Positions 1 to 64,000 of a stretch of DNA of 64,000 nucleotides are shown here, piece after piece (position 1 is the first letter of the stretch; each line of letters opens with the position of its first letter). The DNA is taken from assembly GCA_019115845.1 (NCBI GenBank), contig DXCU01000052.1, positions 1-64,000 on the forward strand, written 5' to 3'. Under the pieces are notes generated by a model that saw nothing but the letters and a program-made list of their open reading frames with translations, did no database searches and was not told where the DNA came from. This DNA is from Candidatus Rubneribacter avistercoris. GTDB taxonomy: Bacteria > Actinomycetota > Coriobacteriia > Coriobacteriales > Eggerthellaceae. The position numbers and the translations under genes are program-made.

Positions 1-690
1 CTTGCGCAGGCGGTCGGGAAGGTTGGCGTCCAGCGCCTCGCGCTCGCTTTCCAGCTTGCCGTACTCGCCCACCAGAGGCATGAGCTCTTCGACTTTGGCG
101 ACGATGCGGCGCTGCTCGGCGAGGGGCGGGAGGGGGACGAGGAGAGGTTCGATTTTCTTAAGCGTTATACGGGGAATGCCGGTTCCGCTCATAAGAGATC
201 TGATATAGCGATTAAACAAATCTGTTCTCAAGTAATAGACGAGAAACCAATTCAAAAGTCCGCGAGGCACTTTTATTAGGGCTACGCTGGATAACAGGCT
301 AAATGGCTGATCGATATTGTTTACTGTTACAACACCAGTTGTGGCTCCATCTTTGACTAAGAGAATGTCACCAATAGCGGGATTGCAGCGTTTATAAATC
401 TCCTCGTGAACGGCCTTAGACACATAGGTAATGCCAGCCACCTCAACGCCGTCGTCCTTAATGTTTTTAGCGGTTACGTACATGTAATCACCCGTCGGCA
501 TGTTGACAGGAGAGTGGTGGGTACCATCCGTAATCTTGAGTGCCAAACTTCCCATTCTTGCCCACTCCCACCCGTCTGGCACCTCGAACGGAATCTCTCC
601 GTCTATGCACACGGGCTCGCTCTCGCGCCCCTTCGCGTCCACGCGCTTCTCATAGCGGGAGCCATCGGAAGCGTAGCACGCTGCTTTTAG
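1..690 (-). pseudogene. hsdS: 5'-truncated type I restriction specificity subunit (HsdS), running off the left edge
   Basis: HsdS recognises DNA for a type I restriction-modification complex. The minus-strand frame is open from a TAG at 691-693 to the window edge, 230 codons. It reads through a linker, then EIPFEVPDGWEW (the usual start of the first target-recognition domain), then a complete TRD-like stretch with ITDGTHHSP and TGIPRITLKKIEPLLVPLPP, and then the central conserved helix motif PPLAEQRRIVAKVEEL near the edge. The roughly 60-residue N-terminal helix that normally precedes EIPFEVP is absent, and no start codon lies before it; the first Met is inside the domain. A silent cassette that recombines with an expressed hsdS beyond the edge would look like this, as would a simple remnant. 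The second TRD would lie outside the window. Family assignment is secure; status is inferred. Confidence 0.8.
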
Positions 691-744
691 CTACCTTGGA
701 TGTTTTTCCGACCGTTTGACGAGTCGTCCGGCACTACCAGGTTC

Positions 745-1845
745 TCACAGCTCCTGCTCAATCAAGTAATCCCGAAACGCTGGCAGCTCGAAAGCCACCA
801 CGCCGCGCCTTCGCTCGCCGATTGCGCCGTGGGCGAGGAGCCTGTTTCGGTATTGGCCCGCGTAGGATGCCGACACGCCCATCCGTGCGACGATATCGGC
901 CATGCGGCTTTCGCCCTCATCGGCGAGCATGGCGCGCAGAAACCTGATGTCACCGTCCGACAGGCTGCGGTAGGTGGAATCAAGCACGCGCGCTTTCAGT
1001 TCTTTTTCGGCAATGGATATGCCGAGTTCCACGTGCTCGACGGTCACCTTGGGCGCGAGCGGGTCCTGCTCCCACGACCGATAGCCAACCAATTGCATCA
1101 TGAATGGGAATCCGTTTATCGCCCTCACGGCTTTGTTGAGCGCCTTTTTCTGAATAGTCCGTCCTCCCGAGCGAACAGTTTTGGCGAAGGCGTCTTCTAT
1201 TTCGCAATTGTCCACGCGTCCCAAATGATGGCTGACGGATCGGCGCAAAAACGACACCGTTTTGTCCTGGAGTAGGGTGGATATGCTGTGCGGCAGGCCG
1301 GCCATGAGGAGGGCCACCTTGCGTCCCTCACGAACGAAGTGCTGGTACACGGCTGCGAGCTGAATCATCTCGTCAAGATCGGGCTGCACCTCGTCAACGG
1401 CGATAAGCAGTCCCGTGTCGGTTTCGGCTAGTGCATCGAGGATACGGTTCATGCGGGTGCGCCAATTGCCGCGCGCTCGGTCCGAGTGCTCCCATTCCGC
1501 ATTGACAATTTGGGCTATTCCGATGCCGGTGATACGGCTTTCCACGTCGGGAGCGACAAGGTGTTCTGCGGCTTCAAGCGTTCGCTCCTCTACATCCTCC
1601 AACATACCCGGAAGGGCTGTAACGCCCACGGCAATCCACCCTCGCTTGCGAGCTTCTTCAGCTATCAGGGAAAGCAGGGCCGTCTTGCCAGTACCTCGCG
1701 CACCGGAGATGACCGTGGAGAGGTCGGGGCTTCTTCCGCTGCGCTCGAACGCGGTTATCATGTCGCCTATGAGCTGCGCACGGCCCGCCATATAGGCAGG
1801 AACTTCCCCGAATGTCGGAGTAAAAGGGTTTTCTTCGTAGGGCAT
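745..1845 (-). CDS. AAA ATPase with C-terminal winged helix (ORC/AAA_16-like), copy 1
   Basis: 366-residue P-loop ATPase. The N-terminus ENPFTPTFGE is followed by Walker A GARGTGKT and Walker B LLIAVDEV. A C-terminal winged-helix-like segment (MADIVARMGVSASYAGQYRNR) suggests DNA binding. A paralogue with the same motifs in the same order and near-equal length lies at 25505-26620. The ATG at 1845 is chosen because a GAGG ribosome site sits five bases upstream and the paralogue starts at the equivalent place; a longer frame to 1896 exists. It lies 55 bp from the truncated hsdS and transcribes toward it. Proteins of this kind are usually annotated only as ATP-binding protein; the role is unknown. 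Defence, replication-like or regulatory functions are all possible. Confidence 0.82.
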   Translation of the reverse strand: MPYEENPFTPTFGEVPAYMAGRAQLIGDMITAFERSGRSPDLSTVISGARGTGKTALLSLIAEEARKRGWIAVGVTALPGMLEDVEERTLEAAEHLVAPDVESRITGIGIAQIVNAEWEHSDRARGNWRTRMNRILDALAETDTGLLIAVDEVQPDLDEMIQLAAVYQHFVREGRKVALLMAGLPHSISTLLQDKTVSFLRRSVSHHLGRVDNCEIEDAFAKTVRSGGRTIQKKALNKAVRAINGFPFMMQLVGYRSWEQDPLAPKVTVEHVELGISIAEKELKARVLDSTYRSLSDGDIRFLRAMLADEGESRMADIVARMGVSASYAGQYRNRLLAHGAIGERRRGVVAFELPAFRDYLIEQEL

Positions 1846-2294
1846 GGCAACCTCGCTTCGCAATGATGCGCCCATCCTACGCTTGATTTCTTTCAAACTC
1901 CTTGATTCTTTTTAAAAAGCGAACGCGCGCTAAAGGTGCGGAACTGTTTGAGCGCTTGGGACACGGGTGATTTCGGGCTGTGCATACGAGGGTTTCCAAG
2001 CCTTCGAACTTCTTCGCTTCCTCATCCCCCACTCTTCGCCCCCTTCATCCCTCCTCGCCTCGCTTTTGCCTCGCAATATTTTGATGAGAATTCGATATGA
2101 AAGATTCAGGCGGGCGGGGGAGGTTTTTCGGGCAAGCCCTTAAAATCTAGAATCGTGTGCGATGCGGCTTGGAGGTTTCCCGTGCCGCCGAGGGCCAAGG
2201 GGCCGATTGCCCCGCCGGGGGGCCGCCGCATCTGCCCGATCCGTCGCGCCAGCGCGCAGGGTCGGGCGCGCAGATGAGGAAGAAAGGAGAAGGC
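1846..2294. other. Intergenic stretch between the AAA ATPase and the dmsA-like gene
   Basis: No convincing gene is seen. The part nearest the ATPase is AT-rich (TTCTTTTTAAAAAGCGAA near 1908) and may hold its promoter. A TAGAAT hexamer at 2148-2153 is a possible -10 for the dmsA-like gene, but no good -35 partner was found. A minus-strand frame crossing this stretch has the composition of a shadow of the plus-strand gene. Confidence 0.4.
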
Positions 2295-4976
2295 GTGCCC
2301 GCTACCAGGGAAAACCCGTCCATAGGCGTTGGCTGTCGCTCGGTTTCGGCACAGGGCGCCTTGGGCGCCAAAGCTGCGCCGGGCGGCGGTGCGTCGAAGC
2401 GGGCCGATGACGCCTATGCCAAGGAGGGGCAAGTCAGGGCCGTCGGCGCCAAGCCGTTCTCCTCCGACAAGGTGGTGTGGAACGCCTGCCATGCGAACTG
2501 CGGAAACCGCTGCCCGCTCAAGCTGTATGTGAAAGACGGCGTCATCGTGCGCGTGGAGGGCGACGACGAGGGGTCGGACGGCTTCGGCCCCGGCCGCGTT
2601 TTCCAGCTGCGTCCTTGCGTGCGCGGCCGGACGGCCCGCCGCCTCGTCCACAACGAGACGCGTCTCCGAAAACCGCTGCGGCGCGTGGCGGGCACCAAGC
2701 GCGGCCAGGGCGTTTACGAGGAGATATCGTGGGAGGTCGCCATCCGCGAGATCGCCGGCATCATGAAGGGCATCAAGGAGGAGTACGGCAACGACGCCTT
2801 CTACCTTCAGTACGGCACCGGCCGGATGGACGGCGTCGTGGCAAAGTCGTGGCCGCCCGATGGCACCGTGTTCGCCCGCATGATGAACTGCTGGGGCGGC
2901 TATCTGCGCCATTACGGCACGTACTCCGCAAGTCAGATCAGCCGGGAGCTTCCGCTGCTCAACGGCGACGCCCACGCCAACAATGAGGCTGCCGACCTCG
3001 TGAACTCCAAAAACATCGTGCTGTTCGGCAACAATCCGGCCAACACCCGCATGTCCGGCTCGGGCATGATGCACCTCGTTACGCAGGTGCGCCTGCGAAA
3101 CCCCAAGGTCAACATCGTGGTGGTGGATCCGCATCTGTCCGACACCGTCGTGGGCGCGGCCACCACGTGGGTGCCCATCCGTCCCGGCACGGACGCGGCG
3201 CTCGTGGCCGGCATGGTGCAGTACCTCCACGCCAACGGCATGCTTGACGAGGCGTTTATCCGCGAGCGGTTCATCGGCTTCTACTCCGACACCTTCCTGG
3301 AAGACGTGAAGCAGGGCGAGCCTGCGAGCAACGTGTTCTTCGGCTTCGACAAGGAGGGTGCGCTGGCGGTTGAGGAGGACCTGTCTTACGAGGCATACCT
3401 CAACGGCACCGGCGCCTACGAGGGTTCGGGCCCAAAGACCCCCGAGTGGGCCGCAGCCATCACCGGCGTTCCGGCCGGCACCATTCGCGCGCTGGCCGAG
3501 CTGTACGTGAACGGCCCCACGGCCACCATTCAGGGCTGGGGTCCGCAACGCCATTTCAACGGCGGCAACTCCGCGCGCGCCATCGGCCTGATCGCGGCCA
3601 TCACCGGCAACGTGGGCATCTCCGGCGGCGGCTCGGGCGCGCGCGAGGCTGTGGGCGGCGTGGCCTGCAACGTGCCGACCGGGCTGGACTGCTTCCCCGA
3701 GAAAAACACGGTGAGAACCTGCATCCCGTTTTTCGGGTGGTTTCGCGCTATCGAGGACTATCGATCCATGAACGACGCCACCTGGGGCATTCGCCGCTAC
3801 GACGACGAGGGCAACCTGCTTTTAGCCGAAACTCCCGGCGAGATCAGCCTGAAAGCCCCCGTCAAGTTCATCTGGAACTACGGCTCCAACGTCATGATGG
3901 GCCAGCATGCCGACATCAACGACTGCCTGCGCATCTACAACCTGCCTGACGAGAAAGACTCCGGTCTGCGCTGCGTGGTCACCTGCGATGTGTACCTGAC
4001 GCCCACGGCCATGGTCTCCGACTACATTTTGCCGGGCACCACCAGCTTCGAGGAGACGGACGTGGTGCAGGGCGGCGCCGCGTGGGCGGGCTTCGTCCTG
4101 TGCGAAAGCCCTGCCATCGACCCGCTGTTCGAGTGCAAGCCCGTCTACGAGATCTGCTCGCTTCTGGCCGAGGAGCTGGGCGTGGCCGAGGAATTCACCG
4201 AGGGCAAATCCCAGGAGGACTGGGTGCGCTGGTGCTACGAAAAAGGCAAGAACGCCGGCGAGGACCTTCCGGACAGCTTCGAGGAGTTCAAGGAAACGGG
4301 CCTGTTCAAGCGAGCCGATTGTCACGAACCCCAGGTGCACGCCCCCAAGGCGCTGCCCACGCCCTCCGGTAAGTACGAGGTGTTCTCCAAGCAGGCGTAC
4401 AACATCTCCAAGCAGTGGGACCTCACGGCTGCCGGCTTTGTGCCCGAGGACGGCCTGGACCAGATCACCCCGTGTCCCGTATGGTACGAAAGCTTCGAAG
4501 GATACGGGGATGCGGAGACACGAAAGGGCTACCCTTTCCAGCTGATCGGCCATCACGCCAAAACGCGCACGCATTCCTCGTACGGCAACGTGGACTGGCT
4601 TGAGTCCGTGGCGCCGCAGCAGTGCTGGATCAACGCGCGGGATGCCGCCGGCTTGGGTGTGGAGAACGGCGACGAGGTGATTGTGTCCACCAAGCGTGGC
4701 CGCGTGAAGATCGCGGCCAAGGTGACCGAGCGCATTATGCCCGGCGTAGTGTCCATTCCGCAGGGCGCGTGGTACAGCCCCGAGAGCCGCGACGTTGGCA
4801 AACTGGGCAGTGTGGACAACCTTGATCTGGGAGGATGCATCTCGGTGCTGACTTCGCAGCGGCCCACGGCCATTTCGAAGGGCAACGGCGTGCACTCCAA
4901 CCTCTGCAGGATCGAGAAGGTGCAGGGCGCGGGGCGAACGGCACGAGACGCAAGGCGTAAAGGGGGCGAGTCATGA
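2295..4976 (+). CDS. dmsA: DMSO-reductase-family molybdopterin oxidoreductase, catalytic subunit (DmsA-like)
   Basis: About 893 residues. The [4Fe-4S] ligands Cys65, Cys69 and Cys73 (NACHANCGNRCP) and Cys108 (PCVRGR) follow DmsA spacing. The block with SWPPDGTVFARMMNCWGGYL and GTYSASQI matches DmsA, with Ser211 as the probable molybdenum ligand. WGPQRHFNGG, GNVGISGGGSGARE and the C-terminal TSQRPTAISKGNGVHSNL are also DmsA-like. Reduction of an S- or N-oxide is likely but the substrate is unproven. GTG 2295 is chosen for its AAAGGAG site five bases upstream; ATG 2274 and GTG 2157 are in-frame alternatives. None of the possible N-termini contains a twin-arginine motif, which is unusual for this family. 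The stop overlaps the next gene (ATGA). No anchor gene follows. Confidence 0.88.
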   Translation: MPATRENPSIGVGCRSVSAQGALGAKAAPGGGASKRADDAYAKEGQVRAVGAKPFSSDKVVWNACHANCGNRCPLKLYVKDGVIVRVEGDDEGSDGFGPGRVFQLRPCVRGRTARRLVHNETRLRKPLRRVAGTKRGQGVYEEISWEVAIREIAGIMKGIKEEYGNDAFYLQYGTGRMDGVVAKSWPPDGTVFARMMNCWGGYLRHYGTYSASQISRELPLLNGDAHANNEAADLVNSKNIVLFGNNPANTRMSGSGMMHLVTQVRLRNPKVNIVVVDPHLSDTVVGAATTWVPIRPGTDAALVAGMVQYLHANGMLDEAFIRERFIGFYSDTFLEDVKQGEPASNVFFGFDKEGALAVEEDLSYEAYLNGTGAYEGSGPKTPEWAAAITGVPAGTIRALAELYVNGPTATIQGWGPQRHFNGGNSARAIGLIAAITGNVGISGGGSGAREAVGGVACNVPTGLDCFPEKNTVRTCIPFFGWFRAIEDYRSMNDATWGIRRYDDEGNLLLAETPGEISLKAPVKFIWNYGSNVMMGQHADINDCLRIYNLPDEKDSGLRCVVTCDVYLTPTAMVSDYILPGTTSFEETDVVQGGAAWAGFVLCESPAIDPLFECKPVYEICSLLAEELGVAEEFTEGKSQEDWVRWCYEKGKNAGEDLPDSFEEFKETGLFKRADCHEPQVHAPKALPTPSGKYEVFSKQAYNISKQWDLTAAGFVPEDGLDQITPCPVWYESFEGYGDAETRKGYPFQLIGHHAKTRTHSSYGNVDWLESVAPQQCWINARDAAGLGVENGDEVIVSTKRGRVKIAAKVTERIMPGVVSIPQGAWYSPESRDVGKLGSVDNLDLGGCISVLTSQRPTAISKGNGVHSNLCRIEKVQGAGRTARDARRKGGES

Positions 4977-5611
4977 CCCAATACGGATTCTATGTGAACA
5001 CGGACATCTGCATAGGTTGCAAGGCGTGCATGACCTCGTGCTTCGACCGCAACGATCTGGAGGTTCCACAGAAGTTCCGCACGGTGTTCGAGTTTGGCGG
5101 CGGCGCGTGGGAAACGGACGCCGACGGCGCGTTTATCAACACGGTCTTCTGCTACTACGTGTCTGTGACCTGCGGACAGTGCGAGAGCCCCTCTTGTGTG
5201 GAGGCGTGTCCTACGGACGCCATGCGGAAGGATCCGGAGACGGGCATTGTGGACAACGACAAGGGTGCGTGCGTTGGCTGCATGTCCTGCGAAGCGGCCT
5301 GCCCTTATGGCCATCCGGCGCGAATGGCCGATGGACTCTCGCACAAGTGCGTCATGTGCGCCGATCTCGCCGAGGGAGGCGTGCCCGACCCGACGTGCGT
5401 CAAGGCGTGTCCGGTGCGCGCCATCGAGTTCGGCCCCATCGAGGATTTGCGCGCGGCGCACGGCGAAGTTGACGCGCTGGGTGAGCTGACGAACGAGACG
5501 GGTCCGAACGTGGTGTTCAATCCGCACCGGTCCTCCGGACGGGGCGGTGCGCTCATGAACCCGGCAGAGATCGGCCATGGGGCGAACGGAAAGAGGCCCC
5601 AGCGAGAGTGA
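4973..5611 (+). CDS. dmsB: Four-cluster ferredoxin subunit (DmsB-like)
   Basis: 212-residue electron-transfer subunit for the upstream molybdoenzyme, overlapping it by 4 bp. Four Fe-S motifs are visible: CIGCKACMTSC near residue 12, CGQCESPSCVEACP, CVGCMSCEAACPYG and CVMC...CVKACP. This is the DmsB/NrfC arrangement. Electrons would pass from a quinol oxidase through these clusters to the bis-MGD subunit. The usual third gene (DmsC anchor) is missing: the next 380 bp are repeats, and the following gene is on the other strand. The pair is either soluble or uses an anchor encoded elsewhere. Confidence 0.9.
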   Translation: MTQYGFYVNTDICIGCKACMTSCFDRNDLEVPQKFRTVFEFGGGAWETDADGAFINTVFCYYVSVTCGQCESPSCVEACPTDAMRKDPETGIVDNDKGACVGCMSCEAACPYGHPARMADGLSHKCVMCADLAEGGVPDPTCVKACPVRAIEFGPIEDLRAAHGEVDALGELTNETGPNVVFNPHRSSGRGGALMNPAEIGHGANGKRPQRE

Positions 5612-5922
5612 CGCACCGTGACAGCAGCGTGACAGCGGCAGCGTGACAGCGGCGTGACAGCGGCGTGACAGCGGGACGGGGATAACGTCACCACACGTGA
5701 CAGCGGAGTGACAGCAGGACGGGGATAACGTCACCGGGATAACGTCACCAGGTGGCAGCGGACAAGAGTGACAGCAGAGTGACAGCAGGAGCGACAGCAG
5801 AGTGACAGCAGGAGTGACAGCAGCACAGTGACAGCAGAGTGGTGACGTTATCCCCGTCCTGCTGTCACTCTGCTGCTGTCACTCTCGCGCTCTGCTGTCA
5901 CCCTACGGTGCTGTTGTCACGA
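5611..5922. repeat. Expanded array of the GACGGGGATAACGTCACC repeat family (locus 1)
   Basis: Right after the dmsB stop lie many short GTGACAGC(A/G)G units. The core GACGGGGATAACGTCAC occurs at 5675-5691 and 5718-5734, a partial copy at 5735-5749, and one inverted copy at 5842-5858. The 3' part is the complementary CTGTCAC-rich arm, so the whole could fold into a long imperfect stem. Related copies lie at 8243, 14585 and 15791. There are no regular spacers, so this is not a CRISPR array. Confidence 0.9.
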
Positions 5923-5989
5923 AATGAAACTCTATGAACGTTTGAGGTGCTGGGAAGTGGCGTGTATGGAGGCGGTGGAGGACAGCACC

Positions 5990-6652
5990 TTACTCGTGGC
6001 AGGTGTAGCATTCGAACACGCCGGCGTGGTGGCAGCTTTCGCAGATTTGAGGGGCGCGGTTGGCGGGGGAAGTGGCAACATCGGCGGCATTAGTGATGTC
6101 AGCGGCATTGGAGGTGGTGTTGCTGGCGGAGTGGAAATCCTCGTGCGGGTTGTGACAGTTGGCGCAGGCGATAGCTGCGTGGCTTTCGTCGGCAGGCAGG
6201 TTGTGGGGGTTCGCTACGGTGCCGTTGGCGTCGGTGAGTACGGTGCTGTGTGCGGTGGCTTCCGCAAGCTCCGTCGCGTTGTGGCAGCGCTCGCAGGTCT
6301 CATCGGCGATGGTGGCTGCGTGCGCAGTCTTGCGGGTTGAAAGGGCGCTCACATCGGCGTGTGCTTCTTCGAGCACTGATGCATCGTTATGGCAGGTCAA
6401 ACACGCGTCGGCGCTGAACTGCTCCTGTGCGCAGGGAACGGATGCCAACGACGCATCCTCGCCCACATGGCACGCCGCGCACGTGCTTTCAGGCGACCAG
6501 TGCCACTGCGTATCCGGCTCCAAGCGCCCGACAGAACCAACCCCCGATGTCAGAACCGCATCTTCAACTTCGGGCTGACACCCCGCAACCAAAGCGACGG
6601 CAACCGCAAGGACCGCAGTCGCTATTGCTCGCGCACCCTTTCCGCATTGCAT
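5990..6652 (-). CDS. Hexahaem c-type cytochrome lipoprotein
   Basis: 220 residues with a lipoprotein signal (hydrophobic stretch, then VAGC with Cys25). Six CxxCH haem sites are visible: CAACH (58-62), CLTCH, CERCH, CANCH, CESCH and CYTCH at the extreme C-terminus. It should sit on the outer face of the membrane and carry electrons to exported reductases. It is the last gene of a GntR - slipin - cytochrome operon: the slipin stop is 1 nt from this ATG. A paralogue at 12203-12802 shares the haem spacing, the NPH(N/D)LP segment and the CxxCHHAxxxECxTCH tail. No cytochrome c maturation genes are in the window. Confidence 0.92.
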   Translation of the reverse strand: MQCGKGARAIATAVLAVAVALVAGCQPEVEDAVLTSGVGSVGRLEPDTQWHWSPESTCAACHVGEDASLASVPCAQEQFSADACLTCHNDASVLEEAHADVSALSTRKTAHAATIADETCERCHNATELAEATAHSTVLTDANGTVANPHNLPADESHAAIACANCHNPHEDFHSASNTTSNAADITNAADVATSPANRAPQICESCHHAGVFECYTCHE

Positions 6653-6653
6653 G

Positions 6654-7634
6654 TTACTTTCCCAGCATGTCCTTCAAATCTTGCATGCTGCCGGCGTTGA
6701 ACCCCTCGCTGAACGAACTGGGCACTACAATCAGGTTGTTGCCGCCCTCTTTCACGCTCTCGTTCACCATGCTGGCCATGCGCACCTGAAACGCCAGGTC
6801 ATCCTGGCGGTAGAGTTTGGCGGCCTCAAGGTAGAGCTCGGCCACCTGATGCTCGATTTCGGCCAGAATGAGGCGCGCGTTGCTCTCCTGCTGGGCCTGC
6901 GCTTCGCGCGACATGGCGTCTTGCAGGCTTTCGGGGATAAGGATGTTGCGGATCTCGACGGAGAGGATGGCGATGCCCCAGTCGCTCGTTTTGGCGTTGA
7001 GTACTTCGCGCAGCTCGGCGTCCAGTTGGGAGCGGCGTGTGGAAATGTCGGCCAGGTTGATGCTGCCAATGGCGTCGCGCAGCGCCGTCTGGGCCGACCA
7101 CGAGACGGCGGCCGGATAATTATCCACCTCGCACCAGGCTTTTTCCGGGCTGACCACCATCCAGAACAGCACGGCATCGATGTCGGTAGGCACAAGGTCG
7201 GCAGTGAGGGCCTTCTCCGCGGAAAACGGCGTCACGGTGATGCGCTGGTCCACGCGCAGGGCGGCGGATTCCAAGAAGGGGATGGTGAAAAAGATACCCG
7301 GCCCCTCCACGCGGTTGAAGCGACCGAGGCGCAGCACGACCACTTTCTCCCATTGTTGGGTGATGTGCGCCGTCATGAGCGCAATCACCAGGTAGGCGCC
7401 CGCAATGAGCGCAAGCCACAGCGGATAGCCGCAGTAGAGCACAATGCCTAAGGGTAGCGCTGACACCGCGAACACAAACGCCTCGAAAAACACCACGCCC
7501 ATGCGCGTGGAGAGGGGGCGCTTCGCGGGAGCCAGGGGAGGCAGGCTCTGGGCGCGCTTGGCTTTCTTTCCTTTTTTACCCGACACGGCGAGACGCTTTC
7601 TGTGATTCGTTGGCGGGCGTGGTTGCGTTGTCAT
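6654..7634 (-). CDS. SPFH/Band 7 family membrane protein (slipin-like)
   Basis: 326 residues. A basic N-terminal tail is followed by two hydrophobic segments (about 45-90), then the Band 7 domain beginning WEKVVVLRLGRFNRVEGPG and a helical C-terminus ending VVPSSFSEGFNAG. Slipins form membrane scaffolds and are often bacterial homologues of stomatin. The gene lies between a GntR regulator, which it overlaps by up to 59 bp, and a hexahaem cytochrome, so the three are probably one operon. The start is uncertain: ATG 7634 lacks a clear ribosome site, and GTG 7586 would shorten the overlap to 11 bp. A broken fragment of a related slipin lies at 14685-14897. Confidence 0.85.
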   Translation of the reverse strand: MTTQPRPPTNHRKRLAVSGKKGKKAKRAQSLPPLAPAKRPLSTRMGVVFFEAFVFAVSALPLGIVLYCGYPLWLALIAGAYLVIALMTAHITQQWEKVVVLRLGRFNRVEGPGIFFTIPFLESAALRVDQRITVTPFSAEKALTADLVPTDIDAVLFWMVVSPEKAWCEVDNYPAAVSWSAQTALRDAIGSINLADISTRRSQLDAELREVLNAKTSDWGIAILSVEIRNILIPESLQDAMSREAQAQQESNARLILAEIEHQVAELYLEAAKLYRQDDLAFQVRMASMVNESVKEGGNNLIVVPSSFSEGFNAGSMQDLKDMLGK

Positions 7635-8040
7635 CGGTGTCGGCGGCGTCGATGGTTACTTTTACTCCCAGATGGTCGGCTATTGCTCGCACGGCCTCCT
7701 CCGGGGTCATGCCAAGGTCGAGCAGCTTTGTTGCGTACTCGGATGCCACCATGCGCGCGTCGTTTTCGAACGCAACAAACCGGGAGTTGCCCAGGTCGGC
7801 CACGTGCGAGCCGCGTCCTACCTGCACCTCTATAAGACCGCTGCTTTCAAGGTCATGGTACACCTTGTTGACGGTGTGGTAGTTGATGTCCAGCTGCACG
7901 GCCAGCTCGCGCACCGTGGGCAGCTGGTCGCCCGGCTGATAGGCCCCCGACGCAATGAGGTAGGTGAGCCGCTTTTTCAGCTGCACCCAAATAGGGATGT
8001 CGCTTTTCTTGTCGATGCGATACGTTTCGAACGGATCCAT
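7576..8040 (-). CDS. GntR-family transcriptional regulator (YtrA-like, short)
   Basis: 154 residues. The N-terminal winged helix (IPIWVQLKKRLTYLIASG, then PTVRELAVQLDINYHTVNKV and GLIEVQVGRGSHV) is typical of GntR. The C-terminal part is too short for a FadR or HutC effector domain, which fits the YtrA subgroup; such regulators are often operon-encoded with membrane proteins. ATG 8040 follows a GGGAAAGG site; an upstream in-frame extension to 8169 looks non-coding. The promoter upstream carries a TTGTT-atcg-AACAA dyad, suggesting autoregulation. The slipin and cytochrome genes follow. Confidence 0.88.
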   Translation of the reverse strand: MDPFETYRIDKKSDIPIWVQLKKRLTYLIASGAYQPGDQLPTVRELAVQLDINYHTVNKVYHDLESSGLIEVQVGRGSHVADLGNSRFVAFENDARMVASEYATKLLDLGMTPEEAVRAIADHLGVKVTIDAADTDDNATTPANESQKASRRVG

Positions 8041-8172
8041 GCTGCGCCTTTCCCTGGTCGAGTGCGTGTGCGAAGGACGGGTGCCTGCGGGCCTTTCGAG
8101 GCTTGCTGGGGCTTGCTTGTGCGTCGGAGCGGCGCGGGAAGGTGCTCTGCCCGCGCTGTTCCTCCGCATGTT

Positions 8173-8201
8173 ATAGTATTATATTGTTATCGAACAATCA
8201 A
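8173..8201 (-). promoter_or_regulatory. Promoter and candidate operator of the gntR-slipin-cytochrome operon
   Basis: On the minus strand, -35 TTGATT (8196-8201) and -10 TACTAT (8173-8178) are separated by 17 bp. The dyad TTGTT-atcg-AACAA (8184-8197) lies in the spacer. GAACAATCA within it (8192-8200) recurs at 10225-10233, upstream of the FAD reductase. Confidence 0.55.
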
Positions 8202-8242
8202 TGGGGAACAGGCTCGTCTATTCGGGGAGAGGCTTGTGGGAG

Positions 8243-8285
8243 GAGTGTGACAGGAGTGTGACAGGAGGACGGGGATAACGTCACC
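8243..8285. repeat. GACGGGGATAACGTCACC repeat, half copy (locus 2)
   Basis: Two GTGTGACAGGA units precede the core GACGGGGATAACGTCACC (8268-8285). Only one arm is present here, unlike the paired arms at 14585 and 15791. The repeat lies in the 321 bp between gntR and the Fe-S gene, with the gntR promoter just to its left. Nothing else was recognised in that gap. Confidence 0.85.
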
Positions 8286-8361
8286 TTCTCGATACTCTGC
8301 CTCGTACGCAGCCACTTGCCAACTCAGGCGTGAGCGGTAACTTGTACGGAAGGGGGTGTGC

Positions 8362-9138
8362 GTGAACATGGCGGCTGATGCAACAGGGGGAATCACGCGG
8401 CGTGCGTTGGCGAAAAGCGCGCTTGCGGCATGCACACTGCCGCTTGCTGGCGTGCTTGGGGCGTGTGGAGCGCAGCCGGATGATGGCATGTTGAGGGAAC
8501 GGGCGACATCGGGGACGCGCGCGGCAGATCAAGGCAGCGCAGGTGACACGCAGGTCGGAAATCGGGGCGAAAGCTCTGTTGCAAACGCGGCCGAACGTAC
8601 GGCTGAAAGTCAAACCGTTCGCCAATCTAGCATCTCCCAACTGGGATTTTGGATGGATTCCCGCGTGTGCGTAGGATGCTTAGCATGCGCGAACGCGTGC
8701 CAGGAGCACAGCGGCGCGCCCGAGGGGTGCAATCCGCGACGTACGGTGGTGTCCTATGCGTTCGAGGGCGGCGCGTCGCGGTTCGTCTCGCTTGCGTGTA
8801 TGCATTGTGCTGAACCTGCCTGCTTGTCCGTGTGTCCCGCATCGGCTCTCTCGAAGGTCGAGGGCGGCGCGGTGGTGGTGGACCGGGAGCGGTGCATTGG
8901 GTGCCGCTACTGCCGGCAAGCGTGCCCGTTCGACATTCCGCAGTATGCGGATGGACTCATGGACAAGTGTGACCTGTGCACGGGCGCGGGCGTGCCGACG
9001 GGCGCTGATCCGTGGTGCGTGCAGGCATGCCCCTCGGAAGCGTTGGGCTTTGGACCGCTTGACGAACTGCGCGAACGCGCGGGGGACGCTGCGCGGCAGG
9101 TGGAGGCGCCCACCGTGCCGTCGCTGATTGTGTCGTAA
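8362..9138 (+). CDS. Tat-exported four-cluster Fe-S lipoprotein (NrfC-like)
   Basis: About 258 residues. The N-terminus has TRRALAK, a hydrophobic core and a lipobox (LGAC), so the protein is probably exported folded by Tat and then lipid-anchored. A low-complexity linker of about 60 residues leads to four ferredoxin motifs: CVGCLACANAC, CMHCAEPACLSVCP, CIGCRYCRQACP and CDLC...CVQACP. NrfC-type proteins take electrons from an NrfD subunit, which is the next gene (48 bp gap). GTG 8362 fits the GGAAGGGGG site best; GTG 8356 and ATG 8368 are alternatives. Its partner cytochrome is likely one of the two hexahaem lipoproteins nearby. Confidence 0.87.
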   Translation: MNMAADATGGITRRALAKSALAACTLPLAGVLGACGAQPDDGMLRERATSGTRAADQGSAGDTQVGNRGESSVANAAERTAESQTVRQSSISQLGFWMDSRVCVGCLACANACQEHSGAPEGCNPRRTVVSYAFEGGASRFVSLACMHCAEPACLSVCPASALSKVEGGAVVVDRERCIGCRYCRQACPFDIPQYADGLMDKCDLCTGAGVPTGADPWCVQACPSEALGFGPLDELRERAGDAARQVEAPTVPSLIVS

Positions 9139-9186
9139 GGCGGTGCAGGCGATGGGTAAGCGCAACGGGCGGGCGAGAGGGGTCGC

Positions 9187-10209
9187 ATGATCGAGTTTCA
9201 ATCGACATGGGGCTGGCCGGCGGCGCTGTACCTGTTTCTTGGAGGGTTGGGCGCGGGCATGTTCGCGGCGGCAAGCGGGCTTCTTGTCCTGGGGCGCAAA
9301 CGACACCGTGCGGCTGTGGCTGCGGCGTATGGGCTAGCCACGTTGTGTTTGGCCGTGGGGTTGCTGGCGCTTTTGTGGGAGGTGGGCAGCCCCTTGCGCG
9401 CGCTTGTGCTGCCACGAAGTTTTACCAACATGGGATCATGGATGGCGCGCGGCGCATGGGTGGTGATCATGGCGCTTGCGGTATGTGCGTTGGCTGCAGC
9501 GCTGGCGTCTAAGCGGGCGTCCAAAGCACTTGCGCGCGCCTGGCGGTGGCTGCCCGGCGCTCCCAAACTGCCGCGCAAACAGCTTTTGCGCGTGTGCGCG
9601 GTAGCGGGGTCGGTGCTGGCGATGTTCGTGGCGTTCTACACCGGCGCGCTTTTGGCCTCGGCACCGGGTGTGCCGTTTTGGAACTCGTGGTTGTTGCCAG
9701 TGTTGTTCACGGTATCAGCGTTGGGGGCGGGTGCGAATGCCGTGGCTGCGCTCACGGTGATAACGGGCAGCGCGAGGAAGGTGTCGCGCGTGCGGCGGCG
9801 GTTGTTCGCCTACTGCTCGATGGGTGTTGCGGTGGCAGAGGGTGCGGTGCTGACGGTGTATCTGGTGGGTATGCTGCAGGGTTGGGGCGCGTTGGACCCG
9901 GTGGCAGCCAAGGCGACCGCCGTGTCGGCGCACGCGCTGGTAGCGGGTTCGCTGGCTGTGCCGTTTTGGGCGCTGGCTGTGGGATTGGGGCTGGTAGGGC
10001 CTGTGGTTACGTCGGCGGTCAGCCTGTTTGTGCGAAAACGCGCGGGGTTGGCGCTTGTTGTAGTGGGTGCGGCAGGCGCGCTTGCGGGGGAGTGCGCCTT
10101 GCGGTTTTTGTTCCTCTACGCGGGTGCAAGTGCCGACTACGTGGGCAGCACGCTTGCGGAGGTGGTGAGCATTGCGAGCATCGCAACGCCTTTCGCAACA
10201 ATGTTCTAA
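9187..10209 (+). CDS. nrfD: NrfD/polysulfide-reductase-type membrane quinol oxidase subunit
   Basis: 340 residues with about eight to ten hydrophobic segments. It opens with MIEFQSTWGWPAALYLFLGGLGAG, typical of NrfD/PsrC proteins. NrfD anchors take electrons from menaquinol and pass them to the Fe-S partner on the outer face. Here that partner is the Tat lipoprotein immediately upstream. GAGAGGGG four bases before the ATG supports the start. A plausible path is menaquinol - NrfD - Fe-S lipoprotein - hexahaem cytochrome - FAD reductase, all encoded between 5990 and 12802. That path is an inference from neighbourhood. Confidence 0.9.
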   Translation: MIEFQSTWGWPAALYLFLGGLGAGMFAAASGLLVLGRKRHRAAVAAAYGLATLCLAVGLLALLWEVGSPLRALVLPRSFTNMGSWMARGAWVVIMALAVCALAAALASKRASKALARAWRWLPGAPKLPRKQLLRVCAVAGSVLAMFVAFYTGALLASAPGVPFWNSWLLPVLFTVSALGAGANAVAALTVITGSARKVSRVRRRLFAYCSMGVAVAEGAVLTVYLVGMLQGWGALDPVAAKATAVSAHALVAGSLAVPFWALAVGLGLVGPVVTSAVSLFVRKRAGLALVVVGAAGALAGECALRFLFLYAGASADYVGSTLAEVVSIASIATPFATMF

Positions 10210-10224
10210 AAATATATTAATATA

Positions 10225-10282
10225 GAACAATCAGGCTCGTATGATGACGCCATCGGAGCAAAGTTATAGAACTTTATAACTT
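10225..10282 (+). promoter_or_regulatory. Dyads upstream of the FAD reductase gene
   Basis: The 139 bp gap holds GAACAATCA (10225-10233), shared with the gntR promoter, and a perfect dyad AAGTTATA-N6-TATAACTT (10261-10282). A TATGAT hexamer at 10240-10245 may be a -10. The GTTCTA...TAGAAC pair flanking the nrfD stop (10203-10227) could also fold. GntR control of this gene is a guess based on the shared motif. Confidence 0.45.
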
Positions 10283-10348
10283 AAAAGGGCTCCACAAGAG
10301 AGGTTGTCCGGCCGCAACGGCCGCCAGCCGGGATGAAAGGGGATCGCC

Positions 10349-12118
10349 ATGGACGTTTCAAGAAGGGACCTGCTCAAAGGCGGTGTCGTCCTCGCTGCTG
10401 GAGCCGCCGCCAGCGCCGCGGTGGGCATGGCCGGCTGTGCAAGCGACAACGCTTCGAGCAGTGCGGGAGAAACGGCTTCTTTCTTGCCTGAAACGTGGGA
10501 CTACGAGGCTGATGTTGTTGTTTTGGGATTTGGTGTTGCCGGAGCAACAGCTGCCACTACTGCCGAACGTGCGGGTGCCTCGGTCATTGTGGTCGAGCGA
10601 GATACGTTCGACTCGAGGCTTTCGAACACGCGCATGTCGGGTGGTCTTATCCATTGTCCCGATGGTGATGGGAAGGCACTGCGACAATACCTTCGCTGCA
10701 TGTTTGACGGAGGAAACCTGCCGGGAATGTCTGAAGGAGAGTACTCTCCGTTATTTATTGATGACATGGTTGATAAATTTGCTGAACTTCAGCCTGGTTT
10801 GCTGGATTTCGTATCGAGCCTTGACCCCGACATTATGTTCAACCGCTTTGGCGGTGCTGCGTTTCCTACGTTTCCCGGTGCGGAAGAATCGGGCTATGCT
10901 GTATATGCCCCGTCGTTTGCGGAGGAGACGACCACGGTGCATGGAAACCACCTGGACAAACTTGAGACAAGTTGGGGGCAGGCCCTTATGATGGCGTTCG
11001 AAACCGAGTTGATAGACAATGAGCTTGTTACGTTTCTTTGGGATACGTACGGCGAGGGCCTCATCCAAAATGAAGCCGGCGAAGTCATTGGTTTAAAAGC
11101 TCTGTCTGGTGGGCCGGAGGGTGACCCTGTGTATATCAAAGCAAAGCGGGGTGTGGTGCTGGCGTCGGGAGGTTATGAGTATAACGAAGAAATGCGGCGA
11201 GCGTTCATCGAAGGTCCGGCAGTTTCGGGGTGGGCATTTTACGGCACCCCAAGCAATACGGGTCAGGGTATCTTGATGGGACTTAAGGCGGGCGCTCAAA
11301 TGCTCAAAGCGTCAAAGTGCTCGTGTCGTATGATATTCGCTTGTCCTGACGTCGAATTTAATGGGCTGCGGTTCGGGCTTAATACCGACGCATCAGTAGG
11401 TACTGAGGGCACCTATTGCGTCAATGCGTACGGGAATCGCTTTATAGATGAGACGAAATTCACAAAGGATCCTTCGAGGTATTTCTCCTATAAAGAGGCA
11501 GTCCACATGGATATCACTGAACTCGACTACCCCAATGTTCCGTCCTATCTGATCTTCGATGATGTTCGCCGTCAGAAAGGGGCGTTAGCTTCCGAGCTTT
11601 GGGGACTCATCCCGTTCGAATGGGATGACCTTAACGAAGAAGCTATAAATGCCGGATGGATCCTTAAAGCTGACACCTTGGAGGAGCTTGCCGAGTTGAT
11701 TCGCTCGAGTCATGAGGATAATGCGGGTCGTATGTCCGCAGAGAACCTTCTTGCTGCAAACGCTCAGTACAACGAGGCATGCGAAACAGGTGTTGACACC
11801 GCTTTCGGTCGTGTGCCTAAGGCTTCGACAAACGCATACACTGAAGGAGAAACCGGCTGGACGAAATGCGAAACGCCGCCGTTCTATGCAATGCCGCTTG
11901 TTGCGGGTGGTCCCAACACCAAGGGTGGGTTGCTGACCAATGCAGATCGCAATGTTGTTGACTGGAGCAATAACCCTATTCCGCGCCTGTACAGTGCCGG
12001 CGAGATGTCATCTTGCTTCAAGTGGGTATACCAATCCGGTGGCAATATCACCGAAGGATTAGTGTGCGGACAGATTGCGGGCGAGAACGTGGCTGCTGAG
12101 GAACCGTGGAGCGAATAA
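10349..12118 (+). CDS. Tat-exported FAD-dependent reductase (fumarate/urocanate reductase family, no FMN domain)
   Basis: 589 residues. The signal SRRDLLKGG plus a hydrophobic stretch ends at a lipobox-like MAGC. The FAD dinucleotide motif is VVVLGFGVAGATAATTAERAG, and the C-terminal flavin motif includes LYSAGEMSS and SGGNITEGLVCGQIAGE. Family members reduce fumarate, urocanate, cinnamate-type or other unsaturated substrates outside the cytoplasm; the substrate here is not predictable. There is no covalent FMN domain, so it needs a separate electron donor. The hexahaem lipoprotein 84 bp downstream is the obvious candidate. The start is supported by GAAAGGGGATCGCC before the ATG. GC content and codon use look somewhat lower than in neighbouring genes. 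Confidence 0.9.
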   Translation: MDVSRRDLLKGGVVLAAGAAASAAVGMAGCASDNASSSAGETASFLPETWDYEADVVVLGFGVAGATAATTAERAGASVIVVERDTFDSRLSNTRMSGGLIHCPDGDGKALRQYLRCMFDGGNLPGMSEGEYSPLFIDDMVDKFAELQPGLLDFVSSLDPDIMFNRFGGAAFPTFPGAEESGYAVYAPSFAEETTTVHGNHLDKLETSWGQALMMAFETELIDNELVTFLWDTYGEGLIQNEAGEVIGLKALSGGPEGDPVYIKAKRGVVLASGGYEYNEEMRRAFIEGPAVSGWAFYGTPSNTGQGILMGLKAGAQMLKASKCSCRMIFACPDVEFNGLRFGLNTDASVGTEGTYCVNAYGNRFIDETKFTKDPSRYFSYKEAVHMDITELDYPNVPSYLIFDDVRRQKGALASELWGLIPFEWDDLNEEAINAGWILKADTLEELAELIRSSHEDNAGRMSAENLLAANAQYNEACETGVDTAFGRVPKASTNAYTEGETGWTKCETPPFYAMPLVAGGPNTKGGLLTNADRNVVDWSNNPIPRLYSAGEMSSCFKWVYQSGGNITEGLVCGQIAGENVAAEEPWSE

Positions 12119-12202
12119 CGGGGACGGGCTTTTGCTGAAGCCGTTCGTTGAGAACGAAGTGCTTGTGCGTAGGCACGCTGTGTTGAAGTGATGGGATGAA
12201 GC

Positions 12203-12802
12203 ATGTTAAAGAAGACTCAAATTGCAATCTTGGCGGTGTGTGTCGCTTTTGTATCAGCCCTTGTAGTAGGGTGCGCGCCTCAAGAAAACGGCGATGGTGT
12301 CTCTGGTGGATCAACTGCCGAAGGAGTTGCCGTTCAGATGGAGTGGAGTCCCGACATGGATTGCTCCGTATGCCACGCTGCTGAACAGGAGTCTTTTGCG
12401 AATGCTGATTGTGTTGCATCGCTTCATTCTGGCGAATCTTGCATCGACTGCCATAGTGATATCGAGATGTTGGCAGATGTGCATGAAGGAAAAACTGTAC
12501 AGGACAGCATGCCGAGCAAGCTGCGTAAGACGGACGTTGACGCTAGTCTCTGCACGACATGTCATGATTTGAAAGAATTGGCAACAACGACAGCTTCATC
12601 GACAATTCTGACGGATTCCAATGGAAAGGTGGTCAACCCGCATGATCTTCCGGCTGTCGATGAGCACCAGGATATTTCTTGCGGTGATTGTCACAAATTC
12701 CATTCAGAATTAGAGAAGAGTACCGCAGAAGCTCTCGCACCTGAAAAATGTGCTAGCTGCCACCACGCAGAGGTATATGAATGTCATACGTGCCATTCGT
12801 GA
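12203..12802 (+). CDS. Hexahaem c-type cytochrome lipoprotein, second copy
   Basis: 199 residues with lipobox VVGC (Cys24) and six CxxCH sites: CSVCH, CIDCH, CTTCH, CGDCH, CASCH and CHTCH. It is a paralogue of the protein at 5990-6652. The position directly downstream of a flavin reductase without its own FMN domain suggests it is that enzyme's electron donor. This pairing is recurrent in Eggerthellaceae flavin reductases (established knowledge of the group). Like its neighbour it is less GC-rich than the surrounding genes, so the two may have arrived together. Confidence 0.92.
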   Translation: MLKKTQIAILAVCVAFVSALVVGCAPQENGDGVSGGSTAEGVAVQMEWSPDMDCSVCHAAEQESFANADCVASLHSGESCIDCHSDIEMLADVHEGKTVQDSMPSKLRKTDVDASLCTTCHDLKELATTTASSTILTDSNGKVVNPHDLPAVDEHQDISCGDCHKFHSELEKSTAEALAPEKCASCHHAEVYECHTCHS

Positions 12803-12880
12803 TATCAGTGTAAGATTTACACAGGGTCGTTTAGGGCTATCGGCCCCAGCGACAATGACCTAACCTCTCCCTCCCTCTCG

Positions 12881-12912
12881 CTTCCCCCCGGCGCCCCGGT
12901 GCCGGGGGGAAG
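12881..12912. terminator. Strong hairpin between convergent genes
   Basis: CTTCCCCCCGGC and GCCGGGGGGAAG form a perfect 12-bp stem with an 8-nt loop. It lies between the cytochrome gene (+) and the AlbA-type gene (-). It lacks a good T-run, so efficiency as an intrinsic terminator is uncertain. Confidence 0.7.
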
Positions 12913-12927
12913 TGCGTTTGGAGAGGA

Positions 12928-14322
12928 TTATCCGCGCTTTCTTCTGTATGTGCGTGATGCCGTGGATCCCTGCGTCTCTATCTTGCCTAATTCGATAGCT
13001 TGTGCCAGGTAGCGTCGTGCGGTTCGCGTACTGACACCTGCCGCCTCCGCAAGTTGTGCGGTCGTTATAGAGTCATGATGATTCAAGAGTTCGTCGAGGA
13101 CCATATCCACACTTCTTGTGGCTGCGGAGACACTTTCTATTGTCTCTGGCTGAGATAGGGAGATTGCCACATGTGCCTCAAATACGTCTCCGTCGAAAAG
13201 CTCCGGGTTCGTACCCGTGTATTCTTGGGAGTACTTGTAGAGGTTGCGAGTGCCGCTGCCCATTTCTTCAGCCAATCCAATCTGCGTGAAGAAGTCTGCG
13301 ATGAGCGGGTTTTTTGGCCTTGGGGAGAAATCCGCAAGAGTTATCTGGCCAACGTATATTGATTTGCTGGCGTTTTTGGTATGGATGCCCTCTTTGTCGA
13401 TTGTAATCTGGGCCGGCATGGCGCTTAGGAATTCCTGGTGAATGAGTACGTTGGATATGAGCTCTCTCACTATGACATCACGGGCGCTTATCCGCGAATT
13501 CTCTTCAAGGAGAAATCTGTCCGGCATGTGCTTTCTACAAAATGCGCTGAGTTGGTCGTATGCTTCTATGAGATTAGTCCTGACCATGAGACGGTCATCG
13601 TAGCGGTCGGTATCCTGTATGCGGACAGTAGCATCTGTGATATAAGTGGGACATACCGACCGTATCACCTCATCTGTTCCAAGCAGCAGGGCTGCGGCGA
13701 GCGTGTAGCCGCTTGTACCATTCTCTCGGTCGTGAGCGTAGAGGCCTGCTGCTCTCAAAAGTTCTTCATCGTTGAGACGGCCCCATGGATGGTCGCGCTT
13801 GTTTGCAACAGCCATTCCTCGGGCTTTCTCTATCAGCTCTGGTCGTAGGTCATCCATGCTCATGTACGGGTAGACTTTTCGTTCTGTGTAATATCCTTTC
13901 TTTCGGATATACATGAGTGAGATTTGGTCATCGCTTTCGATTTTGGCGTCAACGTCGGCTATGCGGTCATACACTGTGTTTTTGTACCGATAGACCGATG
14001 GCCCCATGGGTACTCAAACTCGTAGGACTGTTTTACTGCCGTGGTCTATCTTTTCGAATTCCAGCGATGGTGCGATGTTGAAAAGGTTTTTGTTGTTCGC
14101 AACATTGATAATATTGCGTTCGATTTCTAGGACGGCGTTTTCTCTTACGCCGCTGACCGTCCCGTCGTTTTCGACCCCGAGATATATGCTACCGCCAATC
14201 CTGTTGGCGAATGAGCAGATTGTTTCAAACGTGTCGTTGTGAGGGGTGTCTCCGCATCTTTTGAACTCTATGCTTTGGCCCTCACCTTGTGCTATTTGTC
14301 TGTCGAGTTCGTCTGGCGACAT
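12928..14322 (-). pseudogene. AlbA/Schlafen-type ATP-binding regulator interrupted by an in-frame TGA
   Basis: Two frames that are normally one protein: an N-terminal AlbA_2 domain (QSIEFKRCGDTPHNDTFE, SFANRIGGSIYLGVENDG) and a C-terminal part with an ATPase-like domain (RELISNVLIHQEFL, GLAEEMGSGTRNLYKY) and a winged helix (TTAQLAEAAGVSTRTARRYL). They are in the same frame, separated only by TGA at 14014-14016: KTVLRV-stop-VPMGPSVYR. A single base change of an Arg, Gly or Trp codon would explain it. ATG 14322 with AGGAGA upstream is the natural start, giving 465 codons including both stops. Reinitiation at ATG 14007 is possible, because that codon lies two codons after the stop. An intact relative is at 46976-48232. 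Confidence 0.82.
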
Positions 14323-14357
14323 GTTCTCTCCTGACATCTTCGGACATCTTCGGACAT

Positions 14358-14408
14358 CTTCGGCCATCTTCGGACATATTGCAAGATGTTGTCCGAAGAT
14401 GGCCGAAG
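14358..14408. promoter_or_regulatory. Perfect 19-bp inverted repeat upstream of the AlbA-type gene
   Basis: CTTCGGCCATCTTCGGACA (14358-14376) and its exact complement (14390-14408) flank 13 bp. Extra direct CATCTTCGGA units lie to the left (14336-14360), just upstream of the start codon on the minus strand. This resembles an autoregulatory operator, perhaps for the winged helix of the broken gene. A weaker relative is at 15488-15530. Confidence 0.6.
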
Positions 14409-14584
14409 TTCGGACAACTCACCGTGACTCCGCCGGGGGTAATGTCGTCTTTGGAGTGTGGTGCATCTCGAAGGCGATTTCGTCTCGTTCCGTTCCGTGT
14501 CATGTCCGCGCTAAAAAAGGCGACCCGTTCTCCGTTATGGTCGAGACGGATTGCTCTGAAACTCCGTAATTGCATTATATTTAT

Positions 14585-14688
14585 GGTGACAGACACAGGA
14601 CGGGGATAACGTCACCTTCGAGGCGTACCGCACTCTGAAGGTGACGTTATCCCCGTCCTGTGTCACCCTTCGTCCTGTGTCACCCTTG
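14585..14688. repeat. Paired-arm palindrome of the GACGGGGATAACGTCACC family (locus 3)
   Basis: A left arm from GTGACAGACACAGGACGGGG through GATAACGTCACCTTC pairs with the right arm ending at 14667, around a loop beginning GAGGCG. A 17-bp tail CGTCCTGTGTCACCCTT is then directly duplicated (14655-14671 and 14672-14688). The element abuts a slipin remnant on its right. Confidence 0.9.
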
Positions 14689-14897
14689 CCAGCGCCGAAG
14701 AGGACATTTCCGAGATGATTGCGAGCGCAAGCGGCGCCTACGACGGAAACGAGGCCGCGCTCAAGATCAGGACGATGCATCTGCTGTACGAGAGCATCAA
14801 GAAGTCCGGAGGCACTGTGGTCACCGTCCCCTCGGCCCTTTCCGATGGTCTGGGCGCGTCAGCCGAGGACGTTGCGAAGGCCCTTGGCGAAAAGTAG
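14685..14897 (+). pseudogene. C-terminal remnant of a slipin/Band 7 protein
   Basis: The frame reads LASAEEDISEMIASASGAY, then about 40 residues including LYESIKKSGG and VTVPSALSDGLG. This is the C-terminal tail of slipins; compare the intact gene at 6654-7634, which ends VVPSSFSEGFNAG. The Band 7 domain and membrane segments are missing: homology stops at the edge of the palindromic repeat. The stop is TAG at 14895-14897. An internal ATG (14715) would give only 60 residues with no ribosome site, so expression is doubtful. Confidence 0.75.
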
Positions 14898-15046
14898 GGC
14901 CGCTTCGTTGTCAAGGGGATGCGCGTGCGACAAGCCGTCGCGCGCTTCACAGCAGGGGGGTGTTCTTTCCGTAAAAATCACCCGTTTCCATCTGCGACAG
15001 CAAGAGAGACTTTTTTGTTGGGAATGCCCCAAACCCTTATGAAAGC

Positions 15047-15331
15047 TTACATCGATTGCTTTCTAATAGTCCAATCGTCATTTTCCGTTTTTCTTTCTGC
15101 ATAGCTTCCGCAAGGCATAGCGCACAAAGCACCAATAGAATGATCAAAATCAAAAACTTCTTTGAGCGACACCAGCTCGGCTTCGCTTATGCCATGCTCT
15201 TTCCCGCATAAAAATTGCCACATCCCATCATCTTCATCATGCGATACATACAGAATTGGCGCTTCTTTCTCTGCTATATGGCAGCAAATAATAGAGGCTG
15301 TATTAGGTGCATCGCAAAAAGGAAATTCCAC
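15047..15331 (-). CDS. Small hypothetical protein (94 aa)
   Basis: GTG start at 15331, with AGGAAAGG about nine bases upstream. The central part ILYVSHDEDDGMWQFLCG, then a VSLKEV segment and a C-terminal GALCAMPCGSYAER, resembles small soluble proteins found widely in bacteria, sometimes suggested as immunity-like. I cannot name the family with confidence. It is isolated in a decayed, repeat-rich interval with lower GC than its surroundings, which suggests transfer. No partner gene is recognisable next to it. Confidence 0.6.
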   Translation of the reverse strand: MEFPFCDAPNTASIICCHIAEKEAPILYVSHDEDDGMWQFLCGKEHGISEAELVSLKEVFDFDHSIGALCAMPCGSYAERKTENDDWTIRKQSM

Positions 15332-15790
15332 GACTAATGCCCTTTCCTGGTTTCACTTTATCAACTTGTTTAAAATATATTTTATCACTCGCATTTGATT
15401 TTTTTTGCGAGAACCTTTTTACCAACTCGTTCGGTGCGACAGTCCAATCCCCGTGCCCCTTCGATCATGGGTTCATCCCGTAGCGCATCTTCGGCCATGT
15501 TGCATGATATTGACCAAAGATGGCCGAAGAGTGGCGTGCCAAGTGCATAGACGTACATACGGCATCTCCCTGTGGACTACAGGCAAGGAGCAAGGTGCAG
15601 AGGGAGACATATCCGGTTGCCTTCAACCTTAATGTTTTTGGTATGCAGCACGCATTGCGTGTCAATTCGCGATGTGAACTTCGCTTTGAACTTGTCAAGG
15701 GAAGATGTGGCATGGCGTTTTGTCGATTTAACTTCGATGGGGCATACTTTTGCTTTCGGCGTCTTTTGGGCTATGAGAAAGCCGATCTCA
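15332..15790. other. Intergenic stretch without a recognisable gene
   Basis: AT-rich at its left end. It contains the TCTTCGGCCAT...ATGGCCGAAGA dyad (15488-15530). Several short frames cross 15520-15820, but none has a ribosome site or a recognisable domain; it may hold the remains of a lost gene. Confidence 0.5.
15488..15530. repeat. Second copy of the TCTTCGGCCAT dyad
   Basis: TCTTCGGCCAT (15488-15498) and its exact complement (15520-15530) flank a centre containing TTGCATGATATTGACC. It is related to the operator-like dyad at 14358-14408 but has no gene start next to it. Confidence 0.6.
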
Positions 15791-15877
15791 GTGACGGAGA
15801 GTGACGGAGGACGGGGATAATGTCACTTTAGAGGCGCGCCGCACCCCGAAGGTGACGTTATCCCCGTCCTCTGTCAC
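15791..15877. repeat. Paired-arm palindrome of the GACGGGGATAACGTCACC family (locus 4)
   Basis: Left arm GTGACGGAGGACGGGGATAA (from 15801), with an extra GTGACGGAGA unit before it. The loop begins AGAGGCGCGCCGCACC. The right arm GGTGACGTTATCCCCGTC plus CTCTGTCAC ends at 15877. The loop GAGGCG-n-n-CCGCAC is shared with locus 3, so the conserved unit includes the loop as well as the arms. Confidence 0.9.
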
Positions 15878-16001
15878 GAAACATTCGTGGCCGCACTGCG
15901 CGATGCGTGGAGGTTGCGAGGCGGACTGGATTGAGGGGTTTGGTGGCTGTCAAGCTTTCCGTGCGTTGGGCAGCTCGCCTCGGCACAACATAGTGCCGAC
16001 A

Positions 16002-17426
16002 TCAGACCCTCGGGTCGCCCTTCGCCAGATCCCGCAGCTCTTCTTCCCGGTGAACCTCGCATTTGAGGAAAAGGTTGCGACGGTGGGTTTTCACTGTTTC
16101 GCGGGCGATGACCAGCTCCGAGGCGATGTCGTCGATGCTCTTGCCCTCCAGCATCAGCTCAAGGATCTCCGTTTCGCGCGCCGTGAGTCCGAAACGCGCG
16201 GCCAAGGAGCGCGCGGCGTCTTCTTGACTGATCTCACCCTGAGCCTTCGACGAAGATACGGCGTTCCCGTCGTACAGGGAAATGGGGGCGAGATCGTAGT
16301 CGTTGGGCAAGATGAAAATGGTCGCAGCAATGATCAGGGCGGCGATAATGCTGAACCAGGCGGATAGGTCGGCGTCGGACACTCCCTGGGCCATAAGAGC
16401 AAGGCAGGCCTGGCCGCCAAAGAAGACAAGGACCCCGTGCACGCCGTATGCGAAACCGAACAGTCGAAGCGCCGAGGCTCCGTTGCGCCAACATTGATGA
16501 ACGAGAACGGCGACGCTCAGTATTTTGACGAGTTCGTCGCATGCCGATCCGCACGTGTCGGAAATAAGATCCATCAATGGAAACTGAGTGGGCATCAGCA
16601 GAAACACGACGGCGGTGAAGGGGAGCAGGATGCGGCAGACGAACGAGAGGCGAAACCGGGATCCCCATATGGCCATGCCAAGGAGGACGATGCAGGCCAT
16701 GGCTAACGAGCCGACGGCTGTGTAAGAGCCAGAGGCGAACATCGCGTTCCCGATCATGGGTTCGCGAAACGCGAGCGCGAAACCGAAAAGGGACAAGAGT
16801 GCGACTATGCGTGCAAAAAGATTCCTGTCGACCGATGCTTTGGGACTCGCTTCGAGGGGGCTAACGAATCGGCCGCTCAATTTCAACGAGAGGATTGCGA
16901 TTGAAGGGGCAATGAATCCGCAGAGGATCAAGGCTTCAGTTCCTGCCGTGTAAAGCGGGGCGACAAGGGAGGGGGTCACCAGCGCAGAGAGAAGGTAGCA
17001 TATGAGCGCTGCGAGTGGTTTGAGGAATGTGATCGATTCGAACCAGAGCATGGAGGTTGCACCGATCCCCAGTCCTCCGAGGCACGCGCCGCCGAACTGT
17101 AGCATGGAAGCGACGCTCGGCATGCGAATCGAGGCGATCATGAGCACGGCGCTTGCCGTCATGGCCGCCGCACTCGCTAGGTAGGCGGATCGTTTGTCCA
17201 CGAGGGACGAAACGCGCGTTGCCATTGCGAAACAGCAGAAGAATCCCACTGTTCGGAACAGGATGAACACTTGATGGGAATTGCACGGCGTGTCGGGAAG
17301 ATCTATAAGTTCCCCAATGAAGAAAATGTCGGCCCATCCATGGAACAACGCGTAGGCCGTCGTGAGCAACGCCATTGCGCGGCATGCCTCAAGGGGAATC
17401 CCCGCCTTTTGCGTCCCTGCTTCCAT
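16002..17426 (-). CDS. Polytopic membrane protein with C-terminal LuxR helix-turn-helix
   Basis: 474 residues: about 12 hydrophobic segments followed by a LuxR DNA-binding domain (GLTARETEILELMLEGKSI, IASELVIARETVKTHRRNLF). This architecture is expanded in Eggerthellaceae, where such proteins commonly sit beside respiratory reductase genes. Here it is divergent from the molybdoenzyme operon at 18355-25060, with a small winged-helix gene between, so it probably controls that operon in response to a ligand sensed in the membrane. ATG 17426 has GGGAGAGG six bases upstream; an in-frame extension to 17477 is less likely. Confidence 0.9.
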   Translation of the reverse strand: MEAGTQKAGIPLEACRAMALLTTAYALFHGWADIFFIGELIDLPDTPCNSHQVFILFRTVGFFCCFAMATRVSSLVDKRSAYLASAAAMTASAVLMIASIRMPSVASMLQFGGACLGGLGIGATSMLWFESITFLKPLAALICYLLSALVTPSLVAPLYTAGTEALILCGFIAPSIAILSLKLSGRFVSPLEASPKASVDRNLFARIVALLSLFGFALAFREPMIGNAMFASGSYTAVGSLAMACIVLLGMAIWGSRFRLSFVCRILLPFTAVVFLLMPTQFPLMDLISDTCGSACDELVKILSVAVLVHQCWRNGASALRLFGFAYGVHGVLVFFGGQACLALMAQGVSDADLSAWFSIIAALIIAATIFILPNDYDLAPISLYDGNAVSSSKAQGEISQEDAARSLAARFGLTARETEILELMLEGKSIDDIASELVIARETVKTHRRNLFLKCEVHREEELRDLAKGDPRV

Positions 17427-17750
17427 GTAGACCTCTCCCTTTGCGGCTCTCGCTTTTCGCAGCCATCGCCGTGTCACGCCCTCGTTTCCCGTCTGATTCG
17501 TCGGTGAATATTATAAAAGCCGGCAGGGCGGGGCATCAAATGCCGTCCTCCGACAAACCTGGATTGACGGTTTTGGCCTTTGATCGCGAACGGACAACAT
17601 AATAGCTGGTCATAAGGCATAACTGCGCGCCGGTTAGAAAAGGGGTTAGAAGCGGTTAGAAAATCTACCCTTGAATTTAAGCGATTGCCGGTAGTGTTCA
17701 TCGCTCGTCTTTTCCCTATCGTCGTATTCGACGAGGGGGGTGAGAAACCA
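17427..17750. promoter_or_regulatory. Divergent regulatory region with GTTAGA direct repeats
   Basis: 324 bp between the LuxR gene (-) and the winged-helix gene (+). Three GTTAGA units at 17633, 17645 and 17655, spaced 12 and 10 bp, form a candidate regulator-binding array. They resemble the TTTAGA array at 25396-25451. No gene is seen in this stretch. Confidence 0.45.
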
Positions 17751-18305
17751 ATGGAGAACACGAAAGACATGGAGAGCGCGGTTGGGAGCATCAGGCGACG
17801 CATCTCATCCGAGCCTCGCTGCGAGAAAGCGCTCTATCGTATTTTGAAAGACTGCATCGAACCGATATCGTTCGACGATTTGGAGCAAAGGATTTGCTTG
17901 TACCCTGAGATGAGGGTGCGGCCTCAGGAGCCATCGACGCTCGTTTCGTGGTTGGTGGACGTCGGCGCGCTCGAGGCCGCCGAGTTTGGCGGCGACCCTG
18001 CTGCAATTGCGCTGACCGCCACCGAAGCGGGAAGGGCCGTGTGCGCCGCGCACGAGGATTCTGACGATGTGGGGCGCCTTATAGAGGAAGCCGGCCCTCT
18101 TGGGCGCGCCTATCGGCGCGTGCTCGAACTCTGCCGCGTCCCTCGGACGAAGAAGGCTTTGGAGGAGGCGCTTGTGGCAGAGGGACTCCTCGATACGAGA
18201 GCGCGGCAAGTGAGCTGCTTCCTTGACAAGCTTGAGAAGGCTGGCGGCCTGGTATGGGACGGGGGTTGGACGACCACGCAGCGCGGCTTCGCGTATCTCG
18301 GCTAG
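17751..18305 (+). CDS. Tandem winged-helix protein upstream of the molybdoenzyme operon
   Basis: 184 residues. Two segments of similar pattern are visible. Residues about 25-90 read ALYRILKDCIEPISFDDLEQR, then STLVSWLVDVGALE and ALTATEAGRA. Residues about 115-182 read AYRRVLELCRVPRTKKALEE, then ARQVSCFLDKLEKAGGL and WTTTQRGFA. Each looks like a winged-helix fold, so the protein seems to be an internal duplication. It may be a DNA-binding regulator or a maturation adaptor. ATG 17751 follows a GAGGGGGGTGAG site; an in-frame extension upstream is unlikely. It ends 49 bp before the catalytic gene and is probably co-transcribed. No family name can be given. Confidence 0.75.
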   Translation: MENTKDMESAVGSIRRRISSEPRCEKALYRILKDCIEPISFDDLEQRICLYPEMRVRPQEPSTLVSWLVDVGALEAAEFGGDPAAIALTATEAGRAVCAAHEDSDDVGRLIEEAGPLGRAYRRVLELCRVPRTKKALEEALVAEGLLDTRARQVSCFLDKLEKAGGLVWDGGWTTTQRGFAYLG

Positions 18306-18354
18306 CCAGTTCGGTTTCACAAGGCAATCGACGACAATGAAAAGAGGAGGATCG

Positions 18355-21126
18355 ATGGGCAAAGCTCAAATCACCCGCAGGTCGTTCATCGGCGCGACCG
18401 CCATAGCGGGTTTGGCCGCCGCCGTGGCGGCAGACGCGGAACTGACGGGTCTTGTATCCAAACCCAAAGAGGCGTTTGCGGCCGAGGAATCCGAAACGAG
18501 GATTGTGAAAACCCTTTGCGCCGGCTGCGTGGGCCGCTGCGGCGTGCTCGCTCACGTGCAGAACGGCCGTGTGGTGAAGCTTGAAGGCGACCCGGATCAC
18601 GTGTACTCGAAAGGCAACATCTGCGCCAAGGGGCTCTCGTTCATCCAGGCGCTCTACAACCCCAATCGCATCAAGTACCCCTTGAAGCGCGTGGGGGAGC
18701 GCGGCTCGAACCAATGGGAGCGCATCAGCTGGGAGCAGGCGATAGACGAGATAACCGACCAGCTTCTTGAAATAGAGGAAAAATACGGCGCCGAAGCCAT
18801 CCAGGTGGGATACACCGGCGGCGGCTCCACCTATTACGACGGCTATGCGAGCCGGTGGTGCCATGTCATGGGGTGCCACAAGTACGAGCCGGGCGGCTTG
18901 CAGTGCCTGCAACCGCGCCAGACCATGTCGAGGCTCATGTGGGGTCAGAACAACAACGACTTCGTGAGCTACGAAGGTCTTAACGCTGAGTTCATCTGCG
19001 GCGATCAGACCAAGTGCATGGTGCTGTGGGGGTCGAACCCCTCAAGCTCGTGCGTGGCGAGCGCCGGGCGCCCCGCCGCGCAGATTCGGGCTTGGGGCGC
19101 GAAGACGGTGGTGGTCGATCCGCGCATGACCGCCGATGCCGCGAAGGCCGACGTCTGGCTACCGGTGCGTCCTGGCTCCGACGTGGCGCTGCTCATGTGC
19201 TGGATCAACTACATCATGGACAATCGTTTGTACAACGAGGAGTCGGTGCTGCGTTGGACCAACATGCCCTATCTGATCAACCTTGAAACAGGGTTCACCC
19301 TCAAACCTGAAGAGGCGGGATTCGAACCCGAAGAGCTTGCCTACGTGGTATGGGACGCTAACACCAACGCCGCAAGGAAGATGTCCTACCCCTACGATGA
19401 AAGCTTGGCGCCTGCTTTGGAGGGCGGCCCCTACGTGGTGAACGGCATCGAGTGTAAGCCGGCGTTCCAGCTCATCCACGAACGCTGCAGCGAGTGGACC
19501 GTCGAGAAAGCCGCCGAAACCTGCTGGCTCGAACCCGGCATGATAGAGGAGGCCATCCGGCTGTACGCCGAGAACACGCCGGGATTCATGTCCATGGGCA
19601 TGACCGGCGACCACGCCGTGAACTCGCCTCAGGTGGGCATTTGCCAGCTTATCTTGGAGGCCATGCTGGGCAATTACTCGAAGCCCGGCACCATGATGCA
19701 GATGTTCTCCGCCGACGGCCCTTACTGGCCCGAACCTGGCACTCTGCAGCATTTCATGAGCGAAGAGCAATACAAGAAGCGTTTCGGCTGCATCGAGTAC
19801 AAGGCCGGCTGCAGGCGCGAATGGACGCACAACTCGCTCATGCTCGACGGCATCATGACCGGCGAGCCTTATCGGGTGCGTGCTGTCATCGAGCGGTCGT
19901 GCAATAAGATGATCAACATGCCCAACGCCGCCAAATGGGCCGAGGCCTACGAATCCATGGACCTCAACGTGCATCACTTCATGTACCCCACGTCGTTCTC
20001 CATGTTCTGCGACTATCTGCTGCCCACCACCGAGTGGCTTGAGAATCACTGGGGTGCTGGCCTGGAGAACAAGTTCTACGTGCGTCAGCCTACCACGCAC
20101 TTGTGGGAGGCGGTGGAGGATCCCATGCTCTTTTCCCTGCTGGCCAAAGCCATGGCTGACAAGGGGCATCAGCGCTTCATCGATTCTTTCGATCCGGAGA
20201 AGTGCAAGCCCACGCCCGAGAACCTTCCCGAGGGCTTCCTGATCGACCCGGGCGAGGCAACCCAGATTCCATGGGAGGCTACCATGGAGGATATGCTCAC
20301 CGCCAATTTCCGCTCTCAAGACCCCGATGCTATGAGTTGGGACGAGTTGTGCGATTACGTGCAGGAGCACGGTTATTACCAGGAAACCTCCGACGAGGAC
20401 TATCAGCAGTTCTACGTGTATGCGCAAATCGACGAGGAAACGGGCAAGCCCCAGGGCTTCAGCACCCCTTCCAAGAAGCTCGAATGCTACGGCGAGCAGA
20501 TCATCACGCTCGGTCGCACCGGCGCTCCCTGGGCGTTCTACGAGCTGGAGCCCGCCAGCTATGAGTACGATCCGCTGCCGTACTACCGCGAGCCCAACGA
20601 AAGCCCGCTTGACGAGGAGCTGGCGGCGGAGTACCCGCTCGTCATCACCGGCGGCCATGTGAGCATGTACACGCACGGCACGCTGCGCAACGTTCCGTGG
20701 ATTCGCGAGCGGTTCCCCGTGCCTGAAGTGTGGGTGAACCCCGTGGACGCTGAGAAGTACGGCATCGAGCACAAGGGTTGGGTGTGGATCGAGAGCAAGC
20801 GCGGAAAGACGCAGGCGCGCGCCAACATCACCAAGCGCATCGCTCCCGGCGTCACTTGGATGGAGCGCTTCTGGTATCCCGAGACCGTGGGCACTTCCAC
20901 CAAGGGCTACACCGAGTCCAACATCAACATGCTCACGGATGACCAAGGACCCTTCGCCGACTTCATAGGTTCGGTCACCTACCGCGGCTTCCAGGTGAAG
21001 ATCACCCCCGCCGACAGCGCGCCCGAGGGCATATGGACCGAGCCCGAGCAGTTCGAGGCGTGGCTGCCCAACTTCGACGAGGTGGAAGTGACCGACGACA
21101 AAGACCAGTTCAAGGGGGTATATTAA
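18355..21126 (+). CDS. Tat-exported molybdopterin oxidoreductase, catalytic subunit
   Basis: 923 residues. The signal ITRRSFIGATAIAGLAAAVA is a clear Tat peptide. The [4Fe-4S] motif is CAGCVGRC (Cys55, 58, 62) plus Cys90 (NICAKG). Bis-MGD-binding blocks follow, such as CMVLWGSNPSSS, VVVDPRMT and VRPGSDVALLMCW, with a C-terminal dinucleotide domain near TGGHVSMYTHGTLRN. Cys184 (GGLQCLQP) is a candidate molybdenum ligand by position only. The protein differs from DmsA and falls nearer the polysulfide/thiosulfate, tetrathionate, arsenate and catechol-dehydroxylase groups; I cannot choose between them. AGGAGG five bases before ATG 18355 fixes the start. It is the first structural gene of a six-gene operon. 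Confidence 0.9.
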   Translation: MGKAQITRRSFIGATAIAGLAAAVAADAELTGLVSKPKEAFAAEESETRIVKTLCAGCVGRCGVLAHVQNGRVVKLEGDPDHVYSKGNICAKGLSFIQALYNPNRIKYPLKRVGERGSNQWERISWEQAIDEITDQLLEIEEKYGAEAIQVGYTGGGSTYYDGYASRWCHVMGCHKYEPGGLQCLQPRQTMSRLMWGQNNNDFVSYEGLNAEFICGDQTKCMVLWGSNPSSSCVASAGRPAAQIRAWGAKTVVVDPRMTADAAKADVWLPVRPGSDVALLMCWINYIMDNRLYNEESVLRWTNMPYLINLETGFTLKPEEAGFEPEELAYVVWDANTNAARKMSYPYDESLAPALEGGPYVVNGIECKPAFQLIHERCSEWTVEKAAETCWLEPGMIEEAIRLYAENTPGFMSMGMTGDHAVNSPQVGICQLILEAMLGNYSKPGTMMQMFSADGPYWPEPGTLQHFMSEEQYKKRFGCIEYKAGCRREWTHNSLMLDGIMTGEPYRVRAVIERSCNKMINMPNAAKWAEAYESMDLNVHHFMYPTSFSMFCDYLLPTTEWLENHWGAGLENKFYVRQPTTHLWEAVEDPMLFSLLAKAMADKGHQRFIDSFDPEKCKPTPENLPEGFLIDPGEATQIPWEATMEDMLTANFRSQDPDAMSWDELCDYVQEHGYYQETSDEDYQQFYVYAQIDEETGKPQGFSTPSKKLECYGEQIITLGRTGAPWAFYELEPASYEYDPLPYYREPNESPLDEELAAEYPLVITGGHVSMYTHGTLRNVPWIRERFPVPEVWVNPVDAEKYGIEHKGWVWIESKRGKTQARANITKRIAPGVTWMERFWYPETVGTSTKGYTESNINMLTDDQGPFADFIGSVTYRGFQVKITPADSAPEGIWTEPEQFEAWLPNFDEVEVTDDKDQFKGVY

Positions 21127-21711
21127 ATGAGCAAGATGACCATGGTCATCGATCTGGACCGCTGCATCGGTTGCTATGCGTGCGAGATCGCCTGCAAACA
21201 GGAAAACGACGTGAGCCTGGGTTCGTATTGGAACAAGGTGCAAACCATGGGGCCCTACGGCGACTTCCCCCATGTGGAGATGTACTTTCTGCCCACCATG
21301 TGCCAGCACTGCGAGAATCCCACGTGCGTGAGCGTGTGCCCCACGGGCGCCACCCACCAGCGCGAGGAGGACGGCATCGTGCTGGTTGACCGCGACAAGT
21401 GCATCGGCTGCCAGTACTGCGCGATGGCCTGCCCCTACGGCGCGCGCACGTTCAACAAGAAGCAGAAGGTGGTGGAGAAGTGCACGCTGTGCGCGCATCT
21501 GCAATCCGTGGGCGACAAGCCGGCGTGCGTGAAGTGCTGCTCGGGCGCGGCGCGCCTGTTCGGCGACGCGGAGGATCCCGAAAGCGACGTGTCGAAGGCG
21601 CTGGCCGAGGCCGGCTCCGACGCCGTCCACTCCATGCCCGACGTGGGCAACGGGCCTTCTATCCGTTACATCCTGCACTCGAGCATCGCAACATGGAAGG
21701 AGCTGATCTAG
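21127..21711 (+). CDS. Four-cluster Fe-S subunit of the molybdoenzyme
   Basis: 194 residues starting directly after the catalytic gene's stop. Motifs are CIGCYACEIACKQEN, CQHCENPTCVSVCP, CIGCQYCAMACPYG and CTLC...CVKCCSGAA. It has no signal peptide, so like DmsB it would be carried out with its Tat-bearing partner. The final cluster reads CVKCC rather than the usual CVxxCP, a small departure. It should link the anchor encoded next to the bis-MGD subunit. Confidence 0.92.
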   Translation: MSKMTMVIDLDRCIGCYACEIACKQENDVSLGSYWNKVQTMGPYGDFPHVEMYFLPTMCQHCENPTCVSVCPTGATHQREEDGIVLVDRDKCIGCQYCAMACPYGARTFNKKQKVVEKCTLCAHLQSVGDKPACVKCCSGAARLFGDAEDPESDVSKALAEAGSDAVHSMPDVGNGPSIRYILHSSIATWKELI

Positions 21712-21712
21712 C

Positions 21713-22618
21713 ATGGAAATCCAGTGGTCGCTCGTGATATTCGCGGCGTTCATCTGCTGGGGCGCCGGCACCTACGTGGCCGCGGTGGCGTTTCGCGGGC
21801 TGCTTGGGGCGTCTGAGCGCATCATGCGGCCGGCGTTCGTGCTGTCGGCTGTCGCGGTGGTCGTGGGCGCGGTGGCGTCCATGACCCATCTGGGGCACCT
21901 CGACCGCATCTTCGGCGTGCTGTCGAATCCCGCCTCCGGCATCTTCGTCGAGGGCCTCTCGTCGGCGGTGCTCGTGGTGGTTGCTGCGGCGTACTTGGTG
22001 GCGGCGGGGCGCAAGGCGTCGTCCGGGGTGCTGCGCGCGCTTGCCGTGGTCGGCGTGGTCCCGGCGCTTGTGGTTGTGTTCGCGGTGGGGTCGAGCTATC
22101 TCATGGTGGCGCGCCCTGCTTGGGACGTTCCTGCGTTGCCGATAGCGTCCGTGACAGCGGCGCTGTCCATGGGGGCCGTGACCGTGCTCGCCATCGATGC
22201 GTTCACGGCGCGTGGTGCGCGGGATGCCGCCGGAGAGGAGAGGGCCGCTTCCCGCATGGGCGTTGCGACCCTTGCGCTCATCGGTATCCAGGCTGTTGCG
22301 GTGGCCGCCTACGCGGCGTCGGTGGCCACCGCCCCTTACCAGGAGGCTTCTCGCTCGGCCGCGCGGATGCTTGCGGGCGATATGGCGCCGCTGTTCTGGC
22401 TGGCCGTGGTGGTGCTTGGCGTGGCGGTGCCGTTCGCGGCCACGCTCGCGCAGCGGCGCGGCTTGGCCCTTGCGGCTTCGGGCGAGGCGGTTGCCCGGTC
22501 GCGTGCGGCCGTGACGCTCGGCGTGGCCGCCTTGTGCATGGTGGTCGCGGTCATTGCGTTCCGCGTCATCATGTTCTCGCTGGGAAGCAGCATCATCGAT
22601 TTCGAGTTCACCCTGTAG
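21713..22618 (+). CDS. DmsC-type membrane anchor / quinol oxidase subunit
   Basis: 301 residues, about eight hydrophobic segments, opening MEIQWSLVIFAAFICWGAGT as in DmsC-family anchors. The ATG lies one base after the previous stop. It would oxidise menaquinol and pass electrons to the Fe-S subunit. Together with the two preceding genes this forms a complete DMSO-reductase-type complex with the active site outside. The sequence is very rich in Ala and Val, as expected for high-GC membrane proteins. Confidence 0.85.
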   Translation: MEIQWSLVIFAAFICWGAGTYVAAVAFRGLLGASERIMRPAFVLSAVAVVVGAVASMTHLGHLDRIFGVLSNPASGIFVEGLSSAVLVVVAAAYLVAAGRKASSGVLRALAVVGVVPALVVVFAVGSSYLMVARPAWDVPALPIASVTAALSMGAVTVLAIDAFTARGARDAAGEERAASRMGVATLALIGIQAVAVAAYAASVATAPYQEASRSAARMLAGDMAPLFWLAVVVLGVAVPFAATLAQRRGLALAASGEAVARSRAAVTLGVAALCMVVAVIAFRVIMFSLGSSIIDFEFTL

Positions 22619-22644
22619 CGCGTTAGGCCTTCGCGTTTTGTTGG

Positions 22645-23322
22645 ATGGGAATGATCATGGGCATATGTGCCGAGTACCTTGAGATGGCGGAGAACCGCAT
22701 CGCGTTGTACGGCTTTCTTGCGCGGGTGTACCGCAGAGAGGTGGATGCGGAGCTGCTCGACGCCATGAGGCGGATAGATTTTGGAACGGAGGAGGGCGAC
22801 GCGCGCTATGCGGAGGGGACGGCCCGGCTGCAGGCTTATCTGGCCGGGACCTCCTTCTCGATGCGCACGGATCTTGCCGTGGACTACGCCAAGGTGTTCC
22901 TGGCGGCGGGCATTCCCCAGGGAGGGGCGGCGTTTCCTTACGAGAGCGTGTACACAAGCCCCGACGGCCTGGTCATGCAGGAGGCGCGCGATGAGGTGGT
23001 GCGTCTCTACCGTGCGAAGGGGCTGGGCGTGGAAGGCGCGGTGGAGCCTGAGGACCATATCGCCTTCGAGTTCGAGTTCCTGGTCCGGTTGTGCTGCGAA
23101 GGCCGGGAGGCCGCGCAAGCGGGTGATGCGAAGGCGCTTGAGGCGAGCATCGAGGAGCAGCGCGCGTTTCTTGCGACCCATGTCCTGAACTGGGTGCCGC
23201 GGTTTTGCGAGGACGTCGTCCGTTATGCGAACACGGAGTTTTACCGGGCTATCGCCCTTATGACGGCGGGTTTTGCGGCCATGGACGCCGAGGTGCTCGA
23301 CCAGATGGGGGCCGGGCGATGA
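22645..23322 (+). CDS. TorD/DmsD-family molybdoenzyme chaperone
   Basis: 225 residues, all-helical pattern. AVDYAKVFLAAGIPQGGAAFPYESVY matches the TorD-family segment (D-Y-x-x-x-F, then P-x-E-S-V-Y), and EPEDHIAFEFEFL is the second conserved block (E-x-x-D-H). These cytoplasmic chaperones bind the Tat signal and help cofactor insertion before export. The client is presumably the Tat-bearing catalytic subunit of the same operon. The start could be ATG 22645 or ATG 22657. The stop overlaps napG (ATGA). Confidence 0.9.
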   Translation: MGMIMGICAEYLEMAENRIALYGFLARVYRREVDAELLDAMRRIDFGTEEGDARYAEGTARLQAYLAGTSFSMRTDLAVDYAKVFLAAGIPQGGAAFPYESVYTSPDGLVMQEARDEVVRLYRAKGLGVEGAVEPEDHIAFEFEFLVRLCCEGREAAQAGDAKALEASIEEQRAFLATHVLNWVPRFCEDVVRYANTEFYRAIALMTAGFAAMDAEVLDQMGAGR

Positions 23323-23945
23323 TCTCGCAGATCTCACGCAGGTCGTTTTGCGTGGCGGCCGGCGTGTCGGCGACGTTGGTCGCGCTTGGCGGCGCAGGGG
23401 CGCTCACGGCGCAGGGCGCGATGCTGCGCCCTCCCGGAGGCCAGGACGAGCGGGCGTTCGTTGCCGGGTGCACCCACTGTGGGCGCTGTGTGAGCGCATG
23501 CCATGCGCGGGCTATCGGAGCGGCTTCGCTTGCGGACGGATTGCTGGAGGCGCGCACGCCGGTGATGCGCTACAACCTGGGCTTCTGCGACTTTTGCGGC
23601 GATTGCGCGCGCGTATGCCCCACCGGGGCCCTGCGTCCTTTCGACGTGGAGGCGGCTTCGGCGGGCGACGTGGACGCCTGCTGCATCGGCAAGGCCCGCC
23701 TGAGCCGCGAGATCTGCCTCGCCTGGACGTCGAGCAGCTGCAACCTGTGCTACGAAGAGTGCCCCTACGAGGCGATCTCGCTGGATGGCGACGGGCATCC
23801 CGTTGTCGACGAGGCGCGGTGCAACGGATGCGGCGTATGCGAGTACGTGTGCCCTGTGCTCTCGCTGCGCAGCTACATCGGCGGCACCGCCCGAGCCATC
23901 GCGGTGGTGCCCGTTTCTCCGGGCGAAGAGGAGGTGGGTCGATGA
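23319..23945 (+). CDS. napG: NapG-type Tat-exported ferredoxin
   Basis: 208 residues with Tat signal ISRRSFCVAAG followed by a hydrophobic stretch. Four Fe-S motifs are present: CTHCGRCVSACHARAIG, CDFCGDCARVCPTGALR, CNLCYEECPYEAIS and CNGCGVCEYVCPVLSLRSY. NapG works with NapH to pass electrons from menaquinol to periplasmic nitrate reductase in organisms that lack or bypass NapC. Here it sits in a non-Nap molybdoenzyme operon that also has a DmsC-type anchor. It overlaps the genes on both sides by 4 bp. Confidence 0.88.
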   Translation: MISQISRRSFCVAAGVSATLVALGGAGALTAQGAMLRPPGGQDERAFVAGCTHCGRCVSACHARAIGAASLADGLLEARTPVMRYNLGFCDFCGDCARVCPTGALRPFDVEAASAGDVDACCIGKARLSREICLAWTSSSCNLCYEECPYEAISLDGDGHPVVDEARCNGCGVCEYVCPVLSLRSYIGGTARAIAVVPVSPGEEEVGR

Positions 23946-25060
23946 GCGCTGAAGGGTTCACTGAGCTTGGGACGATACAGCTCAGGAAAACCGAGCAGCC
24001 CGCCAAGGGGCTCGAAAGGTTCGATGAAGGGTCCGATGGATTCAGGGGGTTTGCCGGAGGATCTGAGGAGTTCGATAGGGAACCCGAGAGGTCTTCGGCG
24101 GGAAGCTCGGAAGAGTCCATTGAAGAACTCGAAGGGTTCGATGCGGAATCCGGAGAATCTGACGAGAGGCCCGATGGGCCTTCCGAGGAGCGTTCCGCAT
24201 CGCTTCGGCCTCGCCGCATGCATACGCGCGCGATGCGTGCGGCAACCGCGTTTGCGGTGGTGGCGGTCTACGGCATCGGCATAGCGCTGAACACGGGGCT
24301 GGGGTCGCTTTCGGCTTGGGGCGTGGGAGGCATCGCGGCGGTGTGCCCCCTCGGCGCGTTGGAGACGATGATAGCGGGGCGCGTCGTGTTGCCGCTGCCC
24401 TTGGTGGCAATCGCGTTGGCCGCATTGGCGGCCGTGCTGCTCGGGCGCGCGTTCTGCTCGTGGGTCTGCCCCGTTCCATGGGCGCGCGAGCTGGTTTTCA
24501 ACCGGCAGGAGCGCGATGCCTTCGCCGCTGACCGCAAGAAGGGCCGGGTTCCTGCGAAGCGCGGGCGATCGAGGTTCGGCGGGAACGGAGCGCCGGCCCT
24601 TGGCGTCCTCGGCGTCACGTTGGCGACCACGCTCGTGTTTGGATTCCCGGTGTTTTGCCTGGTGTGTCCTATAGGGCTTGTGTTCGCCACGGTGTTTGCA
24701 CTCATCCGGCTGGTGGCGTTCAACGAGCTGGTGATCGATGTCATCGTGTTTCCGGCGCTCATCGTGCTCGAGCTTGCGGTGCTGCGAAAATGGTGTGCCA
24801 CGTTGTGTCCGGTAGGGGCGCTGCTGGGCCTGTTCGCGCGTTTCAACCGCACGTTTGCGCCGACGGTCGATAAGGGGAAGTGCTTGGCGGTTTCAGAGGG
24901 TTCCTCGTGCGACGCCTGTCATGCGGCGTGCAACTCCGACATCGACCTTGTGCGCGATGCGGGCACGGGGGCGCTGCACGACTGCACGAAGTGTCGCGAA
25001 TGCGCCGATCATTGCCCTGTCTCTGCTATCTCTTTTCCGTGGCGCGCGAGTGAAAAATAG
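23942..25060 (+). CDS. napH: NapH-type membrane ferredoxin with an acidic N-terminal extension
   Basis: 372 residues. After a hydrophilic N-terminal tail of about 95 residues come four to five membrane segments with two CxxxCP motifs (FCSWVCPVPWARE and FCLVCPIGLVF), then CATLCPVGALLGLF and a C-terminal two-cluster ferredoxin part (CDACHAACNSD, CTKCRECADHCPVSAI). NapH oxidises menaquinol and hands electrons to NapG. The tail is low-complexity, built of imperfect GFDEGSDGF / EGFDAESGES-like units rich in Glu, Ser and Gly. It makes the protein roughly 90 residues longer than ordinary NapH. This is the last gene of the operon. Confidence 0.88.
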   Translation: MSAEGFTELGTIQLRKTEQPAKGLERFDEGSDGFRGFAGGSEEFDREPERSSAGSSEESIEELEGFDAESGESDERPDGPSEERSASLRPRRMHTRAMRAATAFAVVAVYGIGIALNTGLGSLSAWGVGGIAAVCPLGALETMIAGRVVLPLPLVAIALAALAAVLLGRAFCSWVCPVPWARELVFNRQERDAFAADRKKGRVPAKRGRSRFGGNGAPALGVLGVTLATTLVFGFPVFCLVCPIGLVFATVFALIRLVAFNELVIDVIVFPALIVLELAVLRKWCATLCPVGALLGLFARFNRTFAPTVDKGKCLAVSEGSSCDACHAACNSDIDLVRDAGTGALHDCTKCRECADHCPVSAISFPWRASEK

Positions 25061-25110
25061 AGAAACAGCCCTCTGACCGGGCGCGTCGGGGCCTCCGCTC
25101 AGCGGAAGGA

Positions 25111-25137
25111 CCCCGAGGCGCCTGCGGAGCCTCGGGG
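25111..25137 (+). terminator. Hairpin after the molybdoenzyme operon
   Basis: CCCCGAGGC and GCCTCGGGG form a 9-bp stem. A second, weaker stem (TCCGCTCAGCGGA) lies just before it. A G-run rather than a T-run follows, so termination is probable but not certain. Confidence 0.6.
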
Positions 25138-25380
25138 GGGGGGCGGGCCGGTCCATGCTGACGGCCATCCTCCCCTCGTTCGCCGGCCCGTTTCTGTTCG
25201 GTGGCCTTTCCTCGTCCGACAGCTCGCCCGTCCGAGCGCTTTCCGATCGCCCGACGGTCCTCCTTCGGTGCCCCTCTCCCCGCCGGCACCCTTCCTCCGT
25301 TCGTCGCCTCGGCCCCTTCTGGCGCCCTTCTCCTTCCTTGCGGGCGTTGGGGAAAAGTCAGCGGCAGTCCAATAGAAAGA

Positions 25381-25459
25381 AGGTATTGAGAACCGTTTAG
25401 AGATGTTTAGAACCGTTTAGAGATGTTTAGAACTATTTAGAACACTTTAGAGGTATTGA
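25381..25459. repeat. Six TTTAGA units at exact 10-bp spacing between two AGGTATTGA copies
   Basis: TTTAGA starts at 25396, 25406, 25416, 25426, 25436 and 25446. AGGTATTGA occurs at 25381-25389 and again at 25451-25459. The array ends about 45 bp before the AAA ATPase start codon. One-helical-turn spacing places all units on one DNA face, as for a cooperative binding protein. The rest of the 25138-25380 gap is GC-rich with no gene. Confidence 0.85.
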
Positions 25460-25504
25460 AAAGTAGCAAATATATCGTGGTGAGCGACATTGAGGAGCGC
25501 GCGC

Positions 25505-26620
25505 ATGCGGACCCAGGAAAACCCCTTTACTCCGAGTTTTGGTGAGCGACCTCTCCACTTCGCCGGAAGACGAAAAATCATTGAGGCCATGGCTCGTGCA
25601 TTTGAGGGCGAACGCCGTCGTCCCGACCTGACCACCATTTTGTCAGGTGCTCGCGGAACGGGGAAAACGGCGCTTCTGTCGCTCATTGCGAACGAAGCCG
25701 AGCGGCGCGGTTGGGTGACGGTTGCCACAACGGCGATGCCCGGCATGCTTGAAGATGTTGAACTGGGAATCAGGCGAAAGGCGGCTCATCTTATAGACGC
25801 TTCTCCTTCTTCCGCGCGTGTTTCCGGCATCGGCATACCCCAGATGGTGGACGTTGAGTTCGAGCGTATCCCGGGGCCGGAGACTTCGTGGCGTTACAGG
25901 ATGAGCGATTTGCTGGAGGAACTGGGATCGCTTGGGACGGGCGTGCTGATAACCGTCGATGAAGTGGATCCCCAACTTGACGAGATGATCAAACTGGCCG
26001 CAACCTATCAGCATTTCGTGCGGGAGGAGCGCAAAGTTGCCCTCGTCATGGCCGGTTTGCCGGGAAGCGTCTCGCGTCTTTTGGGCGACAAGACCGTGTC
26101 GTTTTTGCGGCGGGCCCAAACGGCTCCTCTGGGGCGAATTCCCGATTCGGAGATTGCGGATGCGTTGCGCAAAACGTTGCGCGAGGGAGGCAAGGATGCT
26201 TCCGCCGATGCCTTGCTGCACGCCGCAAGGTCCATCGGCGGTTTTCCGTTTATGATGCAGCTTGTGGGGTATCTTGCATGGGAAGCGCGTCCTGAAAGCT
26301 CCGAATTGACCGTCGATGATTTCGACTATGGCATTGCTCTTGCGCGGGAAGAAATGCGGGAAAGGGTGTTCGAGGCGACCTATCGTGACCTTTCGCGTGG
26401 CGATGCGGCGTTTCTTGAAGCTATGCTCGAAGATGGGCATGAGAGCTCCGTTTCGGATGTGGCACGGCGGCTTGGCTGGTCGGCGTCTCAGGCGTCGCAG
26501 TATCGTCGTCGCCTCATGGACGCGGGGGTTGTTGGGTCGCGCGGGCTTGGCGTGGTCGCTTTCGAGCTGCCGTTTTTCCGCGAGTTTCTTGTCGAGCGGA
26601 TCGGGGGCGGTGAGGTTTGA
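25505..26620 (+). CDS. AAA ATPase with C-terminal winged helix (ORC/AAA_16-like), copy 2
   Basis: 371 residues. ENPFTPSFGE, Walker A GARGTGKTALL, Walker B VLITVDEV and a C-terminal winged-helix segment (SVSDVARRLGWSASQASQYRRR) align motif by motif with the gene at 745-1845. ATG 25505 has GAGGAG seven bases upstream; an in-frame TTG lies 15 bases earlier. The upstream 10-bp-phased TTTAGA array may be its control region. The nucleotidyltransferase gene starts 101 bp downstream on the same strand and could be co-transcribed. Function unknown, as for copy 1. Confidence 0.85.
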   Translation: MRTQENPFTPSFGERPLHFAGRRKIIEAMARAFEGERRRPDLTTILSGARGTGKTALLSLIANEAERRGWVTVATTAMPGMLEDVELGIRRKAAHLIDASPSSARVSGIGIPQMVDVEFERIPGPETSWRYRMSDLLEELGSLGTGVLITVDEVDPQLDEMIKLAATYQHFVREERKVALVMAGLPGSVSRLLGDKTVSFLRRAQTAPLGRIPDSEIADALRKTLREGGKDASADALLHAARSIGGFPFMMQLVGYLAWEARPESSELTVDDFDYGIALAREEMRERVFEATYRDLSRGDAAFLEAMLEDGHESSVSDVARRLGWSASQASQYRRRLMDAGVVGSRGLGVVAFELPFFREFLVERIGGGEV

Positions 26621-26721
26621 GCGTCGTATGCTCGCGTCCTTCTGCCGGGCTGTTTCCCCGCCTGCAACCGGTTGCTTTCGGGGATAATAAAAGGCCTGAT
26701 TCTCGAGAGGAAGGAGCGGGC

Positions 26722-27420
26722 ATGGACGCGATGGCATGGGCTTACGAGGCTGCGCGCAAGTTGGCGGACGGATTTGGGGAGCGTCTGCGGTTCGTCGGCC
26801 TCCAAGGGTCCCGCGCACGCGGGGAGGAGCGCGAGGACAGCGACATCGACCTCGTCGTGCTCATCAACGGCCTGACGGAAGCGGATCTGCGGCTCTACAA
26901 GGCGATCATCCAAAGCATGCCGCACGCGGAATTGGCCTGCGGCTTTGTCGGGTCGGGGGACGTGTTGGCAAGGTGGCCCCGCCACGAGCTGTTCCAGTTC
27001 GTGCACGACACGGTTCCCGTTTGCGGACAGATGGGCTTCTCGCCGACGGATTTCTCGCGGGACGACGCGCGCGAGGCCGCGAGGGTAGGCGCGTCCGGCA
27101 TCTATCACGCCGTATGCCACGCCGCCGTGTTCGACGGAGAGACGGAGGCGGGAATCCTGCGGCAGCTCGCGAAAGACTCGTCCTTCGTTCTCCGGGCGCT
27201 TCATTTTGCGCGGACGGGGAGCTACCTGGCCAAGAAGTCAAAGCTCGCCGAGGTCCTTTCTGGCGAAGACGCCGAGGTCCTTGCCTGGTCGATGCGGGCA
27301 AAGTCCGCAGCCGAGCTTGCGCCGGAGGAGGTCCGCGCGCTTTCGGCCCTTCTACTGCGCTGGTCGGGCGACATCGTTTCCGGCAGAGCGCTTGGGCTTC
27401 GCGCCTTTGGCGGCAACTAG
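26722..27420 (+). CDS. Minimal nucleotidyltransferase-domain protein
   Basis: 232 residues. The N-terminal motif GLQGSRARGEEREDSDIDLV is GS-x10-DxD, the active site of MNT nucleotidyltransferases. The C-terminal half is helical, with a hydrophobic pattern that may be a fused HEPN-like or substrate domain. ATG 26722 is supported by AAGGAG six bases upstream. Possible roles include antitoxin-type nucleotide transfer or small-molecule modification such as aminoglycoside adenylylation; the sequence alone does not decide. Confidence 0.8.
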   Translation: MDAMAWAYEAARKLADGFGERLRFVGLQGSRARGEEREDSDIDLVVLINGLTEADLRLYKAIIQSMPHAELACGFVGSGDVLARWPRHELFQFVHDTVPVCGQMGFSPTDFSRDDAREAARVGASGIYHAVCHAAVFDGETEAGILRQLAKDSSFVLRALHFARTGSYLAKKSKLAEVLSGEDAEVLAWSMRAKSAAELAPEEVRALSALLLRWSGDIVSGRALGLRAFGGN

Positions 27421-28061
27421 GGGCGCACCGGGCGATCTCTTCGGGTTGTTGAAGGGAGCCTCATGATGCACGGTCCGGCTCCTTCGATCTGCAGTGAGGA
27501 CGCGCCGTTCTGAGGCTGAGCGCTCATTTTGCCGCAGCGCCCGACCCCACGTGCTTTTCTCTCGTTCCCGTCTTCGGGGGGGGTCTATAGTGCCGTCGCT
27601 CTCCGCTGAGCTGCCGCTGGCCTTCCCCTGGCGGCCGCAAGGGAAGATGGAGGGCGCCGGATGGGGTTCCGAATGGCGAGAAATTACCGAAATCGGAAGG
27701 TTCTCGAGATCCTATTCTGTCATGATGGAGAGAAATGCCTGGTCGGTGATTCTGAAATGCGTCAGGAGGTCCATTTGGGCGCTCCTGTTTTCCGACTTCG
27801 GTGATTTCTCGCCAGCGGAGAGTCACCCTCTCTGCCGAACCGTCGCCAGCGTGGGTTGGGCTGGCTTATCGCGCCCGACCAGAAAGGGTTCGACCCGAGA
27901 TCGGCAGATGTGGACTCTCGCCAACGGCGGTTTGGCAGAGAGCGCCGCACGGGTAATCGGGCGAAAGCGATCTGCATTGCGAAGGAGCAAGGCAGAGGCG
28001 ATGGCTGGCAAGGAGCGCCCATACGGTTCGCAGTTCGGGTGATGTTTTCCGCAGCCTCTCG
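27421..28061. other. Gene-free stretch with two palindromic elements
   Basis: It contains the 141-bp element described separately, and to its right an inverted pair CTCTCTGCCGAACC (about 27827) / GGTTTGGCAGAGAG (about 27932) flanking about 90 bp. The same CTGG(T)TTGACAGAGAG-type end sequence recurs near 43848-43862. No gene seen. Confidence 0.6.
27674..27814. mobile_element. 141-bp inverted-repeat element, copy A
   Basis: It begins TGGCGAGAAATTACCGAAAT and ends with the complement of TGGCGAGAAATCACCGAAGT. The interior contains CCTGGTCGGTGATT, shared with copy C (56331-56472) and, in reverse, copy B (43593-43734). No coding capacity. It may be a MITE-like element or a structured repeat. Confidence 0.75.
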
Positions 28062-28643
28062 TCAGCGAACGGCAATCAGCTCGCCGGTGTCGGAGTCCAT
28101 CACGTAGCCGCCCACGCGCACATGCGGGGGCATGACGGGGTGGTTGCGCACCATGTCGACGCTTCTGCGCACGGCCTCCTCGGTGTCGCCGAAGCCGGCG
28201 AGCCAACGGTCGAAGTCGATGCCGCAGTGCCGCGCCAGCTCTACGCGCTCGGCCGACACGCCGAGACGCTCCATGTCGGCCACCATCTTTGCGCCGCTCA
28301 TGTGCTGCGCGCCGCAGTTCGTGTGGGCCACTATCATGATGTCCTCCACGCCCAGCTCGCACACCGCTATCAGCAAAGAGCGCATCACGCTGCCGAACGG
28401 GTGCGCCACCTCGGCGCCGGCCACCTTGATGATTTTCGCGTCGCCGTTTTTCAGCCCGAGGGCCGCCATCAAAAGCGCGGTCAGGCGTGTGTCCATGCAC
28501 GACACGATGGCGAGCTTCTTGTCGGGATACTTGTCGGTGGCGTAGCGTTCGTAGTCGCGCCGCTCCACGAACGCGCGGTTGTGCGCGAGGATGCCGTCGA
28601 TGGTGGGGGAGGCGGGCGTCTGGTCGCCGGGTCGATGCTTCAC
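28062..28643 (-). CDS. Beta-class carbonic anhydrase
   Basis: 193 residues. SCMDTRL supplies the first zinc Cys and the Asp-Arg pair. AHTNCGAQHM supplies the His and second Cys ligands. GDAKIIKVAGAEV lies between them. It interconverts CO2 and bicarbonate in the cytoplasm. It lies downstream of rubrerythrin on the same strand but is separated by a strong hairpin, so it is probably transcribed independently. Length and the VMPPHVRVGGYVMDSDTGEL tail fit short bacterial beta-carbonic anhydrases. Confidence 0.92.
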   Translation of the reverse strand: MKHRPGDQTPASPTIDGILAHNRAFVERRDYERYATDKYPDKKLAIVSCMDTRLTALLMAALGLKNGDAKIIKVAGAEVAHPFGSVMRSLLIAVCELGVEDIMIVAHTNCGAQHMSGAKMVADMERLGVSAERVELARHCGIDFDRWLAGFGDTEEAVRRSVDMVRNHPVMPPHVRVGGYVMDSDTGELIAVR

Positions 28644-28686
28644 GGGAGCCTTCTTTCGGAGGGAGGGGGCGTTGGGACGTTTGCAT

Positions 28687-28718
28687 GCGAAACGGCCGCC
28701 CGAAGGCGGCCGTTTCGC
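28687..28718 (-). terminator. Terminator hairpin after rubrerythrin
   Basis: On the minus strand, GCGAAACGGCCGCC, a TTCG tetraloop and GGCGGCCGTTTCGC give a perfect 14-bp stem just downstream of the rubrerythrin stop. There is no T-run after it. Confidence 0.75.
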
Positions 28719-28740
28719 AGAACGGAAAGGAGTGGCGATC

Positions 28741-29343
28741 TTAGAAGGCGCGGAACTTGTCCTTCGTGCAGAAGCAGATGGGGCAGCGCTCGAAGTCCTC
28801 GCCCTTGTGGATGTAGCCGCAGATGGGGCACAGGTAGAACGTGTCGTCGTCAGCGGCGTCGATGTCGTTGTAGGCGGCCAGATAGCGCTCGGCGTGCACG
28901 GACTCGGCCAGCTTGGCGCGGGTGAACACCTGCACGGCCTTATTGTTGCCCTCCTCCTGGGCCTTCTTGATGAACGCCGGATACATGTCGGAGGTCTCGA
29001 AGATCTCGCCGTTGGCGCCGGTGATGAGGTTCAGGTCGGTCTGCGCGCCCTCGGCCTCAGGGGCGGCCGGCTTCTCGTAGCCGGGCTCCATCTCGGAAAC
29101 CAGCGCGTACTCCAGCCCGATGTGGATCTGCTCGGCGGCGGAAGTGGCCTCGAACAGGCGGGCGATCTGGTCGTAGCCCTGCTCCTTGGCGGCCTTGGCG
29201 AACGCGGCGTACTTCGCGGACGCGCCCGTCTCGCCGGCGATGGCGGCCTTCAGGTTGTCGAGCGTCGTGCCAACCTCGCAGGTGCCGAAGCCGTTCATGT
29301 TGGTGCTGTTCTCAGCGGTGGGGATCTGGTCGCGAACCTTCAT
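28741..29343 (-). CDS. rbr: Rubrerythrin
   Basis: 200 residues. The ferritin-like di-iron domain carries GETGASAKYAAFAK, then AAEQIHIGLEY and the second helix pair with AKLAESVHAERY. A C-terminal rubredoxin-type Fe-S site is CPICGYIHKG...CPICFCTKDKF. It reduces peroxide in anaerobes. ATG 29343 is preferred because AAGGAG is too close to the in-frame ATG at 29352. A dyad AACGA-atc-TCGTT lies 47 bp upstream. Confidence 0.93.
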   Translation of the reverse strand: MKVRDQIPTAENSTNMNGFGTCEVGTTLDNLKAAIAGETGASAKYAAFAKAAKEQGYDQIARLFEATSAAEQIHIGLEYALVSEMEPGYEKPAAPEAEGAQTDLNLITGANGEIFETSDMYPAFIKKAQEEGNNKAVQVFTRAKLAESVHAERYLAAYNDIDAADDDTFYLCPICGYIHKGEDFERCPICFCTKDKFRAF

Positions 29344-29389
29344 GGGATGCATGCTCCTTCTCGTCTTGGGTTAGCCTCGTCTTATTGAG

Positions 29390-29402
29390 AACGAATCTCG
29401 TT
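29390..29402. promoter_or_regulatory. Dyad upstream of rubrerythrin
   Basis: AACGA-atc-TCGTT, a perfect 5-bp inverted repeat in an AT-richer patch. The position suits an operator for an oxidative-stress or iron regulator, but it does not match a PerR or Fur consensus closely. Confidence 0.4.
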
Positions 29403-29592
29403 AGGTGATGGTACTCCGAACCGGGGTGTCGTGCAAGGGGAGGGATGGGGCATTGCGCGCGTTTCGCACAATGCCCACAATGCGAAGCGTGCGGGCGCAT
29501 GCTTTTGGTTCACGGGGCGGTTGTTGGGGGCAAAGCGACTGGCAAGCGCGACGAAGGTCGGGTGGGGGGGGGGTGGGGAATTTTCTGCCTGT

Positions 29593-29711
29593 GGTTCGCG
29601 GGCTGCGCGACCGTGGGGCGGCTGCCGGGTTTCGGTTCGCGGGGTGTCCGGCCGTCGGGGCGGCGGATGGGTTTCGGTTCGCGGATTGCGCGGCCGTCGG
29701 CCCGCGCGGCC
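29593..29711. repeat. Three degenerate tandem repeats of about 41 bp
   Basis: Units starting GGTTCGCGG at 29593, 29634 and 29676 share CGGCCGTCGG and GGGTTTC segments. They lie in the 560-bp gap between rubrerythrin and the purine permease, in which no gene was found. Confidence 0.65.
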
Positions 29712-29833
29712 ATCGGAGCGCGCAGCCGCTGCGGCATGCGAGCCGAATTGGCTCGTGTGGGAGCGTCTTTCGCGCGGGGTTCCCGCAGACGGCGCCGTCT
29801 TTGCCAGCATGGCGGCCTTGCTCGTCGAACTCC

Positions 29834-29842
29834 TGGTAGAAT
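29834..29842 (+). promoter_or_regulatory. Extended -10 element for the purine permease
   Basis: TGGTAGAAT (TGn plus TAGAAT), about 60 bp upstream of the permease ATG. No good -35 was found at 17 bp, as is common for extended -10 promoters. No purine riboswitch was recognised in the leader. Confidence 0.4.
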
Positions 29843-29904
29843 GCGAACGCAGAGCGCAGGACGGAATGGGACCGTGCGCCGTGCGGCGATGCGAAAGGGA
29901 GGCT

Positions 29905-31221
29905 ATGGACTCGTTCTTCAAGATCAGCGAGCGGGGCAGTTCGGTTTCCGCCGAGGTGGTGGGCGGCATCACCACCTTTTTGGCCATGGCCTACGTTGTT
30001 GCCGTCAACTCGAACATGATGGCCGCTGCCGGCATTCCCTTTTCGGCGGCGCTGACCTCGACCTGCCTCGGCGCGGCGGTGGCCACTGTTGCGATGGGCC
30101 TGATTGCGAACCGTCCCATCGCGCTCGCGTCCGGCATGGGGTTGAACGCGGTGGTCGCCTTCTCCATCTGCCAGGGCGCGGGGGTTGATTGGCGCGTGGC
30201 TATGGCGGTGGTGTTCGTGGAGGGCGTCGCCATCCTGCTTTTGGTGCTGTGCGGCCTGCGCACGGCCATCATGGACGCCATTCCCGCCGATCTGCGCCGC
30301 GCCATCGCCATCGGCATCGGTCTGTTCATCTCGTTCATCGGGCTGTCGGGGTCTGGTTTGGTGGTAGCCGATCCCAGCACGCTCATCGCGTTGGGCGACC
30401 TGGCCTCTCCAAGCTGCATCGTGGCCGTTGTGTCGGTGCTCTGCGCGGTGGTGTTCCATGCCGCGAGCGTCAAGGGAGGGCTGATCCTCTCCATTGTGGC
30501 GGCGACGGCGGTGGGCGTTCCCTTGGGGGTGACGCCCTTGCCCGAGAGCTGGGAGTTCGGGCTTGATCTGGCCGCTTTTGCCGCGCCTTTCCAGGTTGAT
30601 CCCGCTACGGGCACTTTGGCCATCGTGCAGGTGTTCGCGCAGCCGCTGCTGCTCCTGTTCGTGTTCTCGCTGCTCATGAGCGACTTCTTCGACACCATGG
30701 GCACCGTCATAGCGGTGGGGGAGCGCGGCGGCTTCGTGGACGCGCAGGGTCGGGTGGAGGATGCGAAGGCCATTTTGGCGGTGGACTCCGCAGCGGCCGC
30801 GGCGGGTGGGTTTCTGGGCGCCAGCTCCATCACGTCCTACGCTGAATCGGCCACGGGCATCGTGGCTGGCGCGCGCACGGGTTTCTCCAACCTGGTCGTG
30901 GGGGCGCTTTTTGCCGCATGCGCCTTCCTCTCGCCGATCTTCGGCATGGTGACAAGTGCGGCCACCTGCGGGGTTTTGCTGTTGGTGGGATACCTCATGC
31001 TGACCGATGTGGGGCGCGTCAACTGGCAGGACATGGAAAGCGCCTTCCCGGCGTTCATCACGATAGTCGCCATTCCCATGACCTATTCCATATCGAACGG
31101 CATTGGGCTGGGCTTCATCTCGTACTGTGCCATTATGGTGGCGCGCGGGCGCGCCCGCGAGGTGAAGCCCCTCATGTGGATTGCCGCAGCCGCCTTCCTC
31201 GTTGCGTTCGTGCTGGCCTGA
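29905..31221 (+). CDS. AzgA-type hypoxanthine/guanine permease
   Basis: 438 residues, about 12-14 membrane segments. The opening SSVSAEVVGGITTFLAMAYV, then SGMGLNAVVAFSICQGAG and DFFDTMGTVIAVGERGG, and GASSITSYAESATGIVAGAR are signature segments of the AzgA branch of the NCS2-like purine permeases. It imports purine bases with protons. ATG 29905 has AAGGGAGG immediately upstream; an in-frame extension to 29431 is not protein-like. No purine metabolism gene is adjacent; guaB lies 23 kb away. Confidence 0.92.
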   Translation: MDSFFKISERGSSVSAEVVGGITTFLAMAYVVAVNSNMMAAAGIPFSAALTSTCLGAAVATVAMGLIANRPIALASGMGLNAVVAFSICQGAGVDWRVAMAVVFVEGVAILLLVLCGLRTAIMDAIPADLRRAIAIGIGLFISFIGLSGSGLVVADPSTLIALGDLASPSCIVAVVSVLCAVVFHAASVKGGLILSIVAATAVGVPLGVTPLPESWEFGLDLAAFAAPFQVDPATGTLAIVQVFAQPLLLLFVFSLLMSDFFDTMGTVIAVGERGGFVDAQGRVEDAKAILAVDSAAAAAGGFLGASSITSYAESATGIVAGARTGFSNLVVGALFAACAFLSPIFGMVTSAATCGVLLLVGYLMLTDVGRVNWQDMESAFPAFITIVAIPMTYSISNGIGLGFISYCAIMVARGRAREVKPLMWIAAAAFLVAFVLA

Positions 31222-31815
31222 GGCGGGGCGGCGGGGCCTGCCCCGGTTGCAGGCCGGCTCAACTTCGCCCTGGTTTTGGCTCGGCTCCGGCCTCGGTTCC
31301 GGTCTGGCCCGGCTCCGGCCTTCGACCTCGGCGCTCACTCCAAGAGGCTTCTGGCCGCAAACGGCAGGCTGCGGCAGTTTCGGGAGCCTTTTCGGGCGGA
31401 GCGGGCAGGCCTCGTTTTTCGCGACTTGGTGTTTTACCGACTGGGAGGCGCTCGGGCCGCGCGAGGGGCGCCTGCGGAGCGCCGCAGGGCGCCGTTCGCG
31501 GCCAGAGCGCGTTTCGGGGCGGGCTTCCGAAGGCTCGATGCGCGCTTTTTAGCCCTTGATGGTCAAAACCGGTGCAAGTCGGGGGATTTTTCAGTTCCGA
31601 GTAGGGAAGCGATTTCCGTGAACAGGGCTTTTGCCGACGGCTTCGGTTCTGGGGGTCGAAAATCCCCCGACTTGCACCGATTTTGACCATCTGAGGTCGA
31701 AAAGCGCGCATCGGGGGGCGGGCCATCCTTGACGGGCGGTCCCCCCGCAGGCGGCGGCCCGACCCCCCCGGCAGGTGGCGGCCCGAGCGTCCTGGCCGCC
31801 ATCGAAACCTGCCCG
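31222..31815. other. Gene-free stretch between the permease and the ABC transporter
   Basis: The stretch holds CCGG-rich low-complexity sequence, the long palindrome 31536-31713, and two short GGCGGCCCGA-type direct repeats near 31755-31785. No gene was recognised. Confidence 0.55.
31536..31713. repeat. Nearly perfect palindrome of about 178 bp
   Basis: The outer arms CGATGCGCGCTTTT (31536) and AAAAGCGCGCATCG (to 31713) enclose longer inner arms at 31558-31592 and 31658-31691, which begin GATGGTCAAAA and include GGTGCAAGTCGGGGGATTTT. The loop is about 65 bp. It is not related in sequence to the other palindrome families of the window. Confidence 0.85.
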
Positions 31816-34800
31816 CTACTCGCTTCTCAGCGCCTCCACAGGGTCTTTCCTGCTGGCGGCGCTGGAGGGGAACAGGCCGGCCACGAAGGTGAGCAGCACG
31901 CTGATGGCTATGAGCACCACGGCGGCCTGCCAGGGGAGCAGCGCCACGTTGGGCACGTCGAACAGCGAGTACACGATGGCGTTGACGGGGATGCATCCCA
32001 GCAAGGTCAGCCCGATGCCGATGATGCCCGCCGTCAGCCCCACGATGATGGTCTCGGCGTTGAACACGCGGCTGATGTCGCGCTTGCTGGCGCCGATGGA
32101 GCGCAGGATGCCGATCTCCTTCTTGCGCTCGAGCACGCTGATGTAGGTGATGACCCCGATCATGATGGAACTCACCACCAGCGAAATTGCCACGAACGCC
32201 ACCAGCACGTAGCTGATCATGTTCACGATGTCGGTGACCGAGGACATGAGCGCGCCCACGAAGTCGGTGTAGGTGATCACCTTGTCGTCCTGGCTGTCGG
32301 CGACCATGCGGTCGTTGTAGGCGTCCAAGATGGCAACGACCTGCTCTTTGCTCTCGAAGTCCACCGGGTAGATGTCGATGCCGGCGGGTTTGGCGAAATC
32401 GGCGTAGCCGAGCTTTTTGAGGTTGCCGTCGTAGCTGGCCTCCTCGGTGCTCATGAGCGACATCATGAGCGCGCCCAGCTCCTCCTCGCTCATGTTCATC
32501 TGGAACGCGTCGGCGAAAGCCGCCTCGTCGATGCTCATGGCGTTGGCCATGTTGGCCGACAGCTGGCTCATCGACTGCTGCATGGCGGTTGACACCTGCG
32601 TTTGAATGGCGGACGACATCTGCTGCATGTAGGAGGTCATGACGGTTTGCATATAGCTGCTCATGGCCGTCTGAACAGACGACTGCAGCTGGCCCTGCAG
32701 CTCCTGAGCCATGGCGGGCACGGCCTGTTGCATCTTCTCGGAAAGCTGCGCCTGCAGCTGGGCCTCAAGTGCTGCGCCGGCCTGCTCCATGTCGATGGAG
32801 TCCCTGATGGCGGTCGCGAGTTTTTCCTGCACCTCCGCGCTGGCGAAGTAGGCTTGCAGCGCGGCGTCCAGGTCGGTGGGGCCCTCGGCGGTGATCATCC
32901 ACTCCCGGTACCACTCGGAGAACCCGCCCATGACCTCGGCCATGGCGGCCTGCACCTTCTCCGTGTCCATACTGGGCTGCACGGTGCTCAGGTCCAGCTT
33001 CAGGTCGCTGAAGTCCATCATGCCGCCAAGGTCGATGCCGCCGGGGTCCACGCTGATGCCCGACGCGTCGAAGGCCGGCAGCGACCCCGCGTTCAACGAC
33101 AGCCCCGAAAGGTCGAGCGACAACCCCGACATGCCGCTTGTGAGCGCGCTCTGGTCGATGGTGAACGCCGCCTGCAGCTTGCTGCCGTCGATGGTGAACA
33201 GCGACTCCATGTCGAAGCCATCTTCCCGGTCGTCCTCCTCGCCGAAGGGCTTGCCGGTGAACACGTTCACGGACGGGTCGGCCAGTTGGTCCTGCACGAT
33301 TCGGCTTGCGGCGGCCTGCTCCACCACGTGCTCGGTGAGCGACGCGGGGTAGTAGATGGTGCCGGAACCCAGCATGGTGGGGCCGTCCTCGCCCGGCTGC
33401 ACGATGCCCACGATGCGGACATCCTCGCCGTTTGCCACCAGCTCGCGCATGTAGGCGTCGTCGTCAGAGCGGTCGGTCCACACGCCGTATCCCTCGTCGT
33501 ACGCATAGTAGTCGCAAGCGTTCACCAGCTTGAACGTGACGTTGAGGATGTCGTCGTAAGAGGGCTGCCCCAGGTCATCAGGCGTGGTCACCTCTTCCTC
33601 GGCGGCGAACTGGCGCACCATGGAGTCCAGCTCCGAGACGTCGCGCAGCCCCAACGTGTACAGCATGAAGTCGCTGATGGAGCCGCTGCTGGTGAGCACG
33701 AGCACGCATTCGTTGTAGCTTTCGGGCCAGCGTCCCGCCTTGATATCGTACTGATCCTCGTAGAGCGCCGGGTCGCTGGGCATTTCGTAGAACACGTCGG
33801 TGCTCATCATGGTGGACATCATGCTGTTGGAACTGGTGGCGGACCCCAGCCCCAGCGCCGAGAACGACGTGTCGGGGTTCACCTGGCGCAGGTTCTCGGT
33901 GTTGGAGCTAAAAAGCTGCGGGGTGACGTCGTAGCTGTACTCGATGGTGCTCGTGTACTGCTCGATGCCGCTCTGCCCGCTGTCCAGGTACTCTTTGAGC
34001 GAGGCCAGGTCGTTGCTGCCGATGCTCGAGAACATGTTGGTGACCATCTCCGTCACGTGCACGGACTCGTCGCCGCCTTCCTCGGCGCTGGCGGCCGTCT
34101 CGCCCGCCTCGACGCTTGCGCCCAGCATCATGGAGGTCATGTCGAAGCCGCTGCTTTGGATTTGCAGCGGGTATTCGGAAAGGGTGTCCTCCTCCACCGT
34201 TTTGATGTAGTTGTTCACGCCGTTGGCGAGCGCCAGGATGGCCGCGATGCCGATGATGCCGATAGACCCCGCGAACGCGGTCATAAGGGTGCGGCCCTTC
34301 TTAGTCATGAGGTTGTTGAACGAAAGCGAAAGCGCGGTCAGAAACGACATGCTGGTTTTGCGGACGGGCTTGTCGCTTGCGGGCATGCCGTCCAGGCCCG
34401 GATCGAAGGGGTCGGTGTCGCTTTTGATGACGCCGTCGGCCAGCGTGACGATGCGCGTGGCGTACTGCTCGGCCAGTTCCGGGTTGTGCGTGACCATGAT
34501 GACCAGGCGGTCGTTGGCTATCTCGGTGAGCAGGTCCATGATCTGCACGCTTGTCTTGGAGTCGAGGGCGCCGGTGGGCTCGTCGGCTAGTAGGATCTCC
34601 GGGTCGTTGATGAGGGCGCGGGCGATGGCCACGCGCTGCATCTGGCCGCCGGAAAGCTGGCTGGGCTTTTTGTTCACGTGGTCGCCCAGGCCCACTTTCT
34701 GCAGGGCTTCGATGGCGCGCTCGCGGCGCTCGGCGCGGGACACGCCGGAAAGCGTGAGCGCCAGCTCCACGTTGGAAAGCACCGTTTGGTGCGGGATGAG

Positions 34801-35079
34801 GTTGTAGCTTTGGAACACGAAGCCGATGCGGTTGTTGCGGTAGGTGTCCCAGTCGCGGTCTTTGTACTGTTCGGTGGACACGCCGTCGATGATGAGGTTG
34901 CCCGCATCGTAATGGTCGAGTCCTCCCACAATGTTGAGCAGCGTGGTCTTGCCCGAGCCCGAGGGGCCAAGGATTGCCACGAACTCGTTGTCGCGGAAGG
35001 ACACCGACACGTGGTCGAGCGCGGTCTGGGTGAAGTTGGCCGTGGTGTAGGACTTGCATATATTGAGCAGTTGGAGCAT
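31816..35079 (-). CDS. ABC transporter with fused ATPase and FtsX-type permease (MacB-like)
   Basis: 1087 residues. The N-terminal ATPase has Walker [10 protein letters not shown], signature [15 protein letters not shown] and Walker [15 protein letters not shown] membrane helix near residues 270-290 is followed by a large extracytoplasmic domain of about 600 residues, then three C-terminal helices with [20 protein letters not shown], the FtsX permease hallmark. Transporters of this type move peptides or drugs, or transmit mechanical force. The soluble domain contains a Met/Gln-rich helical stretch ([20 protein letters not shown]) predicted to be coiled coil. No two-component regulator is adjacent. 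Confidence 0.92.
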
Positions 35080-35346
35080 GGAATGCCTTTCGGCGCGCGG
35101 TTCGCCTCGCCGGGACGGGGGCCGCGCGTCTCGCCCCCGCCCTGCGCGCGTCCGTTGCGCATAGGTAAGTGTATCGTTTACTCATGGTAGATTTTCCTCG
35201 AGCGTTCCCGCCGGGAATGCGCAATCTTCATCGAGTTTACCGAACGGTTACTTTTCGGGGGCTTCTGTCTGCGCGCGTTGGGATTCCCGCGCGGACGAAA
35301 TGAGGCATAATAGGCGCGAAACATCCAACGATGAAAGGCGGCGCGC

Positions 35347-36885
35347 ATGGAACGAGAGACGGCGTGGAAAAGGTACGGCGAGACAGAGCTTGAGGAGTTG
35401 GAGCGCCTGGCCGCAGGCTACATCGACTTCATCTCCGAGAACAAGACCGAGCGCGAGTGCGCCCGAACGGCGGTTGCGATGGCGAAGGAGCGCGGATACG
35501 TGAGCCTTAACGAGGCGGTGCGCGCGGGACGGCCGCTCAAAGCGGGCGACAAGGTGTGGGCGCTTCTGCACGGCAAGGCGCTCATCTTGGTGCAGCTGGG
35601 TTCCGCTCCGCTGGAGCGGGGCCTCAACATCTTGGGGGCGCATATCGACAGTCCGCGCCTGGACATCAAGCAGAATCCCCTGTACGAGGCGAGCGACTTC
35701 GCGTTGCTGGACACGCATTACTACGGCGGCATCAAGCACTACCAGTGGGTGACGCTGCCCTTGGCCCTGCACGGCGTGGTGGCCAAAACCGATGGGAGCG
35801 TGGTGGACGTGCGGGTGGGCGACGACCCGGACGACCCCGTGTTCTGCGTGACCGACTTGCTCATTCATCTGGCGAACAAGCAGATGGGCAAGAAGGCGTC
35901 GGACGTGGTGGAAGGCGAGGCGCTTGATGTGCTGGTGGGCAATCGGCCGCTGGTGATCGGCGAGGGCATGGGTGACGCTGCGGGTGCGGGCGATGACGCG
36001 CGGGGCGAGGACGCGGGTGCGGCCGGCGCGGATGCGGCTGGCGCAGGCGCGGCTGCGTCCGGCGGGGACGCGAAGGGCGAGGGCGCGTCCGGGAAAGGCG
36101 CGTCCGGCGAGGGCGCGAAGGAGCCGGTGAAGGCGTTCGCCCTCAAGCTGCTCGCCGACAAGTACGGCATTGCGGAGGAGGACTTCCTCTCGGCGGAGCT
36201 GGAGGTGGTGCCGGCCGGCCGCGCGCGCGAGCTGGGGTTCGACCGCAGCATGGTCATAGGCTACGGGCAGGACGACCGTGTGTGCGCCTACACCTCGCTT
36301 ATGGCACAACTGGCCGTGGCCGATTGCGCGCTTGAGAAGGCCGCCGTCTGCATCCTGGTGGACAAAGAGGAGATAGGCAGCGTGGGCGCCACGGGCATGA
36401 CCTCGCGGTTCTTCGAGAACACGATGGCCGAGATCATGGAGCTGGCGGGCGAGGGCGGGCCCTTGCCGCTGCGCCGGGCGCTGGCGGCTTCCAGCATGCT
36501 GTCCTCGGACGTGTCGGCCGGGTTCGATCCTGCGCACGCTGATGTGTTCGAGGCGAAGAACACGGCGTATCTGGGCCGCGGCCTGGTGTTCAACAAGTAC
36601 ACGGGCGCGCGCGGCAAAAGCGGCAGCAACGATGCGAGCGCCGAGTTCGTGGCGCGCGTGCGCCGCGTGATGGACGAGGCGGGCGTGGCGTTTCAGACGG
36701 CCGAGCTGGGCCGCGTGGACGCGGGCGGCGGCGGGACCATCGCCTACATCCCGGCCGAGTACGGCATGGACGTCATCGATTCCGGCGTGGCGGTGCTTTC
36801 CATGCACAGCCCGTGGGAGGTGACGAGCAAGGCCGACATCTACGAGGCGCGCAAGGGCTACGAGGCGTTTCTGCGCAATGCGTAG
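35347..36885 (+). CDS. M18-family aminopeptidase with a low-complexity insert
   Basis: 512 residues. Metal-site segments are LGAHIDSPRLDIKQNP, HYYGGIKHYQWV, VDKEEIGSVGATGMTS and the C-terminal VAVLSMHSPWEVTSKAD. M18 enzymes are cytosolic zinc peptidases that remove N-terminal, often acidic, residues. Residues about 208-260 are an Ala/Gly/Asp-rich stretch (GDAAGAGDDARGEDAG and similar) with no counterpart in typical members. It probably forms a flexible surface loop. GAAAGGCGGCGCGC precedes the ATG. Confidence 0.9.
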   Translation: MERETAWKRYGETELEELERLAAGYIDFISENKTERECARTAVAMAKERGYVSLNEAVRAGRPLKAGDKVWALLHGKALILVQLGSAPLERGLNILGAHIDSPRLDIKQNPLYEASDFALLDTHYYGGIKHYQWVTLPLALHGVVAKTDGSVVDVRVGDDPDDPVFCVTDLLIHLANKQMGKKASDVVEGEALDVLVGNRPLVIGEGMGDAAGAGDDARGEDAGAAGADAAGAGAAASGGDAKGEGASGKGASGEGAKEPVKAFALKLLADKYGIAEEDFLSAELEVVPAGRARELGFDRSMVIGYGQDDRVCAYTSLMAQLAVADCALEKAAVCILVDKEEIGSVGATGMTSRFFENTMAEIMELAGEGGPLPLRRALAASSMLSSDVSAGFDPAHADVFEAKNTAYLGRGLVFNKYTGARGKSGSNDASAEFVARVRRVMDEAGVAFQTAELGRVDAGGGGTIAYIPAEYGMDVIDSGVAVLSMHSPWEVTSKADIYEARKGYEAFLRNA

Positions 36886-36966
36886 GGCTTGCGGCGGGGC
36901 GAGATAGGCGCGAAGCGGCAGACGGGCGCGACGACGGACGGGGTGCGGCGGACGGATGCAACACGA

Positions 36967-37001
36967 CAGGTCTGGCGGGCAGACCCGGCCCGCCAGACCT
37001 G
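36967..37001. terminator. Bidirectional hairpin between convergent genes
   Basis: CAGGTCTGGCGGGC and GCCCGCCAGACCTG form a perfect 14-bp stem with a 7-nt loop. It lies between the aminopeptidase (+) and the MFS gene (-). Confidence 0.75.
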
Positions 37002-37105
37002 CCCTCCTTGCCGCGCGCCATCGGTTAGGGCCGCAATCCGAACCGCCGGTTGAGCTTGGATCGCAAACGCACCGGGGTTGGCGCGCCCGCCCGCGCCGCC
37101 TGCCG

Positions 37106-38440
37106 TCAGCTCGCGTCGCCCTTCTCGTCGCTTGTCTCCCCGGTTTCGTCCAAAAGGCGGATGCCCTTGCTGGCCGCAGCCGCCACGCAGGCGACAACGA
37201 TGAGGACGCCGCAGATCAGAAACCAGTTCGCAATTCCCACGGCCTCGGCCGCAAACCCCGAAAACGACAGTCCCACAGGTGCCGCAAGCGACGATCCGGT
37301 CAAAAAGATGCCCATCACGCGGCCTGTCTTCTCCTCCGGCGTGCGCCTTTGCATGATGGGTAGGATGGGCGCGTTGTAGCAGCCCAGGGCTGCGGCTGCC
37401 ACTCCCATGAGCACGGCGAACAAGGGGAATTGGTCGTGCTGCAAAAGCCCGCATCCGGCGAGAGCCAGCCCCGTCGCCGCGCCTGATGCGATGATGACCG
37501 GCGCAAGGCGCCTCTTGCCGCCCCAGGCAAACGCGACGGCCGATCCCGCCAGCATGCCGACGCCGAACACGGCCTCCACAAGAGATGCCTGGTATCCGTC
37601 GCCGCCGAAGTGCTGGTAGGTCATGAGCGGGGCGAGCGAGCTTGCGGGCATGAGCAGAAGCATCGTTGCCATGACGAACAGCATGAGGCTGCGAAGCCCC
37701 CGGTCGTGCAGGACGAACGAGGCGCCCTCGCGCAGGTCGGCCAGGACGCTTTGCCGCGATGCGTCGGACCGTTCGGGCGTTGGGATGCGTGCGATGGTCA
37801 GGCAGGCGCAGGCGACGGCTGCGCAGGCGGCGTCGAGCAGCATAACGCCGTGGAATCCCACCACGTTGTACAGCAGGATGCCGAGCGCTGGCCCCGCGAT
37901 GGCGGAGAGGCTGGTGAGCGCTTGGTCCAGGGTGTTGATGCGCACAAGCTGGTCGGCGGGCACCAGGCGGGGCATGGCGGCGGTGAGCGCCGGCCCGTGG
38001 AACGCCTGCGCCGAAGCGCGCACGGCCAAAAGCGCCAGCATGAGCGGCACGTTGACGATCCCGATCACGGCGCAGATAGCGAGCACGAGCGAGAACAGCC
38101 CGGCCGTGCCGTCGGCAATGATCATGACCTTCTTGCGGTTGAGTCGGTCTGCCGCCACGCCGCCAAGAGGCGAGAGCAGCGCGACGGGCAGAAGCGATGC
38201 CGCCGAGGCGAGCGAGAGCCACACGGGCGAGGACGTGGTCTCGGTGACGAACCAGATGGCGGCGAAGCTGGCCGCGCAGGTGGCGAACACGGAGACGGCC
38301 TGCCCGCACCAGATGACGGCCACGCGGGCCAGCCAGTTCGCGGGCAGCGGGTTGCCCTTGGCGTCCAGCGGCGTGTGCGGGTCTTCAGGGTTTTCGGGAT
38401 GCGCGGGGGAGGGGGCTGCGTCGGTCGGTGCCTTGTTCAC
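37106..38440 (-). CDS. MFS transporter (multidrug-type exporter)
   Basis: 444 residues with about 12 membrane segments. The loop motif GGVAADRLNRKKVMI after segment 2 is the MFS motif A. A VRASAQAFHGPALTAAMPRLV segment and the overall layout fit the enterobactin/macrolide-exporter type. GTG 38440 is chosen for AAAGGAAC upstream; the frame continues upstream to 39463 but overlaps the divergent MerR gene. The promoter carries a MerR-type dyad, so expression is probably switched on when the divergent regulator binds a drug-like ligand. Confidence 0.9.
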   Translation of the reverse strand: MNKAPTDAAPSPAHPENPEDPHTPLDAKGNPLPANWLARVAVIWCGQAVSVFATCAASFAAIWFVTETTSSPVWLSLASAASLLPVALLSPLGGVAADRLNRKKVMIIADGTAGLFSLVLAICAVIGIVNVPLMLALLAVRASAQAFHGPALTAAMPRLVPADQLVRINTLDQALTSLSAIAGPALGILLYNVVGFHGVMLLDAACAAVACACLTIARIPTPERSDASRQSVLADLREGASFVLHDRGLRSLMLFVMATMLLLMPASSLAPLMTYQHFGGDGYQASLVEAVFGVGMLAGSAVAFAWGGKRRLAPVIIASGAATGLALAGCGLLQHDQFPLFAVLMGVAAAALGCYNAPILPIMQRRTPEEKTGRVMGIFLTGSSLAAPVGLSFSGFAAEAVGIANWFLICGVLIVVACVAAAASKGIRLLDETGETSDEKGDAS

Positions 38441-38475
38441 GCGGGTTCCTTTCGTCTTGCGGTCGTTTCGCAGCC

Positions 38476-38506
38476 ACCCTAAACTATGGGGTAACACCAT
38501 AGTCAA
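38476..38506 (-). promoter_or_regulatory. MerR-type promoter and operator for the MFS gene
   Basis: On the minus strand, -35 TTGACT (38501-38506) and -10 TAGGGT (38476-38481) are separated by 19 bp, the overlong spacer typical of MerR-activated promoters. A dyad ACTATGG-N7-CCATAGT (38483-38503) fills the spacer. Confidence 0.8.
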
Positions 38507-38596
38507 GCGGGAATGCGGGAATGCGCGGACATGCGAACGTGCGGGCGCGTAAACGCGCGGCGCGGGAATCCTGCGGTATTGGAAGGGAGGACGCAG

Positions 38597-39700
38597 GTGC
38601 AAGAGCTCATGAAAGCGGGGGAGTTCGCGCGGTTTTGCCGCACGACGAAGGAGACGCTGCGCCACTACGATCGCATCGGGCTTCTGCGCCCTGCCGTGCG
38701 CGCCGAAAACGGGTACCGGCTGTACTCGTATTTCCAATTTTTGGACTACATGCTGGTGTCGGCGCTGCAAAGCTCGGGCGCGTCGCTTGGGGAGGTTCGG
38801 GAGTACCTGGCGCAGCCCGACGATCCGCGGCTGCACGGCATGCTGGAGGAGCGCGTGGGCCTCATGGACCAGCAGATCCGCGAGCTGCAGGTGAGGCGAG
38901 AGGTGCTGCGTCGCACGCTCGACCGCAGCGCGACGCTGCGGGAGTGGCTGGACGATGCCGGGGCTGGCGGAAGCGATGCACCTGATGGGCGCGTTGCGCT
39001 CGGCGAGGACAGCGCGCCAGGCGAGCGCGGCGATGCGCACGTTGCGGGTGGCGATGCGTACGACGAGGCCGCTGTATCCAGCGAGCGCAGCGCATTCGAC
39101 ATGCGCGGCGGCACGGCCGTCGGGCGCACTGCCGTGCCTGACGGCGCCGACTCGCCCGAGATCGCGTCGTTCGGCCCGGATGCGGGGCGCGTCCACCGCA
39201 CGCCGGAGGGGCACCGGTGGCGCGTGAGCGCCTGCGCCGAGGAGTACTTCCTTGAAACGCCCTCGCCGTACAGCGAGGATGCCGAGGATGCGTTCCTCTC
39301 CGCCGTCAACGAGCACATGGACTACTGCCAGGCCTTCGGGGCGGGGGTGGAGTTTCTGGGTAGCTACCGGGTGGAGGCGTCGTGCGTGGCAACAGGCGAC
39401 TACGCGAAGGGCCTGCACTTGGACATGCGCCTGGTGCGACGCGTGGAGTCGGATCGTCTGCACGTGAAGCCGGCCGGAATCTACCTGCGTTGGCTGAACC
39501 GCATCGACTTGGCGGACGCTCGGCGCAACCCCGACGCCCCCAACCCCCTGTTCGCCGCCTACGACGCCCTGCGCGCGTTCGCTCGGGAGCAGGGCTGGCG
39601 CCTGTCGGGAGATCTGTACGATGCCGAGCTGTCCCTGTACTCCGGCAACCCCGACGCCCCCGTGTACACCGAAGCCTCCATGCGGGTGTCTCCCGCCTGA
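38597..39700 (+). CDS. MerR-family transcriptional regulator with effector-binding domain
   Basis: 367 residues. The N-terminal helix-turn-helix (FARFCRTTKETLRHYDRIGLLRP, ENGYRLYSYFQF) and coiled coil are typical of MerR. An unusually long low-complexity linker (about residues 118-200, rich in Ala, Asp, Gly and Ser) leads to a C-terminal GyrI-like ligand domain. It is divergent from the MFS exporter, and its presumed operator lies between them. GTG 38597 with GGGAGG six bases upstream is favoured; ATG 38609 is possible. It likely activates the exporter on binding a cationic or hydrophobic compound. Confidence 0.88.
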   Translation: MQELMKAGEFARFCRTTKETLRHYDRIGLLRPAVRAENGYRLYSYFQFLDYMLVSALQSSGASLGEVREYLAQPDDPRLHGMLEERVGLMDQQIRELQVRREVLRRTLDRSATLREWLDDAGAGGSDAPDGRVALGEDSAPGERGDAHVAGGDAYDEAAVSSERSAFDMRGGTAVGRTAVPDGADSPEIASFGPDAGRVHRTPEGHRWRVSACAEEYFLETPSPYSEDAEDAFLSAVNEHMDYCQAFGAGVEFLGSYRVEASCVATGDYAKGLHLDMRLVRRVESDRLHVKPAGIYLRWLNRIDLADARRNPDAPNPLFAAYDALRAFAREQGWRLSGDLYDAELSLYSGNPDAPVYTEASMRVSPA

Positions 39701-39800
39701 TTTGGCCGGTCTTGTCGGCGTCTCCGTCCGGCTCGCCTCCGCCCCGCTCCCTTTGCGTGCTCCTTGCTAAGCGCTCTGCCGACTGGCGGCTTTTGCGGGT

Positions 39801-41345
39801 TTACAGGTTGGAGGCTGCGTGCCGCGCTGCCGTTCGGCCGGAATGGACGTTGCAGGCGTTCGTGCCGCCCGGCATCCAGATCGTGTACTCGCTCGCCCAG
39901 AGCATCGCTCCGTCGTTGCCCACGGCGTAAAGGCCCGGTATTGGCTCCTTCGTGCTTCGCAGGGCCCGGTAGTCCAGGTCGGTGCACACGCCTGCGAACG
40001 AGCAGAGGATGAGGTGGCTCGAGCGGATGATGGTGAAGGGGGCGTTCTCTATCTTCCAGAGGAACTCCGCGCCTTTGCCGTAGTGGCTGTCGACGCCCGC
40101 CTCGGCGAAGGCGTTGTACTGGTCGATGGTCTTGCGAAGGGCGTCGGCGTCTATGCCGAGGGTGTCGGCCGCTTCTTCGAGCGTGTCGGCCTGGACGATC
40201 TCGCCGGCGTCGAGGCCTTGTTCGAACTCGGCCATGACCTCGTCCTCCGTCGCTCCGTTGCCCGTCACGTACTCGACGAACGCATCGAGGGTCCTTGAAT
40301 CCCAGACGAGGTACGTCTCGTCGTTGCCCATGGTGGTCATGTCGGCCATCGCCCAGTTCTCAAGGCAGCAGTCCTCGTTCACGAAGCGCTTGCAGTCTTG
40401 GTTGACCCACACGGCCATGGGGATGGAATCCCCCATCGTGGACGACATCAGCCCGCCCGACGTGTACGGGGGAAGGCCGTCCACCTGCATGCAAAGCTGG
40501 AACCCCGCGTTCTTCATGTTGCTCTTCGCCCCGGCGTCGAGCGCCATCTGGATGGTCGACCCGTCGTGTCCCGGATTTCCAAGCTGAATGGACTTCGAGA
40601 GGTCTATTCCGAAATCCTGCATGTAGTCGGCGTTCTCCACGAAGCCGCCTCCTGCGAGGATGACCGCTTTGGCGTTGACCTGGATGGCGCCGTCGGGTCC
40701 GTCGGCGTAGAGTCCGATGACCGCTCCCGATTCGTCTTGGATGAGGCTCGTCGCGCAGGTTTTGAGCCGTATCTCAACGCCGAGCTTGTCGCATGCGGCG
40801 AGCATGGGGGTCACGTAGCGCTCGTTGCCGCCGGCGGGGGCGCCGGTGAAGCTGTGGGCGGTGCCGTGCTCCAGGCATTCGAAGACGACGCCGTTGTCCA
40901 TAAGCCAGTCGATGTTCTCGCCGGAATGCTCGGCCAGATCCACGATGGCCGGCCCGCTGCCGCGGCATTGCGAGCTTTCGAGCTCCATGCGGACGAATTC
41001 GCCGGCGTCGGCCTCCTCTCCCTGGGCCTTCTCCATGGACGAGCCGATGCCGAAGATGCAACGGGTGAGGTTGGCGTTGCCTCCCGCGAAGTTGTTGCGC
41101 TCCAAGCAGAGGACGTGGGCCCCGTTCTGCGCCGCTTCGACGCAGGCGGCCAAGCCCGCCGCCCCCGAGCCCACGACGGCGATGTCGCAGTCGACGGTCT
41201 CCGCGATGTTCGCGGGAACGGCGGCTGCCTCGGCTGCGCCGCCCTCGCTCTTGCCGGCGGGAGCCGCGCAGCCGGCCAGACCCGCCATTGCGAGTCCCGC
41301 GCCGATCGTCGCCGCTCCCAAGAAGCTTCTTCTGGTGAGTTCCAT
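39801..41345 (-). CDS. Tat-exported FAD-dependent reductase (fumarate reductase family, no FMN domain)
   Basis: 514 residues. The signal LTRRSFLGAATIGAGLAMAGLAGC combines a Tat motif with a lipobox. FAD motif: IAVVGSGAAGLAACVEAAQNG; C-terminal flavin motif: PGLYAVGNDGAMLWAS and GGTNACNVHSGRTAARHA. Exported family members reduce unsaturated acids or other dietary and host compounds. No FMN domain and no adjacent cytochrome are present, so its electron donor must be encoded elsewhere, perhaps one of the hexahaem lipoproteins. A membrane LuxR gene (frameshifted) lies directly upstream on the same strand. GAGGAGG precedes the ATG. Confidence 0.9.
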   Translation of the reverse strand: MELTRRSFLGAATIGAGLAMAGLAGCAAPAGKSEGGAAEAAAVPANIAETVDCDIAVVGSGAAGLAACVEAAQNGAHVLCLERNNFAGGNANLTRCIFGIGSSMEKAQGEEADAGEFVRMELESSQCRGSGPAIVDLAEHSGENIDWLMDNGVVFECLEHGTAHSFTGAPAGGNERYVTPMLAACDKLGVEIRLKTCATSLIQDESGAVIGLYADGPDGAIQVNAKAVILAGGGFVENADYMQDFGIDLSKSIQLGNPGHDGSTIQMALDAGAKSNMKNAGFQLCMQVDGLPPYTSGGLMSSTMGDSIPMAVWVNQDCKRFVNEDCCLENWAMADMTTMGNDETYLVWDSRTLDAFVEYVTGNGATEDEVMAEFEQGLDAGEIVQADTLEEAADTLGIDADALRKTIDQYNAFAEAGVDSHYGKGAEFLWKIENAPFTIIRSSHLILCSFAGVCTDLDYRALRSTKEPIPGLYAVGNDGAMLWASEYTIWMPGGTNACNVHSGRTAARHAASNL

Positions 41346-41465
41346 CCCTGTTCCTCCTCGCTCGGTGTGGCCGCCGTTTTGCGGCCGCCTCCGACGGTAG
41401 GGGGAAAGGCTTCGCTCGGCATCAACCGGGCAGGCTGATTTTCCTCGCAGCCGGTGCCGTTTTTC

Positions 41466-42840
41466 TCAGCCTTGCTGAGAGGATTCCCTGTTCACGGCTT
41501 CGACAAGCTCGCGTTTGGAATGAACCCCAAATTTTTGGTAAATGTGAAGCACATGGGTTTTCACCGTGCTCATCGAAATGCACAGCTCGTTTCCCACTTC
41601 GTCGAGCTCGCGTCCTCCTACGAGAAGCGCGAGCACCTCCGTCTCGCGGCGGGTGAGGTAGAGCTCGTCGGCTACGCGTCTGAGCGTGTCGGGGGAGATC
41701 GGACCGCTCGCGTCTTCGGTGGTCGCGCCGTACGCCTCGGCTCGTTCGTTTGCCCGCACGTACTCGAAGGCGTCGTCGCGCACGCGGCCCGAGTAGAGGA
41801 TGAACGCGCTGAAGATGCATCCAGCGGCCACGGCTATGGAGATCGCCGTTTTGAGCGTTCCGTCTCCCGAGCCAAGCGTTCCGGTTATCCCAAGCAGGGT
41901 CGCGAGCATGAAAGAAGAGGTTGCGACGATGTGGGCGAGGCACACGCCCCTGATGGGATCCGTCGAGTCCTCCTCGGACGCGCGCAGCACCACCTGGAGC
42001 ATTCGCGGAACGAAGAGGCAGTCGCCGACGTTCACGATGGACATGAACGCCTCGCCCGAACTGTGTCCTGCGCCCACGAGCATGACGGGCACTGCGATGA
42101 ACAGTGCGCAGGTGATGTCCAGGGTGGATATCCTCGATGCGGAGAAAACGCGGAATTCGAGCAGCATGACCCCTGCGCCCGCAAGGACGCCGAGCGCGTA
42201 GACCATCGCCCAGTCGCAGTCGATGCTGCCGAACACGAAGGCGAACTGGGTGCCGAACGAGAAGAGCGCGAGCACGGCGACAAGCGACCAGGGGATGACG
42301 GGCGCTGCGGCTGTCCGACTGGCGGCGGGCTTGGGATCGTGCGGTTGGTGGGGTCTGCTCACCAAAGCGGAGAGAGAGCATAGGGCGGCAATCTGCATGA
42401 GCAGAGAGAACACCGTCGGCAGGGCGAAGGACACGACCGCGATGCCGAAGGCGAGCAGGATGCCCGTCATCGCGGCTTTGAGGATGTCGCGGTTCGCGGA
42501 GGAGAAGAGCACGAGGGCCTGTCCGACGAACAGGCACGCCTCGCTTGCCGAGACGAGGACGGTGGCGGTCATCACGGCGGCGGTGCCGGGTGCAAGGAAA
42601 AGCAGGAGGGCGCCCGCGCATCCGGTTGCGCCGAGGATGGCGGGGAGCGCCTTGCGCGAGAGCAGCGCGCGGAAAGCGTTGGGGCGTGCGAGGATGGCGA
42701 GCGCGACGGAGATCTTCACAAGGTAGCGTGCGATCATGAAGGGGGGGCGTGTGCATGAGCGTCGCGGACATCATGAAGTCCACGGACTCCGCAAGCGCCA
42801 TCGCTGCGATGGCGAGCGGCAGCCCTTCGAGTTTGATCAC
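41466..42840 (-). pseudogene. Membrane LuxR-type regulator with a frameshift in a G7/C7 run
   Basis: It starts at GTG 42840 with AAGGAGG five bases upstream: VIKLEGLPLAIAAMALAESV, then MSATLMHTPP. At the run of seven G on the plus strand (42741-42747) the frame is lost. The continuation, MIARYLVKISVALAILARPN to the LuxR domain (LYLTRRETEVLALLVGGREL, LCISMSTVKTHVLHIYQKFG), is in another frame. Removing one base joins them as HTPPFMIARYLVK and gives 457 residues of normal architecture. A sequencing error, a fresh mutation or slipped-strand phase variation would all look the same. It sits just upstream of the FAD reductase and is probably its regulator. Confidence 0.85.
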
Positions 42841-43592
42841 GGCCCCTCCTTTTGCGCGAGTTGGGTTGTCGGGTGGATTATACCCCTGGACGCGTTCGGT
42901 GCTTTGGGCGAGCGACGAGGCGGATGGGAGGCGAGCGGGGCAAGCGGGAAAGCGCCGGCGTTGTCTCCGTTGCCGATTGCCGCTTCGCGATGCGGGAACA
43001 TCTGTCCGTTCGGGTCGTTTTCCTTTGCTTTGCCGCTGTGCCGTGCTCGGGATTGCCGTTCGGTCGCATCCTGCTGGCGACGCCCTGCCGACAGTGCCCG
43101 ACCGGCCGTGACTGCTCGGCCGCATCCGACCGGTCGTGCCCGGCTCCGCATTCGACTGACTGGGCTTTCCCCGGCCAGTTTTTCTGTAATTGTATGCTCA
43201 GATATCATTGACTGCTTGCAAGTCGCTGGGATACTCACGAAATGGCGCGGATCGCGTTTTGTGCATGGATTTTCCCCCGGAAAAACGCGCCGAGGGGCTA
43301 GTGGCGATTTCGCTGGGATTCCCGATCTGGGAAAACTCTCTCATCGGGATGAAAGGCTGCTTCTCGAGCTGTACACAAGATGCGATCCGTGCCGCTTCGG
43401 GCGGGCCTCTATGCTAGAAACCATCCGCTGTTAAACCACCGTTGGCACGAACCGGTGTTTGCCGAATCTCGAACCGAGCCTTCCCTGGTCGGGCGCCGGG
43501 CAAGGCCCTCCCCGCCTGACGGGTAGGATTTTGCCCGGCGAACCGGCCTGGCCTCTGCCAATCCTGGTTTAACAGCGGAACGGGGGGGATAT

Positions 43593-43734
43593 TGGCGAGA
43601 AATCACCGAAGTCGGAAGATAATGCGGTCCGGACGGGCCCTCTGCCGATGATGCGCGATCGCCGACCAGGGGTTTCGCTTCCACCGTAAGGCGAAAGGGC
43701 GCCCGCGTCTTCCGACTTCGGTGATTTCTCGCCA
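43593..43734. mobile_element. 142-bp inverted-repeat element, copy B (inverted orientation)
   Basis: TGGCGAGAAATCACCGAAGT at one end and its complement at the other. The interior matches copies A and C only on the reverse strand (CCTGGTCGGCGATCGCGC), so this copy lies in the opposite orientation. Confidence 0.78.
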
Positions 43735-43929
43735 TCGGCGACCCTCCTTCTTGGCGAGCCGCCGCCGCTGCAGGCCGGGCCGGGCCCGGTGCGGGCCGCC
43801 CGGGCCGCCGCGCGCGGCGATCCCGTCCCGGCCTCGGTCGATCCTGGTTTGACAGAGAGGGGCGGCCTCTCGTGCGGTTTCGTTCGATGGGGAATTCGCA
43901 GAAAGCGCGTTTGCGACCGAAAAGGGTGT

Positions 43930-43957
43930 TCCAGCTGCTTGGTTTTACGCTACACTG
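43930..43957 (+). promoter_or_regulatory. Candidate promoter for the NSS symporter
   Basis: TTCCAG (43930-43935), a 16-bp spacer and TACACT (43952-43957). It lies 175 bp upstream of the ATG. Weak match. Confidence 0.3.
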
Positions 43958-44131
43958 CTCGCATTGCCTTTTCGCGTCTGGCGGTGGCGCGATGCGCGAG
44001 CTGCGGTCGATAAGCGCGGCGCGCGGATTGCTCCCGAAGGCGTGGCCTGCGAATCGCGGCGCGCGTCAGGACCGGGCGGCTTGCGGGCCGCGCTGCGCCG
44101 CCGTCGGACGCTTTTCGATAAGCGAGGAGCC

Positions 44132-45538
44132 ATGGCACGCGAGAAATTCGGATCACGCCTGGGGTTCATCCTGATCAGCGCAGGCTGCGCGATTGGGCTG
44201 GGCAACGTATGGCGCTTCCCCTATATTGTGGGGCAATACGGCGGCGCGGCGTTCGTGCTGCTCATCGTGTTCTTCCTGCTGGTGTTCGCCCTGCCTATTT
44301 TGGTGATGGAGTTTGCGGTGGGGCGCGCAAGCCGCAAAGGCGTGGCGGGCAGCTTCAACGCGCTGGAACCTGCCGGCACGCGCTGGCATCGGTTCAAGTG
44401 GATCGCATTCGGCGGGAACTACCTGCTCATGATGTTCTACACCACCATCACCGGCTGGATGCTGGCGTTCATGGCGAAAAGCGCCCTGGGTGCGTTTGAC
44501 GGGCTGGACGCCGCCGGAGTGCAGGGCGTCTACGAGGAGATGCTGGCAAACCCGGTGGAGATGGCGGTGTTCATGCTGGTGACGGTGGCCATCGGCGTGA
44601 TCGTGGTGCGTGCGGGACTGCAGAAGGGCATCGAGCGCGTGACCAAGGTGATGATGGCGGCCCTGTTCGTGGTGCTGGCCGTGCTGTGCGTGCGGGCGGT
44701 GACGCTGCCGGGCGCGGGCGCGGGGCTGGAGTTCTACCTCATGCCGGACTTCGGCAAGCTGTTCGCCGGTTCCACGCCGGCCGAGCAGTGGTCCACGTTC
44801 GCCGAGGCGGTGTACGCCGCCATGGGCCAGGCGTTTTTCATGGTGTCGGTGGGGGCGGGGTCCATGTCCATCTTCGGCAGCTACATTGGCAAGGAGCGCA
44901 GCCTGACGGGCGAGGCGCTCAACGTGGCCGGCCTGGACGTGCTCGTGGCCGTGATGGCGGGCCTCATCATCTTCCCGGCGTGCTTCGCCTACGGCGTGGA
45001 GCCGGGGGCGGGGCCGGGGCTGGTGTTCGTCACGCTGCCGAGCGTGTTCGCCCAGATGTGGGGCGGGGCCGTGTGGGGCACCCTGTTCTTCTTGTTCATG
45101 AGCTTCGCAGCGCTGTCCACGGTCATCGCCGTGTTCGAGATGATCGTGAGCTTTTGCATGGACCAGTGGGGTTTTCTGCGCGAGCGGGCGGCCCTGGCGA
45201 ACGGTGTGGCGCTCGCGCTGCTCAGCCTGCCGTGCGTTCTGGGCTTCAACGTGTGGGCGGGGTTCGAGGTGCCCGGCATAGGAAACATCCAGGCGGTTGA
45301 GGACTTCCTCATGTCCAACAACGTGCTGCCCTTGGGCGGTCTCGTGTTCCTTTTGTTCTGCACCACGCGCAAGGGCTGGGGCTGGGACGCGTTTGTTGCC
45401 GAGGCCGACGCCGGCAAGGGGCTGCGGTTCCCCCGCTGGACGCGGGGATACGTGCGCTTCGTGCTGCCGGCGCTCATCTTGGTGGTGTTCGTGGCGGGGT
45501 GGCTTCCCATCGTGCGGACGTGGCTGGGCCTGGGGTAG
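44132..45538 (+). CDS. Sodium:neurotransmitter symporter family (NSS) transporter
   Basis: 468 residues, about 11-12 membrane segments. The first segment has ISAGCAIGLGNVWRFPYIVG, the sodium- and substrate-binding helix of LeuT-like carriers. It takes up amino acids or related amines with sodium; the substrate is unknown. ATG 44132 follows AGCGAGGAGCC. A 75-bp second copy of its 3' end, about 88% identical, lies at 48280-48354, with a toxin-antitoxin pair and an AlbA-type gene between them. Confidence 0.93.
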   Translation: MAREKFGSRLGFILISAGCAIGLGNVWRFPYIVGQYGGAAFVLLIVFFLLVFALPILVMEFAVGRASRKGVAGSFNALEPAGTRWHRFKWIAFGGNYLLMMFYTTITGWMLAFMAKSALGAFDGLDAAGVQGVYEEMLANPVEMAVFMLVTVAIGVIVVRAGLQKGIERVTKVMMAALFVVLAVLCVRAVTLPGAGAGLEFYLMPDFGKLFAGSTPAEQWSTFAEAVYAAMGQAFFMVSVGAGSMSIFGSYIGKERSLTGEALNVAGLDVLVAVMAGLIIFPACFAYGVEPGAGPGLVFVTLPSVFAQMWGGAVWGTLFFLFMSFAALSTVIAVFEMIVSFCMDQWGFLRERAALANGVALALLSLPCVLGFNVWAGFEVPGIGNIQAVEDFLMSNNVLPLGGLVFLLFCTTRKGWGWDAFVAEADAGKGLRFPRWTRGYVRFVLPALILVVFVAGWLPIVRTWLGLG

Positions 45539-45691
45539 CGTTTCGGCTTTGCGCCGTGTCATGCGGGTTCGGCGGGTATGATTGCCGCGTTCGTGGGGCG
45601 GCTGGCCAAGAGGGGCGGGCTGTTTGCGAATTTCGGGCGCGCGTGGCAGGGCGCGCGCGGCGTCCTGGGGCTTTTGTATCTGCCTGTCCAC

Positions 45692-46060
45692 TCAGGCCGC
45701 CAGTTCGTCGTATCCCATCGACCCGTCGGCGACAGCAAGAACGACCTGCAGTAACTTATCGTGCCGTGGTTTGAATCGGAAACCGTTTATAGCAAGGAAC
45801 ATTCCCATGCAGGCTGTCCCTGTTCGTTTGTTGCCATCTGCGAAAGGGTGGTTCCTGACAATGCCGTATGCGTAGCGGGCGGCCTTTTCGGCGGCTGTTG
45901 GGTAAAGGTCCTTGCCATCGAATGTTTGGCGTGGCTGCTCCAATGCGGCATCGAAGAGCCCTTCGTCTCTCAAGCCATCGAGGCCGCCGAACTTTTGGAT
46001 AAGGTGGGTGTGTATGGTCCTTACGTCGCTGTGAGTAAGGTACTCCCAATTGCGTTTCAT
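45692..46060 (-). CDS. doc: Doc-type (Fic fold) toxin
   Basis: 122 residues. HPFADGNKRTGT is the Fic/Doc active-site motif. GGLDGLRDEGLFDAALEQP and the YPTAAEKAARYAYGIVRNHPF stretch are typical of Doc. Doc phosphorylates elongation factor Tu and stops translation unless bound by Phd. The gene overlaps its antitoxin by 4 bp (ATGA), with the antitoxin upstream as expected. Confidence 0.93.
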   Translation of the reverse strand: MKRNWEYLTHSDVRTIHTHLIQKFGGLDGLRDEGLFDAALEQPRQTFDGKDLYPTAAEKAARYAYGIVRNHPFADGNKRTGTACMGMFLAINGFRFKPRHDKLLQVVLAVADGSMGYDELAA

Positions 46061-46284
46061 TTTGCGAGCTCGGCAAAGACGTCAGCGTATTCGTCGATAA
46101 ATTCTTTCCCCAATCTGACAGCTTTGCTCTCTGCATTGCGCTCCCCTTTGACGGCGTCAATGGGAGTGATTCGAGCGATGGGGCGACTGTTTTTGATGAC
46201 GGTTACGCTTCCGGCTGCCCGCGCTTTCTCCATGACGCCGCTGAAGTTGCGGGCGACTTCCGTCGCGGTGACGCTGATGGGCAT
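46057..46284 (-). CDS. phd: Phd/YefM-type antitoxin
   Basis: 75 residues. The N-terminus ISVTATEVARNFSGVMEKARA, then VTVIKNSRPIARITP, is the Phd/YefM DNA-binding fold; the C-terminus would neutralise Doc. The 25-bp palindrome at 46341-46365, about 57 bp upstream, is the likely autoregulatory operator. Confidence 0.9.
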   Translation of the reverse strand: MPISVTATEVARNFSGVMEKARAAGSVTVIKNSRPIARITPIDAVKGERNAESKAVRLGKEFIDEYADVFAELAK

Positions 46285-46340
46285 GGCATCCTCCCCGGTT
46301 CGTTTCGGCCTCCAGCAGAGTAAGCACAGTATAGAAAATG

Positions 46341-46365
46341 CGCATTATTATTCAATAATAATGCG
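46341..46365. promoter_or_regulatory. Perfect 25-bp palindrome, probable phd-doc operator
   Basis: CGCATTATTATT, a central C, and AATAATAATGCG: 12 bp of perfect inverted repeat in an AT-rich patch directly upstream of the antitoxin gene. Confidence 0.75.
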
Positions 46366-46876
46366 AAATAAAATACGCAAAATGCACTATGTTGCCGAAA
46401 CTGCGATTCAAGCTCCGCAAAGGTTGGTCTTCGAAGATCGAACGGCCAGACGCTGAAAATTTTCGCATTCCTTACCACAGGGCAGACTGCGGCTGTGCTT
46501 GGGCGAACTTGCGACTGCGGTTTCGGTTGCAAGCACGGCTGTGACGGCGGACTCAGTCGCAGTCGTGGTCGTGCTTGCAGCCGTAATTGTTACCGCAATC
46601 GCAAAAACCGCGAAAAGTGGCATTCAGCCCGCTGAGGAGGCAAAGCGGGCGGCGGGACCCGCACGCGGGCGGGGCGCGCCCAGCCGAGCGCGCCTTTGCG
46701 CGTCGCGCATACGTATATTCTTGATAGGCGAAGGTTTCTAGCCTGCTTGGCACCAGGCGAGGGGGGGGGTTCTGAAAGTTTCTCTTTAGTTGAAACTTCT
46801 CTTTCCAACTATTTTAATGGATGCAGGACCGCGCTTTGTAATTCGCCGAGGTTGCGGCTTTCATCATTTTTGTCGC
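46366..46876. other. Intergenic stretch between phd-doc and the AlbA-type gene
   Basis: About 500 bp without a supported gene. The frames here are alanine/valine/threonine repeats or Cys/His-rich tails without ribosome sites. A possible vestige of a tRNA 3' half near 46640-46690 is too degraded to call. Confidence 0.45.
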
Positions 46877-46953
46877 CGACGAAAACCGACGATTTCTATT
46901 TTCGTCGTCCTTCATTCACGACGAAAACGCATAAAGTGTTAAAATCGTCGGTT
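46877..46953. promoter_or_regulatory. Cluster of nested dyads upstream of the AlbA-type gene
   Basis: CGACGAAAA (46877-46885) pairs with TTTTCGTCG (46899-46907) and is repeated at 46919-46927. AACCGACGATTT (46884-46895) pairs exactly with AAATCGTCGGTT (46942-46953). The cluster ends 22 bp before the start codon, consistent with autoregulation by the gene's winged helix. Confidence 0.7.
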
Positions 46954-46975
46954 AGAATTGCGGAAAGGGGTCGTA

Positions 46976-48232
46976 GTGCATAGGGAAACAGCAGTTCTTG
47001 AATACAAATCTGAAATCACTCGCACATTTCTGGAAACAGTAAGCGCCTTCGCGAACTACACAACGGGAGCAATTGTTTTCGGAATTGCCGACAATGGTGA
47101 AATTGTTGGATTGCGTGGTAACTTAATTGATGAGTGCCTGCGCATCGAAACCCTCATCAATGATTCCATTGAACCAATTCCTCGGTTTGAACTAAAGCCG
47201 GATCCTGCGAATAAAACAATTAGCTTGATTGTCTACGATAGTCCTGATAAGCCTTATCTGTATCATGGAAAGGCTTTTTGGCGAGCGGACGCTGCAACGG
47301 TTGAAGTCCCCCGGATTGAATACCGCCGCCTTGTGCTTGCCGGAAACGGTCAGAGTCTTGACGGAATTAAAAGCCCTGATCAAGATTTAAGTTTTGAATT
47401 GCTTTCACGGGAATTGCATGACAAGCTTGGTGTGGATAATCTTGATCTCAATGTATTGCGCTCGCTTGATCTTGCAGCGAAAGATGGCACGTTCAATAAC
47501 GCGGCGCTTTGGGTGGCTGACCGCAATTCGGCGCCTGGAGTGGATATTGCCAAGTTCGGAAGCTCCATAGACCAAATTCTTGATCATGAAACCGTGGTTG
47601 GGGAATCGGTGCTGCGGCAACACGAGGCCGCTCTTCGTATGTTTGATCGCTACTATTCGTATGAGCTTGTTGACGGCATTACCCGGGAGACGCACTATCT
47701 ACTGCCCCGAGATGCTTTCCGAGAAGCTGTGGCAAACGCGCTTGTTCATCGAACATGGGATGTTCCTGCCGATATTCTTATTCGGTTTTTCGAGAATCGT
47801 ATAGAAATTACGTCTCCCGGTGGTCTGCCGCCCGACATCACGGAAGATGAATACTTGCGTGGCATGCTCTCTTCTCCGCGCAATCCCATTTTGGCGAATT
47901 TGTTCTTTAGACTTGGTTATATCGAGAAAATGGGCACGGGAATTCTTCGCATCAGAAGCCTCTATGAGCCAACTGGCGCTGCGCCCGAATTTAACGTGGG
48001 AAAAGGGTCGGTTCAAGTGATATTGCCTGTTCCTTCTCGGGCCTCGATTACGCTAGAGCAAAAAGCGATCCTGTCTGCAATGCCTAAAGGAGTAGCGTTG
48101 CCACGTGCCGAAATCGAGAGGCTTGCTCATACCGGTCGCGATGTCACCCTTCGTCTTTTATCAGAGCTTGAGCGGATGAATCTTGTGCGCAAAGAGGGGA
48201 GGGGCCGTTCGACACGATATGTAAAACTCTGA
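46976..48232 (+). CDS. AlbA/Schlafen-domain ATP-binding transcriptional regulator
   Basis: 418 residues. The N-terminal AlbA_2 domain is ETAVLEYKSEITRTFLETVS, then GAIVFGIADNGEIVGL. The middle ATPase-like part has REAVANALVHRTWD, RIEITSPGGLPPDI and GYIEKMGTGILRIRSLYEP. A C-terminal winged helix is ALPRAEIERLAHTGRDVTLRLL. GTG 46976 follows GGAAAGGGG. Members are usually called ATP-dependent helicase-like or putative regulators; some act in phage defence or as stress regulators. It is the intact relative of the nonsense-interrupted gene at 12928-14322. Its GC content is clearly below the local average, which supports acquisition with the neighbouring phd-doc. Confidence 0.88.
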   Translation: MHRETAVLEYKSEITRTFLETVSAFANYTTGAIVFGIADNGEIVGLRGNLIDECLRIETLINDSIEPIPRFELKPDPANKTISLIVYDSPDKPYLYHGKAFWRADAATVEVPRIEYRRLVLAGNGQSLDGIKSPDQDLSFELLSRELHDKLGVDNLDLNVLRSLDLAAKDGTFNNAALWVADRNSAPGVDIAKFGSSIDQILDHETVVGESVLRQHEAALRMFDRYYSYELVDGITRETHYLLPRDAFREAVANALVHRTWDVPADILIRFFENRIEITSPGGLPPDITEDEYLRGMLSSPRNPILANLFFRLGYIEKMGTGILRIRSLYEPTGAAPEFNVGKGSVQVILPVPSRASITLEQKAILSAMPKGVALPRAEIERLAHTGRDVTLRLLSELERMNLVRKEGRGRSTRYVKL

Positions 48233-48279
48233 GCGGTGCTCACCACATAAGTTCGCCAAATTTGACATAACCGAAGAAA

Positions 48280-48354
48280 CTGCCGGCACTCATCTTGGTG
48301 GCGTTCGTGACGGGGCGGCTCCCCTTTGTGCGGGCGTGGCTGGGCATGGGGTAG
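48280..48354 (+). pseudogene. C-terminal remnant of an NSS symporter
   Basis: The frame reads LPALILVAFVTGRLPFVRAW plus four residues and TAG, matching the last 25 codons of the NSS gene at 44132-45538 with nine nucleotide differences in 75. Nothing of the gene upstream of this point is present; it begins about 50 bp after the AlbA-type gene's stop. The following 48355-48618 has GC-rich short repeats and no gene. Confidence 0.85.
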
Positions 48355-48618
48355 CGCAGGGCGGCTGGCGAAAGAGCGCGGCCTCGGCGCGCAAAGGGCG
48401 CGGCGCGCGGAGGCCCGGCGCACGAGGATCCGGCGCGTGGTGGTCCGGCTCGCAAGGATTTCGGCTCTGGCGCGCAAAGGGCACGGCGCGTTGGAAGGCC
48501 GCAGAGGGCGCCCCCGGCGCACGAAGGCCCCGGCGCGCGAAGGCCCCGGCGCGCGGGAGGCGGGCTGCGCCGGGGCCGCTTGGGTTCGAAGGGCCGAAAG
48601 CGATGCGGTGTCCGCCCG

Positions 48619-50502
48619 CTAGATCTCGGCTTTCACGGTTTCGGCCATGAGGTAGCCGTAGTTCAGGGCGGCGTCGAAACCCATGGCGTAGGGGCGGCCG
48701 TCCTTCTCCTCGATGGAGCCGCACACGTCGCCCGCCGCGTACAGGCCGGGGATGGCCTCGCCGGCATCGTTTTGCACGTGTCCGGCGGTGTCGATGACAA
48801 GCCCGCCCGTGGTCAGGTAGAACGTGGGGATGCAGGACACCACCCAGATGCCGTTGTGCGTGTCCAGGTAGGGCAGCTTCGAGCGTCCGAACTCGTCCTC
48901 CTCGCCGGCGAGCGCGTGGGCGTTGTGCGTCTCAAGCGTGGCTGCCAGCTCGGGAAGCCCCAGCTCCTCGGCTGCGGCTTCCACGGAGTCGTAGTGCACC
49001 ATGTCGCCGCGGTGCTCGAGGCACTTGTACGTGTCCATGGCGTACAGCTCGTTTTTGTTCGTGGTGATGCGGCCCGCTTCGTCGGTGATGTAGTAGAACG
49101 CGCCGCCGTTGGCCTCGTCGAGCAGCGCGCGCCCGAGCACGCCGTGGTTGTTGGACATGATGTTGCCGAACTGCTTGCCCGATGCGTTCACGAGGATGCC
49201 TGGCGTGGTCTGGTACAGGAAGGCGATCTCGAAGTTCGATCCGGCCTGGTTCGTGGTGGACAGAAACGCGCCCAGCTCGCGCCCCATGCACTCGATGGCG
49301 CCGCCCGCCTGCATGCCCAGCTTTATGCCGTCGCCGGTGGAGCCGGGGGCGCAGTTGAACTTGAACTCCGCGTAAGTAGGGTAGTGCTCTTTAAGCATCT
49401 CCTCGTTCGCCGCGAAGCCGCCCGACGTGAGGCACACCGCTTTCGCCGTGACGGTCCAGGTGGAGCCGTCGCGCCCCTTCGCTTTGAGCCCGGTGACGCG
49501 GCCGTCGGCATCCTGCGCAAGCTCGGTCACCTCCGTGGCGTACACGATCTGCCCGCCGAGCGCGCTGATGCGGTCCACAAGAAAATCCTTCGCGTATCCG
49601 CAGCCGCCCATGTAGCAGCCTGGGGCCAGGTAGGGCGTGACGCCGTAGGCTTTGTTCACGCCCAGGCTGTAGAAGCCGATGCCCATGCCGTGCATCCAAT
49701 CGACGAGCTGGCCCGAATTCGAGTACATGGCCGTTTGGTAGGGCATCGCGCCGTCGAAGCGGTCGTTTTCGGCGACGAGGTACTTCTGCATGACGCCCAG
49801 CATGAGCTCCTTTTTGTACATGGGGTTCTCGTCGGCGCGACCGAGGGTGTAGTTCGTCTGCAGCTGCGATTCCGCAGCGGCCACGCCCGAGTACGTCATG
49901 GGCATGGAGCCGCCGGCGATGTCCTGCTTCTCGAACAGGATGACGGACATTCCGGCCTCCAGCAGGCGCGTCGCCGCGACAAGGCCCGCGGTTCCGGCGC
50001 CCATGAACGCCACGTCCACCTCGGCGGTTTGCGCGGTGCCGCCGCTGGGGGCGGTGGTGCCCAGGCGGTAGTCCTTCGGGTCGCCGCCGGCGTTTTCGAT
50101 GGCGTCGGCCACGGCGGTCTGGACGGCCATCGAGGTGGTGGTGGCGCCGGTGACGGTGTCCACGTCGAGGTTCTTGGCTTCCAGGATGCGCGCGGCCATC
50201 ATCGGCGCGGCGGTGGAGCCGATGCCGATCGTGTCGTCGCAGCGCAGCACGCTCACGCCGGCGATGTCGCCGCCGGCCACGGTCACCTGCACGTACAGCG
50301 TGTCGTCGTGGCCCATGGCCGTGCCGATCCACTTGCCGTCGGTGAAGCTTTCGGGGGCGTTCTTTTGCGGCTCGGATCCGGTATCGTTTGCCTGGCCGTC
50401 GTCTGCTTGCTGCGGCGCGGCGCATCCGGCCAGGGCGCCGAGCGCGGCGGCGCCGCCAAGCGCGAGCGACCCTTTGAGAAAGTTCCTGCGATCAAGCTCC
50501 AT
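48619..50502 (-). CDS. Tat-exported flavin reductase with FMN-binding and FAD domains (urocanate reductase type)
   Basis: 627 residues. Signal LDRRNFLKGSLALGGAAALG with lipobox LAGC. Residues about 50-140 form the FMN-binding domain; VDTVTGATTTSMAV holds the Thr for covalent FMN. The FAD motif is VAFMGAGTAGLVAATRLLEAG, and the C-terminal flavin motif is PGLYAAGDVCGS. The domain order matches urocanate and related 2-enoate reductases of Shewanella and gut actinobacteria. The substrate is unknown. Having its own FMN domain, it can accept electrons directly from a membrane donor. AAGGAGGGAAC precedes ATG 50502. It is divergent from a membrane LuxR gene. Confidence 0.92.
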   Translation of the reverse strand: MELDRRNFLKGSLALGGAAALGALAGCAAPQQADDGQANDTGSEPQKNAPESFTDGKWIGTAMGHDDTLYVQVTVAGGDIAGVSVLRCDDTIGIGSTAAPMMAARILEAKNLDVDTVTGATTTSMAVQTAVADAIENAGGDPKDYRLGTTAPSGGTAQTAEVDVAFMGAGTAGLVAATRLLEAGMSVILFEKQDIAGGSMPMTYSGVAAAESQLQTNYTLGRADENPMYKKELMLGVMQKYLVAENDRFDGAMPYQTAMYSNSGQLVDWMHGMGIGFYSLGVNKAYGVTPYLAPGCYMGGCGYAKDFLVDRISALGGQIVYATEVTELAQDADGRVTGLKAKGRDGSTWTVTAKAVCLTSGGFAANEEMLKEHYPTYAEFKFNCAPGSTGDGIKLGMQAGGAIECMGRELGAFLSTTNQAGSNFEIAFLYQTTPGILVNASGKQFGNIMSNNHGVLGRALLDEANGGAFYYITDEAGRITTNKNELYAMDTYKCLEHRGDMVHYDSVEAAAEELGLPELAATLETHNAHALAGEEDEFGRSKLPYLDTHNGIWVVSCIPTFYLTTGGLVIDTAGHVQNDAGEAIPGLYAAGDVCGSIEEKDGRPYAMGFDAALNYGYLMAETVKAEI

Positions 50503-50786
50503 GCTTGTTCCCTCCTTGTCGTCTTGCTGCGGGATCGGCGGCCATGCCATGCGCGGCTCTGCGCGGCCGCCGGCTGCCAGTATGGGTTGCGGGCGCGGGG
50601 AAATCGACACCGGGAATGGGTGCATTTCGCGTCTGCCTGTCGGGCCGACCACTCCCCGATTTTCGGTTAATTTTCGAATCATGCCTGTTCATGCGTTTGC
50701 TGATAGTCCATGCGCCGACCGTTTTTCGCCTGCCGCCGCCGTGCTTTTCGCGAAGAGCGGCTACAATACCGAGGGGAGGAGGTCGC

Positions 50787-52319
50787 GTGGCGAACGGGTT
50801 GGCTGACAAAGCGCTGGGAGCGGTGGGGTTCGGTCTGTGCAAGACCGCGATATCGGTCGCCTACATCACGGTGATGGGGTCGGTGTCCCAAAGCGTCGGG
50901 TTCGTGTCCGAGCTTGATTTCATGTTCACGATGAACGCCACCTCGTTTGCCACCGCGCTCGTCATCTTGCTGCTGGCGGGGTTCGGCCGTCTGCGTCCGG
51001 GAGGTTTGTCGCAAGCGCCTGCGGTCGTCTCGTTGCTTGCGGGGTTTCTTCTGAGCGCGACGGGCGCCACGGCCGGGCTGCCCGTTGGCGCCACGGCTGC
51101 GCTCTACGGGTTGCTGTGCGGGTTCGCGCAGATCGTGCTCAACGGCGCGTGGCTTGAGGTGTTCGCGGCCGAGTCCGATGCGGCGACGGGCGTCGCCCAG
51201 GTGCTTGGCGGTTTGGGCGTCCAATGCGCGCTTGTGTCGGCGGTTCCGCTTTTGGGGTCGTTCGCGGCCAGCGTGTTCTCCTTCGTGGCGGTGGCGGTTT
51301 CCGCGCTCATGCTGGCGCGCCTCAAGCGTGCGACGACGTTTCCCGCGCAGGCGGCGCTGCTGCCGGCGCGGGGAGAGCGCTTCCGGCTGCTGCAGGCGTA
51401 CCTGTGCCTGTTCGTGCTTGTGGGTGTGGTGGGCATCCTGCACACCACTGTGCTCGGGTCGCAGTCCGAGCACATCGTGGGCGATGTGAACATGTGGATG
51501 CCGCTGGTGGCGGCCACGGCGATCACGGCCGTGGTGGCGGGGCTGACCGTGCTGCATCCCGATCCCGCGGCGGTGTACAAAGGGTGCCTGCCGGTCATGC
51601 TGGTGCTCCTCTCGCTGCTGCCGTTTTTCGGCGAGGCGCTGGGCGGGCTTGCCGGCTTGGTGATGATCGCGTGCTACGACGTGTGCGGCATGGTGTTTCT
51701 GCTGTTCATCGTCGACCGCGCCCGCACGTTGCGCGTGTCGAGCTACGTGCTGTCCAGCGTGTACCTGGGAGGCTCGGGGCTGTTTTTGGTCGTTGGGCTG
51801 GGCATCGGCAACGCCCTTGGCGCGCTGAGCGTCGACTACGGGCTTTCGCTTCTGACGCTGCTTGCGTTTGCGGCCATCTATCCGCTGGCCATCGCGTTCG
51901 TAGTGGCGCTGCGGCGCGCGCATCCTGCGGGCGAGGACGCGAAGGAGGCGCGGGATGCGGGCGCGGAGGGCGCGCGGGATGCCGCTGGGGGCGTGGACGA
52001 GGGCGCGCGGGGCGCAGACGCGGAAAGCGAGCCCTCGCGCTGCGGCGACGCGCCCGGAGCGGCGCCTGCCGTCGAAGGCGCGCTCGGAACCGGTGTGGAC
52101 GCGGTGGCGGCGCGCTTCGCCCTGACGCGCCGCGAGCGCGAGATCCTCGGCTACCTGGCGCGCGGCCGCTCGGCCAGGTTCATCGCCGAGGAGCTGGTCA
52201 TCTCCGAAAACACGGTATGGGCGCATATCAAGCGCGTGTACGCCAAAACGGGGGTCCACTCCAAGCAAGAGCTTATGAGCGTGGTGGAGAAGCAGGCGGG
52301 CGGGGACGCGCGGCAATAA
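50787..52319 (+). CDS. Polytopic membrane protein with C-terminal LuxR helix-turn-helix
   Basis: 510 residues: about 12 membrane segments, an acidic Ala/Gly/Asp-rich linker (residues about 385-435), and a LuxR domain (FALTRREREILGYLARGRSA, LVISENTVWAHIKRVYAKTG). It is divergent from the flavin reductase at 48619-50502 and is probably its regulator. GTG 50787 follows GGGGAGGAGG. A TACAAT hexamer at 50762-50767 may be its -10, only 20 bp upstream, giving a very short leader. This pairing repeats the arrangement at 39801-42840. Confidence 0.9.
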   Translation: MANGLADKALGAVGFGLCKTAISVAYITVMGSVSQSVGFVSELDFMFTMNATSFATALVILLLAGFGRLRPGGLSQAPAVVSLLAGFLLSATGATAGLPVGATAALYGLLCGFAQIVLNGAWLEVFAAESDAATGVAQVLGGLGVQCALVSAVPLLGSFAASVFSFVAVAVSALMLARLKRATTFPAQAALLPARGERFRLLQAYLCLFVLVGVVGILHTTVLGSQSEHIVGDVNMWMPLVAATAITAVVAGLTVLHPDPAAVYKGCLPVMLVLLSLLPFFGEALGGLAGLVMIACYDVCGMVFLLFIVDRARTLRVSSYVLSSVYLGGSGLFLVVGLGIGNALGALSVDYGLSLLTLLAFAAIYPLAIAFVVALRRAHPAGEDAKEARDAGAEGARDAAGGVDEGARGADAESEPSRCGDAPGAAPAVEGALGTGVDAVAARFALTRREREILGYLARGRSARFIAEELVISENTVWAHIKRVYAKTGVHSKQELMSVVEKQAGGDARQ

Positions 52320-52868
52320 CCATGCAGGGCGCGCAGGGCCCTTCCCGGCGATTCGACGTTTGCAAGAGGGTTGGGGGAATCGAATCTCCGAGAAGGGGCC
52401 CTTGATCGAAGGAGGATGCGGGAGCGCAGCCTCCCCTCCGCCGGGGCGCGGAAGGAGGATGTGGCTGCGAAAGCGTTAGGGTTGAATGTCAGTGCAAGTG
52501 CAAGCTGTAGGGGGGGGGTGGGGTGTGCTTGCTGCGACATTCAACCTTGCGACCTTCGACCCGCAACGTTGCAAGGTTGCGGGCATCGCGGGTTGTGTTG
52601 CGCCCTCCTCGCTGCGTCTGCGTTCTTGAGCGCCGCGTCTTCGCTACCCTCGCCTCGCCGCGCCTCGCTCGCGCCGCTCTCCGCTTCGCTCGCCCCTCCC
52701 CTGACGCGAATATTTCTCCACATTCGGAGTTTTCCCGGAACGAGCCTCGCGCGGGCGGCGCCGGCGTGGCTATAATAGCGGGTAGCATCCGATCAACGGA
52801 CGTCGCCCGGCGCGCAGGTCAGCGCTCGGTCGGCATCCGTCCCACGCCGACCGCAGATGGAGGAGCCC
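52320..52868. other. Gene-free stretch with hairpins upstream of guaB
   Basis: A hairpin at 52335-52402 (AGGGCCCTTC... pairing with ...GAAGGGGCCCT) probably ends the LuxR transcript. A second at 52480-52546 pairs GGTTGAATGTC with GACATTCAACC and GCAAG with CTTGC. A third small dyad, CCGCAAC-N8-GTTGCGG, starts at 52561. The guaB -10 is at 52771. No gene seen. Confidence 0.6.
52771..52776 (+). promoter_or_regulatory. -10 hexamer TATAAT upstream of guaB
   Basis: Perfect TATAAT, 93 bp upstream of the guaB start codon, in otherwise very GC-rich sequence. No convincing -35 is visible. Confidence 0.5.
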
Positions 52869-54389
52869 ATGGCCTACTATTTCGACGAGCCGTCCCGTAC
52901 CTTCAACGAGTATTTGCTGGTTCCGGGGCACACGCCGGCATCGTGCGTGCCTGCGGCCGTGAGCTTGAAGACTCCGCTTGTGAAGTACCGCAAAGGCGAG
53001 GAGGAGTGCCCGCTTTCGCTTAACATCCCCATGGTGTCGGCCATCATGACCGCTGTGTCCGACGACCGCATGGCTGTGGCGCTGGCCACCGAGGGCGGCC
53101 TGTCGTTCATCTACGGCAACCAGTCCATCGCCGACGAGGCGGCCATGGTCGCGCGCGTCAAAGACTACAAGGCCGGCTTCGTCACCTCCGATGCCAACCT
53201 CTCGCCCGACATGACGCTGGGCGACGTGGTGGCGCTCAAGGAGGAATACGGCCACTCCACCATGCCCGTCACCGACGACGGCACCGCGCACGGCAAGCTT
53301 TTGGGCATCGTGACCGGCCGCGACTACCGGCTGTCGCGCATGGGCCTGGACGAGAAGGTGTCCGACTTCATGACCCCGCGCGAGAAACTCATCGTTGCGC
53401 CGGCCGACACCACGCTCAAGGCTGCCAACGACATAATCTGGGACAACAAGCTGAACTCCCTGCCCATTGTGGACGCGGACGATCACCTGGTGGCGCTTGT
53501 GTTCCGCAAGGACTACGACTCGCACAAGTCCAACCCCAACGAGATGCTGGACGCGCACAAGCGCTACATGGTGGGTGCGGGCATCAACTCCCGCGACTAT
53601 GCCGAGCGCGTGCCGGCGCTCGTGGAGGCCGGCGCGGACGTGCTGTGCATCGACAGCTCCGAGGGCTTTTCCGACTGGCAGAAGATGACCATCGAATGGG
53701 TGCGCGAGCGCTACGGCGACACGGTGAAGATAGGCGCGGGCAACGTGGTGGACGCCGAGGGCTTCCGCTTTTTGGCCGAGGCGGGCGCGGACTTCGTGAA
53801 GATCGGCATCGGCGGCGGATCCATCTGCATCACGCGCGAGACGAAGGGCATCGGCCGCGGTCAGGCCACGGCCACCATCGAGGTGGCGAAGGCGCGCGAC
53901 GAGTACTTCCGCGAGACGGGCGTGTACGTGCCGCTGTGCTCCGACGGCGGCATCGTCTACGACCACCATATCTCGCTCGCGCTGGCCATGGGCGCCGACT
54001 TCGTCATGCTGGGCCGCTACTTCGCGCGCTTCGACGAAAGCCCGTCGAACAAGGTGATGGTGAACGGCACCTACATGAAGGAGTACTGGGGCGAGGGATC
54101 GGCCCGCGCGCGCAATTGGCAGCGCTATGACCTGGGCGGCAAGAAGAAGAGCCTCACGTTCGAGGAGGGCGTGGACAGCTACGTGCCCTACGCCGGCAGC
54201 TTGAAGGACAACGTGGATGTGACGCTGCTCAAGCTGAAATCCACCATGTGCAACTGCGGCGCGCTCACCATCCCCGAGTTCCAGGACAAGGCGAAGCTCA
54301 CGCTGGTGTCCGCCACGTCCATCGTGGAGGGCGGCGCGCACGACGTGCTGCTCAAGGACAAAACGCCCTACGTGAGCAACGCGCGCTAG
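52869..54389 (+). CDS. guaB: IMP dehydrogenase
   Basis: 506 residues. Two CBS domains (about 95-220: [20 protein letters not shown], then [17 protein letters not shown] and [15 protein letters not shown]) are inserted in the TIM barrel. The active-site loop [18 protein letters not shown] carries the catalytic Cys. [17 protein letters not shown] and [20 protein letters not shown] match IMPDH. It makes XMP from IMP with NAD in GTP synthesis. ATG 52869 is chosen because GGAGG, four bases upstream, is itself within an in-frame ATG leader (52857). A strong terminator follows; the gene stands alone. Confidence 0.95.
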
Positions 54390-54408
54390 GGAGCGGGCGG
54401 CATATGTC

Positions 54409-54444
54409 AAGGACCCGCCTGCGTTTCGGCGCAGGCGGGTCCTT
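54409..54444 (+). terminator. guaB terminator
   Basis: AAGGACCCGCCTGCG and its exact complement form a 15-bp stem with a 6-nt loop, ending in CCTTCTT. It starts about 20 bp after the guaB stop. Confidence 0.85.
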
Positions 54445-54756
54445 CTTGCGCGCGCTACCGTTCGCGCTTGCCGTGTTTTCGCTGCGCCGGGTTTCCGCCT
54501 GCGATTCGCGCGTTTGCGCTGGTGGTCTTTGTGTTTTCAGGCGCAGTGTCGTGCGCTTTCGCCTGCGCCGGCGCCTTGCGGCTTGCACTTGCCGCGACAT
54601 AGTCTGCGCTCGATGCGGCATTCAACCGCATTCAACTGCAGCTTGATTTCGCTGCCGCCAACGGTAATGGATCCGGAAGTTTTCGACGATATTTTACCGT
54701 CTCTGGGTTTCCGCGAGTCCTCGGCAGCCTCCAATGCGTCACGACGGTAATAGTTC

Positions 54757-55092
54757 GTGTTCTTCGCTGTCAGGTTCCGTTTGAGAGCTCCTGAGCGGCG
54801 CGATGGCTCCTGCGGCGATTCGGATGTCGCCGCGAAGGCGCGCGACCGGTCTGCCGCAGATGTTGGAAGGGAGGCGTGTCTGGTCGTTGCCGAAAGCGCG
54901 GGGTTGTCGGCGAGGGAGACGGAGGTGCTTGCGCTGGTGCTCAAGGGCCGCGACCTGCCGTACATAGCCGAGAAGCTGGTGGTTTCGAAGAACACGGTGC
55001 GAACCCATATGCGCAACATCTACGCAAAGCTCGGCGTCCATAGCAAACAGGAGGTCATAGACCTTGTAGATGGACAGGGCGGTGAGCGGTAG
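54757..55092 (+). pseudogene. LuxR-domain remnant of a membrane regulator
   Basis: 111 residues from a doubtful GTG. Only the C-terminal LuxR domain is recognisable: LSARETEVLALVLKGRDLPY, then LVVSKNTVRTHMRNIYAKLG. The preceding 40 residues look like the linker of the membrane LuxR family, and no membrane segments lie upstream. It is most likely the 3' remnant of a gene like 50787-52319. The 54445-54756 stretch before it has no gene. Confidence 0.7.
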
Positions 55093-55097
55093 GCGCA

Positions 55098-55447
55098 GTG
55101 TTTCCGGCGGAACGCGGCACTCAGGCGGCGCGCCGGCGCGCACGTCGGCCGAGGGACAAGGCGGCGGATGGCGCGTGGCTGCTCGTGTTTTTCGCGGTGG
55201 TCATGACGCTGCTGGCGCTGCTGGCAGTGCTGGGAGTCACCTCGTTTCCGCAGGTGAAGCGTCGTATGGCTGCTGCGTTTTGGACGAGGCTGCAAAAGGG
55301 AGCGTACGTGTTTTTCGGCCTGGTCTACCTGCGCCTTGTCATCGTGCTTCTTTCCTCGGCGCTGGCGGGAGGGGCATCACGGCCGCAACCAGCGTCGCCG
55401 TGTACACGGCGCCGTTCGCTCTCTACGTCATTCTCCGCATCCACTAA
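55098..55447 (+). pseudogene. Ferric-reductase-like membrane protein remnant, frameshifted
   Basis: The frame reads LVFFAVVMTLLALLAVLGVT, then KRRMAAAFWTRLQKGAYVFF and LRLVIVLLSSALAGG. Near 55371-55376 one base is missing, and the ending ITAATSVAVYTAPFALYVIL continues in another frame to TAA at 55445-55447. This is the C-terminal part of the haem-binding ferric-reductase-like transmembrane domain often linked to flavin reductases. The N-terminal half is absent. Its 3' end overlaps the PIN gene's stop by a few bases. Confidence 0.7.
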
Positions 55448-55899
55448 GCCGTGTCGGACTCCCGCAGGGAAACCTCCTTCACCTCGCAAAACAGATCAAG
55501 ATAATCCTGGGCTGATAGGCGTCTGATGGTGGATTTGCGAAACGCCTTTTCGTCGCGCGAGATGATGAAGTCCACCGGGACGCTTTCGGCGCAGGCGCGG
55601 ATGAGGCCATCCTCGAAACCAGGTTCGTTCGACCTGAGGGCAAGGCGGCATATGCCCTCATCAACCCCAAGGATGGTGAACGCATCGAGAGCCGCTTCCA
55701 CATAGGCGCACGCAGCGGACTCATTGGCGTACTTTGTCAGAACGTAGTAGACGTCTTTCAGGGAAGAGGCGGATACGTACCCTGTTGCGCCCCCATACGC
55801 AATCTCGTCGAGGAGCAGCGTTGCGGCAGCCCACCCTGGCCGCTCTCCCATAGCTGCGTCGAGGAGGATGTTGGTGTCGAGCAGCAAGGCTTTACTCAT
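55444..55899 (-). CDS. PIN-domain toxin
   Basis: 151 residues. LLLDTNILLDAAMGE holds the first acidic residues; GFEDGLIRACAE and VDFIISRDEKAF supply the others of a PIN nuclease. Such toxins cut RNA and are held by a small antitoxin. The ATG overlaps the antitoxin's stop (ATGAGTAA), so the pair is translationally coupled; an in-frame TTG at 55911 is less likely. The order is antitoxin then toxin. Confidence 0.88.
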   Translation of the reverse strand: MSKALLLDTNILLDAAMGERPGWAAATLLLDEIAYGGATGYVSASSLKDVYYVLTKYANESAACAYVEAALDAFTILGVDEGICRLALRSNEPGFEDGLIRACAESVPVDFIISRDEKAFRKSTIRRLSAQDYLDLFCEVKEVSLRESDTA

Positions 55900-56182
55900 A
55901 GCGGCTCGCAATCAGGTCCTTGATCTGCGCATCCGACAGGCGCCCTACGGCCTCGTTTTTGTGCTGCCGCGAGAAGTTTTTGAGCGTGGAGATGGCGGCT
56001 TGCTTCCGCTGCGTTTCGGACGTGCGTGATGGACGGGGCAGGCTCTCTCCCTGGCGAATGGCGTCTATAAGAACCGATCCGCAATACTGACCGTAAGACA
56101 TACCAAATTCTCGTCGCGTCATCGCGTCTGCATACGCAAGCGCATCCCTGTCAACTCTGCTTGAAAACGTTTTCGTAGCCAT
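55892..56182 (-). CDS. Antitoxin partner of the PIN toxin (ribbon-helix-helix type)
   Basis: 96 residues. The N-terminus TKTFSSRVDRDALAYADAMT has the alternating strand then helix pattern of ribbon-helix-helix or RelB/DinJ-like antitoxins; the C-terminal helix (LSDAQIKDLIASRYE) would cover the toxin. ATG 56182 follows an AAGGGCGGGTG site. A longer in-frame extension upstream runs through the palindromic element and is not coding. Confidence 0.78.
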   Translation of the reverse strand: MATKTFSSRVDRDALAYADAMTRREFGMSYGQYCGSVLIDAIRQGESLPRPSRTSETQRKQAAISTLKNFSRQHKNEAVGRLSDAQIKDLIASRYE

Positions 56183-56790
56183 AATCACCCGCCCTTTCTG
56201 GTGTGTACACAAGTTTACGTCTATGAAAGAAACAAGTAAACACCCATGTGCCGACGGGACGGCGCCAACGAATAAAACAGTATTGCCGGATGGGGTAATG
56301 CGCGGTAACGGCTCCGGGAGGCCCCTCGGATGGCGAGAAATCACCGAAATCGGAAAACCTTGCGGCCCCGCCCCTCCATGGTGCAAGAGAAATACCAGGT
56401 CGGTGATTGCGCAATGCTGTCGAGAGGCATGTTCGTGCGGTTTCATCTTCCGACTTCGGTGATTTCTCGCCATCCGAGGGGCCTCCCGAAGCTTTTTCAC
56501 CAGATTGCGACACCTTGGGACCGTCAGGGGAGTCACGCCGCGATCAAGCGCAAAAAACGCCTGGTCGAGGAAAGACGATCCGGCGCGAATCCTCTCTGTC
56601 TTGCAAAAACGGTCCTTGTGATGTCGCAGTCTGGTTGTTTTCCAGCGATCGAACGGTTTCCTATGCAGTATTTTCTAGTTTGGCTCCATCGCTCAAGAGG
56701 TGCGGACAGATGGAGTAGCGCTGCCGGATGGTACAATGCGTAATAACGATTTGGAAAGCTGAGGCGACGGACAACTAAGGTGGTGCGATT
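56183..56790. other. Gene-free stretch between the PIN and MntA-HepT modules
   Basis: It holds copy C of the inverted-repeat element (56315-56488). A short phrase, TGCCGGATGG(n)A(C)AATGCG, occurs on both sides (56284 and 56723), the second about 60 bp upstream of the MntA start. No gene seen. Confidence 0.5.
56315..56488. mobile_element. Inverted-repeat element, copy C, with extended arms
   Basis: The 142-bp core (56331-56472) starts TGGCGAGAAATCACCGAAAT and ends with the complement. In this copy the pairing continues outward for 16 more bases: CGGGAGGCCCCTCGGA (56315-56330) against TCCGAGGGGCCTCCCG (56473-56488). The interior shares CCAGGTCGGTGATTGCGC with copy A. Confidence 0.8.
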
Positions 56791-57087
56791 GTGTCCTCCG
56801 ACGTGTACAGTATTGATGAGCTGCGGACGATGGTCTTACCTTTGCTTGATAAGTATGGCATGGCCTCTGCAAGCCTGTTCGGCTCATATGCTCGCTGTGA
56901 GGCGCGGGAGGATTCCGACATCGATATCCTTCTTGTTGGTCAACCGGGTTTTCGGCCCCTTGGCATATTCGGCGTTGCGGAAGAGTTGAGCCGTGCGAGT
57001 GGAAAGCGTGTCGATGTGTACGAGATGTCGGAGCTGGATCCCGGCCCGTTTCGTGAAACCGTCCTGAAAGAAGCGGTGCCGCTATGA
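56791..57087 (+). CDS. mntA: MntA-type nucleotidyltransferase antitoxin
   Basis: 98 residues. GSYARCEAREDSDID is exactly GS-x10-DxD, the MntA active site. In HepT-MntA systems this enzyme adds AMP groups to a tyrosine of HepT to silence it. It starts at GTG 56791 after AAGGTGG and overlaps the next gene by 4 bp (ATGA). Confidence 0.9.
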   Translation: MSSDVYSIDELRTMVLPLLDKYGMASASLFGSYARCEAREDSDIDILLVGQPGFRPLGIFGVAEELSRASGKRVDVYEMSELDPGPFRETVLKEAVPL

Positions 57088-57440
57088 AAACCGACCGCTA
57101 TCGGCTCGAACGCATTGCAGAGATAGGAAATCAGCTGCTTGATGCCGTGAGTGATTTGGATATTACGGAAACAACTCTTAGTAACGACTATCGTCTACAG
57201 TGGCTCGTGACCACTCCCTTGTTCAATATCGGTGAACAGGTCAATTGCCTTTCTTCTGGTCTAACCGCGAGATACCCTGACGTCCCGTGGACAAGTGTAG
57301 CGGGACTTAGGCATCGGTTGGTTCACAATTACGAGGGAACGAACTGGAGCATGATTGCTCGCATCATTTTGGAGGATGTTCGCCCTTTAGTTGAAAGTGT
57401 GCAGGCTATTATTATGGAGTTGCACGATGACGCGGAGTAA
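57084..57440 (+). CDS. hepT: HepT-type HEPN ribonuclease toxin
   Basis: 118 residues, all-helical. RHRLVHNY is the R-x4-H-x-Y motif of HepT: Arg and His are catalytic, and Tyr is the AMP acceptor. GLRHRLVHNYEGTNWSMI is typical. It pairs with the MntA gene just upstream, in the order antitoxin then toxin. The base composition is more AT-rich than nearby housekeeping genes. Confidence 0.9.
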   Translation: MKTDRYRLERIAEIGNQLLDAVSDLDITETTLSNDYRLQWLVTTPLFNIGEQVNCLSSGLTARYPDVPWTSVAGLRHRLVHNYEGTNWSMIARIILEDVRPLVESVQAIIMELHDDAE

Positions 57441-57472
57441 AGTGATGCTGCTTCTGTATGCTTCCGCACACT

Positions 57473-58399
57473 CTAGTTCTCCCGAGCTTTTACGGTGGGG
57501 TTTGCTTGGATGATGGCGTGGAGTTGGTCGATGTAGCGCAGCAAGAGGTCGCTTGGGCGGCGCTCGGCGTGCATGACGTAGCCCACTTGCATGCGCTCGT
57601 CCACGTTAAGCGGGATGCTCGCAATGCCCGACTGCATTTCCGCCGAGAGCACGCCGGTGGAAAGCGTGTAACCGTTGTGGCTGGTCAAAAGGTTGGTGAG
57701 CGTGCCGCGGTCCGAGATACGAATATTGCGCGCGTGCGGCAGGTAGCTCAACGGCTCCTCGGAGTAGTAAAACGAGTTGGAGGTCCCCTGCTCGAACGAG
57801 TAGCGGGGGTAGGGCTCCAGGTCGCTCGGCGCAAGCAGCGCGCGGTGCGCAAGGGGATGGTGCTCTCCCACGAACACGTGCACGTCGGCCTCGAACAGGG
57901 GATGGTAGGACAAGTTGGCGTCCTCGAACGCCTTTTGCAGCACCCGGCGGTTGAAGCCGTCGGTGTAGAGGATGCCCACTTCGCTACGAAACGCCCGCAC
58001 GTCGTCGATGATCTCCGCCGTGGTGGCCTCGCGCAGGATGAACTCGTAGTCATCGCCCTCGCACGCCTCCACCACGTTCACGAACGCCTGCACGGAAAAC
58101 GCGTAGTGCTGCGTGGACACGGCCAGCCGCAGGTGGGAGGTGCCCTTGCCGGCGTAGCGGGCCTCCAGCATGTCGGCCTGCTCCACCACTTGGCGCGCGT
58201 AGCCCAAAAGCTCGGTGCCGTCGTTGGTGAGCGTGACGCCGCGGTTGCTGCGCGTGAACACGGAGATGCCCAGCTCCTGCTCCAGCTCCTTGATGGCGGT
58301 GGAAAGGTTTGACTGCGAGGCGTACAGGTTCTGCGCCGCCGCGTTGATGGAGCCGTACTCGGCGATGGCGATGAGGTAGCGCAGTTGTTGTAAGGTCAT
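57473..58399 (-). CDS. LysR-family transcriptional regulator
   Basis: 308 residues. The N-terminal helix-turn-helix is LQQLRYLIAIAEYGSINAAA, then LYASQSNLSTAIKELEQELG; the effector domain starts LRLAVSTQHYAFSVQAF. ATG 58399 follows AAAGGACC. A free-standing relative of its effector domain is encoded at 61109-61768, and the acyl-CoA-ligase-like gene lies between, so these may belong to one regulatory circuit. The ligand is unknown. Confidence 0.92.
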   Translation of the reverse strand: MTLQQLRYLIAIAEYGSINAAAQNLYASQSNLSTAIKELEQELGISVFTRSNRGVTLTNDGTELLGYARQVVEQADMLEARYAGKGTSHLRLAVSTQHYAFSVQAFVNVVEACEGDDYEFILREATTAEIIDDVRAFRSEVGILYTDGFNRRVLQKAFEDANLSYHPLFEADVHVFVGEHHPLAHRALLAPSDLEPYPRYSFEQGTSNSFYYSEEPLSYLPHARNIRISDRGTLTNLLTSHNGYTLSTGVLSAEMQSGIASIPLNVDERMQVGYVMHAERRPSDLLLRYIDQLHAIIQANPTVKAREN

Positions 58400-58529
58400 G
58401 AACGGTCCTTTCGGGGTGTGTGTGCGGCGGGGCAGGCGCGCGGCAGACGCGCCCCGCACCGTCCCGCTCCATGTTGCGCGTTTGCCGCGCGCCGTGCGCG
58501 TTTCGTCTCGCCGGGCGATTTGTGCTGCG

Positions 58530-58814
58530 CTATCCCGTAGCAGCAAGCACGCGCAGCGCTTTTTCTAATGCTGCTTCGCGCATGAATTCCGATTTTTTGA
58601 CGCCGGTTGCTTCAGCGGCGCGCGCTATCAGTTCGGCTCCAGATTCCGGACACTTAAAGGAAAGGTTGGCGTTTGGTTCGTGGGAAAGGCGCGGACGACC
58701 GGCACGCAACGCAACAAGGTGTCCGTCCCATGTGCCGCTTTCCCACTCTTGGGCCCGACGTTCGATTTCCTCATCTGTTAAAACGTACCCATTGGTAAGT
58801 TTGTAGTCTGTCAT
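58530..58814 (-). CDS. Antitoxin-like ribbon-helix-helix protein
   Basis: 94 residues. The C-terminal half NANLSFKCPESGAELIARAA, then VKKSEFMREAALEKAL, is the strand-helix-helix pattern of CopG/BrnA-type regulators. It follows the putative toxin gene with a 4-bp overlap (toxin first), as in brnTA-like operons. The N-terminal half (GYVLTDEEIERRAQEWESGTW) would bind the toxin. Confidence 0.75.
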   Translation of the reverse strand: MTDYKLTNGYVLTDEEIERRAQEWESGTWDGHLVALRAGRPRLSHEPNANLSFKCPESGAELIARAAEATGVKKSEFMREAALEKALRVLAATG

Positions 58815-59089
58815 CGCCGTCTCCTCTCGTTGTGCTTAATTTCGTCTCGTATGCGTTTTGATATAGGAGTGTTTGCGTGGTAGATAAGCCATCCTTGCTC
58901 AGTAAGCGTGCCAACCATTTCAACCTCACGCCCGTTCCCGTCAACACCAATCCATACATATTCGGGAAAGTTCGGGCTGTTTGGCCGCAAGGCCTCGTAG
59001 TGAGCATGTTGCCATGCATATACAACGTCCTCTTCCTGTAGCTGAGGATGTCGGCTCAGTATGCGGGGATGGACGATCGGTTTTTCCAT
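58811..59089 (-). CDS. Putative toxin of a BrnT-like pair
   Basis: 92 residues. HPRILSRHPQLQEEDVVYAW, then VWIGVDGNGREVEMVGTLTE and WLIYHANTPISKRIRDE, has the compact strand-rich pattern of BrnT/RelE-like toxins, though it is not a clear match to either. ATG 59089 has AAGGG six bases upstream; ATG 59095 is an alternative. The antitoxin overlaps its end. Upstream lie two TACTACTA direct repeats (59113-59133) that could be the operator. Confidence 0.65.
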   Translation of the reverse strand: MEKPIVHPRILSRHPQLQEEDVVYAWQHAHYEALRPNSPNFPEYVWIGVDGNGREVEMVGTLTEQGWLIYHANTPISKRIRDEIKHNERRRR

Positions 59090-59112
59090 ATGCATCCCTT
59101 ACGTAGCTTTTC

Positions 59113-59133
59113 TACTACTATATTGTACTACTA
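59113..59133. promoter_or_regulatory. TACTACTA direct repeats upstream of the toxin-like gene
   Basis: Two TACTACTA units separated by about 5 bp in an AT-rich patch. On the minus strand this reads TAGTAGTACAATATAGTAGT and includes a TACAAT -10-like hexamer. Probable promoter and operator for the pair. Confidence 0.45.
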
Positions 59134-59384
59134 ATTGGTTTTGTAGGGAAGTCCTGAGAGGGAAGGGGTCCTCCACCGGGTTATCGGTTTTTTCGATAGC
59201 AAAGCATCAAAACATCGAATGATCGGGAAGGTTGTGTTCGCGGCGGGTTCGTGGTTTCATGCAATACGCTGCTTTGCGCGCGGGTCCCGGTGCAGACGGG
59301 CGCTTCGCAGGGAGCGCTCCAACGCCAAACTCGGCGGGGCGCGGCGCAGGCGGCAACAGGAACGCACGCGAACAAGGAGCAACC

Positions 59385-60719
59385 ATGGCAAAGGACATTC
59401 CCTACGATCAGAAGTACTACGATCCGGAAATAGAATGCATGCCGCGGCCCCAGCTTGAGGAGTTGCAGCTGCAGCGTCTGAAGGACATGGTGGCCTACGC
59501 GTACGAGAACACGGTGTACTACAAGCGCGCCTTCGACGAGGCCGGCGTTGCGCCCTCCGACATCCAGACGCTTGCGGACATCGCGAAATTCCCGTTCATC
59601 GACAAGAAAACCGAGCGCGACACCCAGCATGTGGGCAGCTTCTTCGGAGAGATGTGCTCCGTGCCCGAGGAGGAGGTCGTGTTCATGGCCACCTCTTCGG
59701 GTTCCACGGGCGTGCCCACGGTGAGTCCCTTCACGCAGGAGGACTTCGACCTGTGGCAGGACACCGAGGCGCGGCTGTTCTGGCAGGCCGGCATGCGTCC
59801 GAACGACCGCTACGTTCATGCGCTCAACTTCGCGCTGTACGTGGGCGGCCCCGACGTCATTGGCGCGCAGCGCCTGGGCGCGCTTGCCATCTGGGTGGGT
59901 GCGGTGCCTTCCGACCGTCTGCTGTTCGTGCTCAAGCAGTATCAGCCCACCATCATCTGGACCTCGCCCAGCTACGCGTGGACGCTGGGTGTGAAAGCCA
60001 AGGAGAAGGGCTACGATCCCAAGGTTGATTTCAACATCCACACCATCATCGTGGCAGGCGAGCCGGGCGGCTCCATCAAGTCTACGCGCGAGGCCATCGA
60101 GGAGCTGTGGGGCGCGAAGGTGGTGGACTTCTTCGGGCTGTCCGACATTTACGGCGCATGCGCGGCCATGTGCGAGGCAAAGGACGGCCTGCACATCGTG
60201 GAGGACCAGATCCTGGTGGAGACGGTGGACCCGGCCACCGGCGAGGTGCTGGAGCCCGGCAGCACGGGTGAACTCACCTACACCACGCTGACGAAGAAGG
60301 CCCGCCCGATGATCCGCTTCCGCACGGGCGACATCGGCTACGTGAGCACCGAGACGTGCAGCTGCGGGCGCACCCATGCGCGCATCCACGTGACCGGCCG
60401 CAAGGACGAGATGTTCATCGTGGGCGCGGTGAACGTGTTCCCCTCCGACGTGGAGCACGTGGTGCGCGGCGAGAAGGGTCTGACCGGCGAGTATTCCATC
60501 CGCGTGTACGACGAGAACTTCTCCACGCGCTACGAGGTGTCGGTGGAGCGCGCGCACGGTTCCGACGAGCCCTACGACGCGGTTGCGCGCCGCGTTGAGC
60601 AGGCGCTCAAAGCGCACACGGGCGTGCGTCCGGCCAAGGTTATCGTGTATGATGCGGACAAGCTGGGCACGTCGAGCGAGCACAAGGCGAGCAGGTTTAT
60701 TGACGAGCGCGGCAAGTAG
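59385..60719 (+). CDS. Phenylacetate-CoA ligase family adenylate-forming enzyme
   Basis: 444 residues. FMATSSGSTGVPTVSPFT is the P-loop of PaaK-type ligases; FFGLSDIYG and MIRFRTGDIG are the A5- and A7-type motifs; TGRKDEMFIVGAVNVFPSDV precedes the C-terminal subdomain. The enzyme activates an aryl or short carboxylic acid to its CoA thioester using ATP. The exact acid is unknown. ATG 59385 follows AAGGAG seven bases upstream. It is divergent from the toxin-like pair and followed by several hairpins; LysR-type genes lie on both sides within 1.5 kb. Confidence 0.92.
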   Translation: MAKDIPYDQKYYDPEIECMPRPQLEELQLQRLKDMVAYAYENTVYYKRAFDEAGVAPSDIQTLADIAKFPFIDKKTERDTQHVGSFFGEMCSVPEEEVVFMATSSGSTGVPTVSPFTQEDFDLWQDTEARLFWQAGMRPNDRYVHALNFALYVGGPDVIGAQRLGALAIWVGAVPSDRLLFVLKQYQPTIIWTSPSYAWTLGVKAKEKGYDPKVDFNIHTIIVAGEPGGSIKSTREAIEELWGAKVVDFFGLSDIYGACAAMCEAKDGLHIVEDQILVETVDPATGEVLEPGSTGELTYTTLTKKARPMIRFRTGDIGYVSTETCSCGRTHARIHVTGRKDEMFIVGAVNVFPSDVEHVVRGEKGLTGEYSIRVYDENFSTRYEVSVERAHGSDEPYDAVARRVEQALKAHTGVRPAKVIVYDADKLGTSSEHKASRFIDERGK

Positions 60720-60726
60720 GTTTGAG

Positions 60727-60754
60727 GTTCCGCCGGCCTACCGGCCGGCGGAAC
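60727..60754 (+). terminator. Terminator hairpin after the CoA ligase
   Basis: GTTCCGCCGGCC, loop TACC, GGCCGGCGGAAC: a perfect 12-bp stem starting 7 bp after the stop. A second hairpin with the same GTTCCGC...GCGGAAC ends lies at 60817-60844. Confidence 0.8.
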
Positions 60755-60860
60755 AGGCCGACGCTGCGAGAGGCTGGTGCGCGCCGCCTTCGCGCGATCT
60801 CAAAGGCTCATTGGTTGTTCCGCCGTTCTGGCGAACAGCGGAACCGCTCGATGCTGCGGC

Positions 60861-60955
60861 CGGCTGTGGTACCGAATCTTCGCACGCTGAAGAAGACTCA
60901 CGTACCTAAGTACGCTTCGTCTTCTTCATCCCGCGAATCTTCGGCACCACAGCCG
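60861..60955. repeat. Imperfect palindrome of about 95 bp
   Basis: CGGCTGTGGTACCGAATCTT and onward pairs with the complement ending CGGCACCACAGCCG. TGAAGAAGAC and GTCTTCTTCA pair near the centre, with CGTACCTAAGTACG at the tip. It is far longer than a terminator needs to be. Confidence 0.75.
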
Positions 60956-60956
60956 C

Positions 60957-61081
60957 CCTCGCTGACTTGATTGGGCCTGGGTGAAAACCTCGCTGATTTA
61001 ATTGGACTTAGGCGAAAGACCTCGTTGACTTGTGGACAGGTGCGAGAAACTTCGCTAACCTAACTTGAACTTGAGCGAACG
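60957..61081. repeat. Four imperfect tandem repeats of 31-32 bp
   Basis: Units begin CCTCGCTGACTTGATTGG (60957), CCTCGCTGATTTAATTGG (60988), CCTCGTTGACTTGTGGAC (61020) and TTCGCTAACCTAACTTG (about 61051). They end 28 bp before the LysR-effector gene's start codon. Confidence 0.75.
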
Positions 61082-61108
61082 CGATTTCGCTGAAAGGGGC
61101 TGTGAATT

Positions 61109-61768
61109 ATGAGTGCTGAGGCTACGTTCGCTGTTTCGGGGCAGCATTATCTGTTCAACGTGCAGACGTTTGCGCACGTGGTGTTGGCGTTGGGCGGCGA
61201 TGCGTACCGCTACGCGCTGCGCGACCGCACCACGCAGGACGTCATCGACGACGTTGCCGCAGGGACGAGCCAGCTGGGCGTGCTGTTCCAAACCTCCGAC
61301 ACGGCTGATGAGCTGAACACGGTCTTCGAGGCGGCGGGCTTGGAGTTCGTGGAGCTTATCGCGTCGGCGCCGCGCGTGGCGCTGCCGGCGAGCCATCCCA
61401 TGGTGAACGCCGAGAGCCTGACGCTCGAGGACATGGAGGACTACCCGTACGTGTACTTCGACCAGGGGAAGGACGCGCCGGCGGCCTTCGCCGAGGAGGC
61501 GCTGGCGGGCGTGCCGCGCGCCAAGTCCATCGCGTGCACCGACCGCGCGTCGCTTTCCGAACTCATCGTGGCGCTCAACGGCTACACGGTGACGAGCGGC
61601 ATTCTGGTGGGCATCTCCGACGGCGCCAGCCTCAAAACCGTGCCGCTGGACACCGACGTGACGCTGCATCTGGGCTACGTGGTGCGCAAGGGCGAGGAGC
61701 TGGACGAAACGGCCCGGCGCTTCGTGGACACGCTGGAGAAGAACCTGGCAAAATACGCGCGGTTCTAA
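61109..61768 (+). CDS. Free-standing LysR effector-binding domain (no helix-turn-helix)
   Basis: 219 residues. The N-terminus ATFAVSGQHYLFNVQTF lines up with the start of the effector domain of the LysR at 57473-58399 (LRLAVSTQHYAFSVQAF). The remainder (DRTTQDVIDDVAAGTSQLGV, SHPMVNAESLTLEDMEDYPY, LSELIVALNGYTVTSGIL) follows the same fold to its end. The DNA-binding domain is cleanly missing; the start has an AAAGGGG site about nine bases upstream and the frame is intact. It may be a trimmed regulator that competes for ligand or dimerises with full-length LysR proteins, or a recent pseudogene. Confidence 0.8.
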   Translation: MSAEATFAVSGQHYLFNVQTFAHVVLALGGDAYRYALRDRTTQDVIDDVAAGTSQLGVLFQTSDTADELNTVFEAAGLEFVELIASAPRVALPASHPMVNAESLTLEDMEDYPYVYFDQGKDAPAAFAEEALAGVPRAKSIACTDRASLSELIVALNGYTVTSGILVGISDGASLKTVPLDTDVTLHLGYVVRKGEELDETARRFVDTLEKNLAKYARF

Positions 61769-61793
61769 CGCGCTCGCCCACGTCGCGCTTCCC

Positions 61794-61825
61794 AGCGCCC
61801 GACGGCCATCCCGCCGTCGGGCGCT
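61794..61825 (+). terminator. Terminator after the LysR effector gene
   Basis: AGCGCCCGACGGC, loop CATCCC, GCCGTCGGGCGCT: a perfect 13-bp stem followed by TTTCGCGTTT. Confidence 0.85.
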
Positions 61826-61887
61826 TTCGCGTTTGCGGGGCGACGTTGGCAAAACTTCTCGGCGCGGTTCTTCACAACAGTATCCCG

Positions 61888-61951
61888 TTTTGTTCATTGC
61901 AATTGACAAAATTTACCTTTGAGACTACTTTGTCAATTACAATGAACAAAA
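61888..61951. promoter_or_regulatory. 23-bp inverted repeat upstream of the DUF4143-type ATPase gene
   Basis: TTTTGTTCATTGCAATTGAC plus AAA (61888-61910) pairs with the arm at 61929-61951 (one mismatch). Each arm is itself partly palindromic (TTGTTCATTG/CAATTGACAA). The right arm ends 3 bp before the GGAGG ribosome site, so a protein bound here, or an RNA hairpin, would block initiation. Confidence 0.75.
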
Positions 61952-61963
61952 TTGGAGGTTATC

Positions 61964-63220
61964 ATGATCGAACGCCCTCTTTATCTCGATAGAATTCGTC
62001 CATTTATTGGGAAACCTGTCATTAAAATCGTGACGGGCGTTCGTCGGTCAGGCAAATCGACGTTGCTCAAGCTCGTGCAGGCCGAACTTAAGCAGCAAGG
62101 TGTTCCTCATAGCCGCATTTTGGACATCAATTTTGAGGCATACTCGAATCGCCGATTGAAAGATGCGGACGAATTGTACGAGCACGTTGCGCATTGGATA
62201 CAGAGTTCGGATGGCGATGCCGGCTTACGGTATCTGTTCTTTGATGAAATTCAGGAGGTCGAAGGTTGGGAGCGCCTTATTCCCGGCTTGTTGGCGGAGT
62301 TCGACGTTGATGTGTATCTGACCGGTTCGAACGCTCGCTTTCTTTCAAGCGAGTTCGCCACGTACCTCAGCGGACGGTATGTTGAATTCAAAGTGCTTCC
62401 GTTTTCATTTTCCGAATTCGTCCGTTTGCGCTCGAACGGAGGTGACTCGCAGACGATGCAAAAGTTGTTCGATGAGTATCGCGTGCTCGGTGGCTTTCCA
62501 TTTCTGGCGCATCTGGATTACGAGCCCGATCCTTGTCGGGAGTACCTTCTGAGCGTGTACGATACCGTTGTGCTCAAAGACATGGTGGAGCGTGAAAACG
62601 TAAGGGATTCGGCTCTGCTTGGCCAATTGCTGCCGTTCCTCATTGCGAATGTGGGTCATACGTTCAGCGGCCGCAGTATCGAGCGCATGCTGCAAGGGGA
62701 GAACATATTCATTTCAATAGGCTCGGTTCTGAAATACATCCAGGTGGCGTGCGATGCTAACCTTTTCTACCGTGCTTCGCGCGTAGATGTTATGAGCAAG
62801 AAGGTTTTTGCGAGCCAAGAGAAATACTACCTGGTTGACCATGGTTTGCGTGAGGCGGTGTACGGGAGCAACGATCGCAACATCGATCAGGTGTTGGAGA
62901 ATATCGTGTTTTTGGAATTGCTGCGCTATGGCTGGACGGTGACGGTGGGCGACAGGAAAAAAGACGAAGAGTCGGGGGCGTCAGGTTCGCGGGAGATTGA
63001 CTTCGTCGCTTCGAAAGGGTCGCGGAATCTGTTCATCCAAGTGTGCTATTTGTTGGCATCGGAATCAACGATTGAGAGGGAGTTTTCGGCGCTGGAGGGC
63101 TTGCGGAGCGATTTTCCCAAGTACGTTTTGTCGATGGATGAAATCGACAGGAGTCGCAACGGCATCATTCATAAGAACGTGCGGACGTTTTTGCTGGAAG
63201 CGGATGAGATTCTAGCGTGA
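61964..63220 (+). CDS. AAA ATPase with DUF4143-type C-terminus
   Basis: 418 residues. Walker A is TGVRRSGKSTLL; Walker B is YLFFDEIQEVEGWE; LTGSNARFLSSE and LSGRYVEFKVLPFSFSEF are characteristic of the AAA_14/DUF4143 family. The C-terminus (REIDFVASKGSRNLFIQVCY) has a nuclease-like strand pattern with ExD...QxxY spacing. The family is abundant and patchily distributed in gut bacteria; its role is unknown, possibly defence- or mobile-element-linked. ATG 61964 follows GGAGG. It is AT-richer than its neighbours. The 3' end overlaps the convergent flippase gene by 9 bp. Confidence 0.9.
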   Translation: MIERPLYLDRIRPFIGKPVIKIVTGVRRSGKSTLLKLVQAELKQQGVPHSRILDINFEAYSNRRLKDADELYEHVAHWIQSSDGDAGLRYLFFDEIQEVEGWERLIPGLLAEFDVDVYLTGSNARFLSSEFATYLSGRYVEFKVLPFSFSEFVRLRSNGGDSQTMQKLFDEYRVLGGFPFLAHLDYEPDPCREYLLSVYDTVVLKDMVERENVRDSALLGQLLPFLIANVGHTFSGRSIERMLQGENIFISIGSVLKYIQVACDANLFYRASRVDVMSKKVFASQEKYYLVDHGLREAVYGSNDRNIDQVLENIVFLELLRYGWTVTVGDRKKDEESGASGSREIDFVASKGSRNLFIQVCYLLASESTIEREFSALEGLRSDFPKYVLSMDEIDRSRNGIIHKNVRTFLLEADEILA

Positions 63221-64000
63221 TGCTTGTTGATCGTCATCCCAGGCTGCGTGGCGTCCCCTGCCGGCTAGGTCGAACGTTTCCTCGCTGACGGGGGTGTGCG
63301 GGCGGGCGTCCCGCTTCTCGTGCACGCGTTCGCGCCGCTCGCGTTCGGCGCGCACCTCGCTTGGGCGCATCCGGCGGGCCGATGCTTCGTCGGATGCGGG
63401 CGCCTCGTCGGCGCGCTCCTTCGCAAAGCCCATTCTGATGCTGATGTACTCGCTGATCAGCAGCACGAACAGGATGCACATGATGATGAGGTAGCCGATG
63501 ACCGCGCCCGGCAGCCCGGTGAAGTTCACCAGCAGCACGGGCACGAAGAGCGAGAATCCGAACGTGATCAGATACAGGCGCATGACCGACTTCTGGCGCC
63601 GCAGCACGGTGATCACCTGGTACAGAAACTCGATGGCCGCCGTCACGCCGCCCGCCGCCAGCATGATGAAGCACAGCCCGCGGAACTGCTCGAAATCCAG
63701 GCCGTACAAAAAGCTCATCACCGGCAGGCCGACCGACCCCATGATGAGCACCATGACCAAGGTCAGGGCCACCACCATGGCAAACATGGCCACCACGATA
63801 ATGTCGAACTTGCGCCGCTTGGCGGGGTCGTGCCATGCCTCCGCCATGCGGATGGTGAGCGGCTTGTACACGAACCCGGCGGTCAGCAGGATGCCGTGGG
63901 CGGGGAAGTACAGCGCGTTGAAGTACAGCTGGTTGTCGTAGGAGAGCACGCCTTCCATCACGAACTTCGGCATGTTGTCGATGAGGTTGTACATGAACAG
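63212..64000 (-). CDS. Polysaccharide flippase-like membrane protein (Wzx/MATE-type), 5' part beyond the right edge
   Basis: The frame is open to the window edge; about 262 C-terminal residues are visible. Six membrane segments follow a charged loop (YKPLTIRMAEAW), then a hydrophilic tail of about 70 residues (ERADEAPASDEASARRMRPS and onward). The pattern of the helices (FEQFRGLCFIMLAAGGVTAA, SVMRLYLITFGFSLFVPVLL) fits oligosaccharide flippases used for surface polymers. Assignment is tentative because the N-terminal half is missing. The stop overlaps the convergent ATPase gene. Confidence 0.7.
   Translation of the reverse strand: MFMYNLIDNMPKFVMEGVLSYDNQLYFNALYFPAHGILLTAGFVYKPLTIRMAEAWHDPAKRRKFDIIVVAMFAMVVALTLVMVLIMGSVGLPVMSFLYGLDFEQFRGLCFIMLAAGGVTAAIEFLYQVITVLRRQKSVMRLYLITFGFSLFVPVLLVNFTGLPGAVIGYLIIMCILFVLLISEYISIRMGFAKERADEAPASDEASARRMRPSEVRAERERRERVHEKRDARPHTPVSEETFDLAGRGRHAAWDDDQQASR

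Follow-up and report, generated by a model that had tools for sequence, protein, structure and literature searches.

An exported molybdoenzyme from a clade sister to the catechol dehydroxylases has a NapGH-like pair in its operon alongside a DmsC/NrfD-type anchor

Gut Actinobacteria use families of molybdenum enzymes, most of whose substrates and electron supplies are unknown, to transform drugs, hormones, and plant phenols. Gordonibacter-type catechol dehydroxylase consists of two subunits, and its catalytic subunit lacks an Fe-S motif. The Eggerthella-type catechol dehydroxylases (Cdh) are three-subunit ABC enzymes with an Fe4S4 cluster in A and the accessories E, F, G, and H. A link between such enzymes and NapGH has already been published for dopamine dehydroxylase (Dadh), whose cluster holds the same accessories as the operon studied here and whose family is its sister, so that the pairing is not new (PMC11887054). 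In a heterologous host, others showed that dadhG and dadhH are indispensable and dadhC is dispensable; most accessory mutants still made Dadh protein, from which the authors inferred that the accessories act after expression, for example in cofactor insertion, and AF3 contacts for Dadh were also reported (PMC11887054).

We analyzed a window of 64,000 nucleotides of Candidatus Rubneribacter avistercoris DNA, in which the following features were assigned.

16002–17477, minus strand: polytopic LuxR-type regulator (GerE, 5.9e-14, as a C-terminal GerE HTH; ~11 TM by hydropathy)
17632–17660, plus strand: three direct repeats of GGTTAGA between the regulator gene and the operon, conserved in three species
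17751–18305, plus strand: E, 184-aa DadhE-like protein, predicted tandem winged helix (family HMM, AF2, Foldseek)
18355–21126, plus strand: CAT, Tat-exported Mo/W-bis-MGD catalytic subunit (Tat, Fe4S4, Molybdopterin, and Molydop_binding domains)
21127–21711, plus strand: B, four-[4Fe-4S] electron-transfer subunit of the DmsB/TtrB type (four cluster sets)
21713–22618, plus strand: C, DmsC/NrfD-superfamily membrane anchor (NrfD match of 28 bits, hydropathy, quinol-site residues)
22645–23322, plus strand: D, TorD-family chaperone, DadhF-like (PF02613, 2.5e-33; NF003442, 6.2e-29)
23319–23945, plus strand: G, NapG-like Tat-targeted polyferredoxin, DadhG-like, with four 4Fe-4S sets (best match NapG, 4.4e-23)
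23942–25060, plus strand: H, NapH-like membrane ferredoxin with Cx3CP motifs and C-terminal clusters (best match NapH, 4e-16)

The genes E-CAT-B-C-D-G-H formed one strand-consistent operon, with gaps of 49, 0, 1, 26, -4, and -4 nt in that order, and the regulator gene is its divergent neighbor. The first-pass annotation had placed a catalytic, an Fe-S, and a DmsC-type subunit together with NapG and NapH in an operon at 18355–25060. All of these genes were found on one strand, and the span from CAT to H is tightly packed, but the TorD-like gene D between C and G had been missed, and the conserved upstream gene E also belongs to the operon. In CAT, the sequence predicts Cys184 as the Mo ligand and one Fe4S4 cluster at C55, C58, C62, and C90; an AlphaFold model built from 11 sequences had a pLDDT of 56, too low for use. 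Family HMMs matched the E. coli proteins DmsC (from C, 1.6e-14), NapG (from G, 1.8e-35), and NapH (from H, 8.8e-18), and H kept the NapH Cys motifs. H also carries a window-specific acidic N-terminal extension of ~80 aa, homology beginning at residue 78–92, for which no counterpart was seen in any relative found.

Compared with the described systems, the locus most resembled Dadh, Cadh, and Hcdh of the Eggerthella type in having CAT, B, C, E (DadhE), a TorD-like F, G, H, and a polytopic LuxR protein (PMC7028382, PMC11887054), whereas the DadhD helicase and DadhI were not seen in the operon. It differs from Gordonibacter-type catechol dehydroxylase in its Fe4S4 cysteines and its C subunit, a separation made by description, as the tree held no such sequence. 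The A-B-C layout, the four-cluster B, and a DmsC/NrfD-type C with the quinol-site His are shared with DmsABC/PsrABC, but the catalytic subunit lies in another branch and G/H and E are additional. With Nap it shares a NapGH-type pair, G and H being homologues of NapG and NapH with the corresponding cluster motifs; unlike in Nap, the NapB and NapC cytochrome partners are absent and CAT is not NapA. The genome has a true nap locus elsewhere, whose own G/H are more divergent.

The class of the catalytic subunit had been left open, and we placed it with IQ-TREE and FastTree, using E. lenta DSM 2243 loci to stand for the published Dadh/Cadh/Hcdh/Dodh/Cldh by position and order. In the IQ-TREE phylogeny, CAT fell in a clade, here called X, with 100% support; X was sister to Eggerthella-type Cdh (also 100%), and X+Cdh together had 100%. 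Acetylene hydratase was the next branch outside X+Cdh (97%), a placement that was unresolved in FastTree. NapA lay elsewhere (100%), clustering with E. lenta L082, and FastTree agreed on the X+Cdh grouping and on the position of NapA. X and Cdh have in common a Mo-ligand motif, C-x-x-P-R (QCYLPR in X, GLQCLQPRQ in the window, QICKGPR in Cdh), and NapA has ARxCMASAV. However, CAT lies outside the Cdh clade, at ~27% identity to Cdh homologues over its full length, and the X motif is QC(Y/L)xPR, not CKGPR. The phylogeny thus settles the class of CAT at the clade level: it belongs to X, whose sister group is the Eggerthella-type catechol dehydroxylases. Other identities were rejected: NapA, at 124 bits against a TIGR01706 cut-off of 931 and in its own branch; pyrogallol transhydroxylase, with a profile match of 47 bits; and ArrA, TtrA, PhsA, and DmsA, which were far under curated cut-offs or in other branches.

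To our knowledge, no biochemistry is known for clade X, and no substrate could be deduced from the neighboring genes of X loci in Clostridia and lactobacilli. There is a somewhat less than even chance that CAT reduces an acceptor other than a phenol (a sulfur compound or an N- or S-oxide) or is hydratase-like. X does lie outside the characterized Cdh clade, the solved structures nearest to CAT by profile are acetylene hydratase (262 bits) and polysulfide reductase (256), and the nearest NCBIfam models are DmsA/PhsA, far under cut-off. The full electron-transfer set, however, speaks against a non-redox hydratase, and the sister position of Cdh, the common E/F/G/H accessories, and the LuxR regulator suggest a similar biochemical niche. 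Such a substrate would be compatible with the arrangement of C, G, and H proposed below.

Gene E adds to the likeness to the dadh cluster. The E family HMM matched the dadh accessory cluster at 129 bits, and the AF2 model (pLDDT 93.8) retrieved a Foldseek list of mostly ArsR/MarR winged helices (best E 4e-3). E is thus predicted, for the first time in this analysis, to be a tandem winged-helix protein. The adjacent regulator, of a family described as 12-TM LuxR (PMC9734109), was kept beside the operon in L039/L040 and is probably a substrate-responsive activator of it. The two-copy GGTTAGA pattern occurs exactly only here in its own genome, and the repeats are a candidate operator.

An operon survey of clade X revealed that G accompanies C in 47/54 Tat-type loci, with H also within range in 45. 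NapGH is therefore not a local insertion, and its adjacency extends well beyond this strain. An apparent group with G/H and no C, the Deferribacterales, was rejected, since in these loci C is an 8-TM ORF between D and G that had escaped the HMM threshold. Linkage is not strict, because CAT-B-D occurs without C, G, or H nearby in L041 (a draft genome, at 57–58% identity the closest relative beyond the 87–88% orthologues), L058, L064, L071, and E. lenta L154; Parasutterella L214 has C and no G/H.

Loci whose catalytic subunit has no Tat signal proved to be differently equipped. AsrA and AsrB were present in 44 of 51 such loci and C, G, and H in none, whereas AsrA occurred in 0 of the 47 Tat-type loci carrying G and C. 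The AsrAB-carrying loci form one clade (99% support), so that the loci counted are not independent and the swap is essentially one evolutionary event. Tat signals in four AsrAB loci (L179, L193, L221, and L222) are likely false pattern matches, with no hydrophobic stretch behind them. The AsrA/AsrB-like proteins pass the TIGR02910/TIGR02911 equivalog cut-offs for sulfite reductase, but their neighbors are a molybdoenzyme and TorD (in some cases fused to AsrA), company that makes AsrAB look like an input for electrons from NAD(P)H and not like a component of a sulfite reductase. The part of the literature that we searched contained nothing linking AsrB, TorD, and molybdopterin. Thus, where exported members of X have C/G/H, the Tat-less clade has an NAD(P)H module of the AsrA/AsrB type, which is a new finding. 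Menaquinone-pathway markers were found in 8/8 exported-type hosts versus 3/9 AsrAB hosts tested, these three being lactobacilli, in which AsrAB is used despite MenB.

G/H had been suggested to act in activation or repair of the enzyme. Such a role in maturing the Mo center or Fe-S clusters, rather than in turnover transfer, would fit the Dadh protein still made in most accessory mutants (PMC11887054) and the frequent position of G/H next to chaperone D. It loses weight because cytoplasmic relatives without G/H still have the catalytic ligand motif and the Fe4S4 cysteines; moreover, G/H presence follows export and quinone capacity, and the pair is homologous to a quinol dehydrogenase. We regard it as distinctly improbable.

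We examined how the subunits diverge together. CAT divergence was tracked by G (r = 0.77) and H (r = 0.74), and partial correlations given CAT divergence were 0.64 for C-G, 0.63 for C-H, 0.69 for G-H, and 0.65 for B-C, all uncorrected for shared phylogeny. Strong co-divergence of C, G, and H is a new observation. The B-G pair was weak on the same uncorrected scale (0.26), a counter-point to the G-to-B transfer proposed below. These data bear on whether G/H could be a general hub that supplies several molybdoenzymes with electrons in trans, with their operon position reflecting co-regulation only. Some X loci have no G/H nearby, the E. lenta array has several catechol dehydroxylase ABC sets beside one accessory set, and the own genome has five X/Cdh-type G/H pairs but more Cdh/X catalytic genes. 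Since G and H follow CAT and most X operons have their own pair, a hub seems unlikely.

Two quinol-site-bearing proteins in the operon are plausible, because C keeps DmsC-site residues (taken from PMC8076601) and the Cys motifs of NapH are present in H. Of 45 C sequences, 43 have the DmsC quinol-site His (H65) and 44 have a Glu one column off the DmsC Glu87 position; in the window these are His59 and the nearby Glu80. The proposal of two quinol-oxidizing systems was thus borne out in that both the DmsC/NrfD anchor and the NapGH-like pair are present in a conserved association, but their independence was not supported. If C and G/H each fed B/CAT at differing potentials or under differing conditions, the kept residues would be expected, as would the finding that deleting dadhC left activity intact in the host that was used, which implies that G/H can work without that C (PMC11887054). 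A C that was a full alternative would, however, make G/H dispensable, and they are indispensable for Dadh (PMC11887054). C, G, and H also co-occur, co-diverge (partial r 0.63–0.69, uncorrected for shared phylogeny), and are jointly absent from the cytoplasmic enzymes. Two independent inputs are very unlikely.

We instead propose, as the probable reading, that C, G, and H constitute a single coupled quinol-input unit that feeds B and CAT of a regulated, exported clade X reductase for anaerobic respiration, probably acting on a phenolic acceptor. The proposal draws on gene content, clade position, co-occurrence, co-divergence, and the AsrA/AsrB-type module of Tat-less relatives. Menaquinol would be oxidized in the membrane by the coupled C+H unit, and electrons would pass from H to the Tat-exported ferredoxin G, to B, and to the Fe4S4 and Mo-bis-MGD of CAT, which would reduce an organic, probably phenolic, compound. 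By analogy with Dadh, G/H would be a required conduit. D and E may help to mature or target the enzyme, and the substrate may be sensed by the LuxR protein. On this reading, C, G, and H would be one module, and G/H would not be a second independent respiratory chain.

These results place a widespread uncharacterized clade beside the catechol dehydroxylases and make NapG/NapH part of the standard kit of its exported members. Tentatively, clade X may be a large respiratory molybdoenzyme family that switches its electron source as a cassette, being exported and fed by menaquinol through DmsC+NapGH in anaerobes that have quinones, and cytoplasmic and supplied by NAD(P)H through AsrAB in fermenters, with a C+H unit that is possibly energy-conserving and not merely redundant. 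The same catalytic core with a membrane quinol or a soluble NAD(P)H module is a natural experiment for testing directly what NapGH does in enzymes other than Nap, and the soluble form may be easier to express, which would aid substrate discovery.

The seven operon genes, separated from E to H by gaps of 49, 0, 1, 26, -4 and -4 nt, lie divergent to a regulatory gene:

16002-17477, polytopic LuxR-type regulator, divergent to the operon
17751-18305, E, operon gene 1
18355-21126, CAT, operon gene 2, the catalytic subunit
21127-21711, B, operon gene 3, a four-cluster ferredoxin
21713-22618, C, operon gene 4, a DmsC/NrfD-type anchor
22645-23322, D, operon gene 5, a TorD-like chaperone
23319-23945, G, operon gene 6, NapG-like
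23942-25060, H, operon gene 7, NapH-like

Cluster motifs of the operon proteins were compared with those of E. coli NapG, NapH, DmsB and DmsC. The only CxxCH haem motif found in the operon proteins was a CDACH in H, which sits where the alignment shows NapH cluster cysteines. Two 87% orthologues were found, one in Eggerthella sinensis and one in Gordonibacter sp. An230 (L157). The N terminus of H (23942-24190) carries ∼80 acidic low-complexity residues with no match among the relatives found, the 74%-identical An230 protein being one of these. At 25395-25431, directly upstream of an ORF at 25490-26620, GTTTAGA occurs four times with a 10-base period, similar to the GGTTAGA repeats in the operon promoter; beyond these two places the pattern has just two weak matches in the genome.

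The first-pass annotation had proposed a phylogeny of CAT against tetrathionate, arsenate, thiosulfate and catechol-dehydroxylase families. CAT scored below every NCBIfam enzyme-family cut-off (best 229 bits vs 778). By profile, acetylene hydratase came closest among solved chains at 262 bits, followed by polysulfide reductase at 256; NapA chains scored 128–176 bits and pyrogallol hydroxytransferase 47. FastTree (n = 111 sequences) and IQ-TREE (n = 43) agreed on the main points: CAT falls within a clade, X (100% support), whose sister is the Eggerthella-type catechol dehydroxylase (Cdh) branch (X+Cdh, 100%), and NapA, which groups with E. lenta L082 at 100%, is far off. Acetylene hydratase branches next in IQ-TREE (97%), a position FastTree left unresolved (0.39). 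Cys184, the predicted Mo ligand, and four Fe4S4 cysteines are invariant across X, and X and Cdh have in common a C-x-x-P-R motif at the ligand position. The Cdh references, all of the Eggerthella type, were loci of genome G053, which we take to be E. lenta DSM 2243. We infer that these loci are the published enzymes, with which they were paired by order and position using published locus tags (PMC11887054, PMC9734109).

We then surveyed gene order by profile searches in 40 Eggerthellaceae loci plus a further 80 obtained by scanning all genomes, and two architectures were seen. Among Tat-positive loci (exported enzymes) with enough flank, G accompanied C in 47 of 54, counting a Deferribacterales 8-TM ORF as C. 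H lay within the counted distance in 45 of these 47, and farther away in L054 and L055. Re-fetched duplicates (L157, L158 and L233) reduce the 47 to 44 distinct loci, and the Tat calls at L179 and L193, AsrAB loci included in the 54, are probably false. Attachment of NapGH to this non-Nap enzyme is thus not a local feature of one strain. Tat-negative loci carried AsrA and AsrB in 44 of 51 cases, and C, G or H in 0 of 51 by profile search. X loci without C, G or H nearby were L041, L058, L064, L071 and E. lenta L154.

The AsrA- and AsrB-like proteins exceed the TIGR02910 (390 vs 323 bits) and TIGR02911 (336 vs 289 bits) cut-offs, and TorD is fused to the AsrA-like part in some loci. Given a single AsrAB clade (99%) nested in X and an exported-type Cdh outgroup, the simplest reading is that the quinol module was replaced once, in one event rather than 44. 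At L190 (11247-13848), and in similar places in L193 and L215, the genes satisfying the AsrA/AsrB equivalog models look like the NAD(P)H module of the molybdoenzyme; such genes may be mislabelled as sulfite reductase in annotation. Among the hosts tested, 8 of 8 with an exported enzyme and 3 of 9 with AsrAB, all three lactobacilli, had a menaquinone marker (MqnA/D, or MenB scoring above its cut-off; only two markers in a small sample), in keeping with a C+G+H unit that acts on quinol.

Over 40 complete operons, the correlation of distances was 0.86 for C-G, 0.84 for C-H and 0.87 for G-H. With CAT divergence removed, partial correlations were 0.64, 0.63 and 0.69, respectively, with B-C at 0.65 and B-G at 0.26. 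C keeps the DmsC quinol-site His (43/45) and a Glu one column off the Glu87 position (44/45; sites from PMC8076601), so both C and H may touch quinol, though they behave as a single evolving unit. In the host used to study dopamine dehydroxylase (Dadh), dadhC could be deleted without effect but dadhB and dadhD-H could not be spared; AF3 puts G/H against B and C (PMC11887054). G/H would be the required conduit, and C the anchor and possibly a second site.

As in the window operon, the E. lenta dadh region contains homologues of E, D, G and H (129, 251, 232 and 273 bits with family HMMs); homology and position equate E with DadhE. E is confidently predicted to adopt a tandem winged-helix fold (pLDDT 93.8). 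Since dadhE is required for activity, yet Dadh protein is still produced in most inactive accessory mutants, dadR and dadhD excepted (PMC11887054), the role of E is possibly protein-directed rather than transcriptional.

The genome is molybdoenzyme-rich, with 41 PF00384 matches. By coordinates, each of its five X/Cdh-type G/H pairs (C30, the window; C37; C48; C75; C91) has a catalytic gene of Cdh or X type within ∼10 kb. C84 holds a separate nap locus, whose own G/H pair is more distant. Further X-like catalytic genes are L136 (C98), L142 (C28) and L140 (C91), the last apparently broken across two frames. A second molybdoenzyme catalytic gene in the window (2157-4976) belongs to the DmsA-like clade with Ser at the ligand position.

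NapG/NapH-like proteins and LuxR control were already known for catechol-dehydroxylase clusters (PMC11887054, PMC9734109). As far as the compared literature goes, what is new is the predicted fold of E, the co-divergence of C with G/H, the sister clade X with its distribution, and the exchange of the quinol module against AsrAB.
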